A stretch of DNA of 64,000 nucleotides from Rhizophagus irregularis (taxonomy: Eukaryota; Glomeromycota; Glomeromycetes; Glomerales; Glomeraceae). The position numbers were made by a program, and so were the translations under genes. Positions 1-64,000 of this stretch are shown piece after piece (position 1 is the first letter of the stretch; each line of letters opens with the position of its first letter). Below the pieces are notes generated by a model. The model ran no database searches, had not been told where the DNA came from, and worked only from the letters and a program-made list of their open reading frames with translations. The DNA lies in the NCBI RefSeq assembly GCF_026210795.1, contig NC_089452.1, positions 1,550,001 through 1,614,000 on the forward strand. The letters are read 5' to 3'.

Positions 1-172
1 CATTTTGTAATAATTTATAAATACTAATAGTGAACTCATTATAGTAAACCATTTTTTTACAAAACTGATAACTTTCATTCTAATATGATTGTATTTTAAA
101 ATCAAGTATAATGTACTATGCATATAACAGAATTTGATCTACTTCACAATAAATCCATTGAATACTCTATAT

Positions 173-505
173 TAGAGGTCTGCAAATGGGACCTGGAACC
201 TAAAAAACCTAACCCAGCCTGGACCGGAATCTGGGTTTGGGCTGGCAAAATTTCTTCAAAATTAACAGCACATGATTTTTCGTTAAATTCAGATTTTCGT
301 AATTCTGGCCAAAATTCAACTGGCCAAAATTAAGTTGGCCAATGTTTTTGTTTTATACAACAAAATGATATAATAATAGTCCAGGTCCGGTCTGGGTCAG
401 GTTTTTAATATATTAAGCCCAGGCTGGGCCAGGCCAGGCACTTCAGATTAATTTACAAGTGCGGGCTAGGCTGGGTTTTAAAATAGTGGTCAATGCAGAC
501 CTCTA
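173..505. mobile_element. Non-autonomous hAT-like element (8-bp TSD)
   Basis: The terminal inverted repeat is TAGAGGTCTGCA at the left end (173-184) and its complement at the right end (494-505). It is flanked by an identical 8-bp duplication CTCTATAT (165-172 and 506-513). Copy B of the host segment, near 33468, reads straight through CTCTATATTAATC, which is the empty site. The inside is G+C richer than its surroundings, with CCAGCCTGGACC-type subterminal repeats and no transposase. The 8-bp TSD and the TAGAG ends indicate the hAT superfamily. Confidence 0.85.
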
Positions 506-1054
506 CTCTATATTAATCTATTCATACTCTTTTTTAAATTACATTGTCAAACTTGTATAACCTACATGTAATTAATATTTATATAAAAGTTTTATAATGA
601 AAAGTGCAAGATAATATTAAATGATGACTCTTTATAAGCAAGTTTGTAAGTAATATGCACAAGTTTAATAACAATTATTATTTAGTGATATCTGTTCTAT
701 AAAACTTATTTCTGTTATATTTTATTTTTTAAAAAGGAAATTTTTCTAAAAATCATTATGTAAATAAAGTATTATAATATTACAGCATTTTGACTTCAAA
801 AGTAGTAATAGGATTTCATTTGTTAATGACTTAATCATGTGGTTGTCAAATGAGTCAGTCTGACAAAAGTTATACTACATTACTATTGATTCAAATTATT
901 CAATTTTTGTCAAGCTTGTTAAGTTATAAAAATTCTATATCAAATGGCAAAAGTTGAGTCATTTGCTAAATATAAACAAATTAAAATTGATCTCTTAAGC
1001 TATATATGTCTAATTTTTTAACTGTCATATTGATATAATGTTATTCAAAAATTA

Positions 1055-1254
1055 CACAGGTCGAAATGCTAAAAATTGGCAAAAAAAATAGCGTGAAAAG
1101 CAGTGGCTATTTTTGGCTATTTTTGGCTATTCTTGGCTGTTTTTAGCTATTTGCGAATTAACCTATACTATTTGTAAATAGTTTATATAAATTTGCGAAT
1201 AGTTTATGCAATTCTAGCCATTTTTTTTGCCTGTTTTTGGTCATTTGACGTGTG
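1055..1254. mobile_element. MITE with TTA target duplication (CACAGGTC ends)
   Basis: A 200-bp insertion begins CACAGGTCGAAATG and ends in an imperfect complement of that sequence (..CATTTGACGTGTG). About 35 bp at each end pair. It is flanked by TTA at 1052-1054 and 1255-1257, while copies B and C of the host segment show a single TTA at this place. The inside carries direct GGCTATTTTT repeats. A 3-bp TTA duplication suggests a PIF/Harbinger-type MITE. The element at 41304-41411 has the same ends. Confidence 0.75.
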
Positions 1255-1539
1255 TTATATCATACCATATTTAGCAAAATGATGCAATTTTGTTATAATA
1301 TGACAAGGAATAGATTCAATTATATATTTCATGTATAAATTTTTTTTCACTTTTATATCTCAATGCACCAGCATAAGTCATACTATTTACAGAAGATTTT
1401 TTTTATTTAAAACTACTTGATTTTTAGAAAATTGATTTTTAAGATTGATAAAATTAATCCTAATCTTAGGATTTAAGATTTTCCTTAATTATATATTTTT
1501 TATTGAAATTAATTAACATAGGTAAGCCTTATAAAATAT

Positions 1540-2480
1540 TAATTTGATTAGTAATATTTTATAACTATCTAATAATTATCTTAATTATCTTTAAATTTTC
1601 TAGTTCTTATAACTTTAAAAAATAACTTAAATAAAAAACCAAAAAACAAAGACTTTATATTATAGATTCTCAAAAAAATCCCAGACAACTGGAATAAGCT
1701 TAAAAGCTGTTTTAGACAACAACCTTGATAATCTTTTGACTGGCCATTTTTTAAGTAAAGGAAAAGATTTCCTTAATATAAAATATAAGGTGTGTATTTT
1801 TTTATTTTGCAATGATAGGATAACCCTTAAGCCGACCATATGCTGGTCTGACTTAGGGAAATTACTGTTGACAAACCCTGGTAACCATCCCAGGACTCTC
1901 AGCAGGTGTCTTATCTTTGAAGTTGATAAAAGTCTGCTTATTCTGGAGAAGGAATTTGCTATGTACCTTCTTTTATTACTAAATAAAAATTTTTACACAC
2001 TACTAATAATTTCTTATTACAGTTAAATATAGAACATTCATGTTATGCAAGATGATTATAAATATACTGGAAAAGAATTATTAAGGAATATAAAAAAGAA
2101 AAGAAAATTATTTAAAAAAGATAATTTAGTTTCTGCTAAAGTTCAGTCTATTCCAGCTAAGAATCATCCATTTCTACCAAAGATTATTCTATTTCTAATA
2201 AATTAAAGATTATTCCATTTTTTTCAATTCTGCCAAAGATTTCATTTTTACTAAAGATAATTTTTTATTTCCTACTAATAATCATTCTATTTCTGCACCT
2301 TATTAATTTATTTATTCTTCAAAAACTTGATGAACAATCTAATATTCATCCATTCTATAAATATGATGAAAAAAGAAGATTTAAATAAGATGGATTTATT
2401 TACAATAAATTTAAAATTGGAAAATGATTAATATATATATAAAAGTACAAAAGAATTTAAAAATGATATTTATCTTACTA
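1540..2480 (+). pseudogene. Relic of bromodomain/PD-(D/E)XK gene, copy A
   Basis: The relic keeps the second exon (about 1600-1787, ending at the GGTGTGTAT donor), the third intron, and the start of the SER/ASP/HIS-rich exon from about 2024. Near 2320-2385 it keeps the first bromodomain helix (LDEQSNIHPFYKYDEK), then runs into TAA. The MDLFTIN bromodomain motif follows near 2391 in another frame. Only one copy of the 68-bp block duplicated in copy C is present. No PD-(D/E)XK exon follows. Clearly non-functional. Confidence 0.65.
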
Positions 2481-2803
2481 TATTTTGCAATTCTTATACA
2501 TTCTTATACATACAGATGATGATCTGGCCAGTTTATTTTACCAAAATTGCATATAAAAAATATATAATTTTGTATTAATAATGGAATAAATAAATTTTAT
2601 ACTTCAATTCCTTCATGTCATCAATTCAGATTTTTTGGAAATATGGAACCATTTACTGCATGAATTTTTATAATTTACACAAACAAACAATTTATATTAT
2701 AATTCAGTCAATATCAATCAGCTTATCACGAATTTGTCACCATTTATTGAATCATTTCAATTAGGAAAATAGTCAGCCATAGTCGGTCATCGGTCAGTTA
2801 TAA

Positions 2804-3025
2804 CAGGACCCCGAAAAATACATAAAAAGGTCACATTTGAGTTTGCTTAAAAAGAACCTAAATTTTCATGAAAATCTTGCCTTTTTTAGATAGTGCCGGC
2901 CTAAATTTTATTGTCCGTTTTGATACTGGCCAGCATTATCATAATTCCGGCCCTGAAAAGTTGCTTATTTTAGGCTAAAATCTTGCCGATCATTTATGAC
3001 CTCCATATGTATTTTTCGGGTCCTG
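2804..3025. mobile_element. MITE with CAGGACCC ends, flanked by TTATAA
   Basis: The left end CAGGACCCCGAAAAATACAT and the right end ATGTATTTTTCGGGTCCTG are inverted repeats of about 20 bp. Both are flanked by TTATAA (2798-2803; 3026-3031), which may be the target duplication or part of the TIR around a TA duplication. The inside has GCCGGCC-type motifs and no ORF. It sits inside the outer hAT-like element. Confidence 0.65.
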
Positions 3026-3248
3026 TTATAACCAACCAAGAACCAACTGTTCTGACTGACTGGTTTGACTGACTGATTGACCAACCATTTGACCAACCAT
3101 TTGACTAGAGTTTTGAACAGGTTGACCAAATTCAGGTAACCTGACAGGTTGACCTGAATTTTTCAGGTCAGGTTTAGCAATTGCAATTCAGAATCAGTTC
3201 AGGTTGTAACATCAATATAACCTGAATGACCTGTTGACCTGAAACTAT

Positions 3249-3503
3249 GATTTTATATAATAAGTGAGTTATGGTATTATAATTCACTTTTTATATTGAT
3301 TTTATATAATAAAAGTGAATTGTGATATCAGAATTCACTTTTTTATATCGATTTTATATATAAAAAGTGAATTGCGGTATCGGAATTCACTTTTTTATAT
3401 TGATTTTATATATAAAAAGTGAATTGTGATATCTGAATTCACTTTTTTATATCAATTTTATATATAAAAAGTGAATTGCGGTATCGGAATTCACTTTTTT
3501 ATA
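3249..3503. repeat. Tandem array of about five 52-bp hairpin units
   Basis: The unit runs from GATTTTATAT to TTTTTTATATT and repeats about every 52 bp. Each unit is itself an inverted repeat: AAAAAGTGAATT, a 10-nt spacer (GCGGTATCGG or similar), then AATTCACTTTTT. A diverged sixth unit and part of a seventh lie beyond the nested element, at 4583-4690. Arms are better conserved than spacers. Confidence 0.8.
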
Positions 3504-3507
3504 TTAA

Positions 3508-4578
3508 GGGAGAAATCGGCACTTAACGAGAGAAATTTAATAATGCCGATTTACGCAAATTATTACTAAAAATGGCTAGTACGCAGTTTTTGTTAAGGTG
3601 ACGTCTTCTCAAATGATTATTAATTAAAAATGCTGAATGCGGTAACGGATAATGTCAATCCTAGCCAAGCCACTCACGAAGTTTAGCGTCGTCAAAGTTC
3701 AAACTCTTTGACTTTACTCTGGAAGAACGCGCCATTCCAGCTGTAAATTTAATAGGCTTGTACGTTAAGTAAAATATTTTGACCTATATTTTATTTTTAT
3801 TTAGTTTTATTTAATTTATAAATTTTAGTTTATAATTTATTTATTGGTAATTTTCTTGTTTCTTAATAGTGAAAATATATTTATCTTCTCCATTTATTTT
3901 AGTTATTTAGGCTTAAAATTAGGAGTCTTAGTAGTCTTAGTATGGCTTTAATAATATTCCTTTTATTTTTTTTTGTAGGTTTCATTTTTTTGGACTTGAG
4001 TGCTTTGGAATTCTTGGAAAGGTAAGTAAACATACCTTTTTTAGTGAAAATTGTTATTAGTTACTAATATTCCTTTTATTTTTTTTGTAGATTTCGTTCC
4101 TATACGTCTTATATTTTGGATTACTTTAAAGTAACTATGCGAATAGAATTTTTTAAGGCTGTTAATAAAAATTTTTAGTTACTAACATGTTTGTTTTTTT
4201 TTCAGTAGATCTCAGTTTTAGGTACCTTGGGACTCTGGCATGTGAATAGTTTTTTTATATTTAAGGATGTTAATAGATCATTTTTTTCGTTAATTTGATA
4301 GGTTTCGGTCCTTTTCTTTATAAATTATGTAAAAAATAGTGTTTTTTAAAAAATTAAATGGTTTCTACTAGTATTTATGTACATATACCATAATATTGAT
4401 CTTGTAAATATCCCTCTCGGCCAAAAAAATTATTTTATACTGTCTTTTTTGGTTTATTGAAAAAAACTTATAATAAAGAACGCGGCATTCCAAAAAACGG
4501 TTTTTTTATTAATACAAAGCCCGTAAATTTAATTATAAAATTTTGACGATTTTATCCCGCTGAGTGGCGATCTTTCCC
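3508..4578. mobile_element. TTAA-flanked 1.07-kb element (piggyBac-like)
   Basis: It interrupts the 52-bp array. Ends are GGGAGAAATCGGCACTTAAC on the left and, complemented, GGGAAAGATCGCCACTCAGC on the right (23-bp imperfect TIR). The flanks are TTAA at 3504-3507 and 4579-4582, as in piggyBac insertions. No transposase ORF is visible. Inside are a direct repeat (GAACGCGCCATTCCA near 3725 and GAACGCGGCATTCCA near 4478) and a chain of splice-like signals (3950-4330). The superfamily is inferred only from the TTAA flanks. Confidence 0.65.
3950..4330 (+). other. Short exon-like blocks between splice-like signals
   Basis: Within the TTAA-flanked element the plus strand shows repeated TTTTTTTGTAG acceptors preceded by TACTAAT/TACTAAC, each followed by a 30-45-nt block (for example 3979-4021, before GTAAGTAAAC). 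This is the same arrangement as at 36.7-38.5 kb (+) and 60.6-62.1 kb (-). Coding status is unknown, and no long ORF exists. Confidence 0.45.
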
Positions 4579-5471
4579 TTAATTTTATATTTAAAAAGTT
4601 AGTTGCGGTATTGCGATTCACCTTTTTATACGATTTTAATATAAAAAACTGAATCGCAATACATTTTTTTTGATATTTTTAATATAAATCCTGAAAATTT
4701 TCAGGTTTCAGTTCAGTTCAGGTCAAATAGATAACCTGATATGACCTGACCTGACCTGACCCATTCAGAACTCTACATTTGACCAATCATTATCAGTTCA
4801 GTTTTTAGAGTTTCTGCAACATTTTTTATTAAAAATGTTGCAAAAATGTTTTTTTAATTAAATTATTAATAAAAAACATTTTCACAATGTTTTCTATAAA
4901 AAAATGTTACAAAAATATTTTTGTTAATTAAATTATTAATAAAAACATTTTCATAACATTTTTTGTTAAAAAATTAAAAACTTTTGCAAAAAAACTTTTT
5001 TTATTAAATTATTGATAAAAAATGTTTTCACACGTTTTTTTATATTACAGCTGATTTCATAATGTATGGGATACTTGGCAAAATTTAAAGAACTCAAAAA
5101 TATTTTGTAAAGTTCAAAATAAGATAAAATTATACTACCATTTTCAGAATAGTACTCCAAAATCAGTGTTTTATATCAAGCTTTACCAAATACTTTCAAG
5201 TTCTTTAAAATTTGCCAAGTGTTCTACACATTATGAAATCATCTGTAATAATTGCAAAAATGTTAAAAACCAGACTGATAATAATTGGTCAAATGGTCAG
5301 TTAAATGGTTGGTTAAACGGTTGGTCAAACGATCAGTCAGAAGTCTTGACCGACCAATATCGGTTACAGTCATGACTGGTCATAATTGGTTAATGACCAT
5401 GACCATTGCCATCCCTAATCTCAATGAGACAAATCTAATGTGCCAAAAATTATGATTTACAACTTTCTCCC

Positions 5472-5640
5472 TATAAAAACAAAATGTGTTAAATTTGTTG
5501 TTCATGTGTAATAAATGTCTAAAAAAGCACCATTTTGTCCAATTTATGTCTTATTACAAAAAATGAAAATTAAACAAAATGGTGCTTTTTTAGACATTTA
5601 TTACATATGAATAACAAATTTAACACATTTTGTTTTTATA
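5472..5640. mobile_element. 169-bp foldback element
   Basis: Two 67-bp arms (5472-5538 and 5574-5640) are inverted copies with about two mismatches, beginning TATAAAAACAAAATGTG. The loop is 35 nt. The outermost bases are TA/TA, consistent with a TA-inserting MITE (Tc1/mariner type). The near-identity of the arms suggests a recent origin. Confidence 0.75.
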
Positions 5641-7020
5641 TCATTTTTATAGGATCTTATAGAGACTACAATCACAGAATAATAAATATTCTTTATTTCA
5701 AATCTAATATTTTATGTTTCATTAATTAGATAGTTACAACAAAATGCTCTCCAGGTAGAGAATAATGATAGACATACAGTTTTCTTGGATGTTTCACCTT
5801 CCCAAAAGGGGGACCTTATTTCTTTTTATTATTTTGAAAAAAAATAAAAATAACAAAAATAAAAATTGAACTGAACATGTATTTATAAGTTTTATAATAA
5901 ATTTATAAGTTTGTAAAGGGAAGAATTACTGATATTGGTTTTATTTTTTTTGCCAACTTAATTTTTATCAAATTTAAAAAAAGCTGAAGGTTGTGAATTA
6001 TTTGTATTATATTTTTTATTCATTACCTTTAATATTTATGATGACACAATGTATGAATAATCACAAAATACATAATTAATGATTAAAAATTATAAAAAGA
6101 AAGTCAGAAGCAAATTTCCTTAAAAAATTAATCCTATTCAATGTTAGCTTATCTGTATAATATATAATATTACGCATCTCAATAAAAGATTCAAATTTGA
6201 AAATAGGAGTCATACTCTTCAAAGTAATCATTAAACCTCTTGATCTTAGGAATCTTATGAGAAATCTTCATTATTGATAGGACTTGTAGACATATTCAGA
6301 ATCAGGTTCACTTCTAGTGCTAATGGAAAATTTCAGTTTCGTGGTTAACTCATTTGGCCAAGTCATATGACCTCTTCTTTATGTTCTCAGTATCACACCT
6401 CTTGGAGTCCCCTTCACCAGTTGATTGAGTATTCATCCATAGCAAATTTAGCAATTGACCTTATGATAATTTCACTGAATTTAAGATTTCAATTTCAGTT
6501 ACAACAAATGTTGTCATATTTTATTTTTAAAAAATCTTAATAGATGAAAGTAATTCTGCAATATTATTAAAATCCTTTTGATGGTATATAGATAGAGTAG
6601 GAATTCACCTTTCTTCTCTTTGCTTACACTTTGATTAGGAGCGCAATTTCAAAAGCATCTTTTCATATAGTTACAAATTAATTTAATAATCTCCTTATAG
6701 TCAGTCTATAGATAGTTTCAGGTATTACTTTTCAATACTTGACTTAGTTCATACTTTGGCAAAAAATATATTGCAATTAATATAATAAAATCATTCTCTC
6801 TATCTTCATTAAGAAATTTGATGTAATTGTAAATTACTTTGTACAATAGGTGAAAGTAATCCTGCAATATTTTGAAATTCTTTCATTCCTTATGATGGTC
6901 TTTAGAGTAGAAATTCTTTCTCTCCTTGCTTATTAGATTAGGGATGTGATTTCAAGAACATCTTTTATCTGATCCAGTTTCATCTCTTTACAAATTAATT
7001 TAATATATAGTTTTCTATTT
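5641..7020. other. AT-rich region, no gene recognised
   Basis: No convincing ORF or domain was found. The block at about 6541-6765 is repeated in diverged form at about 6847-7190. Shared strings include GTGAAAGTAAT..CTGCAATATT, ACAAATTAATTTAAT and AGTTTCAG-ATCACTTTT-AATACTT. Confidence 0.4.
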
Positions 7021-7022
7021 AA

Positions 7023-7126
7023 ATATGCTGATGGTGGCACTCTTAATTAAATTTTTCAAGGTATTTCAACTAGTTTGTGCTGTATCATGCATGCATGATA
7101 AAAGAATAATACCATGATCTGATGAA
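7023..7126 (+). pseudogene. Protein-kinase fragment (decayed)
   Basis: Translated pieces read KYADGGTL, a stop, then in another frame QLVCAVSCMHDKRII followed by CATGATCTG. They match the kinase at 27410-27566 (EYADGGTLRSYL ... QLSCAVSCLHNERIVHRDL) in order and spacing, with an internal deletion. This is the region from the end of the N lobe to the catalytic loop. Only about 100 bp survives, inside the second copy of a local duplication. Confidence 0.6.
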
Positions 7127-7189
7127 TTTATTCTTATACTATAGTTTCAGATATCACTTTTTAATACTTAATCTAGTCCATACTTCAGC

Positions 7190-8395
7190 AACATTTCCCA
7201 CCTCCACAAAAGATTGGAAAGTCTTTTTTTAATACTATTCCTTTCACCTCCATCGTGAAATTAGGAAGTTTTTTTTAATTTTAAAATGATTGTAAAAATG
7301 TCCCTCTAATAGCATTATTTTAAAACAATTTTATTAGTAAAAATTTTGGTTTCAATTATCATTTATATAAACTATGTTCACATTTTCAATATACCAATCT
7401 GTAAGTACTATTTCCTCCACCTCCATCTGAGATTGGAAAGTTTTTTTTTTAATTTTTAATAATATTCCCTGATTAAAATATCAGATATTGTTTATATAAA
7501 TCTATGCCCATAATTTTCCCATTTTCAACTATATGATTCATTTTATTATAAGAATTATTGTGCATAGTAATACCTAATAAGAAAATAAGTGCTCCAGACT
7601 TCACGCCAGACTTTTCTCTTTTCATTATAGAATAAAGGGAAATACTCATATAAACTGTAAATTTTATATCTGAAGTTTACTGCAGTTAATTATCATGTAT
7701 ATTCTTCAATCATATAGTAGTCATAATTCCACTGCATAATTTGGTAAAGTCTCACATAACTTAATTTATGTTTCAAAGAATTCTAACATAAGTCATTGAA
7801 ATTTTTTTTATCAAGTTTTTGCTATTATCACGTATAATTTTTATTGGATTATCAGATATGAATATTTCATATTTCATGTATTTCCTTTGCTAAATGAATA
7901 TCAGTATTTCATTCTTAATGTTTAATGGTCTTGTTTTTGAATCTCAAATTTTGTGTTATCAATTTTTATGAAGGTTGTAAAAAGACAATGATATGTACAT
8001 TATGATAAAAACTTTTATTTTATTGTCCATCTTTTTTTGTAATATACTACTATAATTATGTTTTCCTTCCATAATAATTTCAAATAATTTTTAAATATGA
8101 GTATATCCTTTATCTATTTCCATATAAACATATTAATAAATTTTTTTTCTATTGCATTATGTCCTGATTTTTCTTTTTCTATAATCATTTTGTAAATTTT
8201 GTACAAATCAAATAAAAGAATAAATAGATTTGGTAACAATATTTCCTTAATCCACATGTATAATAATTGATTCTAATGTTGAAAAAGAAAGTTTATTTGC
8301 TCTTTGAGAAATCTCAGTTTTCGCAGTATTGGGTTCAAAGTTGATCGTATAAAATAGGGAGAGACCGTATAGTCAATTCCAAACTTTGTATTTGT
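7190..8395. other. AT-rich region with short repeats
   Basis: A motif with CCTCCA..GATTGGAAAG followed by a T run occurs at about 7198-7230 and 7417-7455. Otherwise the sequence is AT-rich with no ORF that looks coding. Confidence 0.3.
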
Positions 8396-8705
8396 CTAAC
8401 CTAAGTAGCTAAATATATTTTAGAGTAAAATGGAATATTTGATTCAAACCTGTTTGACTAACTAGTATATGTTTAAAATTGAATAGTTGATTTGAACCAG
8501 TTCAACTTTCTGATATATTTTTTAAAGTTAAATAACAAATTCAAACCATATTTGACTAACTAATATATATTTTAGGGTAGAATAATTAATTCACTTGAAA
8601 ATTGATTAACTAGTACTATATGTTATGCAAATACTATTAACTATTATTATATATTTTAGAGTGGAACAGAAGATTCATTTCAGACTTAACTAACTAGTAT
8701 AAATT
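8396..8705. repeat. Diverged tandem repeat, unit about 75 bp
   Basis: Four to five copies of a unit contain TTGACTAACTAGTATAT, ATATTTTAG and a GATTCAAACC-type stretch. On the plus strand each copy has a CTAACTA then TATATTTTAG order, like a branch point and acceptor. The likeness to splice signals may be accidental in such AT-rich DNA. Confidence 0.45.
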
Positions 8706-9424
8706 AAATAATGTTGAATGAAAATTTTGAATTGTAAAATATAATTGTCTGGTAAAATATGACAAACAATGAAATTCTAAAACAATTTACAGATCATATT
8801 GTTGAAAACTTCTATATTATTTGTTCTTCTATTATTTGTGTGCAAAATTTTGATAATTAATACATTGTATCCATCCTGGATTTTATTTTCACAGGCGGAT
8901 GGATACTGGTGAAAAGTGACATCACACCATCCATTTGCTTCAAACTAATTTGACAGTATAATATCATTCTATTTATTTAAATAACCAATAATTTATAGTA
9001 GAATATTTAAATATCAGAATCATTTTGGTCAAATTACCCCTTTCCACTTTCAGTCCATGCTAGTATTAGTGCTGAATTTCTATCAGTTAAATGATCTAGG
9101 CTGAGATTTATTCTGTATTTTGATGCATACATAGGAACTTCCATACTGAGAATGAGACTTATTAGTCTAATAATTATTATAGGCACAAAATTTTGAAGCA
9201 ACAAATCCCACTATTACTGTTATGTTATTGACACAACGTACATCTTTTTAAATTTTTGTGCATATGATAAAATATAGATAGGCATGATATTTTGCATATG
9301 AATATGTTTTCATATGTTGCACATGAACTTTATGAACAATGTGTACTCTGCATGTATAAAAATCATCTTGAATTTCCAACACTGGTTGTGTATCAACTGT
9401 TGACAGAATACTATTTTCTAAAAA

Positions 9425-10270
9425 ATTGAGATTTAGTTTCTCTTGCAGTATATGTTTCCCACCTTAAACCCATATCTTCCATTGACTTGACTAATTTGTA
9501 ATATTTATCTGCTATATCAACCATTTCTTGCACTTCTTTTGAAACATACTCTGGAACCCTTTGATAAAATTTCCATATCAATTATAATATAGACACTTGT
9601 TGATATGAACATTTCCCTCTTGTGTAAAAACTTTCTATTTTCCATATCTTTGAAAATGTTGCTCTAGTTTTGAATAGGCTATCTTCTAAGTAGAGTCACA
9701 ATATAAGAACCACATCGTAATGGCCTCATCTGATTGTATTGCATGATAAAATTGATTGTTCTTTTCAACTTTTGGGTAATGACCCATATACAGTCCAGCA
9801 ATATAAACTTTTGTATTCCCATTTTTGATACTTGGAATAGTTTTGGACCAACAGCTTGAATCTTTATCATAATATAAGTAAAAATCGTGATTGTATTTGG
9901 ATTTATTAAAAGAACAAAAAACATAGACAGTGATGAAATTGTTAGTGCAGCATATATCATCTAAAATTTTCCATGCATTCAATTGAAAGTAGACAAACAC
10001 GATATTTCATAATGATGCTTACTATTATTTTATATATAAAGAGTGCATATGACTTTGTAGGTACTAGCTCACAAAACTCTTATTAATAATATATACTCTA
10101 TGTGTATAAGAATAATAAGAATTTCCAACACTGCTGATAGGTCAAGTTGAATTATGTCCATATTCATCAAAATCACTTAAATAATCTGTGATTGAATTTC
10201 TCTTCTTTCCATAATAAAGAGTATGCCCTTTGCATTTCTTTAACAAAGCTGGTAATTTTTAATTATCTTT
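9425..10270 (-). pseudogene. Eroded gene of unknown function
   Basis: On the minus strand several stretches have a normal amino-acid mix but are split by stops and frame changes. In order these are a segment near 10255-10150 (LPALLKKCKGHTLYYGKKR), an open stretch 10000-9686 (ending in ITMWFLYCDST), and a segment near 9570-9430 (FYQRVPEYVSKEVQEMVDIA ... MEDMGLRWETY). The sequence around CAGTGTTGGAAATTC occurs twice (near 10125 and 9385), which suggests internal duplication. The family was not recognised; it may be the decayed ORF of a mobile element or a host gene. Confidence 0.45.
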
Positions 10271-10559
10271 TTAGTGCTGACAAGTTCCAGATAAACTACC
10301 AATGTATAAGTATCTTATCAAATAGTTTATTATGACATTATATAATTGTTAGATTTCAAAATATTGGCTAGTTATTTATAGTATTTAAAGTAAACTTGTT
10401 TAAAATAAAATATATTGTGATTTGAACTTTGCGTCTATTTTTGATCTTGAATTACCAGATAACTTTTCTAAAGTTCTATCAGAATAAAATAGTAGGATTT
10501 TAATGTATTTAACATTTTAAAATATTGTACCAATTTCGAGATACTAGTGTAATATTAAA

Positions 10560-11720
10560 TTTAAAGAGAATGCAAGCATGTATAAGATAAGAATTTGATA
10601 AAGAGTAAATAATTGTGAAATAGTTAAATAAGTTGGATTTTTTTACTTTAAATACTGTTATTATGGTCACAAGAAAAAAAAAAACTTGGCAAAAGCCACA
10701 GAGATGGTAAAACTTTTTCTCAAATATAATTTGTTCAAAACTTTGCTTGAATTTTGTGTGACATATACACATATACACAGCCTACACTAATAATAAGCCC
10801 ATCCTTTTGCTTTTCCTAAACTAAAAGATTACAACTAGTTTATATTTTAACTTATATTAACTGAATTTCATAAAATATTCTATTATGACTTATTAAATGA
10901 GGTAAATTTTATTTGAAGTCAACCAAATGGCTCATCTGCCTCATCAGAAGGGAATAAGAGAAGTACTTGGTAAAGGGACAATAAATTGTGAAACAGCTAA
11001 ATAAGTTGTAAAATGCTTTAAATATTGTTATCAGAGAACTGGTCATGAGATAAAACTTGGCAAAGTCACATTAAAAGCCACATCAGCATTAGAGATGATA
11101 AAACTTTTTTCACATTTCCTTCTAATGCTTGTTCAAATTCAAAACTTTGCTTTGAATTCTGTGTGACATATACACAGCCCACAGCTTCGCACCTATATTT
11201 TTGCTCTTCATAAACAACTAATTTATAAATTAACTTACAGTATATTAACTGAATTTCATACAATATTATATTATGTCTTATTAAACAAGGTAGATTGCCA
11301 ACTAAATGGCTCATCTGAAGGGAATAAGAGAAGAACTTGGTAAAGGGATAATAAATTGTGAAACATCTAAATAAGTTGTAAAATGCTTTAAATACTGTTA
11401 TTAGAGCACTGGTTATGAGATTAAAACTTGGCAAAGTCACATTAAAAGCCACATCAGCATCAGAGCTGATAAAACTTTTATCAAATTTCCCTCTAATGTT
11501 TGTTTAAATTTAATTTGTTCAAAACTTTGCTTTGAATTTTGTGTGACATATACACAGCCCACAGCCCCCCACTAATAATAAGCTCATATTTTTGCTCTTC
11601 ATTAAACATCTTAATTTATAAATTAATTTATATTAGTTTATATTAACTAAATTTCATAAATATTATATTATTATGTCTTATTAAACAAGGTGGATTTTAT
11701 CTGAAGCCGAAATTCTTATA
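10560..11720. repeat. Triplicated block of about 380-400 bp
   Basis: Three direct copies share CTTGGCAAA, AAGCCACATCAGC, AAAACTTTGCTTTGAATT and TGTGTGACATATACACAG. The last of these lies at about 10755, 11160 and 11541. Copies two and three are closest. The open frames on the minus strand here are repeat-derived and show no domain. Confidence 0.65.
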
Positions 11721-11739
11721 CTAAAAATGGGTTGGTCGG

Positions 11740-12427
11740 CTCATCAATTATCTAGTGAATCCAATGAAAAATTAATTATTAAAAAAAAAATGATTATTTT
11801 AAAAAAATTGATAAAAATCGTTTATTCTGTAATTTTTTAGCCGGATATTTCGCCAAATTATCCAATATCCGGTAAAATATCCGGCCAAACCCCAAACCGT
11901 CTTTTTTTCTATTTTTTTTTTTTTTTTTTTTTGAATAAAATTAATCGATAAATTTATCTTTCATTAAAAAATTAAAAGAAAAAAAGTAACTGAAAAACAA
12001 ATAAAACGATTTGGCCGGATATTTTGATGGATATGGGATAATACGTCAAAATATCTGGCTGAAACGGGTTTCTTTTTGTAAAAAAAATTCTTTTTGTTAA
12101 AATTAACTAGGTGTAACCCGTCGCGTTGCGCCGGGGATGATACTTGTCCATCAAGTAAGAGAGTAATAATAATACACTTATATTTTATTTGCCATGCAGT
12201 TTGAATAGATCTAGATTTTTACTATTATTATGATGGTATCAGTAAGAAATAAATGTGATAAATTACACAATTTAATGATTATACAAATAACAATGAATTG
12301 TGTGCAAGTGTTGTACTATAATAGTATGTGAAATATTATTATTAAATGCAAATTTTATTTATCACACGAAACAAATGTTGCAGTACTGTGAAATTTACAA
12401 ATTCATTACAAAAAGCAATTTTGTATA
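11740..12427. other. AT-rich region with CCGGATATTT motifs and a GC-rich hairpin
   Basis: Motifs GCCGGATATTT / GGATATTTTGATGG occur on both sides of a long T run (about 11835-12060), which suggests a decayed inverted-repeat element. At about 12116-12137 lies a G+C-rich hairpin (CCCGTCGC GTT GCGCCGGG), very unlike its surroundings. No gene is seen. Confidence 0.35.
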
Positions 12428-12655
12428 AGGCCGGGCAAAAAAATTTTTTAGATTCTCGTGACCCGGCTGGAATGGAATTTTTTTTTTATAGTGAAAATTT
12501 TTTATCACGTGATTTAAGTTTTTGGCCAATGTGCGTAAAAAAATTTTATATAAGAACAAATTTTTACATACAGTATATAAAAAAAAAATGCTGGCCGGCC
12601 GGGTCATTTTTAAAATTTTATGTCACGAGAATCTAAAAAATTTTTTACCCGGCCT
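12428..12655. mobile_element. MITE with AGGCCGGG ends
   Basis: About 35 bp at each end pair as inverted repeats: AGGCCGGGCAAAAAAATTTT..AGATTCTCGTGAC on the left and its complement on the right (12622-12655). The inside has no real ORF; open frames on both strands exist only because the element is palindromic. No clear target duplication was found. Confidence 0.7.
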
Positions 12656-12779
12656 AAGTAGTTTGTTGTTACATTGTTACAAAAAAAAATTTTTTTTTTT
12701 TATCTTGAAAAATTCTATCATATTATTAAAAAAAATTACATCCTCTAGAAAAAAAATATCTTACTAATTAATAAAAAAA

Positions 12780-13640
12780 AAATTCCCCAGAAAATTAATT
12801 ATTGTTACAAAAAATAAATAAGTAATTATGTTAGTCTATTATTGAGCTTGATACAAAAAAAATAATAATATTATTATTTATAATAAGAATCGGGAAAAAA
12901 GGCAATTGCCGTGTCGCCGCAACATTGATCTGATCACTGATCCAAACTTAAATGGTGGAAGAATGTATTCAGGAAAAAAATTCAGTCTGAAAGAAAAAAG
13001 CCAAACCGAAAAAGGAAAAGGGGAAAAAAATTTTCGGATTAGAAAAAAAGTCAACTGGAAAAAAAAAAAATCGGGTTGAAAAAAGGAAACGAAAAGGAAA
13101 AAGTAAGAAAAAATAAAAAAAAATTCGAAAGAAAAAGAAAAACAAATTTGGGGAAAAGAAAAAGGATAAAGAAAGAAATCGGTTCAAAAAAAAAAATAAA
13201 TAAATACCGAAAAAAATTCTGAAAAAAAGGACTAATTCGGTCCAAAAAGTCCAAAAAAAAAAAAAAATTCAAAAAAAATTAATAATATGGTCTAAAAAAA
13301 GACCGAAAAAAAATAGTATTAGTCTTAAAAGATTATTTAATAAAAAAAATAATAATAATAACAATTTTTCGGTTTTGGAAAAAAAACCAAATCTAAACGG
13401 TGAAATGACAAAAAAAGAGGGAAAAAAAAAATTTTTTTTAAAAAAAAGAAAGGAAAATAAAAAGGTGTTTTGAAAAAAATGAAAGAACCATTTGTAAAAG
13501 ATCGGTTCAAGAAGAAAAAATGAAAATTAAAAAGGGGGAACCGAAATTTAGATCAAACCAAAAAAAATAAATATTTGAAAAAAAAAAAATCCGATTAAAA
13601 TTTCATTAACCGGAAATAATTTATTGTCAATGTATTATTT
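12780..13640. repeat. A/G-rich low-complexity tract
   Basis: The plus strand is mostly runs of A broken by GG and CCGAA/GGTT motifs (GAAAAAAGG, CGGTTCAAAAAAA). The minus strand is then open in several frames with phenylalanine-rich products, which are not genes. Related sequence recurs at 14570-15050. Confidence 0.6.
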
Positions 13641-14570
13641 TTATTAAAATATTTTACTTTTGCATTTTTTTTAAAAAAATAATGCTTTTCATTTTAAAAC
13701 AAACTGAAAAATAAATTACTTTTCATTCCCTTATTGATTTGTGCGTTCACAAAAATTTTATCGTGAATTTTTGTTAAACGTCCGTCATAAATTAAATTTA
13801 CTTAAGTATATAAAAAAAACATTATACTGTATATTCAGTATTTTTTTTTTTGTAACGCATTTCTTTATTATATAAATAGCCTATTAGGGGCATTTAACTA
13901 TCAAAATTATCTAATCTAATAGAACTAAACTAACACTAATCTATTAAGACTAGAACTTCTCTCACCCTCCCTATAATTCCCGATATTCGTGACCGCGTAA
14001 TTTCTACTTTTATTATTAAACTTCAGTCTTAAACTTCAAAAATCACCAATAAGAATCTCAAATACCTCAAGTAGAGACGCCGTCCTGTAAACAACAAAAA
14101 ATTGTTCATATCGCATAAAGCATTAGAAATTTAGAATATGTATGAATTAGGAGGATTAGAACTTTGTGAATTAACTAATTAACTAGAGACCCACAAACTA
14201 TGATATACCAAAGTTTTTTTTTTAAATAATTTTTAAACTCTGTTTCTTAATAGATCGTGATTCTCAATTATTTGTTTAACGGAAAAAGAGTAATTTTATG
14301 CCTCTAGAATGTCACAAATTTCTTAGAAAAATAAAGTTCACTCATCGAGAAACTTCTTTATTGCGTCATTTAGCATTCCCTGAATGCTGATCGGGCCCTT
14401 CATGGAATTCCACGATTTCTGCAATAATCCAGGTTCAACTACATAATAAATTTAACAGTTAACGATTATGGTTTACGTTTATAATATAGCTCAACTAAAA
14501 AAAAATCATACAAAACATATTTATCCAAATAAAAAATAAAATATTTATTTCGATTATATCACAATACTGA
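13641..14570. other. Region with a possible minus-strand retroelement 3' end
   Basis: At 13840-13872 the minus strand reads AATAAAGAAATGCGTTAC followed by a run of A. The same tail (AATAAAGAAATGCGTCAC plus A run) ends the element at 51134-56084, and a related one lies near 56575. This suggests the 3' end of a related element, but no ORF or target duplication could be assigned. The rest is AT-rich. Confidence 0.35.
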
Positions 14571-15060
14571 CTTTGATCCAAGCCTAAAAGGTGAAAGAAT
14601 GAAAAAAAAATAGTAAAAAAAATAATTAGGAAAAAAAAATATTATTAAAAATAAAGACGCTTACCATAGCACCGCAGCATCGATCCATCGAAAAAAAATT
14701 ACCAAAAGAATAATTAGGAAAAAAAATTATTATTAAAATAAGGATCGAAAAAAAGGTGTTTACCGTAATATCGCAGTATCAATCCGATTATTGATCTAGG
14801 TTCAATTCTAAAAAATGAAAATAAATAAAATAAATAATAATGTACTATATAATAATATATAAAAAAAAATATTTATATATAAATATAGATTATAAAGGAA
14901 AAAAATTTTAAAAAAAATTCGGTTCAAAAAAAAAAACCAAATCGAAAAAGAAAAATGGAAAAAAAAAGATTTTAGGTATCAGAAAAAATTTGAAAAAAAT
15001 TTCAGTTTTAGAAAAAAGACCAAACCGAGATTTTATCATTTTTAAAATAAAAAAAAAAAT
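14570..15060. repeat. Direct repeats of about 95 bp within A-rich DNA
   Basis: The block AATAATTAGGAAAAAAAA..TTATTAAAA..followed by CGCTTACCATAGCACCGCAGC recurs from about 14700 as GTTTACCGTAATATCGCAG. Both resemble 12895-12960 (GCCGTGTCGCCGCAACATTGATC). No coding sequence is seen. Confidence 0.4.
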
Positions 15061-15229
15061 GATCTATACTTGCGGTGATACGATCTCACATCATCCTGAA
15101 CGAGCCACAGAAGATACCAGAGAATGTGAATTTAAACCGAAAATAAATTCATAAATATACAAAATACATTACTAATAAAGAAGTGCGTGTTACTAAACTT
15201 TTTTCGTTAGCATTATAAGCATTAACCGG

Positions 15230-15440
15230 AACTTGATTAGCCACACTGATTGGCCATTGGAACTTACACATGACCCGCATGATGCACTAACATGTCAAAA
15301 TAAACAGTGATGAATAAAAGTTTTGCCCACTCGAAAAAAACTGTCCTTCAGATAAATATAAACAGTGAAAACGATGCCTGTGATGAATATTTTCCACTGT
15401 CACTGGTAGTGAATTTTTTATGGTGATGTTAAGGAAAATT
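15230..15440. repeat. Diverged relative of the MITE at 26454-26700
   Basis: The stretch GATGAATAAAAGTTTTGCCC.. with ACTCGAAAAAAACTGTCC and TCAGATAAATATA parallels GACGAATAAGTTTTTACCTA.. in the element at 26454-26700, in the same order. The ends are not clear here. Confidence 0.45.
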
Positions 15441-16640
15441 ATTTTTTCAAAATAACTTTCGCCTAAAAACCTTCTAGAAACACGCCATGGAAATGACCTC
15501 TTGTTTATAATAATATACTAAAATATTTGAAATATCCAATTGTATAACTTTATCAATATCTAATAAAGCTTTATCATAATCTCGAAGAACGTAATATATA
15601 ATAGCCCTCTTATTTAAATTATGAACATTTTCTGGATCTAATTAACGGTTATTATATAAAAAGTTTATCCGCAGTAAAAGTCACGTGTTGATTAGGACCG
15701 ATAACCAAGTTTTTTACGTAAAAGAAACACATTAAAATTCATTAGATGGTTTAAACAATGGAAGCTAGTATCACTCGTTATGTATAACTAATTTTTGTTG
15801 TATTAATAAAATATCTATGGTGTGGTGGGTCATCATGTATTAATAAGGTTTTGTTTACTTGTGTATGAATCAAAATAATAATATAAACTAATTTCTTTAT
15901 TTAATAGATCGTAAATTATAAGTTATTTATTTAATTTTATTTATATTGCCCATTTTTTACATTATAGCACAGTTATGACTGCGTAGTTAGAATTTGTTCT
16001 ACAAAATTTGTTCACTTTTTTTCATATTATTTTTACTAATGGTTTTATAGTGATGTTTAAAAGAACATTTGCCGGAATAATAGGGACTGAATGTTTGATG
16101 TCATGTATCCATAGGATAGATATTATATCGTTAGAGGCCATATTTTTTATTTTATTAATTGCCATCTACTACAATTATTTGTAATTCATGTTCATACTTT
16201 GTTACGGATCATATAACGTTGTAGGTTATTTACTTATACATATTGTATGTATACGGCTTAAGCATGGATTTTATATTTAATTCAAGTACGATTAATATTT
16301 TTACAATACCATTATTTAATGAATATTTATTATTCTTTAATACAATTTACATTTATATTTTACATTTCTTTTCAATATCCTCAAACTAGTATAAATACAA
16401 ATTGTGTGAAAATATTCTATATATTAAAACCTATTTTAACTCTTTAATAATACTCTTATGATTTTACTACTTCGTATAATAAAATTGTAATTATACGCTT
16501 AAATACATTGAACTATATTATAATTTTTAAAATTCTCAAATATTTTAAATCAACACCAACAATTATTTTTATGATTCCTTATTTTAATTTGTTAATTTAT
16601 CCACAAGATTATAATTGGTTTTTCGAATTAATTATATTTA
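15440..16640. other. AT-rich region, no gene recognised
   Basis: No ORF above background, no tRNA-like fold and no clear repeat were found by eye. Confidence 0.3.
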
Positions 16641-16649
16641 AATCTAGTA

Positions 16650-16948
16650 CAATTTGTTGAGACAATAAATAGAAATATCTATAAAACATGGAAAGGAGAA
16701 GCATTAATTAATTTTAAATGGAATACCTATGGAAAATATTATTATACAAGAATTTGGATTCATTTATGGCTTTACTTGGATGCTTTACTGCTGCTTTCAA
16801 TTCCTAATAATTGCATGTCTTATTTTCCATTGGCTTCACAGTTATTTTCTTTTTCATGTCTGTTATTGGATGTTATTTTTTTAGACTATTCCGAATCTTT
16901 ATCATCTTTAATATTCTGCTACAAGATTCTCAAATATGATTTATAACC
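16650..16948 (+). pseudogene. Fragment of a membrane-protein gene
   Basis: From about 16645 one frame reads VETINRNIYKTWKGEALI then NFKWNTYGKYYYTRIW, followed by hydrophobic residues, and the frame appears to shift within the hydrophobic part. I recall a WKGEALIxFKW..GKYYY motif just before a transmembrane segment in large ion-channel-like families of Rhizophagus, so a relic of such a gene is likely, but this is from memory and unverified. Confidence 0.4.
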
Positions 16949-17057
16949 GTCATTCAATAAATAGATAATTAACAAAACTATTGATTTTAATTCAACTACT
17001 CAATTACGTGAGTATTTCCTGAATAAAATTCTATTTATATTTTTTCTTTTTTTTTGC

Positions 17058-17327
17058 TGTTGGCCATTATTTGTTGACCATTATTTGTTGGCTATTATTT
17101 GTTGGCCATTATTTGTTGACTATTATTTGTTGGCCATTATTTTGTTGGCTATTATTTGTTGGCCATTATTTGTTGGCTATTATTTGTTGCCCATTATTTT
17201 GTTGCTCATTATTTGTTGGCTATTATTTATTGGCCATTACTTGTTGGCTATTATTTATTGGCCATTATTTGTTAGCTATTATTTGCTATTATTTGTTGCC
17301 CATTATTTGTTGTCCATTATTTGCTGA
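17058..17327. repeat. 14-bp minisatellite (GTTGGCCATTATTT)
   Basis: About 19 copies of GTTGGCCATTATTT with variants GTTGGCTATTATTT, GTTGACCATTATTT and GTTGCCCATTATTT. As 14 is not a multiple of three, all three frames are open and give leucine/isoleucine-rich peptides; none is a gene. Confidence 0.9.
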
Positions 17328-17339
17328 ATCAGCTTTCTT

Positions 17340-19720
17340 GATGATTGATAGTATGTTATATTTTTTATAACACGTTTTCACTAACAAAGTTGTTAGAAGA
17401 TGGACATGTTGAATGTGTATGTATATACAATTTCCATTTCTTCAAAAATTTGCTCTTGATTATGGTGATGAATCATTGTTATCATATCGTTCTAAGTTAA
17501 TAATAATCATAATAACCGATTTAAACGTTCTCTTTCCATCATGATCTACGTACAATGCAAATTCCCTGGTAATAATTTACTCAAATAAATAAGGTTGATG
17601 AAGATGTATTGATGTCGTAAGTTAATGATTTAAAGGGTTCCTCCGAACAGAAGGTTTTCTAATAATGTCTATATTAAGAGTACGCCACTGAAATATTTGT
17701 CAGGTAATTAAAGTGACGTGACAAAGTGATGAAGGTAAGGAAAGGATAGTGGAATTTGTAAATTGTAAAGGAAAGAACATTATCTTGAAAAAAAAAAAAA
17801 TTATTTCACGGTTAGTAACCTTTTTTATAATATTTTTTTTTTTTTTAAAGTGATACTGTTTTAATCTCGTCTATCTTAATTTCATCTATTTTTTTTTTTT
17901 TACCTTTTATTTGGTCGTCATTAAATGAATCATGCATTTTGTTCATTTATTCATTAATCAAAATTTCAAATCGTACGATAACTTTTATGGACTCTGAAAC
18001 TGACGATCTAAAAGATTTTTCCATTATGGATTTCTAGAATTTTGGATTAGGCAAATTAAAAAAGAAAAATATTCCCAAAAGAATTTCTTTTTAATGTCGA
18101 TCAAACACTTTGTACATATTATCAGAGTCACACTTAAAAAAAAGATAAAATGGCTTTTCATTAAAATTATCTAAATTAAGTATGGCGCAATTATCTGCAC
18201 GAAATGTTGATGTAGAATTTTCTATGCCGATTTGATTGTCATTATCATTGACCTTAAATAAAATTCTGTACAACTTATTTACATAGTTTATGTAATTGAT
18301 GTACATTTTCTAATTCTAAAATCGATTTTTTTTATTAATTTTGTTGTATATAGGAATAAATTATCAATTCCAATCATTATTAATTATTTAGTTTAATTTT
18401 CATATTATTATAATGAAAAAAAAAAAACTATTCCTATTATATTTTATACTGGACGTAGCTAATCTTGTGATGATATTACGATAGCAACATAATGAACAAT
18501 ATTAATAAAATTCTTATAGTAATTTAGTATACACTATAATATTGTACTGTATAATGGTACCGTAATTTTTTTATGAATATTATATTAAATGTATAATGAA
18601 TTCTACTTGTCAAAAAAATTAAATTATAACTTTATTACCGTATACACATCTCCGTTTACTTTTGACTAAATATATTGAAATATTTGAAGTCTGTTAATCT
18701 AAACCATGTTTTTGCATAAAAATTTTAACTACTACTATAATAACTATGGTACTTTAGATAATTATAAGGTAGGAAATAATTTAAAAAATGTCAACTTCTT
18801 TGTCACATGACATTCATGCCATTCGTCCGTTAAGTTCTTCTCGTAATCTTCTCAAGTCTTCAATGAGGTAAAGTATTTGTTTACATAAGATAATAATAAT
18901 ATTTCTGATTTTAATGTAATAAGCCATTTTTTACTATTGTGACATGGTAATTATAGCGTGAAAAAATTGAAATAAACATGAAATAATTTGGTGTACAAAC
19001 TCAATCCTAAATGATTAAATACTAAACCTATACAACATAATGAATAATTCAGATTTAAATTAATTGTTTGATATTTTTAGTGTCTTATTTCCAATTTCAT
19101 TCCTTTATTGTATACGAAAGGTTGTTAATTAATGTGCTTGAATTTAAAATTGAAGTAATTGGCTAAAACTTAATGAGCGTCCGAATGATCACGTGATTAC
19201 GCAGTAAACGGATTTAAAAAACCATCCTATGGTAAATGGATCTGGGCCAAAAGCAGGAGGGTATCAACTCTTTTAGGGCTTGTAGGGTTATAGTTGTTTT
19301 CTAAACTCATTCTTATTTTTTATCCTCCAGTTGTATTAAACTCTACTTTGTTTTCCAGTCTGAGAAATAAATAAATAAATAAATATTATTTGTTAAAAAT
19401 TAACGATAATAAAATTTTCCCATAAGTTGCGCCAGGGTCAAGGGAATGTAGCTGCATCATGATATAGTAAAACAGAACTCTCCCTAGTCTTGATTGGTAA
19501 ATAAAATATGTGATTAAATAAAATATGATAACTAAAAAAAAATTACAATTAAAATAAATTGCAATAATTGAAAATGCAATTATGTTACAAAAAAAAAACA
19601 TGATTAGGTGATAAATTAAGTCATGTATTGTTTTAAATAATTATAAATTGCTACATTTTTTCTTTTATTTAAATAATTAAAAATACATTTTTTCTTTAAC
19701 CTTGGTGGATTGAGAAATAT
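17340..19720. other. AT-rich region, no clear gene
   Basis: The longest balanced frame is 18306-18091 on the minus strand (71 codons, ending CDSDNMYKVFDRH). It has no recognised domain and no visible partner exons, so it is at best a fragment. The rest is AT-rich without clear structure. Confidence 0.3.
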
Positions 19721-19722
19721 AC

Positions 19723-19975
19723 AGTCAACTCCATATAGCTACACTATAGTTACGCCATACGAACTTGCTCTTGTTCGCTGGTATGATATTAAAACAACGG
19801 AACCTGAACTTTACGGTTGCCCGCAACTATATTACACCGAAGAATATAACACTATATTGATTTGATCCATCAATGCCGAAGTACATATAATATCTTTGGC
19901 GTCAAAAAACAAAAAATAGAGAGACTATATACTCTATGATGTGACTAAAGGGGAGGTGATTTAGTGGAGTCTGCT
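19723..19975. mobile_element. Possible decayed TA-flanked element
   Basis: The left end TACAGTCAACTCCATATAGC and the right end (complement of GCAGACTCCACTAAATCAC) form an imperfect inverted repeat, and the inside is more G+C rich than the flanks. This resembles a pogo/Tc1-type derivative, but no target duplication is secure. Confidence 0.35.
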
Positions 19976-19997
19976 AATGATAGTCTAATCATTCAGC

Positions 19998-20098
19998 TGA
20001 TATACAAGCAATTGAGACCATGTCTGGTGCAGCTATACCTGGTGCTATTCCAAATTTGCCAATGGAATTGCAGAATTTTTACAACAGCTTGAGTTGAT
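19998..20098 (+). pseudogene. Short coding-like fragment
   Basis: A frame with normal composition (SADIQAIETMSGAAIPGAIP, then NLPMELQNFYNSLS and a stop) lies just beyond the inverted-repeat relic. It may be the C terminus of a lost gene. The family was not recognised. Confidence 0.3.
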
Positions 20099-20099
20099 G

Positions 20100-21458
20100 A
20101 TAGTTGTAATTTATTTTGTTTTATATTCACTATTGAAATATTCACTTGTTTAGCTATTTCATTTTACTAATTATTTTTCTTAAATTTTTTGAATTTATTT
20201 AATAGGAGACTTGCTGATTTAGCCATTTTATTTATCATTCATTTGCTTAATTATCATAAGCAATACAAAATACAAGAATAAAAAATTCAAATATATTCAT
20301 ATGCTTTCATACAATATAACGTATTGAAAGTATAATGGAATTATACTGGTTACTTAATGGGATATTCATTCATTACGCGATATAAATTTTTACCAACAAC
20401 TCTCTGTGATATGATTGCAGGCTTATTAGTGTACTATAAAATTGAACTAAGTTCAACAATATTACTTGTGATTGACCTAAAGAATGGTTGGTTTTCCAGA
20501 TTTAAAGAATATATTCTGAGACTAAGAATCTTTCCAATGCCTCTTTTAATTCATTAAAATGGAAAAGGCAAATATATTATTGGAGTATATGCATTATTTG
20601 TCTTTTTAACATATTATGGCTTCAATACTCACATATACAGTACTTGTAATCAGAGATAATAAACAACTAAGTTTAATATTCCAAAAAGGTCAATGATTTG
20701 ATTGATTTAGTATTATACTGTATATTTTTTAATGTATTAATGTTACATTTTTTAATGTATTAATGTAATTTTCTTATATTTTTATCACTTATTGATTGTT
20801 TCAACTTATCTAGTTAGCAGTTAGATGTATACTTTTAATGAAAAAATTTAATAAAGACAATAAAGACAATAACAATAAAAACATTAATTTGTTGGATAAT
20901 TTTAATTATCTGTTTTTTAAGTTAAATTAAAAGAAATGATTTTGATGGAGAATATGACGATACAATAGAAGTTACAACATATGATTTAAAATTATTCATG
21001 TAGTAAAAAGAGAGAAAGTGCAACAAATTGACTTAATGACGAATTATTGAGAAAAAAGGTATTCTATTGAAAATTATCGGACAAGATAGGATAAATGTGT
21101 TGAATATGAGAAAATAGAATAAATAAAACTGTTTTACAAATTCAAAAAATTAGGTAAGTAAAAAATAATAGCAGAATTTGTTTACTTCATAATTATATTA
21201 ATATTTCAGCATACAATAAATAAGTTTCACTAACTATTTATTGTTATATATATAATAAATTTGCTTCGTTCAAATTCTTTTTTAGTGAGATGAAAATATG
21301 AAATGCATAATATTCTAGATTAATAACCCCAGATTATTTTTATTATAACTAAGTTAATCAAAAGTTATTGAGATTATTTAGTCGACTCATATTTAATAGC
21401 ATAAAGCATAACAATATCTTACTTGAAATTTCCAATTATAAAGTATACCTAAGAATAT
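20100..21458. other. Intergenic AT-rich region
   Basis: I see no gene, RNA or repeat that I can support. It forms the downstream flank of the minus-strand F-box gene. Confidence 0.35.
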
Positions 21459-22985
21459 TTAATCCCCTAACTTCTTAAGACAAACACCTTGATTTTCTAA
21501 TGATCTAATAATTTCCCTTTCTTCTTTTGACCAATAAAACTCATGTTGTTTAATTTCCAATATTTTTAAAGAATTATGAACTCTTTGATAATTATCTATA
21601 CATTTTAAAAAATCTTTTCTTGAAAGATTATTATTATGTAAATTGATAGATAATTTTTTTAAATTTGCTTTACAATTATTAGTAAAATATTCGAAATAGT
21701 TAAGTAAATTGATACCATAGAAATCAAAATTAAATGATAAATTTTCAACAGACTTTAAATAATCTCCCAAGGATTTTAGTAATACTTGATTATCAACTTC
21801 AATTTCAACTAGTATATCTAGAGTTTTTAATGGTGTTAAATCACAAATTAATGGAATTATTAAATGATATAATGATCCTGATAATCTTAAGATATTGATA
21901 TTTGGACAAGATTTTCTCATTATTTTAACTGTTTCAATAGTAGCAACATTTGAATATAATTCAACCAATGCTTCGCCACAAAGTGAATTAATCATTACAA
22001 TAACTTGTAATAGATCATAATTATCAGTATTATGTAACCATGTTAATCCTTTAAGATGAAATTCTCTCTTAGACAAATCTTCACAATGTTTTATTGTAAA
22101 ATTATTACAATAAAACATTTTAAGATATTCTAAATTTTTTAATTTTGATATCAATAAAAAATCAACCCCTTTAAAGCTTATTCTATCAAATGTTAACCTT
22201 TTTAAAGTTTTTGATCGAAATTTAGAGGTATATATGATAGTTTTAGATATATCTTCTATATTATGAGTTATAGTATAACAAATAGATAAATTATTTATAG
22301 GTTGTGATTTGATAATATCTAAAATTGGTAAAAGAATTTCATTTCTTATTTGTAATAACCATATTTTAAATCTAATGATTCCATTACAGACTTTAGATAA
22401 TGTTCTCAAAAATTCAATTATATTCTGACTTTTTATAGAATAACTTATTATTTCCAATTTTAAAGATCTTAAATTTGTAATTCCTGGGTTATAAGTTGTA
22501 AAAGTGGAAATATTTGGTAAATCATAGCTTCCATAATCCATGAAAATGACGAATTCCTTTAAGTTTGATCTTGCTCTCATAAACATATGATATATAATAT
22601 CAATCAACTTTTGAATTATAATGTCTTGTTGAAATGTAGGAAGTACTATTAATTCAAATTTAAGCCACTCTAATATACCTATTACACAATTACAATGATC
22701 AAATTTTTTTACAAATTTTTCATATTCAAATAAAGGAGGTTGATGAGAAATATTTATTCCATAAGGAATTAATGAAGAAATCTCATCCTCGTTAAGACAC
22801 TTTAATAAGGTATTTATTAATAGAAAACCATTTATGCATGACCATTTAAAAGGATTCCTCCAAATTATGGGGATAGAATGTTTACAATAATATCTATTTA
22901 CCAATAGACATTTATGTAAGGTACATCTATTTAGAAAGGAGAGTACATTATTAAAACATTCATCGGGTAATGAAGGTAAAGGCAT
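21459..22985 (-). CDS. F-box protein with leucine-rich C-terminal region
   Basis: An intronless 508-residue protein. Residues 4-45 (LPDECFNNVLSFL..LHKCLLVNRYYC..PIIWRNPF) follow the F-box pattern that binds Skp1 in SCF ubiquitin ligases. The rest has leucine- and isoleucine-rich repeats of about 25-30 residues (LKNLEYLKMFYCNNFTIK, NINILRLSGSLYHL, LKTLDILVEIEV) suggesting a degenerate LRR substrate-recruiting solenoid. The MPLPSLPDE start suits this family because the F-box begins at once. No signal peptide or membrane segment is seen. Large F-box families of this form are known in arbuscular mycorrhizal fungi. The substrate is unknown. The frame is intact, so it may be functional. Confidence 0.9.
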   Translation of the reverse strand: MPLPSLPDECFNNVLSFLNRCTLHKCLLVNRYYCKHSIPIIWRNPFKWSCINGFLLINTLLKCLNEDEISSLIPYGINISHQPPLFEYEKFVKKFDHCNCVIGILEWLKFELIVLPTFQQDIIIQKLIDIIYHMFMRARSNLKEFVIFMDYGSYDLPNISTFTTYNPGITNLRSLKLEIISYSIKSQNIIEFLRTLSKVCNGIIRFKIWLLQIRNEILLPILDIIKSQPINNLSICYTITHNIEDISKTIIYTSKFRSKTLKRLTFDRISFKGVDFLLISKLKNLEYLKMFYCNNFTIKHCEDLSKREFHLKGLTWLHNTDNYDLLQVIVMINSLCGEALVELYSNVATIETVKIMRKSCPNINILRLSGSLYHLIIPLICDLTPLKTLDILVEIEVDNQVLLKSLGDYLKSVENLSFNFDFYGINLLNYFEYFTNNCKANLKKLSINLHNNNLSRKDFLKCIDNYQRVHNSLKILEIKQHEFYWSKEEREIIRSLENQGVCLKKLGD

Positions 22986-23271
22986 CTTGAAAGAGAATAG
23001 AATTTTTTCGAAATAAAAAATTGTAAAAAAAAATTATTCGGTTTATTTAAAAATTACCCCTTTTTTATACTATTTTTAAGGTGGCACCAAAGTTTATCCT
23101 TTATCAGATAAAATTATATCATATATCATATGATTATAGCTTAATAAATCTATAAAACACATGTATTATAAACTGAATTATGTAATATAACATGTAATTT
23201 ATTAACGGAGTTTAGCACAATTTGATCCTCTATAACTCTAATAGGCTTGGAAAGAGTTTTACAGACGGTAA
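22986..23271. other. Upstream flank of the F-box gene
   Basis: About 285 bp between the F-box start and the hAT-like element. It is AT-rich and presumably holds the F-box promoter, but no specific site could be assigned. It includes GACGGTAA (23264-23271), the left target duplication of the element. Confidence 0.4.
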
Positions 23272-24628
23272 TATACTTGCCGCCCATTTAAATGGGATGG
23301 GAGTCCCATCCCATCCCATCCCATTCCATCCCAAATCCCAAATCCCATTCCCATTCCAATCCCAAATCCCAATCCCAATCCCATCCCAAATCCCAAATCC
23401 CATCCCAAATCCCATTTCCTATAATTTCAGACAAATTTTATAATTCCGGCCAAATTTTCCTTTTTGGGCACTTGAGTAACGTTACACAATCCAAAAAAGG
23501 CAATTTTGATTCTCATCAAAAACGGGGAAATGAGTTACACAATAATCCAAAAAAGGATATTTTATGTCGATCACTTAATTCCGGCCAAAATTAAAAATTA
23601 CGTGACTCCGGCGATAAATAGCAAACTCCTTTTTTATTAACATAAAATTTTTTCAAATATAATACTCTTTAATCTAAGAATTGATTAATTACAGATTATA
23701 TGATAATAATATGAATGCTTAATAGGTTAATACTTTACAAATAATTAAATATACAAAAAATTATAAATAAATCTCTTTAAAGATATTATATCTTATACTG
23801 TATATGCTAATAATTTAAATTTAAATTAAAAAAATTAGAAAATTAAATCCATTTTTATTGAATACCAAGCCATTTTAATTAAATACTATGTTAATGAATT
23901 ATTATTTATTATTTTATAGATAAATTTTTTATTATTTTAATAGATAGGTTAAAATAAAGTTAAAATATTACATTTTTGTTATAAAAAATTTATAATTTTG
24001 TAATGTTTTTTTTATAATAAAAAGGCAAATGCAACAATAAAAAATTAATTCCAAATATTTCTTATTTAATTGATATTACAGGACCTCAGACATCTATTAT
24101 AGAATTCATAATGGCTTTTTGCAAAAATTAACCTAATCTGCTCTTTTTTTTTATTATTTCTTGCAAGAAATATTTTTATTTTATAGAGCTTAATATTAGC
24201 TACAAATTAAAAAAAAGTTTATCAAAATTGGATCACTGGATATTGAGAAAATCGCAAAAAACTAATTTGAAAAAGGACCGTAATACTAGAGCTGTAATTC
24301 TGGCCGGAATTATATGATCGGCATAAAAATTCCTTTTTCGGAATGCTTGTGAAACCAAATCTCCCGTGGGAAGAAAAATTTCCTTTTTTGGAATTTTGTG
24401 TAACATCACGTGATAGATAGACCAATGGGAGTAAGGTTACACAATATACATGTATAAGATTAATGGGATATGGGATGGGATATGGGATATGGGATTGGAA
24501 TGGGATTGGGATTTGGGATTGGAATGGGATTATGACAAATGGGATGGGATAAATGGGATATGGGATGGGATATGGGTGGGATGGGATATGGGATTCTCCC
24601 AATCCCATTTATATGGGCGGCAAGTATA
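23272..24628. mobile_element. 1.36-kb hAT-like element with GGGAT-type subterminal repeats
   Basis: Perfect 16-bp inverted ends TATACTTGCCGCCCAT (23272-23287; complement at 24613-24628). The 8-bp target duplication GACGGTAA is identical on both sides (23264-23271; 24629-24636), as in hAT elements. Next to each end lies a dense run of CCCATCCCAAATCCC (left, 23295-23417) or its complement GGGATGGGATATGGG (right, 24467-24600), likely transposase-binding arrays. Farther in both halves carry TTACACAAT and TTCCGGCCAAAA-type motifs. No transposase ORF: a non-autonomous derivative. Open frames here are repeat-driven. Confidence 0.88.
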
Positions 24629-24639
24629 GACGGTAATTT

Positions 24640-26440
24640 ATATTAATTTTGTTTAATAATCAATTTAAAAACTCAGCGCACTATTTTGTAATTCACAAAT
24701 TGAAACTCAACGGACATATTTTTATAATAATAATCGTTGTAATTAATTTCGGTCGATTATGAAATTTTGGTACTGATTTCTTAATTGATTTATCGCTTTT
24801 TCATACTGTTTTACAAAGTTTCCATTCTTCATCTAACCAAAATTCTACTACATAAAATTTTAATATAAAAACACAAAATCGGATTTTTTTTTGTTATTCC
24901 TAATAAATTCTGTTCGATATCATTATTTTCTCCCTTATTTCTAATATTGAATAAAAAAAAATTATGAAATATATGTATAATATTGAATCTTATGTTTACT
25001 AATAATTGAAAAACCTTATTCCTTCTTCTTCGGTACTAAATATTTGTTTGTATAAATCAATAACCATTTCTTTTTAGATTAGCTTCACATTTACTAGAAA
25101 GATATTCAAAACCAACGCAACAAAATATTGATAACAAAAATTCAATGGATAATAAATGATCATTAGTAATTTTTTCCAACTTTAATATGTAAAGTTTTTA
25201 CTAATAACAAGTGTAATGATTGAACATGAAATTTTTCTCTATGAAAATGACTTTTAATTTTAAAATTATATTTGGTAAAGGATCTTTTACTATTTTGACT
25301 AATTAACTATTGTAGTAACTTGTGATATGTACCGTTTACTTTATTATTAATATATTTGGTGATATTAATGATAAACAAATCTTTATTATCATTTTTAACT
25401 CTAAAGATTTATATTATAATTTGCCTTGAGGATATAATTCTTGAATTATCAAAAATCTTTCATATTGAATTTTGTGTGGAAAATATAGAATCTGAAAATT
25501 CAAAATCCTTTCATTGGTGTCAAAAAGCAGCAGAAATTTAGTTTCGAAGATAAATTACAATGTTAATATACTGTAAGTGCTATTTATTTCTCTCACAAAA
25601 AATTTGAGAAAAAATAAATTTAAACACGATAATTCTTATTATTCTAATTCTTTGAGAATTCTTGAACTTTGTAATTTGTGCTTTAGTTATTCAAACAATT
25701 TCGATTCTTATTAATCTAGCGGAATTAAAAATTTGTTTTTATAGTTTGTTTAAAATGAAAATAATATATTTTACCAAAAAAATTGGCTGTAAATCATCAT
25801 CATCCTTATTCATTTAATTGATGAATGGAAAATTTCTAATTTGGAAATTGAAACTTTCTCAATATGAAAGAAATGAAAAAAATCTCTAAATTTTTTTTTA
25901 AAAAAGTAAACGTTTATTATATTTATATTATTCTAAACAACAATATAAATGTAAACTTTGTAATGATACTTTTTTGATAAATTAGAATACTCTTTCTTCC
26001 ATCTTATAATAAAACATTTTAAAAAAAATTCCAAATATGTTGTTGGAATGATTGTGATAGGAATCATTTATTCAATTTTATTCAAATAACGTAAAAAAAA
26101 ATTTTATTTATCATGATTTTCTTTCTATGAAAAAAGTTGTATATATTCTAATAATAGAACCGAAAATAATTGTGACTTATAATACTTTTAATTGAAAATA
26201 TTAATACAAATTATAGTATTTTTTCAATATACCTTCAGGACTAGGGAGTTTATCTTCGTTATCTTCGAATGGAAGTTTGAGAGTCATCTGACCATCAAAA
26301 TAATAAAAAAATTAATTTTAAGACTAAAGTTAAAAAAAAAATCATAATATTTTTTTTGATAATCTCTTATCAGATTTATTTTTTATGGAAAAAAATTTTT
26401 CTTAAATCTTGCAAAAAAATAATAAATTGACGTTTTATAT
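24640..26440. other. AT-rich region, possible gene relics
   Basis: A plus-strand frame ending at 25541 closes with SKSFHWCQKAAEI, which resembles the end of a Sel1 repeat (xAFxWYxKAAExG) as in the downstream kinase. If so, a kinase/Sel1 relic once lay here. No other support was found. Confidence 0.3.
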
Positions 26441-26453
26441 GTAAATTACTGCG

Positions 26454-26700
26454 GACTTCCCTAGCGTAACCTGAAAAAAATGTCCCGAAATGGCCGGCAT
26501 TACGCAACTTGACTGAAATTAAGTGTGGCGCACTTGTACTTGTGACGAATAAGATGTGACGAATAAGTTTTTACCTACTCGAAAAAAACAAGTCCCTCAG
26601 ATACTTATAGAAAATGGAAACGCAGTGGGGTGTGACGGTTGTGACAAAAAAAGTCACGTGATTTTTCGTGACATTTTTTTCAGGTTACGCTGGGAAAGTC
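26454..26700. mobile_element. MITE with 9-bp target duplication
   Basis: Ends are GACTTCCCTAGCGTAACCTG on the left and, complemented, GACTTTCCCAGCGTAACCTG on the right; about 31 bp pair in all. The target duplication ATTACTGCG is identical on both sides (26445-26453; 26701-26709). A 9-bp duplication points to Mutator (MULE) MITEs. It lies about 207 bp upstream of the kinase/Sel1 start codon. A relative lies near 15230-15440. Confidence 0.88.
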
Positions 26701-26907
26701 ATTACTGCGGTACTGCGGTACCATGGCTGTAGGTATTGACTTTTTTGTTTGGTAATACTAAAAATCACGCTGTACGTTGTGCGACTATTCGGAGAAAAAA
26801 AATTTATATAATAGGCATACACAATAAAACTTTAACAATTTTTGCTTTTCATTTTTTTTTAACTTTCTGTTAGCTTATTATTATTCAATACGTTCGATAA
26901 TATCAAA

Positions 26908-29097
26908 ATGCAAGATACCGAAAATACAAATAATACAAATGAATGGGTTAATTGGATTGAAGAAGCTGTTGATAAAGAACATTTAAAATTTTATGAATAT
27001 GAAGATTTTAATAATATTCAACATATTGGTACTGGAGCTTTCGGAAACGTATATCGTGCAAATTGGAAAAATTCAGGAAAACTAGTTGCATTAAAATCGT
27101 TTATTAGTCTTAATAACCTCACCATGAAAGAAATCGTTCGTGAGGTATTTTAATGCAGTATAATACATTTTTTTTCGTCCATGAATTTTTATCTAATATA
27201 TTTATTTCAAATATTTTATTTTTTATTCAGTTAAAAATTCAACGCAAAGTTGATTTCCATGATAACATTATTAGTTGCTATGGAATAACAAAACTTGAGT
27301 CAGGTATTATTAACATCACCTTGATAAATATAATATTCTTTAATCGCAAATTTTACAAAAGTTCATTTAGTAATTACTTCTTTTATTCATTAGAAAATCA
27401 TAATAATTATCGGTTAGTATTGGAATACGCCGACGGTGGTACTCTTCGAAGTTATTTAAAGAAAAATTTTAACAAGCTTACTTGGGATGACAAATATAAT
27501 ATGGCATACCAGTTATCTTGTGCCGTATCATGCTTACATAACGAAAGAATAGTGCATCGTGATTTGGTAATTTTATTTAACCTTATTTAACCATTAATCA
27601 TAATGTATTTGTATTTTTAATTTTAAAAAAATTTTGAATATATATATATGTTTCTTTAATAGCACTCCTGTAATATACTAGTCCGTAATAACACAATCAA
27701 ATTAGCAGATTTTGGATTATCTAAAAGAATTGGAACATCATCTAATTTTCAATCTAAATTATTTGGTGTGATTCCTTATGTCGATCCAAAAAGCTTTAGT
27801 AGACGAAGAAATAATAATAATCAATCAACTCAAATGTTCTCATTAAATGAAAAAAGTGATATTTATAGTATAGGCGTATTATTTTGGGAAATATCTAGTG
27901 GGCAGCCTCCTTTTTATGTTGAGGATGAAGAATATGATATTGGTTTAGCTGTGGAAATTTTACAAGGTCTTAGAGAAACTGTTGTTCCTGATACTCCTGA
28001 AGAATATATTAAAATTTATACCAGTGAGTAATATTTTAATTTTTAAATTTTATATTCTAAATATTATTAATTCTAAATTATGTTTGGTTTTAGAATGTTG
28101 GGATGGGGAACCAGATAATCGTCCAACTATATATCAAGTAGTTGATTGGCTAAGTGCAATAATTACAAAATCAGATGTAATAGTAGATAACCATCAAATG
28201 TCAAATGAACAAGAAAATGATTTTTTTATAAGTACTAATAATTTAGAATTACGAGATTTATCTCAACTTATTCAAAATTTTGATAAAATGAATACTAAAG
28301 AAATTGATTCTATGGCAATATCAAGTAAACAAGAAAATCTTTCAACTGAAAAAGATTTTAACATTATAGTTGATGAAATAAATGATTTTTTTTATAAATT
28401 AAGAAATAAAGGAATTGATGTGAAATTAGAAAAGCAGCAAGTTATTGAATATTTTAATAATCATAATTTAAATTCACAAGAATTTTATAATTGGTTATTA
28501 AATAATCAAAATAGTTCAAATTCTATTTTTATCCTTGGATATTTTAATTATCGTGGAATTGTAACAAGTGTAAATTATGATAAAGCATTTAATTTGTTTA
28601 TTAATGCATCAGAAAAAAATCATACATTAGCACAAAATTTTGTTGGTTTGTGTTATGATCATGGATATGGAACTATAAAAAATGAAAAATTAGCTTTTGA
28701 ATATTATGAAAAAGCTGCAAATAATGGAAATATAGGTGCAGTGTATAATCTTGGTATTTCATATGAAAATGGAGAGGGTATTGAAAAAGATTATAATAAA
28801 GCTTTTGAATTGTTTAAACAATCAGCTGAAGCAGGACATATAATTGGATTAATGATGTTGGGATATTGTTATGATGAAGGTATTGGAACTAAAATTGATA
28901 AACAAAAAGCATTTGAATTATATCAAAATGCTGCAAATTTGGGAAATTATATGGCACAAAATAATCTTGCTTTAATGTATGAAGAAGGAGATGGAATTGC
29001 AAAAGATATAGATAAAGCGATTTATTGGTATGAAAAATCTGCCAAACAAGGAAATGAAAAAGCAAAAAATAATTTAAAAATACTTCGAATAAAATAA
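26908..29097 (+). CDS. Protein kinase (tyrosine-kinase-like) with Sel1 repeats
   Basis: Five exons fit GT-AG rules and one frame: 26908-27144, 27231-27303, 27394-27566, 27663-28023, 28094-29097 (615 residues). The kinase domain has the glycine loop GTGAFG (residues 41-46), VALK lysine (63), HRDLHSCN catalytic loop (D160, N165), DFG (177-179), VIPYVDP in place of APE, and WDGEPDNRP. All catalytic residues are present, so an active kinase is likely. After a linker of about 150 residues the C terminus (about 430-610) carries five Sel1 repeats (GHIIGLMMLGYCYDEGIGT type) that serve as protein-binding solenoids. The start was chosen at 26908 because it precedes the first conserved helix (NEWVNWIEEA). 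Kinase-Sel1 fusions are greatly expanded in arbuscular mycorrhizal fungi; the partner is unknown. A MITE lies in the promoter region. Confidence 0.9.
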
Positions 29098-29099
29098 GT

Positions 29100-29915
29100 T
29101 TTTTAATAAACTTTTCTCATTCAAATTTTAAAATTTTAGATCATTAGTTTACAGTATTTATTTTTATAAAAATTTACAAAATAGTAAATACATTGCCCTA
29201 AAATAATGATAGTTAAAATTTTTACCTATTTTATTATATATACTTTCTTTTATAATTTAAACATAATTGTAAGAAGACATTTTTGATCTAACATACCTAT
29301 TAATAATGGAAGCACATTGAGACTTATCACGAACCTTCAATTTTTCAACAGATTTTCTTTTTGTTAACTACAAAAAATTATAGCCAATGAAAAAAATGAA
29401 TAAATTTGGCAAGAAATTTATTAATCAGAATTTTTTTATTTATAATATAATAATTGAAATACTTTATTTATTATTATCTATAAATTACCCTGATTTTTCT
29501 ATTCCATCTATTATACAATATATAGTCTTTTTTTTTCAATAGGATCCATTTGATAGTTTTTTTTTTTTTGATAACTGAAGGCCCATATGAAAAAATGAAC
29601 ACTACATTTCTTTAAAACCCTTATGAGTATTATTTTTACTAAGACCTTTTTAACCAAAATTTTTAATGATCGTATCTTTTTTTTCAAAATTAGAATTTAC
29701 AAAATCATCATAACTCTAAATTAATGCAACTATAACTAATTATAGTGAGATATTGAGAAATTTTTTTACAAAAGAAGAATAAAGACATGAATATTTGAAT
29801 TTATAAAAATTCTTTTTAGAGAAAATAAATTAAAAATAGGAAACGATTTCCAATTTTATTTGAATTTTTTGAGTCAACTTTTTTTTATTATGAAAGAAAT
29901 TAAAAATGGTATGTG
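29100..29915. other. AT-rich 3' flank, no gene
   Basis: No supported feature; T-rich runs and short AT repeats only. Confidence 0.35.
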
Positions 29916-29919
29916 ATTT

Positions 29920-30334
29920 CATAATGATGTAGTTAGCCAAAAAACAGGGCCTAATTCCTGATTGCTGATCATTCGGACCCGGTTTAATCGCAGAAAATCC
30001 CTTGGAATTTCAAGACTAAGGTTGCCTGCCTAAACCTCTCCAAAATCCTACGATTCATTTCTCCAAGATTTTACTATAGTTTTATTATAGTTTTGGCAAG
30101 ATTTCAGCAGTTTTGGCATTTATAATAAGTTTCGTCAGGTTTCGCTTTTCTCCAGAGTTTCGCCAACTTTTTAATAAGACTTTCATATAGTTTCAGCAAA
30201 GTTTCGCTATTTCGGCATTTTGCCAACTTGCCAAAACCCCCAAGTTTCTCCAGCAACCTTATCCATAATAATCTACGCCTGAGCCAGGTCTGGATCACGT
30301 TGCGGCTAGTTATTTTTTGACTAACTACACTATG
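29920..30334. mobile_element. MITE (GTGTAGTTAGCC family) with a nested insertion
   Basis: Ends CATAATGATGTAGTTAGCC and the complement of CATAGTGTAGTTAGTC pair. The element at 57487-57649 has the same ends and inner sequence (GATCACG, GACCCGG, CAGAAAATCCC). Compared with it, this copy carries about 245 extra bp (30017-30261) with its own inverted ends TAAGGTTGC / GCAACCTTA, so a second element inserted here. The open frame on the minus strand (30397-30104) runs across both and is not a gene. Confidence 0.65.
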
Positions 30335-30539
30335 GTAATAAACCTTTTCTAAAGGAAAAAATTCATCTATACTAATAACTATTAAATCTAATCCCAATTT
30401 CTCATTTCAATGTATTTTATCAATTCCTCATAATAAATCTCCTGTTGCTCCTGTTGCATGTTTTAAATAATCCTGACTTTGTTAAAACCTTTACAAAGAT
30501 CATAAATACCATTTTTGATATTTTTGACAATTTATTTGA

Positions 30540-30780
30540 CCTGGGCTAATATCAAATCTCACCCATGGTGAGAAATAATTTTTTTTAAAAAAAAGTTAAT
30601 CCCTAATAACCCCCCCCAAAAAAATAATTTTTTTTTGTTTCGAAAAAAAAATCAAAAAAAAAAAACAATTTTTTTGGTTACTATCTATGGTTGTGAAACA
30701 ATAAGAAAAAAGGAAAAAAAGGAAAAAAGAAATAAAAGAAAAAGAAAGAAAAAATAATAAAAAAGAAAATAAAAGTACAC
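30540..30780. repeat. Low-complexity C8 and A/G tracts
   Basis: A CCCCCCCC run near 30611 is followed by long T and A runs and a GAAAAAAGGAAAAAAGG tract to about 30765. No feature beyond simple sequence. Confidence 0.5.
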
Positions 30781-30977
30781 TTATATCTACAAATAAATTT
30801 TTACAATATGAACAAAGAAATTAAATGTAAGTGAGAAAGTTTCTAAATTATTAAATGTCCCAAGAGATTTATTAGCCACTAATAATTAGTCTGAAAAAGA
30901 TATTAAATTTTGAGAGAATTAAAAATCTAATATTATTATATTAGTAATTCTAAGATTAATAAATTATGCTTGTACTT

Positions 30978-31442
30978 TTAGTTCAGATGCCTCCCTTTTA
31001 ATGCTGCTAAAATATCTTCCACACCACCAGGATATCCACTGGAGACACTGGAGACACTGCTCAAATGTGTTTGTAAACGATCAAAAACATTATCTCCTGT
31101 CAGTGTTTCTGATGTGACATTAATGTGAGTATACAGTAAAGTATTACGGCAATAATATACAGGTATGAATGGACATGATGCTAATCATACTAGTAATTAA
31201 TTATTGATTTAATCATGTTTCGTCCAAGAACAGTGAAAATTTTCTATAATTTGGAATCCATAAAGACTCGAGTGATAGACAGTGTTGTTATTATATTCAT
31301 TTTCATACACGGGAAAGATACTAGAAAATGCGCTTGGAATCTGAATGTTCTTTATACCCTCATGGAATAATGATTTGACAGGTAAGCTGGCCACATTCAA
31401 CCAAAATATATATGAATTTTCTCCGCTCCTTAAATGAATCAC
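30978..31442 (-). pseudogene. Unrecognised gene fragment
   Basis: A minus-strand open frame 31442-31209 (77 codons; LRSGENSYIFWLNVASLPVK at its start) has normal composition. A second frame follows at about 31192-30978 (CPFIPVYYCRNTLLYTHIN then DNVFDRLQTHLSSVSS, ending ILAALKGRHLN and a stop). The join between them lacks a usable intron and has stops, so it may be broken. I do not recognise the family. The balanced codons against this AT-rich background suggest a real former gene. Confidence 0.4.
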
Positions 31443-31449
31443 GAATTAA

Positions 31450-33290
31450 AATATTGATGTTACACAACTATGATAGATAAATCACAATTATCGCTGATTA
31501 TAATATGATGTTTTTGTTGATTAAAATTCTCTTTCTCACAATATTTCTCTTTAATATTTTCTTTTCTATTGCCTTTTCTATAACATAATAATTCAAATTT
31601 AGACAGTAGTCTATTGCATGTTTATTAGCTGTATATAAATTTTTATTAATATTATGCATTTGTAATTGTTATTAAAGTAAATTCAGCAATTTTATTATAT
31701 AGTTCGTAAAGTAAAATGAAAGAAAGTTTTTTTTCAATTTTACTAGACTTGATACTATTCTTTCATGATTTATCTTCAGATTCTTTGCTATTTTCAGCAG
31801 ATTTTTCTTCTTGTTAAGTTTAAAATATTAGCTTTGTAATCGATGTCTATATAATAAAAAACAATAAAATAAAAATTAGCCTGACTCTGTCTACATTCTA
31901 AAAATAAAAATAAAAATATATTATTAGCTTATTATTTTCGATACTATTATCTTAAAATTAGACTTTATTAAACTTTAGTTTAATCTTCATAAGATGTATA
32001 TAATAAATTTAGTTGTTTTTTAACTATTTCTTTATATAATTTAATATTCATTAAATATAAACAAATAAACATAATAAATGAATAAATATAACTTATATCT
32101 TGTGTAATTTATTTTTATTATTAAAATATTAATGCAAAATTGTGGCAATTTCCAGGGTCCGTGCTCTTGATGATGTACTTTTTAAGCCATTTTCGTTTGA
32201 AAGACTTCAACATATTAAAAAATGTAAAAGGTTACAAGAGAGATTGTCTGAAGAAAAGTGACTAATTTCAATGATTAAATACTTAATGAAATTTTATTTA
32301 TTATTACAAATAGTCTAAATTACATATTATTATTTTCAGTATTTAATTTATGATTATGTTAAATTATTTTATTAAACTATTTATCAATAAAAAACTTTAA
32401 CAATTGAATTTGACAATAAAGATAATGTTTATAAATTGTTGCAAAATATAACACTAAGATTTCACTTTGGAAAAACATGCAGCGTGACAGTAGCGTGACG
32501 CCCGCTTCAGACGTTTAACAGTCACCGTTACCTAGTGTATCAATAAACTAAACCATTCTTGGAATTAAAAAGAAACTTTATTAAATAGATTATTCCAAAA
32601 AAAAAAAATCATTTAAAAAATAATAAAATCATTTCAAAAAAAATAATAATAATCTTTATTCATGTCAAATTCAGATAAATAAAGATTTTAATTATGTATT
32701 TTTACAGTTTCAACCATATGGGACCATTATTTTATTTTTATAAGAATTTTATGATTCACTGTAAGCATAAATTTGATCGGGTAGAACATAATTTAATACC
32801 ATTCTTTTGTTATACATACAATATGGATGACATAAATAATGAAGCAATATGATCATACTGTAATTTACTATATTTAGTATGGTACATATAAGACACATCA
32901 AAGGAGAGTTTGCTTTTATCTGCTTGATCACTAAAACTAGTTAAAAAAGGCAACATTTTAGTTCTAATTCACGCAAAGATTCTAAAAAAAAAGTTTTCAC
33001 TATGATACATTTTTAACAAATGCTAATTATTAATAATAGTATAACACTATAGTTGAACATTTGATCTTATAATGCAATTGTAAATGTTGTAAATTACATA
33101 CTAAAAGAACTATTTAATTTTTTCATCAAATAGACTTTTGTTTTATAGAAATTATATCACGTGATTAGAAGTTAATTTGCTTTTGGAAAACAAAAAAGAA
33201 CTCAAAGAAAAGTGTTATTGAAACTAGTGAAAGAAATAGAGGAAAGAAAAAACAAAAGGTAATTATATTCAATAAAGTTACAGGTAGTTT
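31450..33290. other. AT-rich region with one small exon-like ORF
   Basis: At 32151-32262 (+), after a possible acceptor GCAATTTCCAG, a frame reads RVRALDDVLFKPFSFERLQH and ends with LQERLSEEK and a stop. It could be a terminal exon, but no upstream exons were identified. Nothing else is supported. Confidence 0.3.
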
Positions 33291-33299
33291 CAGTTTTTG

Positions 33300-34730
33300 A
33301 ATTTAAGATACCTTTAGTAAGCCATTTTTTCAAAACTGATAAATAAAAATTCCTTCATTCTGCTAATATAATTGTCCATTTTAAAATTAAGCATAGTGTA
33401 CTATGGTAACAGAATCTGATCTACTTCACTTTGTAAATACTTTTAATGTAGTTAATTTTCGATTGAATGCTCTATATTAATCTATTTATACTATATGCAT
33501 TATCAACTTATTTCATTTTTAAATACATATATATCAAATGAGACAGACTGACAAAAGTTATACTACATTACTATTTTTGACAAATGATTCAATTTTTATG
33601 TGTCAAATGGGTTATATATACTGACAAAATTTGAGTCATTTGCTAAATATATACAAATTAAAATTTGATCTTCTAAGCTATATATGTGTAAAATTATTGT
33701 TTATAATATGATAAAAAAATTAAAATATTGGTGTAACTATGAGTAATACTTGTAATATCAATGCAATATTAACTGTCATATTGATATAAATTTATTCAAA
33801 AATTATATTATGCCATATTTGGCAAAATGATACAATTTTGTCATAATATGACAAAGAATAGATTCAGTTATATATTTCATGTATTAATTTTTTTTCATTT
33901 TTATATCTCAATTCATCAGCCTGAGTCATACTATTTACAGAAGATTTTTTTTATTTAAGACTCCTTTCCATTAGTAAAATTTTGATTTTTTAAAATTTTT
34001 TATTGAATGAAAAATGTTAATTTGATTAGTAATATTAATAATTTCTTTCAATTTTTCTAGTTCTTGTCTTGACCTTTTTTAAGTGAAGGAACAGATTTCC
34101 CTGATATAAAAGACAAGGTGTGTATTTTTTTTATTTTGCAATGATAGGGCTACCCCTTAGCCAACCAAGACTTAGGGGTATTACTGGTGACAAACCCCGG
34201 TATATTACCATTCTGGGACTCTCATCAGGTGCCCTAACTTTGTAGTTGATAAAAGTCTGCTTATTCTGGAGGAGGAATTCGCTATGTACCTTCTTTTATC
34301 ACTAAATAAAAATTTTTGCACACTACTAATAATTTCTTTCTTATAACAGTTAAATATAGAACATTCATGTTATACAAGTACATTACTGGAAAAGAATTAT
34401 ATAATGTATATAAAAAAGAAAAAAAAATTATTAAAAAAGATAATTAAAGGTTCCATTTTTACTAAAGATCATTCTATTTCTGCTGAGGGTCACTTCATTT
34501 CTACTAATAATCATTCTATTTTATTTTTCCAAAATTTCTTATAAGAATACTAACCTTATTAATTTTGTTATAATATCCTTCAAAAACTTGATGAAAAATC
34601 TAATATTCTTCCATTCTGTAAATATGTTTTAATTTTAATATAAAAATTAATAAATTTGAAATATTAATTTTTTAGTTTTTAAACAATAAATTCAAAATTG
34701 GAAAATAATCAATATATAAATATATACTCA
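33300..34730 (+). repeat. Dispersed gene segment, copy B (decayed)
   Basis: Aligned by landmarks with copy A (1-2500) and copy C (40161 on). It keeps the empty sites of the insertions at 173 and 1055 (copy A) and 41304 (copy C). Exon 2 is mostly deleted (only the part ending at 34117 remains). The SER/HIS-rich exon is shortened, and the bromodomain start (LQKLDEKSNI) runs into stops near 34628. The PD-(D/E)XK exon is missing. Confidence 0.75.
34060..34720 (+). pseudogene. Relic of bromodomain/PD-(D/E)XK gene, copy B
   Basis: It keeps the end of exon 2 (SEGTDFPDIKDK, ending before GTGTGTATTT at 34118), an intron of about 240 bp, and fragments of exon 3. It has a single copy of the block that is duplicated in copy C, showing that the duplication there is derived. 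Many stops; not functional. Confidence 0.6.
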
Positions 34731-34771
34731 CATTAATAAACTTTTTGAGTAATTTTCTTTATGTTCATATT

Positions 34772-35060
34772 TAGGGATGGCAATGGTCACGGTTATTAAC
34801 CAGTCATGACCAGTTATGACCGTGACCGATATCGGTCAGTCAAAGGCTTCTGACCGACCATTTAACCGACTGTTTAACCGATTATTTAGCCCTTTTTTAA
34901 TTATTTAGCCTTTTTTTACGAACTTAATCAATAAAAAAAGCTAAATAGCATTTTTTTTGATTAAATTACACTTTCTTCTTTTTAACGAATTTTAATCAAG
35001 AAAAAAATGTTAAAAAGTGATCGGTTAAATGGGCCATAAATTTAATATTTTATATTCAAA
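34772..35060. mobile_element. Partial hAT-like element (TAGGGATGGCA end)
   Basis: It begins TAGGGATGGCAATGGTCACG, the same terminus as the right end of the element at 2762-5417, followed by the same GACCGATATCGGTCAGTCAA and ACCGACCATTTAACCGA subterminal motifs. It interrupts the downstream part of copy B. No matching right end was found, so the boundary is a guess. Confidence 0.5.
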
Positions 35061-35226
35061 TTATGTGACAAATCTTGTGATATAATTTAAAATTTTTCCT
35101 TGTAGTTAATGAATAATTAAAAATAATAAAAAAAAAATATTGTCTTTAAAGTAAAATCTAGCCTTTATATAATATGAATTTACCAAATTAAGTCATAATA
35201 TTTAACTTATTTAAAAATATATGAAA

Positions 35227-35608
35227 TAGAGGTTGGAACCGACCAAAAAAACCTTAATCGATTAATAATCAATTAACCAAGGGCCCTAATTGATTAATAA
35301 TCGATTAATATTAAAATATTAAAAATTTTTTTTTTTTTGACCACAGATTGCACCAAATTGTTTTTCATCATACATTTAGTTATAGGAAAGTCTTATTTAT
35401 TATTATTATCATTAAAAAATTAATACAAATTCTTCCAAGTTCAGAGAACACGTGACCAAAAATTCACAGCTCTGGGCCGCATTAGATAATTTGACCAGAA
35501 TTATGGGTTGATAATTTTAATCGATTAACTGATTTTTGAGATACCTTAATCGATTAACCGTCTTAGTCGATTAATTAATCGATTAACCTTAATCGATTCT
35601 GAACTCTA
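35227..35608. mobile_element. Non-autonomous hAT-like element (TSD ATATGAAA)
   Basis: The left end is TAGAGGTTGGAACC and the right end the complement of TAGAGTTCAGAATCG. The 8-bp target duplication ATATGAAA is identical on both sides (35219-35226; 35609-35616). Subterminal CTTAATCGATTAA repeats occur at both ends. 382 bp, no ORF. Same end type as 173-505 and 3106-4775. Confidence 0.85.
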
Positions 35609-35639
35609 ATATGAAATGTTATGAAATTAATTTTTTAAA

Positions 35640-36680
35640 AAAAATTTTTATTTTTTATCCAGATATTTATCTGGGTAAAACTGTAATTATCTGGATACCC
35701 AAAAAAAAAATTTATCCAGGTTTATCCAGTTGAATCTGCCAACAGATCAAATATTACTCTGGATGCTTTACATAATAACTATATATTATTTTATGATAAA
35801 TTATATTTAATAATACTGAATTTTAGAGCTATTGTGTAATGAATTTAGTGATTATAATTATATATATTGTATAATTTTTATACAAATTAGATAATCATAA
35901 AATGATAGCATGGCTTAATCAAAAAAAAGTTGTAGATTTTGTGGTTCCACAATTTCTGTGTTCACATTCAATTCTTGGAGGTGATTTTCTTATTAATATT
36001 AGTTTATCTTTTTTGATTTTCTGGTAAAAATCAGAAAAAATTAACAGTTTCAGACATTATCTCAAAGATGTTATTGAGAAAACATTATTTTAGAAAAATG
36101 TACTGCAACTGTTAATTAGTAAACTAATAAATTGAACTTACCATTAGATGATTGATTCATCATCATTATCATCCCAGTAAATAGTTTTCGTATAAATTTA
36201 TACCCTATATATGTCTAAAATATACAAAATATCATTATTTTGTATTAAATTTATGCCGATCCAAATCACATTAATAAAATGATTTTACTAAATCACGTTA
36301 AATTTGTACAAAATCGATATTTAGGAATGAAATCATACCAAATTTATAATAAATATTTATTTAAAATATTTTAATAAATTCCATATAAATTTACATATAT
36401 TTTAATTATTTATTCCGTATAAAATTATTTGACCATAATTTGTACAAATTTTGTATAAAATTTGTATTACTACTTCTCTGCACTTGATAAATTTCCTTAA
36501 ACTGTACTTATGTATGTATATGAGTACATATATACATATCATTATTCATATTAAATATATATGTATATGATTATGAACACATATATACACATCTTTTATT
36601 TATATCATTTAAAAATATAAAAAAAAAATTTCGGGAAACCCAAAATTATGTATCACGTGTATCATGTGATATTAAATTAA
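35640..36680. other. AT-rich region rich in AAATTTGTAC palindromes
   Basis: Between 36170 and 36480 there are many short palindromic AT motifs (TATAAATTTATA, ACAAATTTTGT), probably an old inverted-repeat element. ATATGTATATGA repeats follow at 36500-36590. No gene. Confidence 0.35.
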
Positions 36681-36685
36681 TAATT

Positions 36686-36752
36686 ACCGCAGCTTCAGCT
36701 GCGGTATAGTGAAAAAAAATTAAGCTTTTTTTGGCAAAGCTTAATTTTTTTC
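36686..36752. repeat. Two consecutive hairpins at the head of a splice-signal locus
   Basis: ACCGCAGCT TC AGCTGCGGT (36686-36705) is a perfect 9-bp-arm hairpin. It is followed at about 36713-36752 by a second (AAAAATTAAGCTTT .. AAAGCTTAATTTTT). Both lie just upstream of a pyrimidine-rich run (36752-36875) that precedes the first donor-like site at 36888. Confidence 0.7.
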
Positions 36753-38560
36753 TCTCTTTTTCACCTTTTGCTTCCCCTCGATTTCCTTTCACCTCCCTCT
36801 CTTTCACCCTTTCCCTTTCCCTCACTCCTATCCCTTCTTCCCCTTTTTTCCACCCTTTCCCCTTCCCTCCTTTCAGAAATAAAATGGTAAGTTTTGAAGG
36901 GTTCGCTTCAAAACTTTTTTAGAAAATTTATTTTTTAAAAAAAAATTAACTTTTTAGGAAACGTTTTCTAATGTTTCCTTTGTTTTTTTTTGTAGCGGGA
37001 ATTAGTTTAGGAGCTTGAAATGGTGAGTTTAACTTAAATTATATATTTTTTTATTAGAAACGTTCTAACTGAACATTTCTTTCTTTTTTGTAGGTTTGGT
37101 TTCTGGAAATTTAGAATTCAGAAAACAGTAAGTTTTGTACGTTTTACTACAAAACTTTCATTTTTCTTTTTCTTTTCTTTAAGAAACGTTCTAACTGAAC
37201 GTTTCCTTTCTTTTTTGTAGGTCTTTTTAGGTGATTCTTTCAGTTTCCTTAAACACGAATTTGGTAAGGTATTCAATTTTTTTTAACTATTTTTGTTAAC
37301 AGTTTCTAACAGTTCATTACTTTCTTTTATCTAGACGGTTCTCTTTCTGGTGGGTAATTTTTTTTCATTAATTACTTTAATTTAATGAACCCTATTAATG
37401 GTTCATTTTTATCTTAGATTTTGCCGATTCTCTCAAGTGAGTGTCCATTTTTTTTCACTTTTTTATTTCTTCATATTCATTATTAACTTGATTTTCTTTT
37501 TTTTTGTAAATTTCAGCTTCTCTTTAGGTTTTCTTTCTTTTTTAGGTATTGCCGATTTTCTGGGTGAGTGTACAATTTTATTTTCATTTTATCTATTTGT
37601 CTTCATACTAACAATTAATCTTTCTTCTTTAGGTTTTGATGTTTCTTTTTTTATATTTTAATGTCTCTTTGGAAATAAAGGTGGGTTTTTTTATTGTTTG
37701 TTGTTTTTTTTTGTCATCTTTGGTACTAAACTACTAAACTTTCTTTTTTTAGATTTTGTCTTCGTTCCACCCTTCAAATACATGGGATTTTGGTAAGAAA
37801 TCGGACAATATCATGTTTCTATATATTTCTTTAACGAAACGTATACTAACGTTTCAGTTTTTTCTTCTTTTAGAAGACCAAGTCTTTGGACGCGTAAAAA
37901 CTTGGTAGGGTGGAGGAATTTTTTTGAACTATTCTTTGAGAAACATTTATTAATGTTTCTTTCTTCTTTTTAGGTAACCTATTCTTTGAACTTCCGGATG
38001 TGGATTTTGGTGGGCATTTTATTCTTAGCTATTTATTTTAATGAAACGTTTTCTAATGTTTCAATTTTTTCTTCTTTTAGATGGTTCTTCTGGTCTCTCC
38101 AGATGCAGCATTTTGGTAAGATTGTCATTTTTTTTCTTAAAATTTTTATTTTGACAAACATTTTCTATCTGTTCTTTTTACTTTTTAGACAGTTCTTCAA
38201 CTCTTTAGATGTGAAACTTCAGTGGGAGTAATATCTTTTTGTTTTATTCCGTCTTTTATTATGTCTTCTAAAAACAGTTGCTAATTTATATTTTTTTCTT
38301 TTTTAGCAGCTTAGACACAGATCTTGGTGAGAAATCAACTCTCAGTTAGATGCATGAGATAGGTAAGTTTCGAAAAAAAGGAATTTGAAACTTAGAAAAA
38401 GGTTTTTTTTTAATTTTTTCCTTTTTTTTTTTGTAGTGAAGTTGGCTCCAGCTTGGAAACCAAAATCCCAAGTAAGTTTCAAAAAAAGGAATTTGAAACT
38501 TTAGAAAAAAAATTTTTTTAACTTTTTCTTTTTTTAGTGATCGAATGCTTGATTTATACG
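36752..38560 (+). ncRNA. Candidate multi-micro-exon transcript
   Basis: After a pyrimidine-rich leader comes AAAATG followed by GTAAGT (36888). The plus strand then repeats acceptor, short block, donor about 15 times. Blocks read from the sequence: 36996-37022, 37094-37127, 37221-37263, 37335-37349, 37418-37436, 37546-37563, 37633-37680, 37753-37792, 37874-37904, 37974-38009, 38081-38115, 38189-38218, 38307-38326, 38437-38471, 38538 onward. Gaps are about 50-90 nt with T-rich (T)nAG acceptors. Blocks 37418 and 37546 are near copies (TTGCCGATT..TCT), so exon-intron cassettes have duplicated. Joining them gives early stops, so it is either noncoding or a decayed gene. Type and strand follow the splice signals only. 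Confidence 0.45.
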
Positions 38561-39285
38561 TGATGTGAACTTTAGTATAGATTAATATTGATACAAAATA
38601 GATTTAGATTTAGATAGTTAATACAATGAAGCTGTATTATAACTTTGAGTAAACTGTAATATTACTTTAAATAAACAATATTTTTAATTACATATATTAA
38701 ACAAATATAAATAAATTTGGTACATTTTTGGCAAATATTTGGCTTATAGATGGCTCAACATCAGCATAAATATAGTTAAAATTAGAATGAATTTGGAATT
38801 AATTCAGAACGAATCAATTCAAATTTTGTGCCAAACGGGCTCATCCTTGTATATTGTATATTTTAATATATATTTGGTACAAATTTATACAAAAACTATT
38901 TACTGGGCATTATTTTGTTCAATTTCTAAGGCTGGCAAGTAGTAGAGAATAAATAAATAATAAATTACTTTATCAATATTTTAGAAAGCAAAGCCATTCT
39001 TACTATAATCCAATAGCTTTAATATAAAGATTATTTTTGTGGAATAAACAAACCACTTTGATTAAATGAATAGTTTATTTTAGATTTAAGCACTAAATTT
39101 GTCTTTAGTCTTTACTTCTCTATGAAAAATAATCATTCAATTTTTGTAATTTTCATATATATGGAAACCATACAATTATCATAGTTATTGGATAAAAATA
39201 ACCATAAAATTTTGTTTATATGCAAAGTGTATGATGGTTATACAATCTAAATAAATTATGCAATGTATGTAGAAATATATCCCAA
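38560..39285. other. AT-rich region, part of a TTTGTGCCAAACGGGCT repeat family
   Basis: The motif TTTTGTGCCAAACGGGCTCA near 38824 belongs to the family whose more complete copy lies at 39290-39441. No gene is supported. Confidence 0.4.
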
Positions 39286-39289
39286 CCAG

Positions 39290-39441
39290 GTTTGTGCTAA
39301 ATTTGTGTCAAACGGGCTAATCATTCAACATTTATTCAAAATTTGTACTAAAAAATAATATAAAATTCGAACAAATTCTAAACAAATATCATATTATTAA
39401 CCCATTTGGCACAAATTTGGCACAAATTTAGCACAAACTTT
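39290..39441. mobile_element. MITE with GTTTGTGCTAAATTTGTG ends
   Basis: The left end GTTTGTGCTAAATTTGTG..CAAACGGGCTAAT pairs with the right end ATTAACCCATTTGGCACAAA ... AGCACAAAC. The right arm has one extra AAATTTGGCAC repeat. About 150 bp, no ORF; target duplication unclear. Confidence 0.55.
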
Positions 39442-40160
39442 TTTTATAGGGCAATTCTTTTCTTGTAGAAATATCTTCTGAATTTCTGACTCCTTCCCCC
39501 TATAAAGCCTATAAAGCCAATACAGTATTTTCCTTTAATTATATATCTATTATAAGAGGATAGTAGATCTTTCCATTCTCAAATATACACCACTTTGTCA
39601 GGGCATTACTGCCACCTATCCAATGATACACTTAATCAAATGTATATTTGGTTAAATCTTTACTGTTTTTTTTTCACAGTGAATTACAAATCTATTTGTA
39701 ACTATATATAATTTACCTTTACATATTCCACAGTGTCAAAAATGTTTCTGGCTTGTTGAAATTTGGCATTAGCCTGAGTAAGCAATATCACTAATATACA
39801 CAGTTGGAAGTCGCCATATTTTTTGTATGATTTTGTATACAATTTACATATAAATAAATTTTAGCATATGGTCATTATCTTCAATTTTTAACTACTAATT
39901 AAATCAGGTGATCAATCAATAAAAAGTTACCAATAAGATAGATATAAAATTGGTCAGCATTTTACTTGCACAAGTTCATGCTATTAATACAAAATTTCAT
40001 AAATTCATAATCTGAAATTGCAAAACTATATAAAAAGAAATTATTTGATTTGAATTTTTTATTAAATAGATTTTTTAATAACCAATTTGTTCTTTTCTTT
40101 TATTAGCTTTAATAACACTTTTCTTTGAGTTTTTTTTTGTTTTTACCAAAAGCAAAATTA
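39442..40160. other. AT-rich region, nothing recognised
   Basis: No ORF, repeat or RNA that I can support. Confidence 0.3.
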
Positions 40161-40883
40161 CATTAATAATTTATAAATACTAATAGTGAACTTCTCATTA
40201 CATGATACCTTTATTAAAACATTTTTCAAAACTGATAATTAAAAATCCCTTCATTCTGCTAATATGATTGTCTATTTAAACATTATTAAGCATAGCGTAC
40301 TATGGTAACAGAATCTGATCTACTTCACTTTTGCAAATACTTTCAATGTAGTTAATCTTCAATAAATCTAGATACAGTACTATCAATTTATTTCATTTTT
40401 TAAACACATATATGTCAAAAGTGTCAGACTATACTACATTACTAGGTTTGGCAAATGATTCAATTTTTGTCAATCTTGATAGAATAGATTTAGTTATAAA
40501 AATTCTGTCAAACGAGTTATTTGCTAAATATATACAAATTATACAAATTAAAATTAAATTATATATGTCTTAATTTTTTAACTGTCATATTGATATAATG
40601 TTATTCAAAAATTATATCATGCCATATTTGGCAGAATGATACAATTTTGTCACAATATGACAAAGAATAGATTCAGTTATATATTTCATGTATTAATTTT
40701 TTTCTTTTTATATCTCAATTCAATCTCAATTCATCAGCCTGAGTCATATTATTTACAGGAGATTTTTTTTATTTAAGACTCCTTCCTTTTTGTAATTTTA
40801 AAAATTTTGATTGATTTTAAGATTTTATCAACCAGATTTTAAGAGATTTTACAACTTATAATTTTTTATTGAAATTAATTAAC

Positions 40884-42041
40884 ATGAGTACATCTGAAAG
40901 CTACCCTGGTCAAAATGGTATGCCTTATAAAATGTTAATTTTGATTAGTAATATATAATAACTAATAATTATCTTTTAATTTTTTTAGTTCTTATCTCTT
41001 ACATAAAAAAGCAAAAAATAAAGGCTTCATATTGTGGATTCTTGAAAAATTACCATGATATCATTGTTATTTCAACTATTTCAGACAACTGGGATAAGCT
41101 TAATAATACTTGGGCTGTTTTAAACAATTGGAAAACCCTTGATAATCTTTGGGCTGGCCGTTTTTTAAGTGAAGGAACAGATTTCCCTGATATAAAAGAC
41201 AAGGTGTGTATTTTTTTTATTTTGCAATGATAGGGCTACCCCTTAGCCGATCATGACTTAGGGTATTACTGGTGACAAATCCCGGTAACCATCCCGGGAC
41301 TTTCACAGGTCAAAAAGTGAAAAATCAGGCATTAATCAGTCACCAATCGGTCACCAATCAGGTACCTGATTGTGACCGATTGGTGCCTGATTTTTCACTT
41401 TTCGACCTGTGTCTTATCAGGTGTCCTAACTTTGTAGTTGTTAAAAGTCTGCTTATTCTGGAGGAGGAATTTACTATGTATCTTCTTTTATCACTAAATA
41501 AAATTTTACACACTACTAATAATCACTTTATAACAGTTAAATATAGAACATTCACATTATGCAAGAACATTGCAAATATACTGGAGAAGAATTATTAAGG
41601 AATATAAGGAATATAAAAAAGAAAAAGAAAATCATTTAAAAATAATTGAGGTTTCTGCTAAAGATCAGTCTATTCCTGATAAAAATCATTCCTTTTCTGA
41701 AGATTATTCTATTAAAGATTATTCCATTTCTTCCAATTCTCCCAAAGATTCCATTTTTACTAAAGATCAGATTATTCTATTAAAGATTATCCCATTTCTT
41801 CCAATTCTCCCAAAGATTCCATTTTTACTAAAGATCATTCTATTACTGCTGAAGATCACTCCATTCCTACTAATGATCATTTTATTTCAGCTAAAAACCA
41901 TTCCAAAATTTCTTATAAGAGTACTAATTTTTCTAATTTCTGTTATGATATTCTTCAAAAACTTGATGAACAATCTAATATTCATCCATTCTATAAATAT
42001 GCGAAAAACAAGAAGATTCAAATAAAATTATAAAAAATCAA
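40884..42041 (+). pseudogene. 5' part of bromodomain/PD-(D/E)XK gene, frame broken twice
   Basis: Exon 1 is 40884-40917 (MSTSESYPGQN), exon 2 40989-41203 (to FPDIKDK), exon 3 starts at 41537; all have GT-AG borders and joined frames. Exon 3 encodes a Tyr/Lys-rich stretch, then SER/ASP/HIS-rich repeats (KDQSIPDKNHSFSEDYSIKD). A 68-bp block (41702-41769) is duplicated in tandem at 41770-41837 with one mismatch, which shifts the frame. Near 42001 GAT has become GC (compare copy A, TATGATGAAA), shifting it again just before the bromodomain MDLF motif. The first bromodomain helix (CYDILQKLDEQSNIHPFYK, 41941-42000) is thus out of frame with the rest. Either a pseudogene or partly an assembly error. 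Confidence 0.6.
41304..41411. mobile_element. Palindromic MITE (CACAGGTC ends) in an intron
   Basis: A 108-bp near-perfect palindrome begins CACAGGTCAAAAAGTG and ends CACTTTTCGACCTGTG. Copies A and B lack it, reading GGGACTCTCA directly; here TTT (41301-41303) and TCT (41412-41414) flank it, a 3-bp duplication with one change. Its ends match the element at 1055-1254. It lies in the intron 41204-41536 of the host gene. Confidence 0.8.
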
Positions 42042-43143
42042 ATGGATTTATTTACAATAAATTCAAAATTGGAAAATGATCAATATACAAGTACAAAAGA
42101 ATTTGAAAATGATATTCGTCTCATATTTCACAATTGTTATACATATAATGATATGGGAAGTAAAATATATTGTCTGGGAGAAGAATTAGAATCCGCTTTT
42201 AATAAAATATGGACAGAAAAAATAATTTTTCATGTTAAACAAAAGGAAATGTTAAAAAGAGTGAGAGATACTAATGATGCTGGTTCATCTTCTGGTAAAT
42301 TATATACTGTATTATTTTTCTTACTTTTTACATTTATATTAATATTATTAACTTTTTATATGTAATTTATTAGAACTTGTAACAAAACAAATTCGAATTT
42401 TAGAACAAAACAAAGATAAATTAGTATATAGACAAGTTGTAAATGATGCTTGTCTTATAGCTTCAGCATATGAAAATCTTGTTGCAGGTAATATTATACC
42501 TTTTATTGAAATTTTAAAAACATTCCTATCAACAAGATCAAAAATGTCATTATTTTCTGCAGATGAGGCTGTTCTTCAGGCAATTGTTGAAAGCCTTTTA
42601 CCATTGAAATATCGTATTCCTGAACTTTCACTAGTAATGGATGGTACAAAATTAAAAGGTTTTGGCTGTTTTGGATATTCTGATATTTTTGTTTTAAAAG
42701 GAATAGGTGATAGCAATGTTAGTTTAGAATTAAAATACATTTCATTGGTTAAATTAATTGATTTAATTAAAAATTATAAGAATAAATTTAATGCAAATGA
42801 TCTAGAAAATCTAGATAAAATTATTGAAAAAGAAAATGAAGAGGTTTTGTTAAAAAGATCATATTCATATTGGTCAAGAGAATATGGAGAAACCAAACAA
42901 ACAACTATAGGAGAAGTATTAGACAATGGGGTTAATCAATTGAAATCATATATGAATGTTATTTCAAATGGAAAAACAATTAATTATTCTAGTTCAGGAA
43001 TATTTGATGAACGGGTTAAAATAACTAAGTCAAATCCTAATAAATTAAAAGGATTTGTTATCTTGGTAGTTGGCTTTCATCATGTTTTATGGAGGTCTGT
43101 AGAAGAAATAATATCTAATTATTCATATGATAATAAGGTTTAA
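42042..43143 (+). CDS. Bromodomain (C-terminal half) fused to PD-(D/E)XK-like domain
   Basis: Two exons, 42042-42294 and 42374-43143, give an open 340-residue product. The N terminus MDLFTINSKL..YTSTKEFENDIRLIF, then NCYTYNDMGSKIY, matches helices B and C of a bromodomain, including the Asn (YN) that binds acetyl-lysine. The C-terminal 200 residues show D in GYSDIFV, then SLELKY (ExK) and GVNQLKSYM, the order of the PD-(D/E)XK nuclease fold (D, ExK, later Q). The product would join acetyl-lysine reading to a nuclease-like domain. The first bromodomain helix lies upstream in a broken frame, so this start is only the longest intact part. Related PD-(D/E)XK proteins are common in Rhizophagus (from memory). 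Activity is unproven. Confidence 0.65.
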
Positions 43144-43149
43144 AATATT

Positions 43150-44460
43150 TTTTCCTAGTATATCATATTAAATTTATTAACTAATTTTAGATGCAGTTAT
43201 TATTTATTCCTTCCTCAAGAATGATAATAGCATTAAAGGCATTGTTTGATTGTAAAGTAGTAGCAGACTAGTAGTAGTATCATTTCTTATTACATATTAC
43301 CACCACATTTCATAATCTATCAAATAAAATAAGAATAAGGAAACTTAATAAGCATAAATTTATTTGTCAATAGGAACTACACATATTTGATGAGATGATA
43401 GTCTTTATTTATACTTAATCCATTATGTGATAAAATGTATCAAAAATAGTTTCTGTAAATGGCTGAAATGCATAATGCATATTATAAGGTTTAAATGCTA
43501 TCTAGGAGTTCAACATATATACCATTTTAAGTAATATTAAAATTATTATAATTTTTATAGTATATATCTAATTTGTTAATTTGCTAAAATCATTCCTGAA
43601 TTCGGATATAATGGTTGGTTCAATTTAATAAACATGTAATGTCGATAAGTGAGATAAACTTATTTTTATAAATTTTTCTTTACAAAAAAAATTGTCAAAT
43701 AAGATTACATTGTTTTAATATAGAAAGATTGCCATCAACTGAAATCATCTGTTATCTAATAATTATAGCCATGTTTATTTATTTTAATATGGTTTTTTAC
43801 ATTATATATTAAGTACGCTTAAATTTTCTATAAATTATTATTGTACAGAACTAGTTTCTTTCCTGTTTGCCCGATATTATTTTAGTCCGCAGTTCATTTC
43901 AACGATCGAAAAAAAATAGTCGGTTCACGTAATATATTTCGAAACGTATAATATTGTGTAATTTTCTATTTAGGAAAAGACATCGATGTTGCATGTATGT
44001 GCGCATGAACTTTGTAACGCTATTCGCTTGTTGTACTGTACATCATCACGTGCCAGGCGGCAGACGAATATAGTACGACTGTACGTCTGTACGAGTACCT
44101 CATTTTATACTCTTATTATTTTTAGTCTGGCCTTTTAGGTTTATTGTACCGGAATCATTAACTTCTTTGTTTTTAACTTAGATTTTATTTTCCAGTAGTT
44201 GCAGTAGCCCACACCGTACTATGTATGATATATTAATTAGTAATAGCTTTCTTAGTTTTATTATTTTTATTTAAACAGAAATATAAAAGTCACAATAAAT
44301 CAAAGAAAGTATTAAAAATAATACAAAGTAAAGAAAAACCATGATAGAATCCTAATAGCATAAATAGCATAGTAAATTAAGCAAGTTTTAAAATTTTAAA
44401 TTTATACTGCTAGCAAACCTTATAATATAATATTCATTAAAAAAAAATAATTAATTTATA
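43150..44460. other. AT-rich region, no gene
   Basis: Nothing supported. A more G+C-rich patch at 43980-44100 (CATCACGTGCCAGGCGGCAGACG) has no ORF. Confidence 0.3.
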
Positions 44461-44465
44461 AATTT

Positions 44466-45110
44466 ATCAAATCGTAAATAAAATCTCTAACAAAATTCTT
44501 TATTGAAAAAAAAATTTCAAGCCAAAATTCTCAATACCCTTATTATTACTGTATTAAAAATTATTTTCAATAGAATTTTCTATTAAAAGACTTCTAACCG
44601 AAATTCTCCATAAAAAAAAAAGAGTTTTCTATAAAAAATTTTTCAACCAACAAAATTATCAAAAATAAAATATCCCCTATTAAAGAAAAAATTTATAACG
44701 AAAATCTCCTATTATATAAAAAAGCAATCTGCAATGAAATTTCTATCATAAAAAAATTCTCAGCAAAATTATTTATCTCTATTAAAGAAAAATTCTTTAA
44801 CGAAATTCTCTAAAAACAAACCCCATATTAAAAAAATTCTCTAACGAAATTCTCTATCGAAAAAATTTCTTTATAAAGAAAAATTATCCATCAAGAAAAA
44901 AAAAATCTTCCCTATTAAAAATTCTCCAATGAAATTCTTTATCAAAAAAAATCTCCCTATTAAAAAAAATTCTTCAATGAATTTTCTATAAAAAAAAAAT
45001 TCTCAATGAAATTTTTTTATCAAAAAAAAAACTACTACCTCTATTAAAAAAAAATTCTTTAACGAAATTCTCTATCAAAAAAAAAACTCCTGTACAATTA
45101 CAACTAATAA
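44466..45110. repeat. Degenerate tandem repeat (TTCTCTAACGAAATTCT)
   Basis: At least a dozen imperfect copies of a unit of about 35-45 bp containing AATTCTCTAACGAAATTCTC, TATCAAAAAAA and CTCCCTATTAAAAA. No coding potential. Confidence 0.65.
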
Positions 45111-45139
45111 TTGTAATTTCGTTTTAAAAACATTACAGA

Positions 45140-45235
45140 ATATTAAGTCTTGTTTCATTTATTTTATAGGGAGTTGGGAATAATAGGGTTTTTTTTCCTG
45201 AAGGGATAAAAACCCTTTCCCATGAAATAAATGAA
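45140..45235. repeat. Imperfect palindrome
   Basis: CATTTATTTTATAGGGAGTT.. GGGTTTTT pairs with AAAAACCCTTTCCCATGAAA..TAAATG around 45195. Probably a small MITE. Confidence 0.45.
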
Positions 45236-45862
45236 GCGTGTCACTCATTAAATATTAACTATATTAAACTTAACTATTATAAATTAAAATTAGTAATTTC
45301 CCGGCTATCTGTATGAGGCCGGAAAATAAGTAAACGAAGATTCCGGTCATATAAACTCAGCTAATCACTCGCAATTTTTATAAATTAGTATGAAGGTGAT
45401 CAAGAGTGAACACTTAGTGCGACAGGGGATTAATAGTTTATATATCCATATTATTTTGTTAATTTTTGAGAAATGATTATTAATATAATTCAAATAGCAG
45501 ATTGATTTTTTATTATAATTTCATTTAATTATGGATATTTTTTTTTAATTTAATTTTTTTTTTTTTAAAGTCAAAATAGTATCTATATCTTTTTTTTATA
45601 TACAAATGAAAATTTTAATTGTATAAAAAAGAAATTTTTTAAATATAATTTTCTGTGAAATTAAATTATCAAATTGGTGTTTATGATTATGATTTTATTC
45701 TATTTTTTTTATAGAAAAATTTCTTTTAAATAAATTGTCAAATTAATATATAATTATTATGTTTTTCATTTTAATATGATTTTAATGAAAAGTCAAAATG
45801 AAATTCAAACCTAATTTCGTCATTAAAGTTACGTGTCTTTTAGAAGTTATATATTGTATATT

Positions 45863-45939
45863 ATTGTACGAGCGTTATGCTTAATAATGATCTGATGTGG
45901 CAGTGGCATGAAGTGCATTATTAAGCACGCTTGTACAAT
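45863..45939. repeat. 77-bp palindromic element
   Basis: ATTGTACGAGCGTTATGCTT..AATAATG at the left pairs with CATTATTAAGCACGCTTGTA..CAAT at the right, with a spacer of about 23 nt. It lies about 130 bp upstream of the predicted kinase start and may form a hairpin. Confidence 0.6.
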
Positions 45940-46068
45940 GGATTTTGCTGCGCCACAATAAAGCTTGTGTTATGATCAACATATTAGCAAATATTGTATT
46001 TAGCATAAATATTGTTTGTATATACCCACATTACTTTTTCAGTTTTGATATACCGTAATTATATAGTA

Positions 46069-49000
46069 ATGGCTCATGATAATAATAAAGGTAAAAAGCG
46101 CATGAATATTTAATATAAATTAGAATTATTCTAACATTTTTAATCAAATTAATCAAATTGCAATAAGTTTCAAGTAGCACCAAGGAACCTGAAGGTAAAT
46201 ATAATATATTAAACAAGCTAAAACACTAAACAGTAAAATTTTTAAATAAAAATAAATTTACATTAATTTGAACTAACTATATTTTTATTTAAAAATTATG
46301 TTAAATGATTTAGCTTGTAAGTTAATAGGTTATTTTATAATTGAATAATAATGGAATTACTTATTTTTGTTATATTCCATATAACTAAATGATTCATTTA
46401 ACGATTAATAATACTATAGTTGGTAAGTTATTGGCTATTTAAATCTTTAACTCTTTACTTATTTTTCATAATATTCAAATAACTAAATTTTTTGTTCAAA
46501 TAACTACTTAATAATTAATTATATCGCAGATGGTAAATTACAATATTTAATAATATTCTTAAATATCAATAATTTATATAACTTAACTAATTATACATTC
46601 TCTATTTAAATGATTAGAGTGTAAGTGATATATTTAATTTACAGCATACACTTTCGTATTATATTTCATATCACTAATTAATAATTAATAATACTATAGG
46701 GTGTAAGTTATATGTTATCAACATTTCTATTACTTAGATAGGTTAAACTAACTAATTTCTTTGCTTAAAAATTATTTGGTGATTTCTTTTAGTTGGTAAG
46801 TTATAAGTTATTTATTTGATTCTATTATTACATATTTATATAATATTTACATATAATTTAAACTTTACATTAATTAGAAAGTAAGTTAGAATTGATTTAT
46901 CTAATTTCATAATATAATATTTCTAAACTAACTAATTTAAAAAAATTATTAGGGGGTAAATTATTTATTTAATTCTATTATTGCATATTTATATAATATT
47001 TACTTTATTAAATTAATTATTAAACTTATTTCATAATATAGGGTGTAAGTTACTTATTTAATTCTATTATTGTATATTTATATAACATTTCATATAATAT
47101 AATTCTTTATTTAAAAAATTATCATAATATACTAGGGAGTAAGTCATCTATTTTAATTTTCCTTATTTATATAATACAGTATTTACATATTGCTTAAACT
47201 AACTAAATTCTTTATTTAATTACTAGAACGTGAGTTATGAGTTATTTATTTAATTCTATTATTTATATAATATTTCATATAATTTATTAAAACTAACTAA
47301 ATTCTTTATTTAAAAAAATTACAGGGTGTAAGTTATTTATTTAATTCTATTATTACATATTTATATATAAATATTTACATATAATTAAACTAACTATATT
47401 TTTTATTTAAAACTATTTTAATAATGTAGGGGGTAAGTTATGTATTTTAATTCTATTATTACATGTTTGTACAATATTTATATAACATATAATTTAAACT
47501 AACTAAATTTTCTATTTGATTAGAACGTAAGTTATAAGCTATTATTTAATTCTATTACTACATATTCAAATAATATTTCATATAATTTAAACTAACTAAA
47601 TTCTTTATTTTAAAATTATTAAAATCATTTCATAATATAGGATGTAAGTTATTTAAGTTATTGATTTAATCCTATTATTATTTATTTATATAATACTTAC
47701 CTACATATGATTTAAACTACTAAATTCTTTATTTGAAAAATTATTAAAATTGTTTCATAATATAGGGGGTAAATTATTTATTTAATTCTATTATTGTATA
47801 TTTAAATAATATTTACATATAATTTAAACTAACTAAATTCCTTATTTAATTAGATCGTAAGTTATAAGTTATTTATTTTATTCTATCATTAGTTACATAT
47901 TTATATAATATTTCATATAATTTAAACTAACTAAATTCTTTATTTAAAAAATTATTAATAATATAGGGTGTAAGTTATTTATTTAATTCTATTATTACAT
48001 ATAATTTACATACTAATTTAAACTATTTATTTAAAAATTGTTAAAATTATTTCATAATATAGGGAGTAGTAAGTTATTTATTTAATTCTAGTATTACATA
48101 TTTATATCATTTTACATATAATAACATAAATTCTTTATTTTATTTCATAATATAGGAGGTAAGTTATTTATTATCTAATTCTATTATACATAGTTACATA
48201 ATATTTACATATAATTTAGACTAAAGTCCTTTATTTTAAAAAATTATTAAAATTATTTCATAATAGGGGGTAAGTTATTTGATTCTACTATATAATATTT
48301 ACATATAATACAAACTAACCAAATTCTTTACTATTTAAAATTTTATCTCATAATATAGGGGGTATGTTATTTATTTAATTCCAGTATTATTACATATAGT
48401 ATTTATAATACTTACTATAATTTAGACTAACTAAATTCTTTATTTAATTAGAATGTAAGTTATAAATTATTTATTTAAATCTATTATTACATGTTTATAT
48501 GATAGTTACATATATATTTGAACTAATTATTTAAAAAATTATCATAATATAGGGAGTAGTAAGTCATTTAATTAATCTATTAATTATTATATACTGTATT
48601 TATATATAACTAAATTCTTTATCTAAAAATTATTAAATTATTTGATAACATAGGAGGTGAGTTACTTATTTAATCCTATTATTAGCAGCCGGAGATAATC
48701 CCGAACGAAAGATAATGGTTCGGGATATTTATATAATATTTACATTTTAACTAACCAAATTCTTTATTTAAAAAATTATTTAATAAAATAGCATGTAAGT
48801 TATTTATTATTGGTTATATATTTTATATAATATTTAGGTTTAATTAACTGAATACTTTATTTGAAAAATATCTGTTACTTTAGTTGGTAAGTTATTGATT
48901 ATAGGTTATATATATATATATGTATTAATACAAAAACTAAGTTTACACTTTATTATAATTCTAATTAAATTTTAGAGTAAGTGTTATTTTTTTAAAATTT

Positions 49001-50327
49001 GATACAAATTTTGATATCAATTTTAATTATTTAAATTTTAGATTTGGAAAAAGTGGAAATGCAATTATTGATGAATTTATTCTAAAAAAAAATTTAAAAT
49101 GGATTCCTTATAATAAATTTACAAATATTGAATATCTTGATGAAGGAGGATTTGGTTCTATATACAAAGCTACTTGGTTAAATAATAGTGAAGCTAAAGA
49201 AGTGATTCTTAAATGTCACAATAATTTAAATGAAAATTTAAATGAATTTTTAAATGAAGTATGTTTATATATTATTTATTTATTTATTTTTTTAAAATCT
49301 AAATTATAATTTAATTATGCTAATATATTGTTATTTTTACAGTGGAAATATCATGAAAGTTGTTTAAAATCATTTAATATAATTTATTTCTATGGATTTA
49401 CAAAAAACCCAGATACTTTAAATTATATGGTAGTAATGGATTATGCAAACAAAGGTAATTTAAGAGGAAATTTAACAAAAATAATCAAAAATAATTGGAA
49501 ACAAAAATTACATATGTTGCATGAAATTATTTCTGGGCTTAATGAGATACATAAACAAAATCTTGTTCATTGTGATTTTTATGATGGCAACATTTTAAAT
49601 CATAAGGAAGATAAAATTTATATTAGTGATTTAGGATTATGTCAGCCTGCAAAATCATTTTTAAAAAAGTATGATATTTATGGTGTTATGCCATTCATGG
49701 CCCCTGAGGTTTTAAGAGGTAATTCTCATACTACAGCTAGTGATATATATGGTTTTTCTATGATTATGTGGGAATTTACATCTGGAGTGCCACCATTTAA
49801 TAATAGAGCACATGAACTTCAACTTAGTTTAAGTATTTGTAAGGGTGAACGTCCTGAAATTATTGAAAATACTCCACAATGCTATGTAGATTTAATGAAA
49901 AAATGTTGGGATGAAAATCCATTAAAAAGGCCATCTTCTGAAGAAGTTTTAGAAATTATTGAAGAATGGATTTTTCTTCCATATCAAATGAAAGCTAAGG
50001 ATATTAATGAAAAATTAAAATGCAATGTTATGGAATTTATAAATGCACCAATTGAGCATAATAACCTTTCTACTGAATCTCATCCACAAGCATGTTATAC
50101 AAGTCGCTTACTTGATTTTACTAGTAAAAAATTGAATGAAATTCTTGAAAGTGAAGATTTACAAGAAATGCTAATAAGTGATAATTTGAACGATTGTATA
50201 ATTAAAAATATGAAGTCATTCGGATTAGGTATGTAATATATTATAAAAAAAAGCAATTTCGCAAATTATTTAGTGTAATTGATTTAATTTATTTAATTAT
50301 CTAGATATTAAACATGAAAATAACTAA
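46069..50327 (+). CDS. Protein kinase (HCD/DLG type) with a 5' micro-exon array
   Basis: Proposed gene: exon 1 46069-46090 (MAHDNNK), exon 2 46168-46194 (SSSTKEPE), then 28 tiny blocks (next entry), exon 49042-49258, exon 49343-50228, last exon 50305-50327 (DIKHENN, stop); about 420 residues. Without the last splice the frame stops at 50236. The kinase domain shows GEGGFGSIYKA-type loop (DEGGFGSIYKA), VILK lysine, VHCDFYDGN (HCD for HRD, D and N kept), SDLGL (DLG for DFG), MAPEV, MIMWEFTSG and CWDENPLKRP. Catalytic Lys, Asp, Asn and metal-binding Asp are present, so activity is likely. The segment GNAIIDEF..LKWIPYNKF before the domain is, from memory, typical of Glomeromycotina kinases. The kinase part is certain; the 5' exons are inferred. 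Confidence 0.8.
46195..49041 (+). repeat. Tandem array of about 29 intron-like units with 3-nt spacers
   Basis: Units of about 75-138 bp each begin GTAAGTTA (or GTAAAT, GTGAGT), contain AAACTAACTAAATTC, and end ATATAG or TTAG. Between each AG and the next GT lie exactly 3 nt in 25 cases (starts 46314, 46420, 46530, 46618, 46700, 46793, 46878, 46953, 47042, 47136, 47227, 47325, 47430, 47524, 47641, 47766, 47854, 47967, 48156, 48267, 48359, 48452, 48654, 48792, 48884), 6 nt in two (48063, 48553; GGAGTA) and 1 nt in the last (48976). The array lies in sense orientation directly before the kinase exon. The repeat is certain; whether it is spliced unit by unit is open. Confidence 0.9.
48685..48726. 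other. Small hairpin insertion in one array unit
   Basis: One unit carries about 42 extra bp, containing TCCCGAAC..GTTCGGGA, a perfect 8-bp-arm hairpin more G+C rich than the array. It may be a micro-MITE. Confidence 0.5.
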
Positions 50328-50329
50328 TT

Positions 50330-50854
50330 GTTTATGTTTTTTAAAAAAATATATTTTTTGTGATATTTGATTTATGCATCCAACAAAAATTCTCCTGTTT
50401 TGTTCTTTTTAAATTTATTTAAACACTAAGATGAGAGTAGTAAAATATTTACAAGTTTCTTAGTTTGTAATTTAAATAACTCCCTTTTTTTATAGCTTAT
50501 CCAAATGTTAAATATATATATTCTCTTTTTCCATTTTATTTAGAATTATTTAAACACTAAGGCTAAAGTAGTAAACATTTTATAAGTTTCTTAGTTTGTA
50601 ATTTAAATAAATCATTTTTTCTTTTTTTAACTTATTCAATTTATATTAAATACAAATTACCAAAAAAATATAAGCATATAAGACCATTCCTAGTGTTGTA
50701 GGATCAGGATATATGATTTGAAACTTTTTATATACATTGTAAAGAGCTGATGACATTAAAGTAATAGAATTTCATTAAGTTTAAAATTTGTAAATCAAGT
50801 AAAAAAATATTCTTTAAATTCATAAATATAGCATAAACTTAAAGATGTTGTTTC
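50330..50854. other. Kinase 3' flank with a duplicated block
   Basis: AACACTAAG..GTAGTAAA..AAGTTTCTTAGTTTGTAATT appears twice (about 50422-50480 and 50555-50610), a local direct repeat. No gene. Confidence 0.45.
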
Positions 50855-50988
50855 GATATCATTTCTATTATCATTTTGATATCATTTCGATATTGATTTA
50901 ATATCGAAATGATATCAAAGTGATAATACTATCATATCGATATTAAATCGATATTGAAATGATATCAAAATGATAATGAAATGATATC
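50855..50988. repeat. Palindrome of GATATC/AATATCGA motifs
   Basis: About 52 bp at each end pair nearly perfectly (GATATCATTTCTATTATC at the left, its complement at the right) around a 25-30-nt centre. Each arm also contains internal GATATC repeats, giving a likely cruciform. Confidence 0.7.
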
Positions 50989-51611
50989 ACTTGAAAACTT
51001 AAAGTTTCTGTAAAGAATATTATATTGGGTAAATCAATTTTGATTGTTGATACAAAAATAAATTTTGGACTCAAGGTCAAAAGTCCACTCTCCAAATTGC
51101 TTGTTGAGTATTGGAAACAAATAGTTATTCCTTTTTTTTTAGTGACGCATTTCTTTATTAATTGAATCATATTTGCATAGATTACACATTAATTACATTA
51201 ATTTTAGAAATACATAGAGGTAAAAATTGAATATCCCTATAACTAAAAAGTCTATCTATTTTATTTTATTTTATTTTATGTAAAGCCGGAAAGACTATTT
51301 AAGAGAACATAGAATCTAAAAGACCTTGCCCAACCTTTAGTCCATCATCCACCCAAAGATCTGGACGGACCCATACTTCTTGTTATATAGACTGATCCTG
51401 AATTACTACCAATAGAGGAACAGGTACCCACCAGAAAAAAATAAAATCAATTAAATGACGAGCACTAATCCGTATTTTTCTTTCAACCCATAAGGTTGCC
51501 ACCTGTAAATACTGCAAGAGGTGGAATGGTTTACACTATTTTAAGTTGTTAAAATAGTACAAATAGAAACTATATGTATAAAATCTATATAATAAAACGA
51601 ACGAACAGATA

Positions 51612-53639
51612 CTAGATAATATTGTCAGATGAACTCATTTCCAAGTCCTTTAAGGTGGATATCATACAAACCTTTTTATTTTTATGATGACCGTAGAAAG
51701 TGTCTAAGTTGCCGTTATCATTGGCACATCGTTTGAGTGTTCGATCCTCCATAAGGGCACAAGGCTGATATTTTAAACCAACTTCTTCCCTGTGGTATTC
51801 CATGTATATAGCATGGTCTATAGTTTTGACACAATTAAATAACTCTTCTAAGATTTCTGTATCTTCTTGTTTTTTCTGTGCTATTTCTTTTTCTCGTTTC
51901 CTTTGTTTGCTTTTCTTAAGTGATCCAGGCACGGTTTGCATGATAGATGAGACTTCGAGTAATTTTAACTCATAATCATGTTGAGCGGTGGTATATTCCA
52001 TAATCATGCCGCAAAGATCCTCTCAGTAGATACCTTTTTCGGGAGTAGTATCCCATCAAATTCCAGCATCAATTTTATCCAGTTCATATTTCGTATCCTC
52101 TATATGGATATCATAAATTTCTTTCATATGGGCTAACCAAGCATGACTGCCAACCGTAAGTGGTTTCAGATTGTGTTTCCTAATTCTGTTGCGAGAAGGT
52201 TGATTGTGTAGACCGCCTTCATAAAAGGGTTCTTCTGGAATTAACAAAATATAATGTAGTGGCACGTTTTCAAAAATATCAATAACAGATGGTGGTGGTG
52301 TAGAATTACCAAAGGGTGGAGATACAACGGAGCTGTCAATATGACTAAAATCGGACGTGGCTACTATAGGAATAGTGTTAGTTTCAGGAAATGGGAGTAG
52401 AAAGGTATAATCATCTTGTTTGGGTATGATAAATTTTTTCTTGTAACGAAGATGTTTAATAGGCTTGCTGAATTGTTGATTTTCTTGAAACAAAAGCATA
52501 TGATGCTGTGCAGCTCGGAGTTTATCATCCATCGGAGCATCAATTTGTAGATTAGCGTTATGAAAAGTATGCCTTATCGATGCATCGAAGCGTGCCTCTT
52601 GTCTTTTTCTGACTTTTGTAGATGAACTAGGAGTACGTCTAAAATTCCGATAAACTTTGCCGTAGATAAAATCGAGTCCTTTTTTAGCTACAATATTACT
52701 ATTATAAGCGCGATACGTTGTGGTAAAAGAAATGCCTAATCAATTCGAGAAGTTGTTACATGTCTTCTTTTTGGCCCATCTATTGTAAATATGAGTTGCG
52801 TGGAAATCTTTGAAAGTCTTGCAGTTACTGACATCAGGTATTTTGTTATCCTTTGAAGTAAAGTACAGGATCAATTTTTTGTGATGGGTAATACAGGCGT
52901 GATGGTGAAATGACATTGTGAAAGGAGCTGGGGTAAGACAGGCCACAGCGGTATTGCTGAGCGGATCCACTGTATGACTATGATTACATGGGAGGTAAAT
53001 ACCAAAATAAAATCTATATTTCTTATACGAAAAATTAAAAAAAGTTTTAGTCATGTGATTATTTTCATCATTCTTTTGAGCACGTGATACTATAAAATCT
53101 AAGCGCTCCAATAATTTTTTACGAATAAGCCTGAAAAATTTTTCTTGAAATCGTCGAGGAATAACTTTTTGTGTGGAAAAAAAGTGCGTGAGCTGTTTCG
53201 ATATTTGAAATTTGAAATTTGGGAGTTGACTTGTGGAATTATGATTAATCGGGTCAGAAGACATATGATAATCATTTGTGTAAATCTTCAATTGAAGTTG
53301 ATTGGTGTTCGGTAAATGATCAACCAGCTCAAAAAAGAAACTTTTTGAACGCCTAAAGTTGTAAATCTTGTTATAACCGGCTCTATGGTTTGGAGTCACA
53401 TGAAATTTTTCATATTTCGTAGAGAAAATATAGTTTTGTTTTTTGTAAAATGAAGGAGAGGGCCTAATAACCTTAAGGTTTTCAGAGAGTGGAGGGGTAT
53501 CTGACAAATTGTCTTCAGTGGGTGATAAGGAGTTTGTTGTATTATGGTTAAAAATGAAGTCTTCAGGACCAACAGGTGTATAGTCGTATCCGGGTCTAGG
53601 AACAAAGTCATCTGCTCGTGGGAGATAAGACATAACCAA
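51612..53639 (-). pseudogene. Long ORF of unknown family, three in-frame TGA stops
   Basis: One frame runs for 676 codons from MVMSYLPRADDFVPRPG to SSDNII, broken only by TGA at 52742-52740, 52058-52056 and 52025-52023. Between the stops the reading continues with normal composition (LGISFTTTYRAYNSN; WDTTPEKGIY), so the stops are point mutations or read through. Visible features: proline-rich N terminus, basic middle (RRFQEKFFRLIRKKLLERL), His/Cys cluster (SFHHHACITHHKK), and a charged coiled-coil-like C-terminal part (KKSKQRKREKEIAQKKQ). I recognise no domain. It belongs to the element with the 18-bp target duplication. Confidence 0.6.
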
Positions 53640-54201
53640 CCCTTGAATATGGGTAAAGTAAGAACACTAAAAACCTCGTCGTATGCCCGAGGCGCCCTAT
53701 AGGGCCTCTTCCCCTTAAGAGTATATATTAAATATGAAAACTCAAAAAAAACCTTCGCTATTTACTGCGGAAAACTAATAAAATAAAAAAAGGGGAAAGA
53801 GTTTTTTTTCCTAAAAAGTCTATCTAAAAAAAATTTGAATACTATGCTAAAAGATCTAACTAAGGCACGTGATCTGTAATAAAAAAATTAAAGTATAAAT
53901 AATAAATAATAAAGTAAAAATAAAATTAAAAAATACAAACTTGTATGGCTCCCATCATTGTCTATATTTTAAAAATAAAAATAAAAAATAAATAAATAGA
54001 AATTATTATTTATCGCGGATGCGTAGTCCCTGTTTATCACATGATTCACGTAGTAGTCATGAGATTTATACTTCAAGTCGACCACGTTCCCACGTTTACT
54101 TTCTCTCTCATTATTTTTTTACTTTTACTTTCTTTAATAAACCATACCTATTTTCATTTATTTTTTCCCTTATTTTTTTCCCTTTAACGTAAACCTACTT
54201 T

Positions 54202-55086
54202 ATGTAAGAAGAAGAATTCGAAAATATTCATCTTTTAGAATTTGCTCATGGTATGTAATTAGGTAAAGTAATGTTGGCTTTAAAGTAACGTCGGCTTTTG
54301 TAGTGGTATTGGCTTTGGAATAGCTTAGGGTAAGGGTAATGATAGTTGGTTTAGGTTAGGTTCGTTGTCTCTAGAGTGGTGTTGGTCTGGAGTAGCTTAG
54401 GGTTAGGTAAGGGTAAGGAGGTTAGGGTAAGGAGAGTGGGTTTAGGTTAAGGATTAGAATAGATGCTTTGGGGTTAGAATTAGTTTATGAAGTAATCATT
54501 TCTAACCCTTCTTTTTATTTTATTTATTTTACTTTTTTTAGATGATTGTAACGAAGCGATCTTGTCTAATAAGGACGAACATGTACTATTATATTCAAGA
54601 AAGAAATTTCAATTATGTGAAGATTGCAAAGCCTTTATAGATGGTTAGGCTAAACAACAAGGGTTTCAGATCATTAAAGTTCGTGTAAGTCGTGAGAAAG
54701 ACATTGTCCGTCGTTGTACGTATATCTGTTCTCAAAGTACTGAAATTTATGTATGGAAAATTACATGGAATGTATAAGAAAGCATTAACAAGGCTTTACG
54801 ATCTAATTCTAACTCGGAACAGCTTATTAAATTGTTACAAGAATTTTCAGAAGTTGGGAAATCAGATTCAGAAGAATTGAATGAAATAAATCAAGAAGAT
54901 GAAATAAACGATAACTCATATTGACCCTTTGGTACCAATGTCGCGAAATCCGAAAAAAGATGTGGTAAAAGATGACCGTTGGGAACTAAAAGATTTAAGT
55001 CATCTACTAAAGCTTGTAAACCTAAATCATGAAATCAACGACATTGCAAAAAATGTGGGAAAGTCGGGCACTATCAGAAAAATTGA
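54202..55086 (+). pseudogene. FAR1-like / zinc-knuckle transposase relic
   Basis: Exon 1 54202-54250 (EEEFENIHLLEFAH, with TAA right after ATG), intron 54251-54541, exon 2 from 54542. One frame gives a FAR1-type DNA-binding domain (CEDCKAFIDG-stop-AKQQGFQII, IVRRCTYICSQ), a short middle, then KRFKSSTKACKPKS and the knuckle CKKCGKVGHYQKN, whose last Cys is TGA (55084-55086). The stops are TAA, TAG, TAA and four TGA; the frame itself is not shifted. The catalytic MULE core is missing, so this was already an internally deleted derivative. Confidence 0.6.
54251..54541 (+). other. Intron of the transposase relic with telomere-like G-rich repeats
   Basis: A 291-nt intron (GTATGT .. TTTTTTTAG) filled with GCTTAGGGTAAGGG, GGTTTAGGTTAGG and GTTAGGGTAAGGAG motifs. 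They resemble TTAGGG repeats but are irregular and interstitial. Confidence 0.5.
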
Positions 55087-55539
55087 AAGGTAGTAATTGT
55101 TGTATCTGTTTTACATACCCTGTTATTTTTTATATTAACGAACTTCATTACTTTAACTAGGAACAAAATATTTAACTTTGGTTTGGAATAATTGGTTGGG
55201 CTTGGAGATAGTTAATTAGAATGTATGGATAAAACGAATATATTAATAGAGTAGAAAATGTTTTAATGAGAAATGTATTAATAGAATACGAAACAATTAA
55301 TTTGTACAATTTATTGACTAATAAAATCACATGATAAATTCACTAATCACATGACATTTAAGGACTAGCGATATCGCCATAGCGAGAAAATTTACTAGGA
55401 TTTGTGTATATTTTACATGAACTCTAATAATTAAACTTCAAAAATCAATAATCTGAATCCGATACTACATCTGCACGAGTAATTGCCTTCTTTTTTTCTT
55501 TTTTCTTTCTTTACATCCGAATTGTCCAAACTTAGATTT

Positions 55540-56079
55540 CCTGTATTTTTGGTTTTGTTGTAATTGATGGTTTCACTGGTAATCTTTTACTAAAATCTTC
55601 ATTTAAATGTATAAATTCTTCTACAATCTCTTTACTCATTCCAATATGTGATGACTTTAATCGGCGTGGGCGCTGGCATTGTTGTTGTATCTTTTAACTT
55701 ATCCTCCACATCAAAATATGACTCAATGTCCATTTGTAAGTCGTCTGACAGTTGTGTAGACATGGTACTTGCTGGATTTGACTTTCTTTTTTGACCCGTC
55801 AAAAATGTATTGCTCGCTTTTCCCAAATAATTCTTGTTGACTTTTCATCTGTAACGACTCTCCTATATCTTCCATCGCCGATTTATAAATTGCATCCATC
55901 ATCTTGTTTTCGTTGTTAAAGCATAATAATATATATGATGACCGTGCGGCCTTATAACCTTCCCGAACATGGCTTTGTAGGTTCTGACGTGCTTTATTAC
56001 ACACTCAAATTCTCGACTTTTTGAAATTTTCTCCTTCAACTTGAGGGCTGCTTGCTGTCTAATTTTGTAAGCCATCATT
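55540..56079 (-). pseudogene. 5' ORF relic of the 5-kb element
   Basis: Coding-like pieces follow one another in different frames: MMAYKIRQQAALKLKEKISK (from 56079), CNKARQNLQSHVREGYKAA to KSEQYIFD (about 56000-55805), FLTGQKRKSNPASTMSTQ to ITYWNE (about 55803-55632), and MSKEIVEEFIHLNEDFSKRL (about 55640-55580). At least three frameshifts. Basic and helical, perhaps a nucleic-acid-binding ORF1-like protein; not recognised. Confidence 0.5.
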
Positions 56080-56102
56080 TTTCCAACAAATAGTTATTCC
56101 TT

Positions 56103-57486
56103 CTTTTTTAATTAATTTAATGAATTTATTTATTTAAAAAAAACAGTGTATAGAGTGTATTTATGGATAATGATGTACAGTATTTATTTTAATTATATTA
56201 TTAACAACGAATTTTAAAAAAATAGTGTATTTATAATATTAATAAAGATTCGTATATATTTATTCAAATAAGCTGATATAACTTTGAAGTTGTATTCTTT
56301 CATCTTATAATAGCAAAATATTTAAACTTTACCGCGAGTTTGAATTTGTTTATTACATAATAATCTATGAAAATATTACCGGACTGATGGGAATATTTGG
56401 ATTCTAATTAACTAATTATTTCTTTACATAGACTTCCAAACTGTTGTTGTTGTAATCAACTTAAAGGCAACTCGGTTGTATTTCATCAATTTTCTTGGTG
56501 ATCACATGATGATGACTCATTTTTAGCCTACTATCTTATAACATTTTTTTTTTAAAAAAAAAAAATAGTAACGCATTTTATTAATTATTTTCAAATACAA
56601 AAAATTCATTTTGAATTTTTTTTTTGAATTTTTTTTGAAGTGTGAAAAAATTATCTGAAAATTTTGATTTTCGAAAAAAACTAAAAAAACTAAAAATAGA
56701 CATATTTATTGAACAATGTAATGTATATAAACACAAAATTTGTATATTTTATTGAATAAAAAAATATACGTAGTAGGACCGGGCTGGTCTTTGCTGGGAC
56801 CGATCCAGGCCGTTCAAATTAATAATTAATTTAACGTCCTTTTTGTCTAAAAAAATTGGGAGGAGGCATAATTTAAACAAACAAACACATTAAATAAACA
56901 TATATGTAGTAATATATAAAATTGATTATTTTTTTTATTTAATCATTTCTTTTTCTCTTGGCAAATTACATTCATGCTTTTTTCAATTTGCATGATGTGG
57001 ATCAAGATATCATAATAAATCAGTTAAATGATTAATAAATTTGTTTCCAAAAGTTTCGTGCATTCCTCCAGTCCATCCTAGTGAATTCTATCATAAAATT
57101 TGTAATTATGTCATTAAATAAAGGTCTTTATTTGTACGTTACTGGATGACACCATGTTTGACCATTTACAATTAATATTGACAAAGAATTAACGGATTAA
57201 CACATGGTACAAAATCTTACAAAATATATTTAACTTTGCAAGGTATAAAATGATAAATTCATATCAAATTTTTATAATACTAGCCAATGTTTCATTATAT
57301 AAATTGTACAGATATTTCCGATCATTAATTTTATAACCCCGTATTTCAATCAGCAAGTCTTAAAAATTTTTATTTTATTGTTCATAAACAGCAATGATGG
57401 TGGAAATAGAGTTATTTTTATTTTTATTTATGGGTTCCAGTTAGATATCTAACCTGGACGCGAATTGGTAAAAATAGAGTTATAAG
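56103..57486. other. AT-rich region with a second element tail
   Basis: Near 56570-56600 the minus strand reads AATTAATAAAATGCGTTACTA, like the 3' ends at 51140 and 13850. A G+C-rich patch (GGACCGGGCTGGTC, 56776-56815) recalls the hAT-like element at 173-505. At 57439-57460 CCAGTTAGATATCTAACCTGG is a short palindrome. No gene is seen. Confidence 0.4.
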
Positions 57487-57649
57487 CATAATAGTGTAGT
57501 TAGCCGGAAAATATTAGCCGCAACGTGATCCGGACCCGGCTCAGGATAGATCGTCGTGGAATTCCAGGGGATTTTCTGCGATTAAACCGGGTCCGGATGA
57601 TCGGTAATCAGGAATTCGGTTCCGTTTTCTGGCTAACTACACCATTATG
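57487..57649. mobile_element. MITE (GTGTAGTTAGCC family), intact
   Basis: CATAATAGTGTAGTTAGCCG at the left pairs with GGCTAACTACACCATTATG at the right (19-bp TIR). The 163-bp inside is G+C rich (GCAACGTGATCCGGACCC) and palindromic. It is the uninterrupted relative of 29920-30334. Confidence 0.75.
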
Positions 57650-58060
57650 TTATAAACGATGAAAAAAAATTTTAAATTATAGAACAGATTATGTAGAACA
57701 TGATCCATTTGTGTAAGGCGCGTGCTTAATAACTATTAGTTGGTTATGTCGGTCACGTGATATATTTAATCTGAATTTTCAAAAAAAGAGAGAATTAATT
57801 TGGAAGGTCTTATAATTTAACCAACGAAAATGCTCTCAGAGTGGAGAACGATTCAACATAGGCCTTTATTCTAAAAATGTTTGTAAAATGATGGCTTTGT
57901 ATATTACATGTAATTTCTGCATCATCAATCATCATGGCTTTTATTTTACCATTTTAATCACCATTTGGCGAAAAATTTAATAAAAGATCAAAAAATTCAG
58001 ATAATTTTTTTTTTAAAAAAAAAATATTTACAAACTATAAATTCTTAATATTATATGACT
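57650..58060. other. 3' flank of the vWA/alpha-kinase gene
   Basis: About 400 bp of AT-rich sequence; CACGTGATAT near 57755 is a common short palindrome here. Nothing else is supported. Confidence 0.35.
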
Positions 58061-59932
58061 TTATGCTACATCTTCTGATAATCCATTACTAATATGTTTT
58101 AATTTTAGTTGTTTACAAATATCATTACATCTATGATTTGCCAAGAACAACTGATTGATTCCCTCTTTGCCAAAATTTGTTCTTCCAAATCTTAAAGAAT
58201 CAACACAATGTATTGCTGGATCAGTTAATAAGAACTCATTAGTAAGTTCAATTCCTTGAAGATCACAAACCACTAAGTATCCTTTGGTGTATTCATACGT
58301 GAAATGGACGAAAGCTTCAAGAATAGGCCGAAGTTCTGTAATTACACCAGTATTTGCATTAAATCGTTTGTATTCTATATTATGAAATTTTGGTTCAATA
58401 GTATAATATCGAGTACTAAAATCGATAGTTCCACAACGTAAAAGTTTTACATTGAGAAATTTTACTTTAGGAAGATCTTTTCGTTCTGTAATCAAATTAA
58501 ATTCTGTAGAAAGAAAAGATGCAATTGTAGAGATTTCTACCGCCTCAATATACTTTTCAAAAGAATCATTTCGCCCAATATGAAGGTATTCTTTTATCAC
58601 CATCTTTTTTGCTGGATTTCTTTCGATATCAAGACCAAAGTAAGCATATTTTTCAGCACCTGCAGAAAATGGTTGTGAGGCAATCTTAAAGGAGAAACTT
58701 CTAGAAAAGAGATTCGATTTGTTGAAATAATTTGGGTCTTTAAGTTCGTCCAAAGTATCGAGAATAGGATACCACATAACTATTCCTTCTTGTAACGGAA
58801 GAATAATCCAATCAGGCTCATTTGGATTCATATCAAGTTTTTTTCGTTGAAAAGAATACAGATCCTTGGAGTCGCTTCCAATAGTACTGGTCATTGAAAC
58901 AGCATAAGTAATAGATGTTGAGGTAGCTTTAATAAATTTTTCAATTAATTTAATTGGATCTCCTCCTATAAGATCAAATACTGGAAATTCACCAATTATA
59001 CCACGGAATATTTGAAGCATTATTTCAGTATAATCTGTAATTTTTCCAAAAAAGTAAAGGATATTTTTTGATTGCATCTTTTCTAGGACATTTTCTGCGG
59101 TTAGGCCATGTGGATCACCATTTGGATAACTATCTGACAAATCTGTAAATTTTGTACCATGTGGTGGATAATCACCAATGTGAAGAAGAACACGAGTACC
59201 ATTTTTCCAATCCATTTTGGTTATTGCTTCATTAAGACCTCCGAGAACATCCTCAGGAGCATCACCGCCACCGTAATGAAATACACTTTGCATATATGTT
59301 ATAAATTGCTCATATTTGTCGGTAAAATCTAAAAATTGTAGACGACCATCTCCATCACAATGATCTCGATAACCACAAAAACCGACCCGAAGTTCAATGC
59401 TTGGATTTGTATGTTTAATGTAGTTTGTCACCTGTATGATACAATCTCTAGCAGCAGCAATAAAAGGCTCCATAGAATCTGTGCAGTCTAAAACAAAGCA
59501 AAGATCAACTTTCATTGAGAGTTTGATGTTATTGAGCGTTTTGGATATAGCCTTTTCTCGCAAAAATGTAACTTTAGTCTTTAATTCATTTTCTGTATTA
59601 GAAGTTATTGTTGTATCAGAAGACAGAGTATTTGCCTCATCAGCATAACGTTTCAAACGTTCCTCAGTGATGTTTAATTTTTTTAAATCAGATGCGAATG
59701 AAGAGGGGATAGAGGTAGATGTCGTATTAGAATCTTCAACCTTTATGTTTATTGGCTTTTCTTCAAAAGAAAAAGTATTTATCTCATCAGCACATAATTT
59801 CAGACGTTCTTCAGTGAGGTTTAGTTTTTCGGTATCATTAGAACGTGAAGGGGTAATGGAAGTTATAGTATCAGCACTTTTGGCTTTCGCCCGTTTTTTT
59901 GATTTTTTTTTCAGGCAGAACCACTTTGACAT
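58061..59932 (-). CDS. von Willebrand A domain / alpha-kinase (VwkA-like)
   Basis: An intact, intronless 623-residue protein. After a basic start (KKKSKKRAKAK) two copies of a short motif occur, LNLTEERLKLCADEINTFS (37-55) and LNITEERLKRYADEANTLS (86-104). The vWA domain (about 141-330) has VDLCFVLDCTDSM, a variant of the metal-binding DxSxS motif, and later GGGDAPEDVLGGL. The C-terminal alpha-kinase domain (about 400-610) shows MVIKEY, RYYTIEPKF, YLVVCDLQGI, LTDPAIHC and FGRTNFGKEGINQLFLANH with the Cys pair HRCNDIC, as in myosin heavy chain kinases and Dictyostelium VwkA. It probably phosphorylates Ser/Thr in helical substrates; the substrate is unknown. A fragment of a paralogue lies at 63280-63345. 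Confidence 0.92.
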   Translation of the reverse strand: MSKWFCLKKKSKKRAKAKSADTITSITPSRSNDTEKLNLTEERLKLCADEINTFSFEEKPINIKVEDSNTTSTSIPSSFASDLKKLNITEERLKRYADEANTLSSDTTITSNTENELKTKVTFLREKAISKTLNNIKLSMKVDLCFVLDCTDSMEPFIAAARDCIIQVTNYIKHTNPSIELRVGFCGYRDHCDGDGRLQFLDFTDKYEQFITYMQSVFHYGGGDAPEDVLGGLNEAITKMDWKNGTRVLLHIGDYPPHGTKFTDLSDSYPNGDPHGLTAENVLEKMQSKNILYFFGKITDYTEIMLQIFRGIIGEFPVFDLIGGDPIKLIEKFIKATSTSITYAVSMTSTIGSDSKDLYSFQRKKLDMNPNEPDWIILPLQEGIVMWYPILDTLDELKDPNYFNKSNLFSRSFSFKIASQPFSAGAEKYAYFGLDIERNPAKKMVIKEYLHIGRNDSFEKYIEAVEISTIASFLSTEFNLITERKDLPKVKFLNVKLLRCGTIDFSTRYYTIEPKFHNIEYKRFNANTGVITELRPILEAFVHFTYEYTKGYLVVCDLQGIELTNEFLLTDPAIHCVDSLRFGRTNFGKEGINQLFLANHRCNDICKQLKLKHISNGLSEDVA

Positions 59933-59954
59933 TTTTATGAATTATAAAAAATAA

Positions 59955-60640
59955 TAAAAATTATTTTAAAAAAATTATAAACGAAAAATTCTCAGGGTTA
60001 ATATTCAAAAATATTAATATTTTAATTTTTCCAAATTAGTTTAAATAAATTTCCAAATCAATGCAGATAAAAAAGATTGGCGTATGTAATGACAATGACT
60101 TAATGACTCCATATATATATATATATAAATAAAATTTTCTGGACATAGTTAAATTATTTATCCGGATGTTAAAAAGAACATGTTGATAGAAGTTATTACT
60201 ATATTTAGTTAATATCAGCTAATGATTCATTTATTTATATTTATAATTTATAATTTATTTACTTTTTATTTCTAAAAATTCACCCAATAAAATAAATTAA
60301 TTAAAAATCACGTTTATTAATTTAATATTGTTTATCTCGCTCATTAAAAATTAATTCATTCATCTTATAAAATTATATTATTTATTAGTATTTTTTGCGA
60401 TGCGTCAGGATACCAATTTCTTAAGATTTCAAAACTAATGAGTTATAAAGCGAAAGTGATGTTTTACAGTTCGTGATTAATTTATGATGATCACTTGATG
60501 GTTAGGTAAGGATTTCTGTATAGAATATTTTTAATAACAAACGCGCCCAATTGCTAAAAGTGATGTTAATAATTTGAAGTATTATGAGTGGTTGTAAAAG
60601 AGTAGTTTATTTTTTCTAGCAATGCTTTGTTAATAAAAAA
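59955..60640. other. Upstream region of the vWA/alpha-kinase gene
   Basis: AT-rich, with a short TATATATATATA run near 60110. It likely holds the promoter on the minus strand, but no site is assigned. Confidence 0.35.
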
Positions 60641-62150
60641 AAAATTTTTTTTGTTTAAAAGTTTCGATTCAAACTTACCGAGGTCGAACCAAAAACCTAA
60701 AAAAAAAAAAATTAATCAACGAAACGTTATAGATGATAAACATGCAATAAGTACAAAGATCAGATCATTATAATATAACAGATATTAAATCATAGTGAAA
60801 GCTTACGTAGTAACTCGACTGCATTTGGGGTAATTCATTTGATCCTTTTAAAAATGTTCAATAAATCACTACCATTTGACAGTTTATATTCGGATATATC
60901 AGATGGGTTTGAGATAGGTAGCTTTGTTTCACTTTTTAGCCCGCTTTCATCGATGCTTTTTATCAGGACAGCTTCGTTTTCTTCATCAAGCAACACACTA
61001 CATTCTTCTTCATCCTCACAATCTTTCCTTTTCTTCAATGATTTGTTCTGAATGTATACTGTTATCGTTGATTTTTAGGCTAAAAAACATTCCGTCAGAA
61101 AGAATATAATTATATGAAATTGATAGAGCAAAAACCAGTATTGCTAATTTTTCTATCAAATAAATTCATAAAAAGAAGTAATTAGATATATCCAATCATT
61201 AATTAAAAGCGAATATCTAAGCAATGCAATTTTTTTTTAAAAAGCTTACCTTTTTTGTACTATTCTCGTCTAAATTATTAGTGGCGGTAATGGTAAGCGA
61301 TGGTTCGTTAAAAAAAAAAAATTTTTCTTTGTTTAAAGTTTTGATTCAAACTTACTGAAGGATCCAGTCGTCCAATCGAACCCGAAACCTAAAAAAAAAT
61401 ATATTAGCGAAACATTAGCGACGTTTCGTTAAAATGTTTGTTTTTTTCATAGTTCGGATCAAAACTCACAGAAAGAATCCAATCGGACCTGGAACTTAAA
61501 AAAAAAATATTAACGAAACGTTAGCAATGTTTTTTTAAAAAAAAATTCTTTTTTTCAATTCGAAACTTACCCAAGGAGCAAACCCGATCATCGAAGACGA
61601 AGCCTACAAAGTTGATAAAAGGAGAAATAAATAGTTTCTCCAAAACAAAAATTTTTTAAAAAAAAACTTAGAAGAAGGTTTCTAAACGATCCTATCATTC
61701 AGGACCCGAGAAACTCACTCTACCGATACCTACAAAAAAAAATCAATTTTTTTTTTAGAAAAAAAACAAAATAAATTTAAAAAAAAATAACTGAGTAAAA
61801 TGAAATGCTCTGAAACTTACTGATTCATTCCATGACTCTGATCTACAAGAGAAAGCACAAGTGCCGTTCAATATCAGCCGAAAATCCAGGAAGTCAACTT
61901 CCGAAGCTATATGTCCAAGGAGACCGAAAACCCGCCTAAAAAGAAAGAAAATAATGAACAATTAATAAAGTTCGTTAAGAAAATATAAAGGGAAAAATAG
62001 AGGAAAAAAAAAATTGCAAAAAAAGAAACTTACCAAAAACTTATTTCCAATGAGATCAAATAACTGCATCCATGAGAAATTCATCGCTGAATTAATTAAA
62101 GCCGAAAGAACCCTAAAAAAGAAAGCAAAATTTCGTCGAAAAATATCTTT
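60640..62150 (-). ncRNA. Second candidate multi-micro-exon locus
   Basis: On the minus strand short blocks lie between T-rich (T)nAG acceptors and GTAAGTTT(C/G) donors: about 62113-62037, 61935-61821, 61727-61717, 61602-61573, 61496-61472, 61389-61357, 61278-61250 (weak) and 60702-60684. The last four include near copies (GGTTCGATTGGACG, GGTCCGATTGGATTC, GGTTCGACCTCG). Introns keep GAAACRTY..CTAAY..GTTTC, as at 36.7 kb. A minus-strand open stretch 61038-60835 (KKRKDCEDEEECSVLLDEEN) has normal composition and could be a coding terminal exon, and 61935-61821 is open in one frame (RVFGLLGHIASEVDFLDFRL). So the locus may code for a protein; phases do not join cleanly by eye. Confidence 0.42.
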
Positions 62151-63280
62151 TTTTTGAGTAATATTTATCGATTTTTTTTTCTTTTTCTTTCCTTTTTAAA
62201 AATTCTCTTCTTCTTTTTTAGAAAATTTTATCATTCGGAAAAATCTCAACTATAGTTATATCGATATATTGGGTCTTATATGGTACCAATACTTAAGGAG
62301 AAGTTATATTAAATTTTACTTACTAAGAATTTTTTATTCAATTATTATTGAAGAGACCTGTCAAATTTTTGTACATACAAGTGAGAAGGTAAAAAGATAC
62401 CTTATACACTCGTATCGGATTTAAAGGAACTTTTGGTTTTGATTAAAGAGCATCGGTTTGAGCTAAATAGAAAAAAGATTGTTAATCATCAAGTCAACAA
62501 ATTTAATATTTGATCATTAACGATTTATTGTCCGAAAGATGAATAAGATGATACAATACCATACAATAGATAAAAAGTCTGGTAAGGAAAGACTTTTAAA
62601 AGAAAAAATTCGCAAAAAAAAATTTTTTCTTTTTTGAAAAAAAAATCAAAATAATATTATTGATAATAAAGTGAGTTTTGAAAACATACAAACTATTACT
62701 GATACGACTGGATAAGATACCCAAGCCAATATAATGTTCTTAATAATTTTTCGCTCCATTTTCAAAGTTACGAAAGAAGCGAATATATTATAAAAGTATT
62801 ATTGTTTACTTAATAATTACCGGGGGGTTTTTTTAAAAAAAAGCATATTGTTATTTCAAAATATAAAAATAATAAATATTTATGACAATTTAAAATATAA
62901 AAATAAATAAATATTTATGACACAAAGAGTTAAGAATGAGGAAGGAGTTTAAGGAGAGAAACTTTATAGATTCTAAGATGATCTTTCGGCATACAAACCC
63001 ATATTTGAACAGTCTGATCATCTGATCAACCGTAAACGTGGTCAATCAGTCTGGCCGAAATTTTTCAATTTCAATTTTTTTTCTTTAATTAATTCACCCG
63101 TTATTAAAAAAAATATATTTTTTATTTTATAAATAAATAAATTATTAATCGCTTTTATTAAAAGAAAAAAAAAATTAAATAAAATTATTAATTGTTTTTT
63201 ATTAAAAAAAAAAGTCATTTTTGGCCGGATGGTTGAATGAATATCGAAAAACCATCAACCCGTCTGGCCAAAATTTTCTC
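62150..63280. other. AT-rich region, no gene
   Basis: Near 63040-63270 GTCTGGCCGAAATTTTTC and CGTCTGGCCAAAATTTTC with TGGCCGGATGGTTGA suggest a decayed inverted or direct repeat element. Nothing else is supported. Confidence 0.35.
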
Positions 63281-63345
63281 TTTGCCAATCAATTTAAAAC
63301 AAAGCAAAGATCAATTTTCATTGATTGATTAAATTTTTTGACTTC
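63280..63345 (-). pseudogene. Fragment of a second vWA/alpha-kinase gene
   Basis: The minus strand reads KFNQSMKIDLCFVLN and then a stop, matching LSMKVDLCFVLD at the start of the vWA domain of the gene at 58061-59932, with matching nucleotides (AAAACAAAGCAAAGATCAA). The similarity ends where GGCCAAAATTTTC-type repeat sequence begins, so an insertion or deletion cut it. Confidence 0.5.
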
Positions 63346-64000
63346 AATTAAATTAAGGTTCGAATATTAATTGAATCAACACGTAAATCTAAACTTATTA
63401 TTGGGGGTAATGGAAAAGTTGTACGTACCACAAACTGTCCTTATGTACGCGGGCAAAATAATGGTACTTGAAAATAAAGGCATTTTTGAATGAGTTGTTA
63501 TTATTGAGAAAGATTATAGTTCTTCTTGGGTTTAAGTTATTGCCCACCATTCATGGTGCAATAATTGAATACATATAGATAGATATGAATGAATGAATTT
63601 TTGCTTTTACGGTCAATGGTACAAAATATTCAGAAGTACCATCGAAGTTTTATTCAGCGTTACGTTATCTTGACCGAATTCAAATTAAAAAAGATATTTT
63701 TAGTAAAAATTTTATGACTTATAATTCAACAAATTTATTTTGAAATAATAAATAAATATAAATAGATATACGCAATATACGCTTACTATTTACTTTTAAT
63801 AAAGCTAAGAAAAGTAAATTTCTTGATTTTCGTAACGTCAAATTTATGATCTTTTTTTTTTTTTTTTTTTTTTGTTAAACCACGTAGAAGCCTGTCATAC
63901 ATATTGTTTTACCATGCTTGAGATAGAGCGCTCCTAGTTCTATCGTATTCTTCATATGCAGAATATAAAAATTATTTTTTTATTAATTTTAATATTAGTT
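63346..64000. other. AT-rich end of the window
   Basis: A T run near 63851-63874 and otherwise AT-rich sequence; no gene or repeat recognised. Confidence 0.3.

Follow-up and report, generated by a model that had tools for sequence, protein, structure and literature searches.

The array-bearing kinase gene

The window, that is, the whole stretch of 64,000 nt analysed here, carries on its forward strand a predicted protein kinase gene. It comes from Rhizophagus irregularis, an arbuscular mycorrhizal soil fungus that is central to plant nutrition. The gene is modelled as an ATG exon, a short exon 2, a run of 27 exons that each comprise one or two codons, a single-nucleotide exon and two kinase exons (Table 1). 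Spliced in this way, the model yields an open protein of 415 aa, and the joined protein matches Pfam PF07714 with an E value of 9.4e-42.

Exon 2 is not proven by the reading frame, since omission of this 27-nt exon is frame-neutral and the window model without it is still kept in frame. An alternative acceptor for exon 2 at 46175 was rejected, as a stop was reached after 57 residues. A phase-0 reading of the window (LLMSGLKGGG...), which met this same stop with exon 2 taken from 46175, was dropped; phase 0 also produced stops in five genes with an open first kinase exon (5/1346 spacers).

Table 1. Predicted parts of the array-bearing kinase gene, in window positions
Feature	Position	Strand	Basis or remark
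Exon 1, start codon, phase-1 end	46069..46090	+	gene model; by-eye comparison with exon 1 of L001, L004, L007, L011, L022
Exon 2, 27 nt, phase-1 end	46168..46194	+	gene model
Array: 29 introns (65-135 nt) with 28 tiny exons between	46195..49041	+	parse and unit listing
One-codon exon CTT	46314..46316	+	gene model
One-codon exon TTG	46420..46422	+	gene model
One-codon exon ATG	46530..46532	+	gene model
One-codon exon AGT	46618..46620	+	gene model
One-codon exon GGT	46700..46702	+	gene model
One-codon exon TTG	46793..46795	+	gene model
One-codon exon AAA	46878..46880	+	gene model
One-codon exon GGG	46953..46955	+	gene model
One-codon exon GGT	47042..47044	+	gene model
One-codon exon GGA	47136..47138	+	gene model
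One-codon exon AAC	47227..47229	+	gene model
One-codon exon GGT	47325..47327	+	gene model
One-codon exon GGG	47430..47432	+	gene model
One-codon exon AAC	47524..47526	+	gene model
One-codon exon GAT	47641..47643	+	gene model
One-codon exon GGG	47766..47768	+	gene model
One-codon exon ATC	47854..47856	+	gene model
One-codon exon GGT	47967..47969	+	gene model
Two-codon exon GGAGTA	48063..48068	+	gene model
One-codon exon GAG	48156..48158	+	gene model
One-codon exon GGG	48267..48269	+	gene model
One-codon exon GGG	48359..48361	+	gene model
One-codon exon AAT	48452..48454	+	gene model
Two-codon exon GGAGTA	48553..48558	+	gene model
One-codon exon GAG	48654..48656	+	gene model
One-codon exon CAT	48792..48794	+	gene model
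One-codon exon TTG	48884..48886	+	gene model
1-nt exon A, changes phase 1 into phase 2	48976..48976	+	without it, stop after 59 residues
Kinase exon 1 (FGKSGN..WIPY..GGFG)	49042..49258	+	sequence and gene model
Kinase exon 2, to stop codon	49343..50236	+	gene model

Spacer lengths and splice signals

An earlier sequence-only reading of this DNA had counted 28 spacers between the intron-like units, of which 25 measured 3 nt, two 6 nt and one 1 nt, and a flat-prior parse of the array reproduced exactly these numbers. The same reading had called the spacers near-identical, a description that fits the introns instead, the spacers being variable. It had also assigned a donor and a branch point to every unit. 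The array donors are indeed mostly GTAAGT; the branch site does not extend to each unit, CTAAY being held by 1085 of 1364 upstream introns in 36 arrays, and a looser branch motif lies at uneven distances in the units of the window.

The semi-Markov parser applied a first-AG rule and donor weights set by hand, with a flat prior for spacers of 0-15 nt. Its first splice matrix was trained on 3-nt-spaced sites, and the pattern counts given below, which are independent of that matrix, therefore weigh more than the parses; the later rules were set by hand. Over the array loci, the parser in this form returned 3 nt in 1346 of 1384 spacers, a version permitting longer introns in 1500 of 1545, and a version with GC donors added in 1526 of 1571, the last in 36 genes of one genome. 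Where both flanking introns measured 55-140 nt, 1422 of 1451 spacers had 3 nt, and 10 of the remaining 29 had 6 nt. Zero-length spacers numbered six among the 1571 of the 36 genes. The terminal exon was a single nucleotide in every one of the 36 genes (A in 34, T in one and C in one).

The strict pattern GTAAGT-N73-103-TAG-NNN-GTAAGT had 3818 matches genome-wide, against 24 for the reversed pattern that served as its control. Versions of the pattern with a spacer of 4 nt (18 matches, control 24) or 2 nt (21 matches, control 21) stayed at the control level across the genome. A chance origin of the 3-nt spacing is excluded by these counts.

Reading frame of the spacers

Exons 1 and 2 of the window gene end in phase 1, as do, by eye, the upstream exons of the array loci L001 and L004, including a further ordinary exon there. 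The exon before the array ends alike in 15 loci, the window among them (ACC AAG GAA TCT AAA G/ and variants, the slash marking the exon end), and the kinase exon requires two preceding bases (phase 2). A total of 3n+1 bases is thus needed between the two, and this is supplied by a series of 3-nt exons and one 1-nt exon.

A codon read in phase 1 takes its first base from the end of one spacer and its other two from the start of the following one. These parts lie about 100 nt from each other, so that local sequence habits should have no effect on a count of stops. Across normal introns, not one of 1432 neighbour pairs formed a phase-1 stop, against 47.2 ± 5.4 when spacers were permuted within arrays (2000 rounds, range 29-66). 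With each distinct neighbour pair taken once per array, the count was 0 of 1054 against 41.6 ± 4.9. Phase 2 contained 242 stops in 1432 pairs. The few stops of phase 0 (7/1507) reflect a spacer repertoire nearly without stop triplets, and it is the flanking exons, not this count, that exclude phase 0.

Joins made over skipped spacers contained stops at chance level, with 47 of 1338 for one skipped spacer (44.0 ± 5.3 expected), 45 of 1251 for two (41.4 expected) and 37 of 1168 for three (38.6 expected). The stop-free state is limited to the complete ordered chain, which argues that the mRNA form visible to selection probably retains all spacers in their order.

With the pairs at long introns counted as well, 1279 pairs contained three stops, and for two of these stops missed units with GC donors were found on reading the introns. 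Permitting GCAAGT donors added 26 introns, all 26 preceded by a 3-nt exon, and with GC-AG introns permitted these two stops vanished, leaving one in 1475 pairs, located in L002 beside a lost donor. In eight of the 36 genes (L002, L006, L015, L019, L023, L026, L028 and L031) the clean spacers fail to sum to the kept frame. Some of these genes hold inserted elements misread by the parser and the others are probably decaying copies; the eight are to be taken either as evidence against the model, or as decaying copies or parsing errors at insertions.

Distribution of the array in the genome

The search covered a single genome of 146,748,485 bases in 32 contigs, in which the window occupies C24:1550001-1614000 and its array DNA matched 283 places. 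The loci analysed were the window, 31 further array regions formed by 150 of these 283 matches, and four of the five best matches to the kinase exon, the fifth best being the window itself. These four were chosen from outside the 150 array matches in order to seek members of the family lacking an array, and an array was present at all four. The pattern list supplied two more loci; their arrays likewise run into a kinase exon, which belongs to a more distant type. The sequence-only reading had treated the array as belonging to one gene and had suggested a search of the other kinases of the genome for the same unit; that search found arrays before a kinase exon in 38 of 38 loci inspected, and the array instead characterises a kinase family. 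At each of the 36 loci parsed in full, it ends at a common kinase exon type (AG/A TTT GGA..., RFGKSGN...WIPY), for which at least 151 genome matches were obtained (best 150 of 3838 candidates scored).

Within the 36 loci, the strict 3-nt pattern recovered 981 of the 1500 spacers given by the parser, and the 3818 genome-wide matches scale by this ratio to an extrapolated total of about 5,800 one-codon exons. The pattern for the terminal 1-nt exon had 122 matches genome-wide against three in the control, with one site (C7:3159826) counted twice, and recovered 30 of the 36 known genes. From this recovery about 146 array genes are calculated, so that by extrapolation about 150 kinase genes would carry the array. 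The number of 3-nt exons per gene varies from 21 to 91, with a median of 39.

To look for an intron-free paralog, conserved codons were fused with the kinase exon into one query; none was found among the 150 matches listed. The listed matches all start at query position 9 or later, so that none reaches further than 6 residues ahead of FGKSGN, and a stop interrupts several of the longer ones. An N-terminus starting with MGQC... occurs in L001, L004 and L007 and is absent from the window gene. We take this start to resemble an acylation signal, and in these three genes the array may encode a variable segment linking a membrane anchor to the kinase.

Codon variation and duplication

There were 870 pairs of units without a difference in 111 flanking intron positions, of which 354 lay within one array; among these pairs, which are not independent, the spacer was equal in only 35%. 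Differences per site at spacer positions 1, 2 and 3 were 0.40, 0.12 and 0.50 in the 870 flank-identical pairs, 0.18, 0.07 and 0.23 within one array, and 0.55, 0.15 and 0.69 between arrays. In pooled pairs, variation is thus strongest at spacer positions 1 and 3, which are positions 2 and 1 of the codon, and weakest at position 2, the wobble position. Positions 1 and 3 adjoin the splice sites and, with splicing as the sole constraint, should have been the least free to vary. By divergence class, position 2 was strictly lowest in 4/15, 9/19 and 15/18 arrays for comparisons within arrays, and in 5/7, 13/18 and 23/27 for those between arrays.

That the introns are near-identical and the codons differ suggests a hypervariable segment shuffled codon by codon. 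In L013 and L015, the first kinase exon shows a dN of 0.028 and a dS of 0, and the arrays are almost unrelated. Counting against the reading of the array as constitutive single-codon exons with a segment selected for change are the identical-flank pairs within arrays, with position 2 lowest in just 4 of the 15 arrays noted above, and the median dN/dS of 0.67 for the first kinase exon, which marks it as weakly constrained. Homogenisation of introns, or inserted intron copies, could contribute to the spacer differences between near-identical units.

There were 61 repeated words of four spacers against 7.6 ± 3.0 in shuffles, and 36 repeated words of five spacers against 1.1 ± 1.2, which points to array growth by block duplication. 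Some introns are fusions, about 200 nt long, in which a junction has been lost. Candidate 6-nt exons from precise intron loss, which would be a vestige of spliced mRNA, were seen in L027 (ATTCTT) and L031 (TTATTG), too few to be used.

Interpretation of the array

Splicing and translation of the one-codon exons are suggested by the 3-nt rule, by the phase, by a lack of stops confined to the complete ordered chain, and by the spread of these features through the family. The array is thus very likely to consist of constitutive single-codon exons spliced in order. The sequence-only reading had listed a run of 3-nt micro-exons as one of three possibilities, and the frame evidence strongly supports it. 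A different way of using such exons would be combinatorial alternative splicing, in which single codons are freely included or skipped and numerous isoforms result, a mechanism put forward for the micro-exon genes of schistosomes. Loss of any one 3-nt exon causes no frameshift, and the fused introns with a lost junction would suit this scheme; common and selected skipping, however, should have purged stops at the joins over one skipped spacer, where their number equals that of chance, and such splicing is considered unlikely.

The other two possibilities listed deny the spacers a coding role. Recursive splicing would make them ratchet points for the stepwise removal of one 2.8-kb intron, none being kept in the mRNA. 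It is consistent with the chains of acceptor-donor pairs and with the six zero-length spacers, where an acceptor is directly followed by a donor, but these are a handful among 1571; in the window model, a direct join from exon 2 to the kinase exon, with the array skipped, is out of frame and reaches a stop after 30 residues, and sequence that is not retained should show none of the frame constraint found in the full order only. This explanation is disfavoured and appears very improbable. As for a satellite grown from one intron, the growth by duplication stands, as the tandem structure and the repeated four-spacer blocks indicate. If the array were a non-coding satellite, with intron-derived repeats lying in tandem within or ahead of the kinase gene and the spacers as filler, its units should be free of frame constraint, yet phase-1 stops are entirely lacking, the spacers obey the 3-nt rule, a 1-nt exon of exactly the needed size is found in all 36 genes, and the array precedes this kind of kinase exon at every locus inspected. 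The non-coding version is regarded as extremely improbable.

If the array is made of constitutive single-codon exons, its introns of about 100 nt, each with its own donor and acceptor, would be removed as normal small fungal introns, which with their strong donors would be recognised singly. Two splice complexes hardly fit on a 3-nt exon, and the introns are therefore probably removed sequentially, each codon being joined to the growing upstream exon. The phase-1 codons would encode a variable segment, roughly 20 to 90 residues long, that follows a short N-terminus and precedes the kinase domain. A lost junction would mean two introns fused and one codon dropped, making the array tolerant of such losses. 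If RNA confirms the exons, the N-termini of the array kinases are likely to be wrong in annotations made with standard aligners.

The near-identical introns would also serve as a recombination substrate, supplying homology for unequal exchange in whole-codon steps, by which codons may be gained, lost and shuffled unit by unit with the frame intact, and the variable segment would be under selection for change. Arbuscular mycorrhizal fungi have long been regarded as ancient asexuals. It is tentatively proposed, at somewhat less than even confidence, that the arrays act as a codon-shuffling engine. Some 100 nt of homology would be available at single-codon resolution, in-frame unequal exchange would add, remove or permute amino acids, and splicing would hide the repeats; the product would be a hypervariable segment in about 150 kinases, perhaps setting their partners or self/non-self identity. 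If confirmed in RNA, the arrays would take exon structure to its limit, with one codon per exon, dozens of such exons per gene and thousands per genome, and introns would gain a new role, as spacers allowing single-codon recombination. The arrays would then raise the question of how the spliceosome keeps order with exons too short to bind, and nature would have supplied a test case for intron definition and for splicing in sequence.

Comparison with known systems

Recursive splice sites are closely spaced splice signals with no retained exon between them; the arrays share the tight spacing, but would place a translated codon, as predicted here, between each pair. Introner elements are many near-identical introns in one genome, scattered over unrelated genes. 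The arrays likewise provide many near-identical introns per genome, whereas all 38 inspected loci belong to one kinase family and the introns are in tandem. Spliceosomal twin introns also have splice signals close together, with no exon retained between (PMC5639578). There, an internal intron interrupts the splice signal of the outer one, whereas the array introns parse as units with separate donors and acceptors, and the exon between them measures 3 nt in 1526 of the 1571 cases.

The R. irregularis assembly paper gives 2,533 kinases, and one-codon exon arrays are not mentioned in the parts of it considered here (PMC10234402). In the open-licence literature, as represented mostly by titles and abstract openings, no description of chains of one-codon exons was found.

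Micro-exon genes have been defined operationally by at least seven exons, of which at least half are below 70 nt and divisible by three, with a run of at least four (PMC7653826). The window model has 32 exons, 28 of them consecutive, below 70 nt and divisible by three, and the predicted array gene is by this definition a micro-exon gene. The micro-exon genes of schistosomes and tapeworms resemble it in their long runs of tiny exons, in lengths divisible by three and in the fast evolution of their products, as described in the cited accounts (PMC7653826, PMC4350168). Their exons are there described as below 70 nt generally, with skipping as the proposed source of variation, a trait for which stop avoidance at skip joins is absent in R. 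irregularis. The R. irregularis arrays differ in having nearly all exons of a uniform single codon, near-identical introns and an apparently constitutive chain, in a protein kinase and in another kingdom, the fungi.

Functional 1-nt exons have been described in Arabidopsis APC11, plant VPS55 and Fusarium CYP621A (PMC4674806, PMC8831610, PMC12940212). In CYP621A, as in the array genes, the 1-nt exon bridges an upstream end in phase 1 and a downstream start in phase 2. According to these accounts such exons stand singly, whereas the 1-nt exon of the arrays ends a chain of 3-nt exons (in the 122 strict-pattern matches, at least one of them a double count, against the three of the control). A 3-nt micro-exon occurs in Drosophila homothorax and in lipS of Dactylellina haptotyla (PMC7392893, PMC5639578), with one or two per gene as reported there, in contrast to the 21-91 of the array genes.

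Variation within the arrays

Among the introns of the arrays, the chains of mostly one-codon exons ahead of the kinase exon, 26 are of the GC-AG type with GCAAGT donors, distributed over the kinase loci L006 (eight introns), L030 (nine), L023, L017, L007, L009, and L047, and every one of them (26/26) is preceded by a 3-nt exon. One array intron of the window holds a hairpin insert (about 48684-48730, arms around AATCCCGAAC / GTTCGGGAT, recognized by eye), which extends it to 135 nt and leaves its splice signals untouched. A G-rich element (GGGAGGGG...) has several insertions in the array introns of L019 and L023, where the odd exons of 8-9 nt are misreadings of this element by the semi-Markov intron/spacer parser.

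Upstream exons and tandem repeats

The N-terminal composite has 45 matching places in the genome. In L033, the block formed by the two upstream exons (exon 1-exon 2) occurs three times ahead of a single array (about 560-1400, gene strand). The acidic-repeat exon of L001 and L004 was not found in the window gene. Elsewhere in the window, the TCCCAA-type and ATGGGAT-type arrays are separated by about 1 kb and possibly constitute an inverted pair.

Tandem repeats of the window and additional exons of other kinase loci
Feature	Location	Position	Strand
Tandem array of TGTTGGCCATTATT, ~19 copies	window	17058-17323	
One of two roughly complementary arrays (TCCCAA-type, ATGGGAT-type)	window	23304-23414	
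The other of these two arrays	window	24463-24595	
Palindromic tandem repeat (GATATC/CGATAT), immediately 3' of kinase gene	window	50844-50989	
Additional ordinary exon carrying SGTEEFE-like acidic repeats, placed after exon 2 and ahead of the array	L001	about 1040-1155	gene strand
Same type of exon, same placement	L004	about 1255-1368	gene strand
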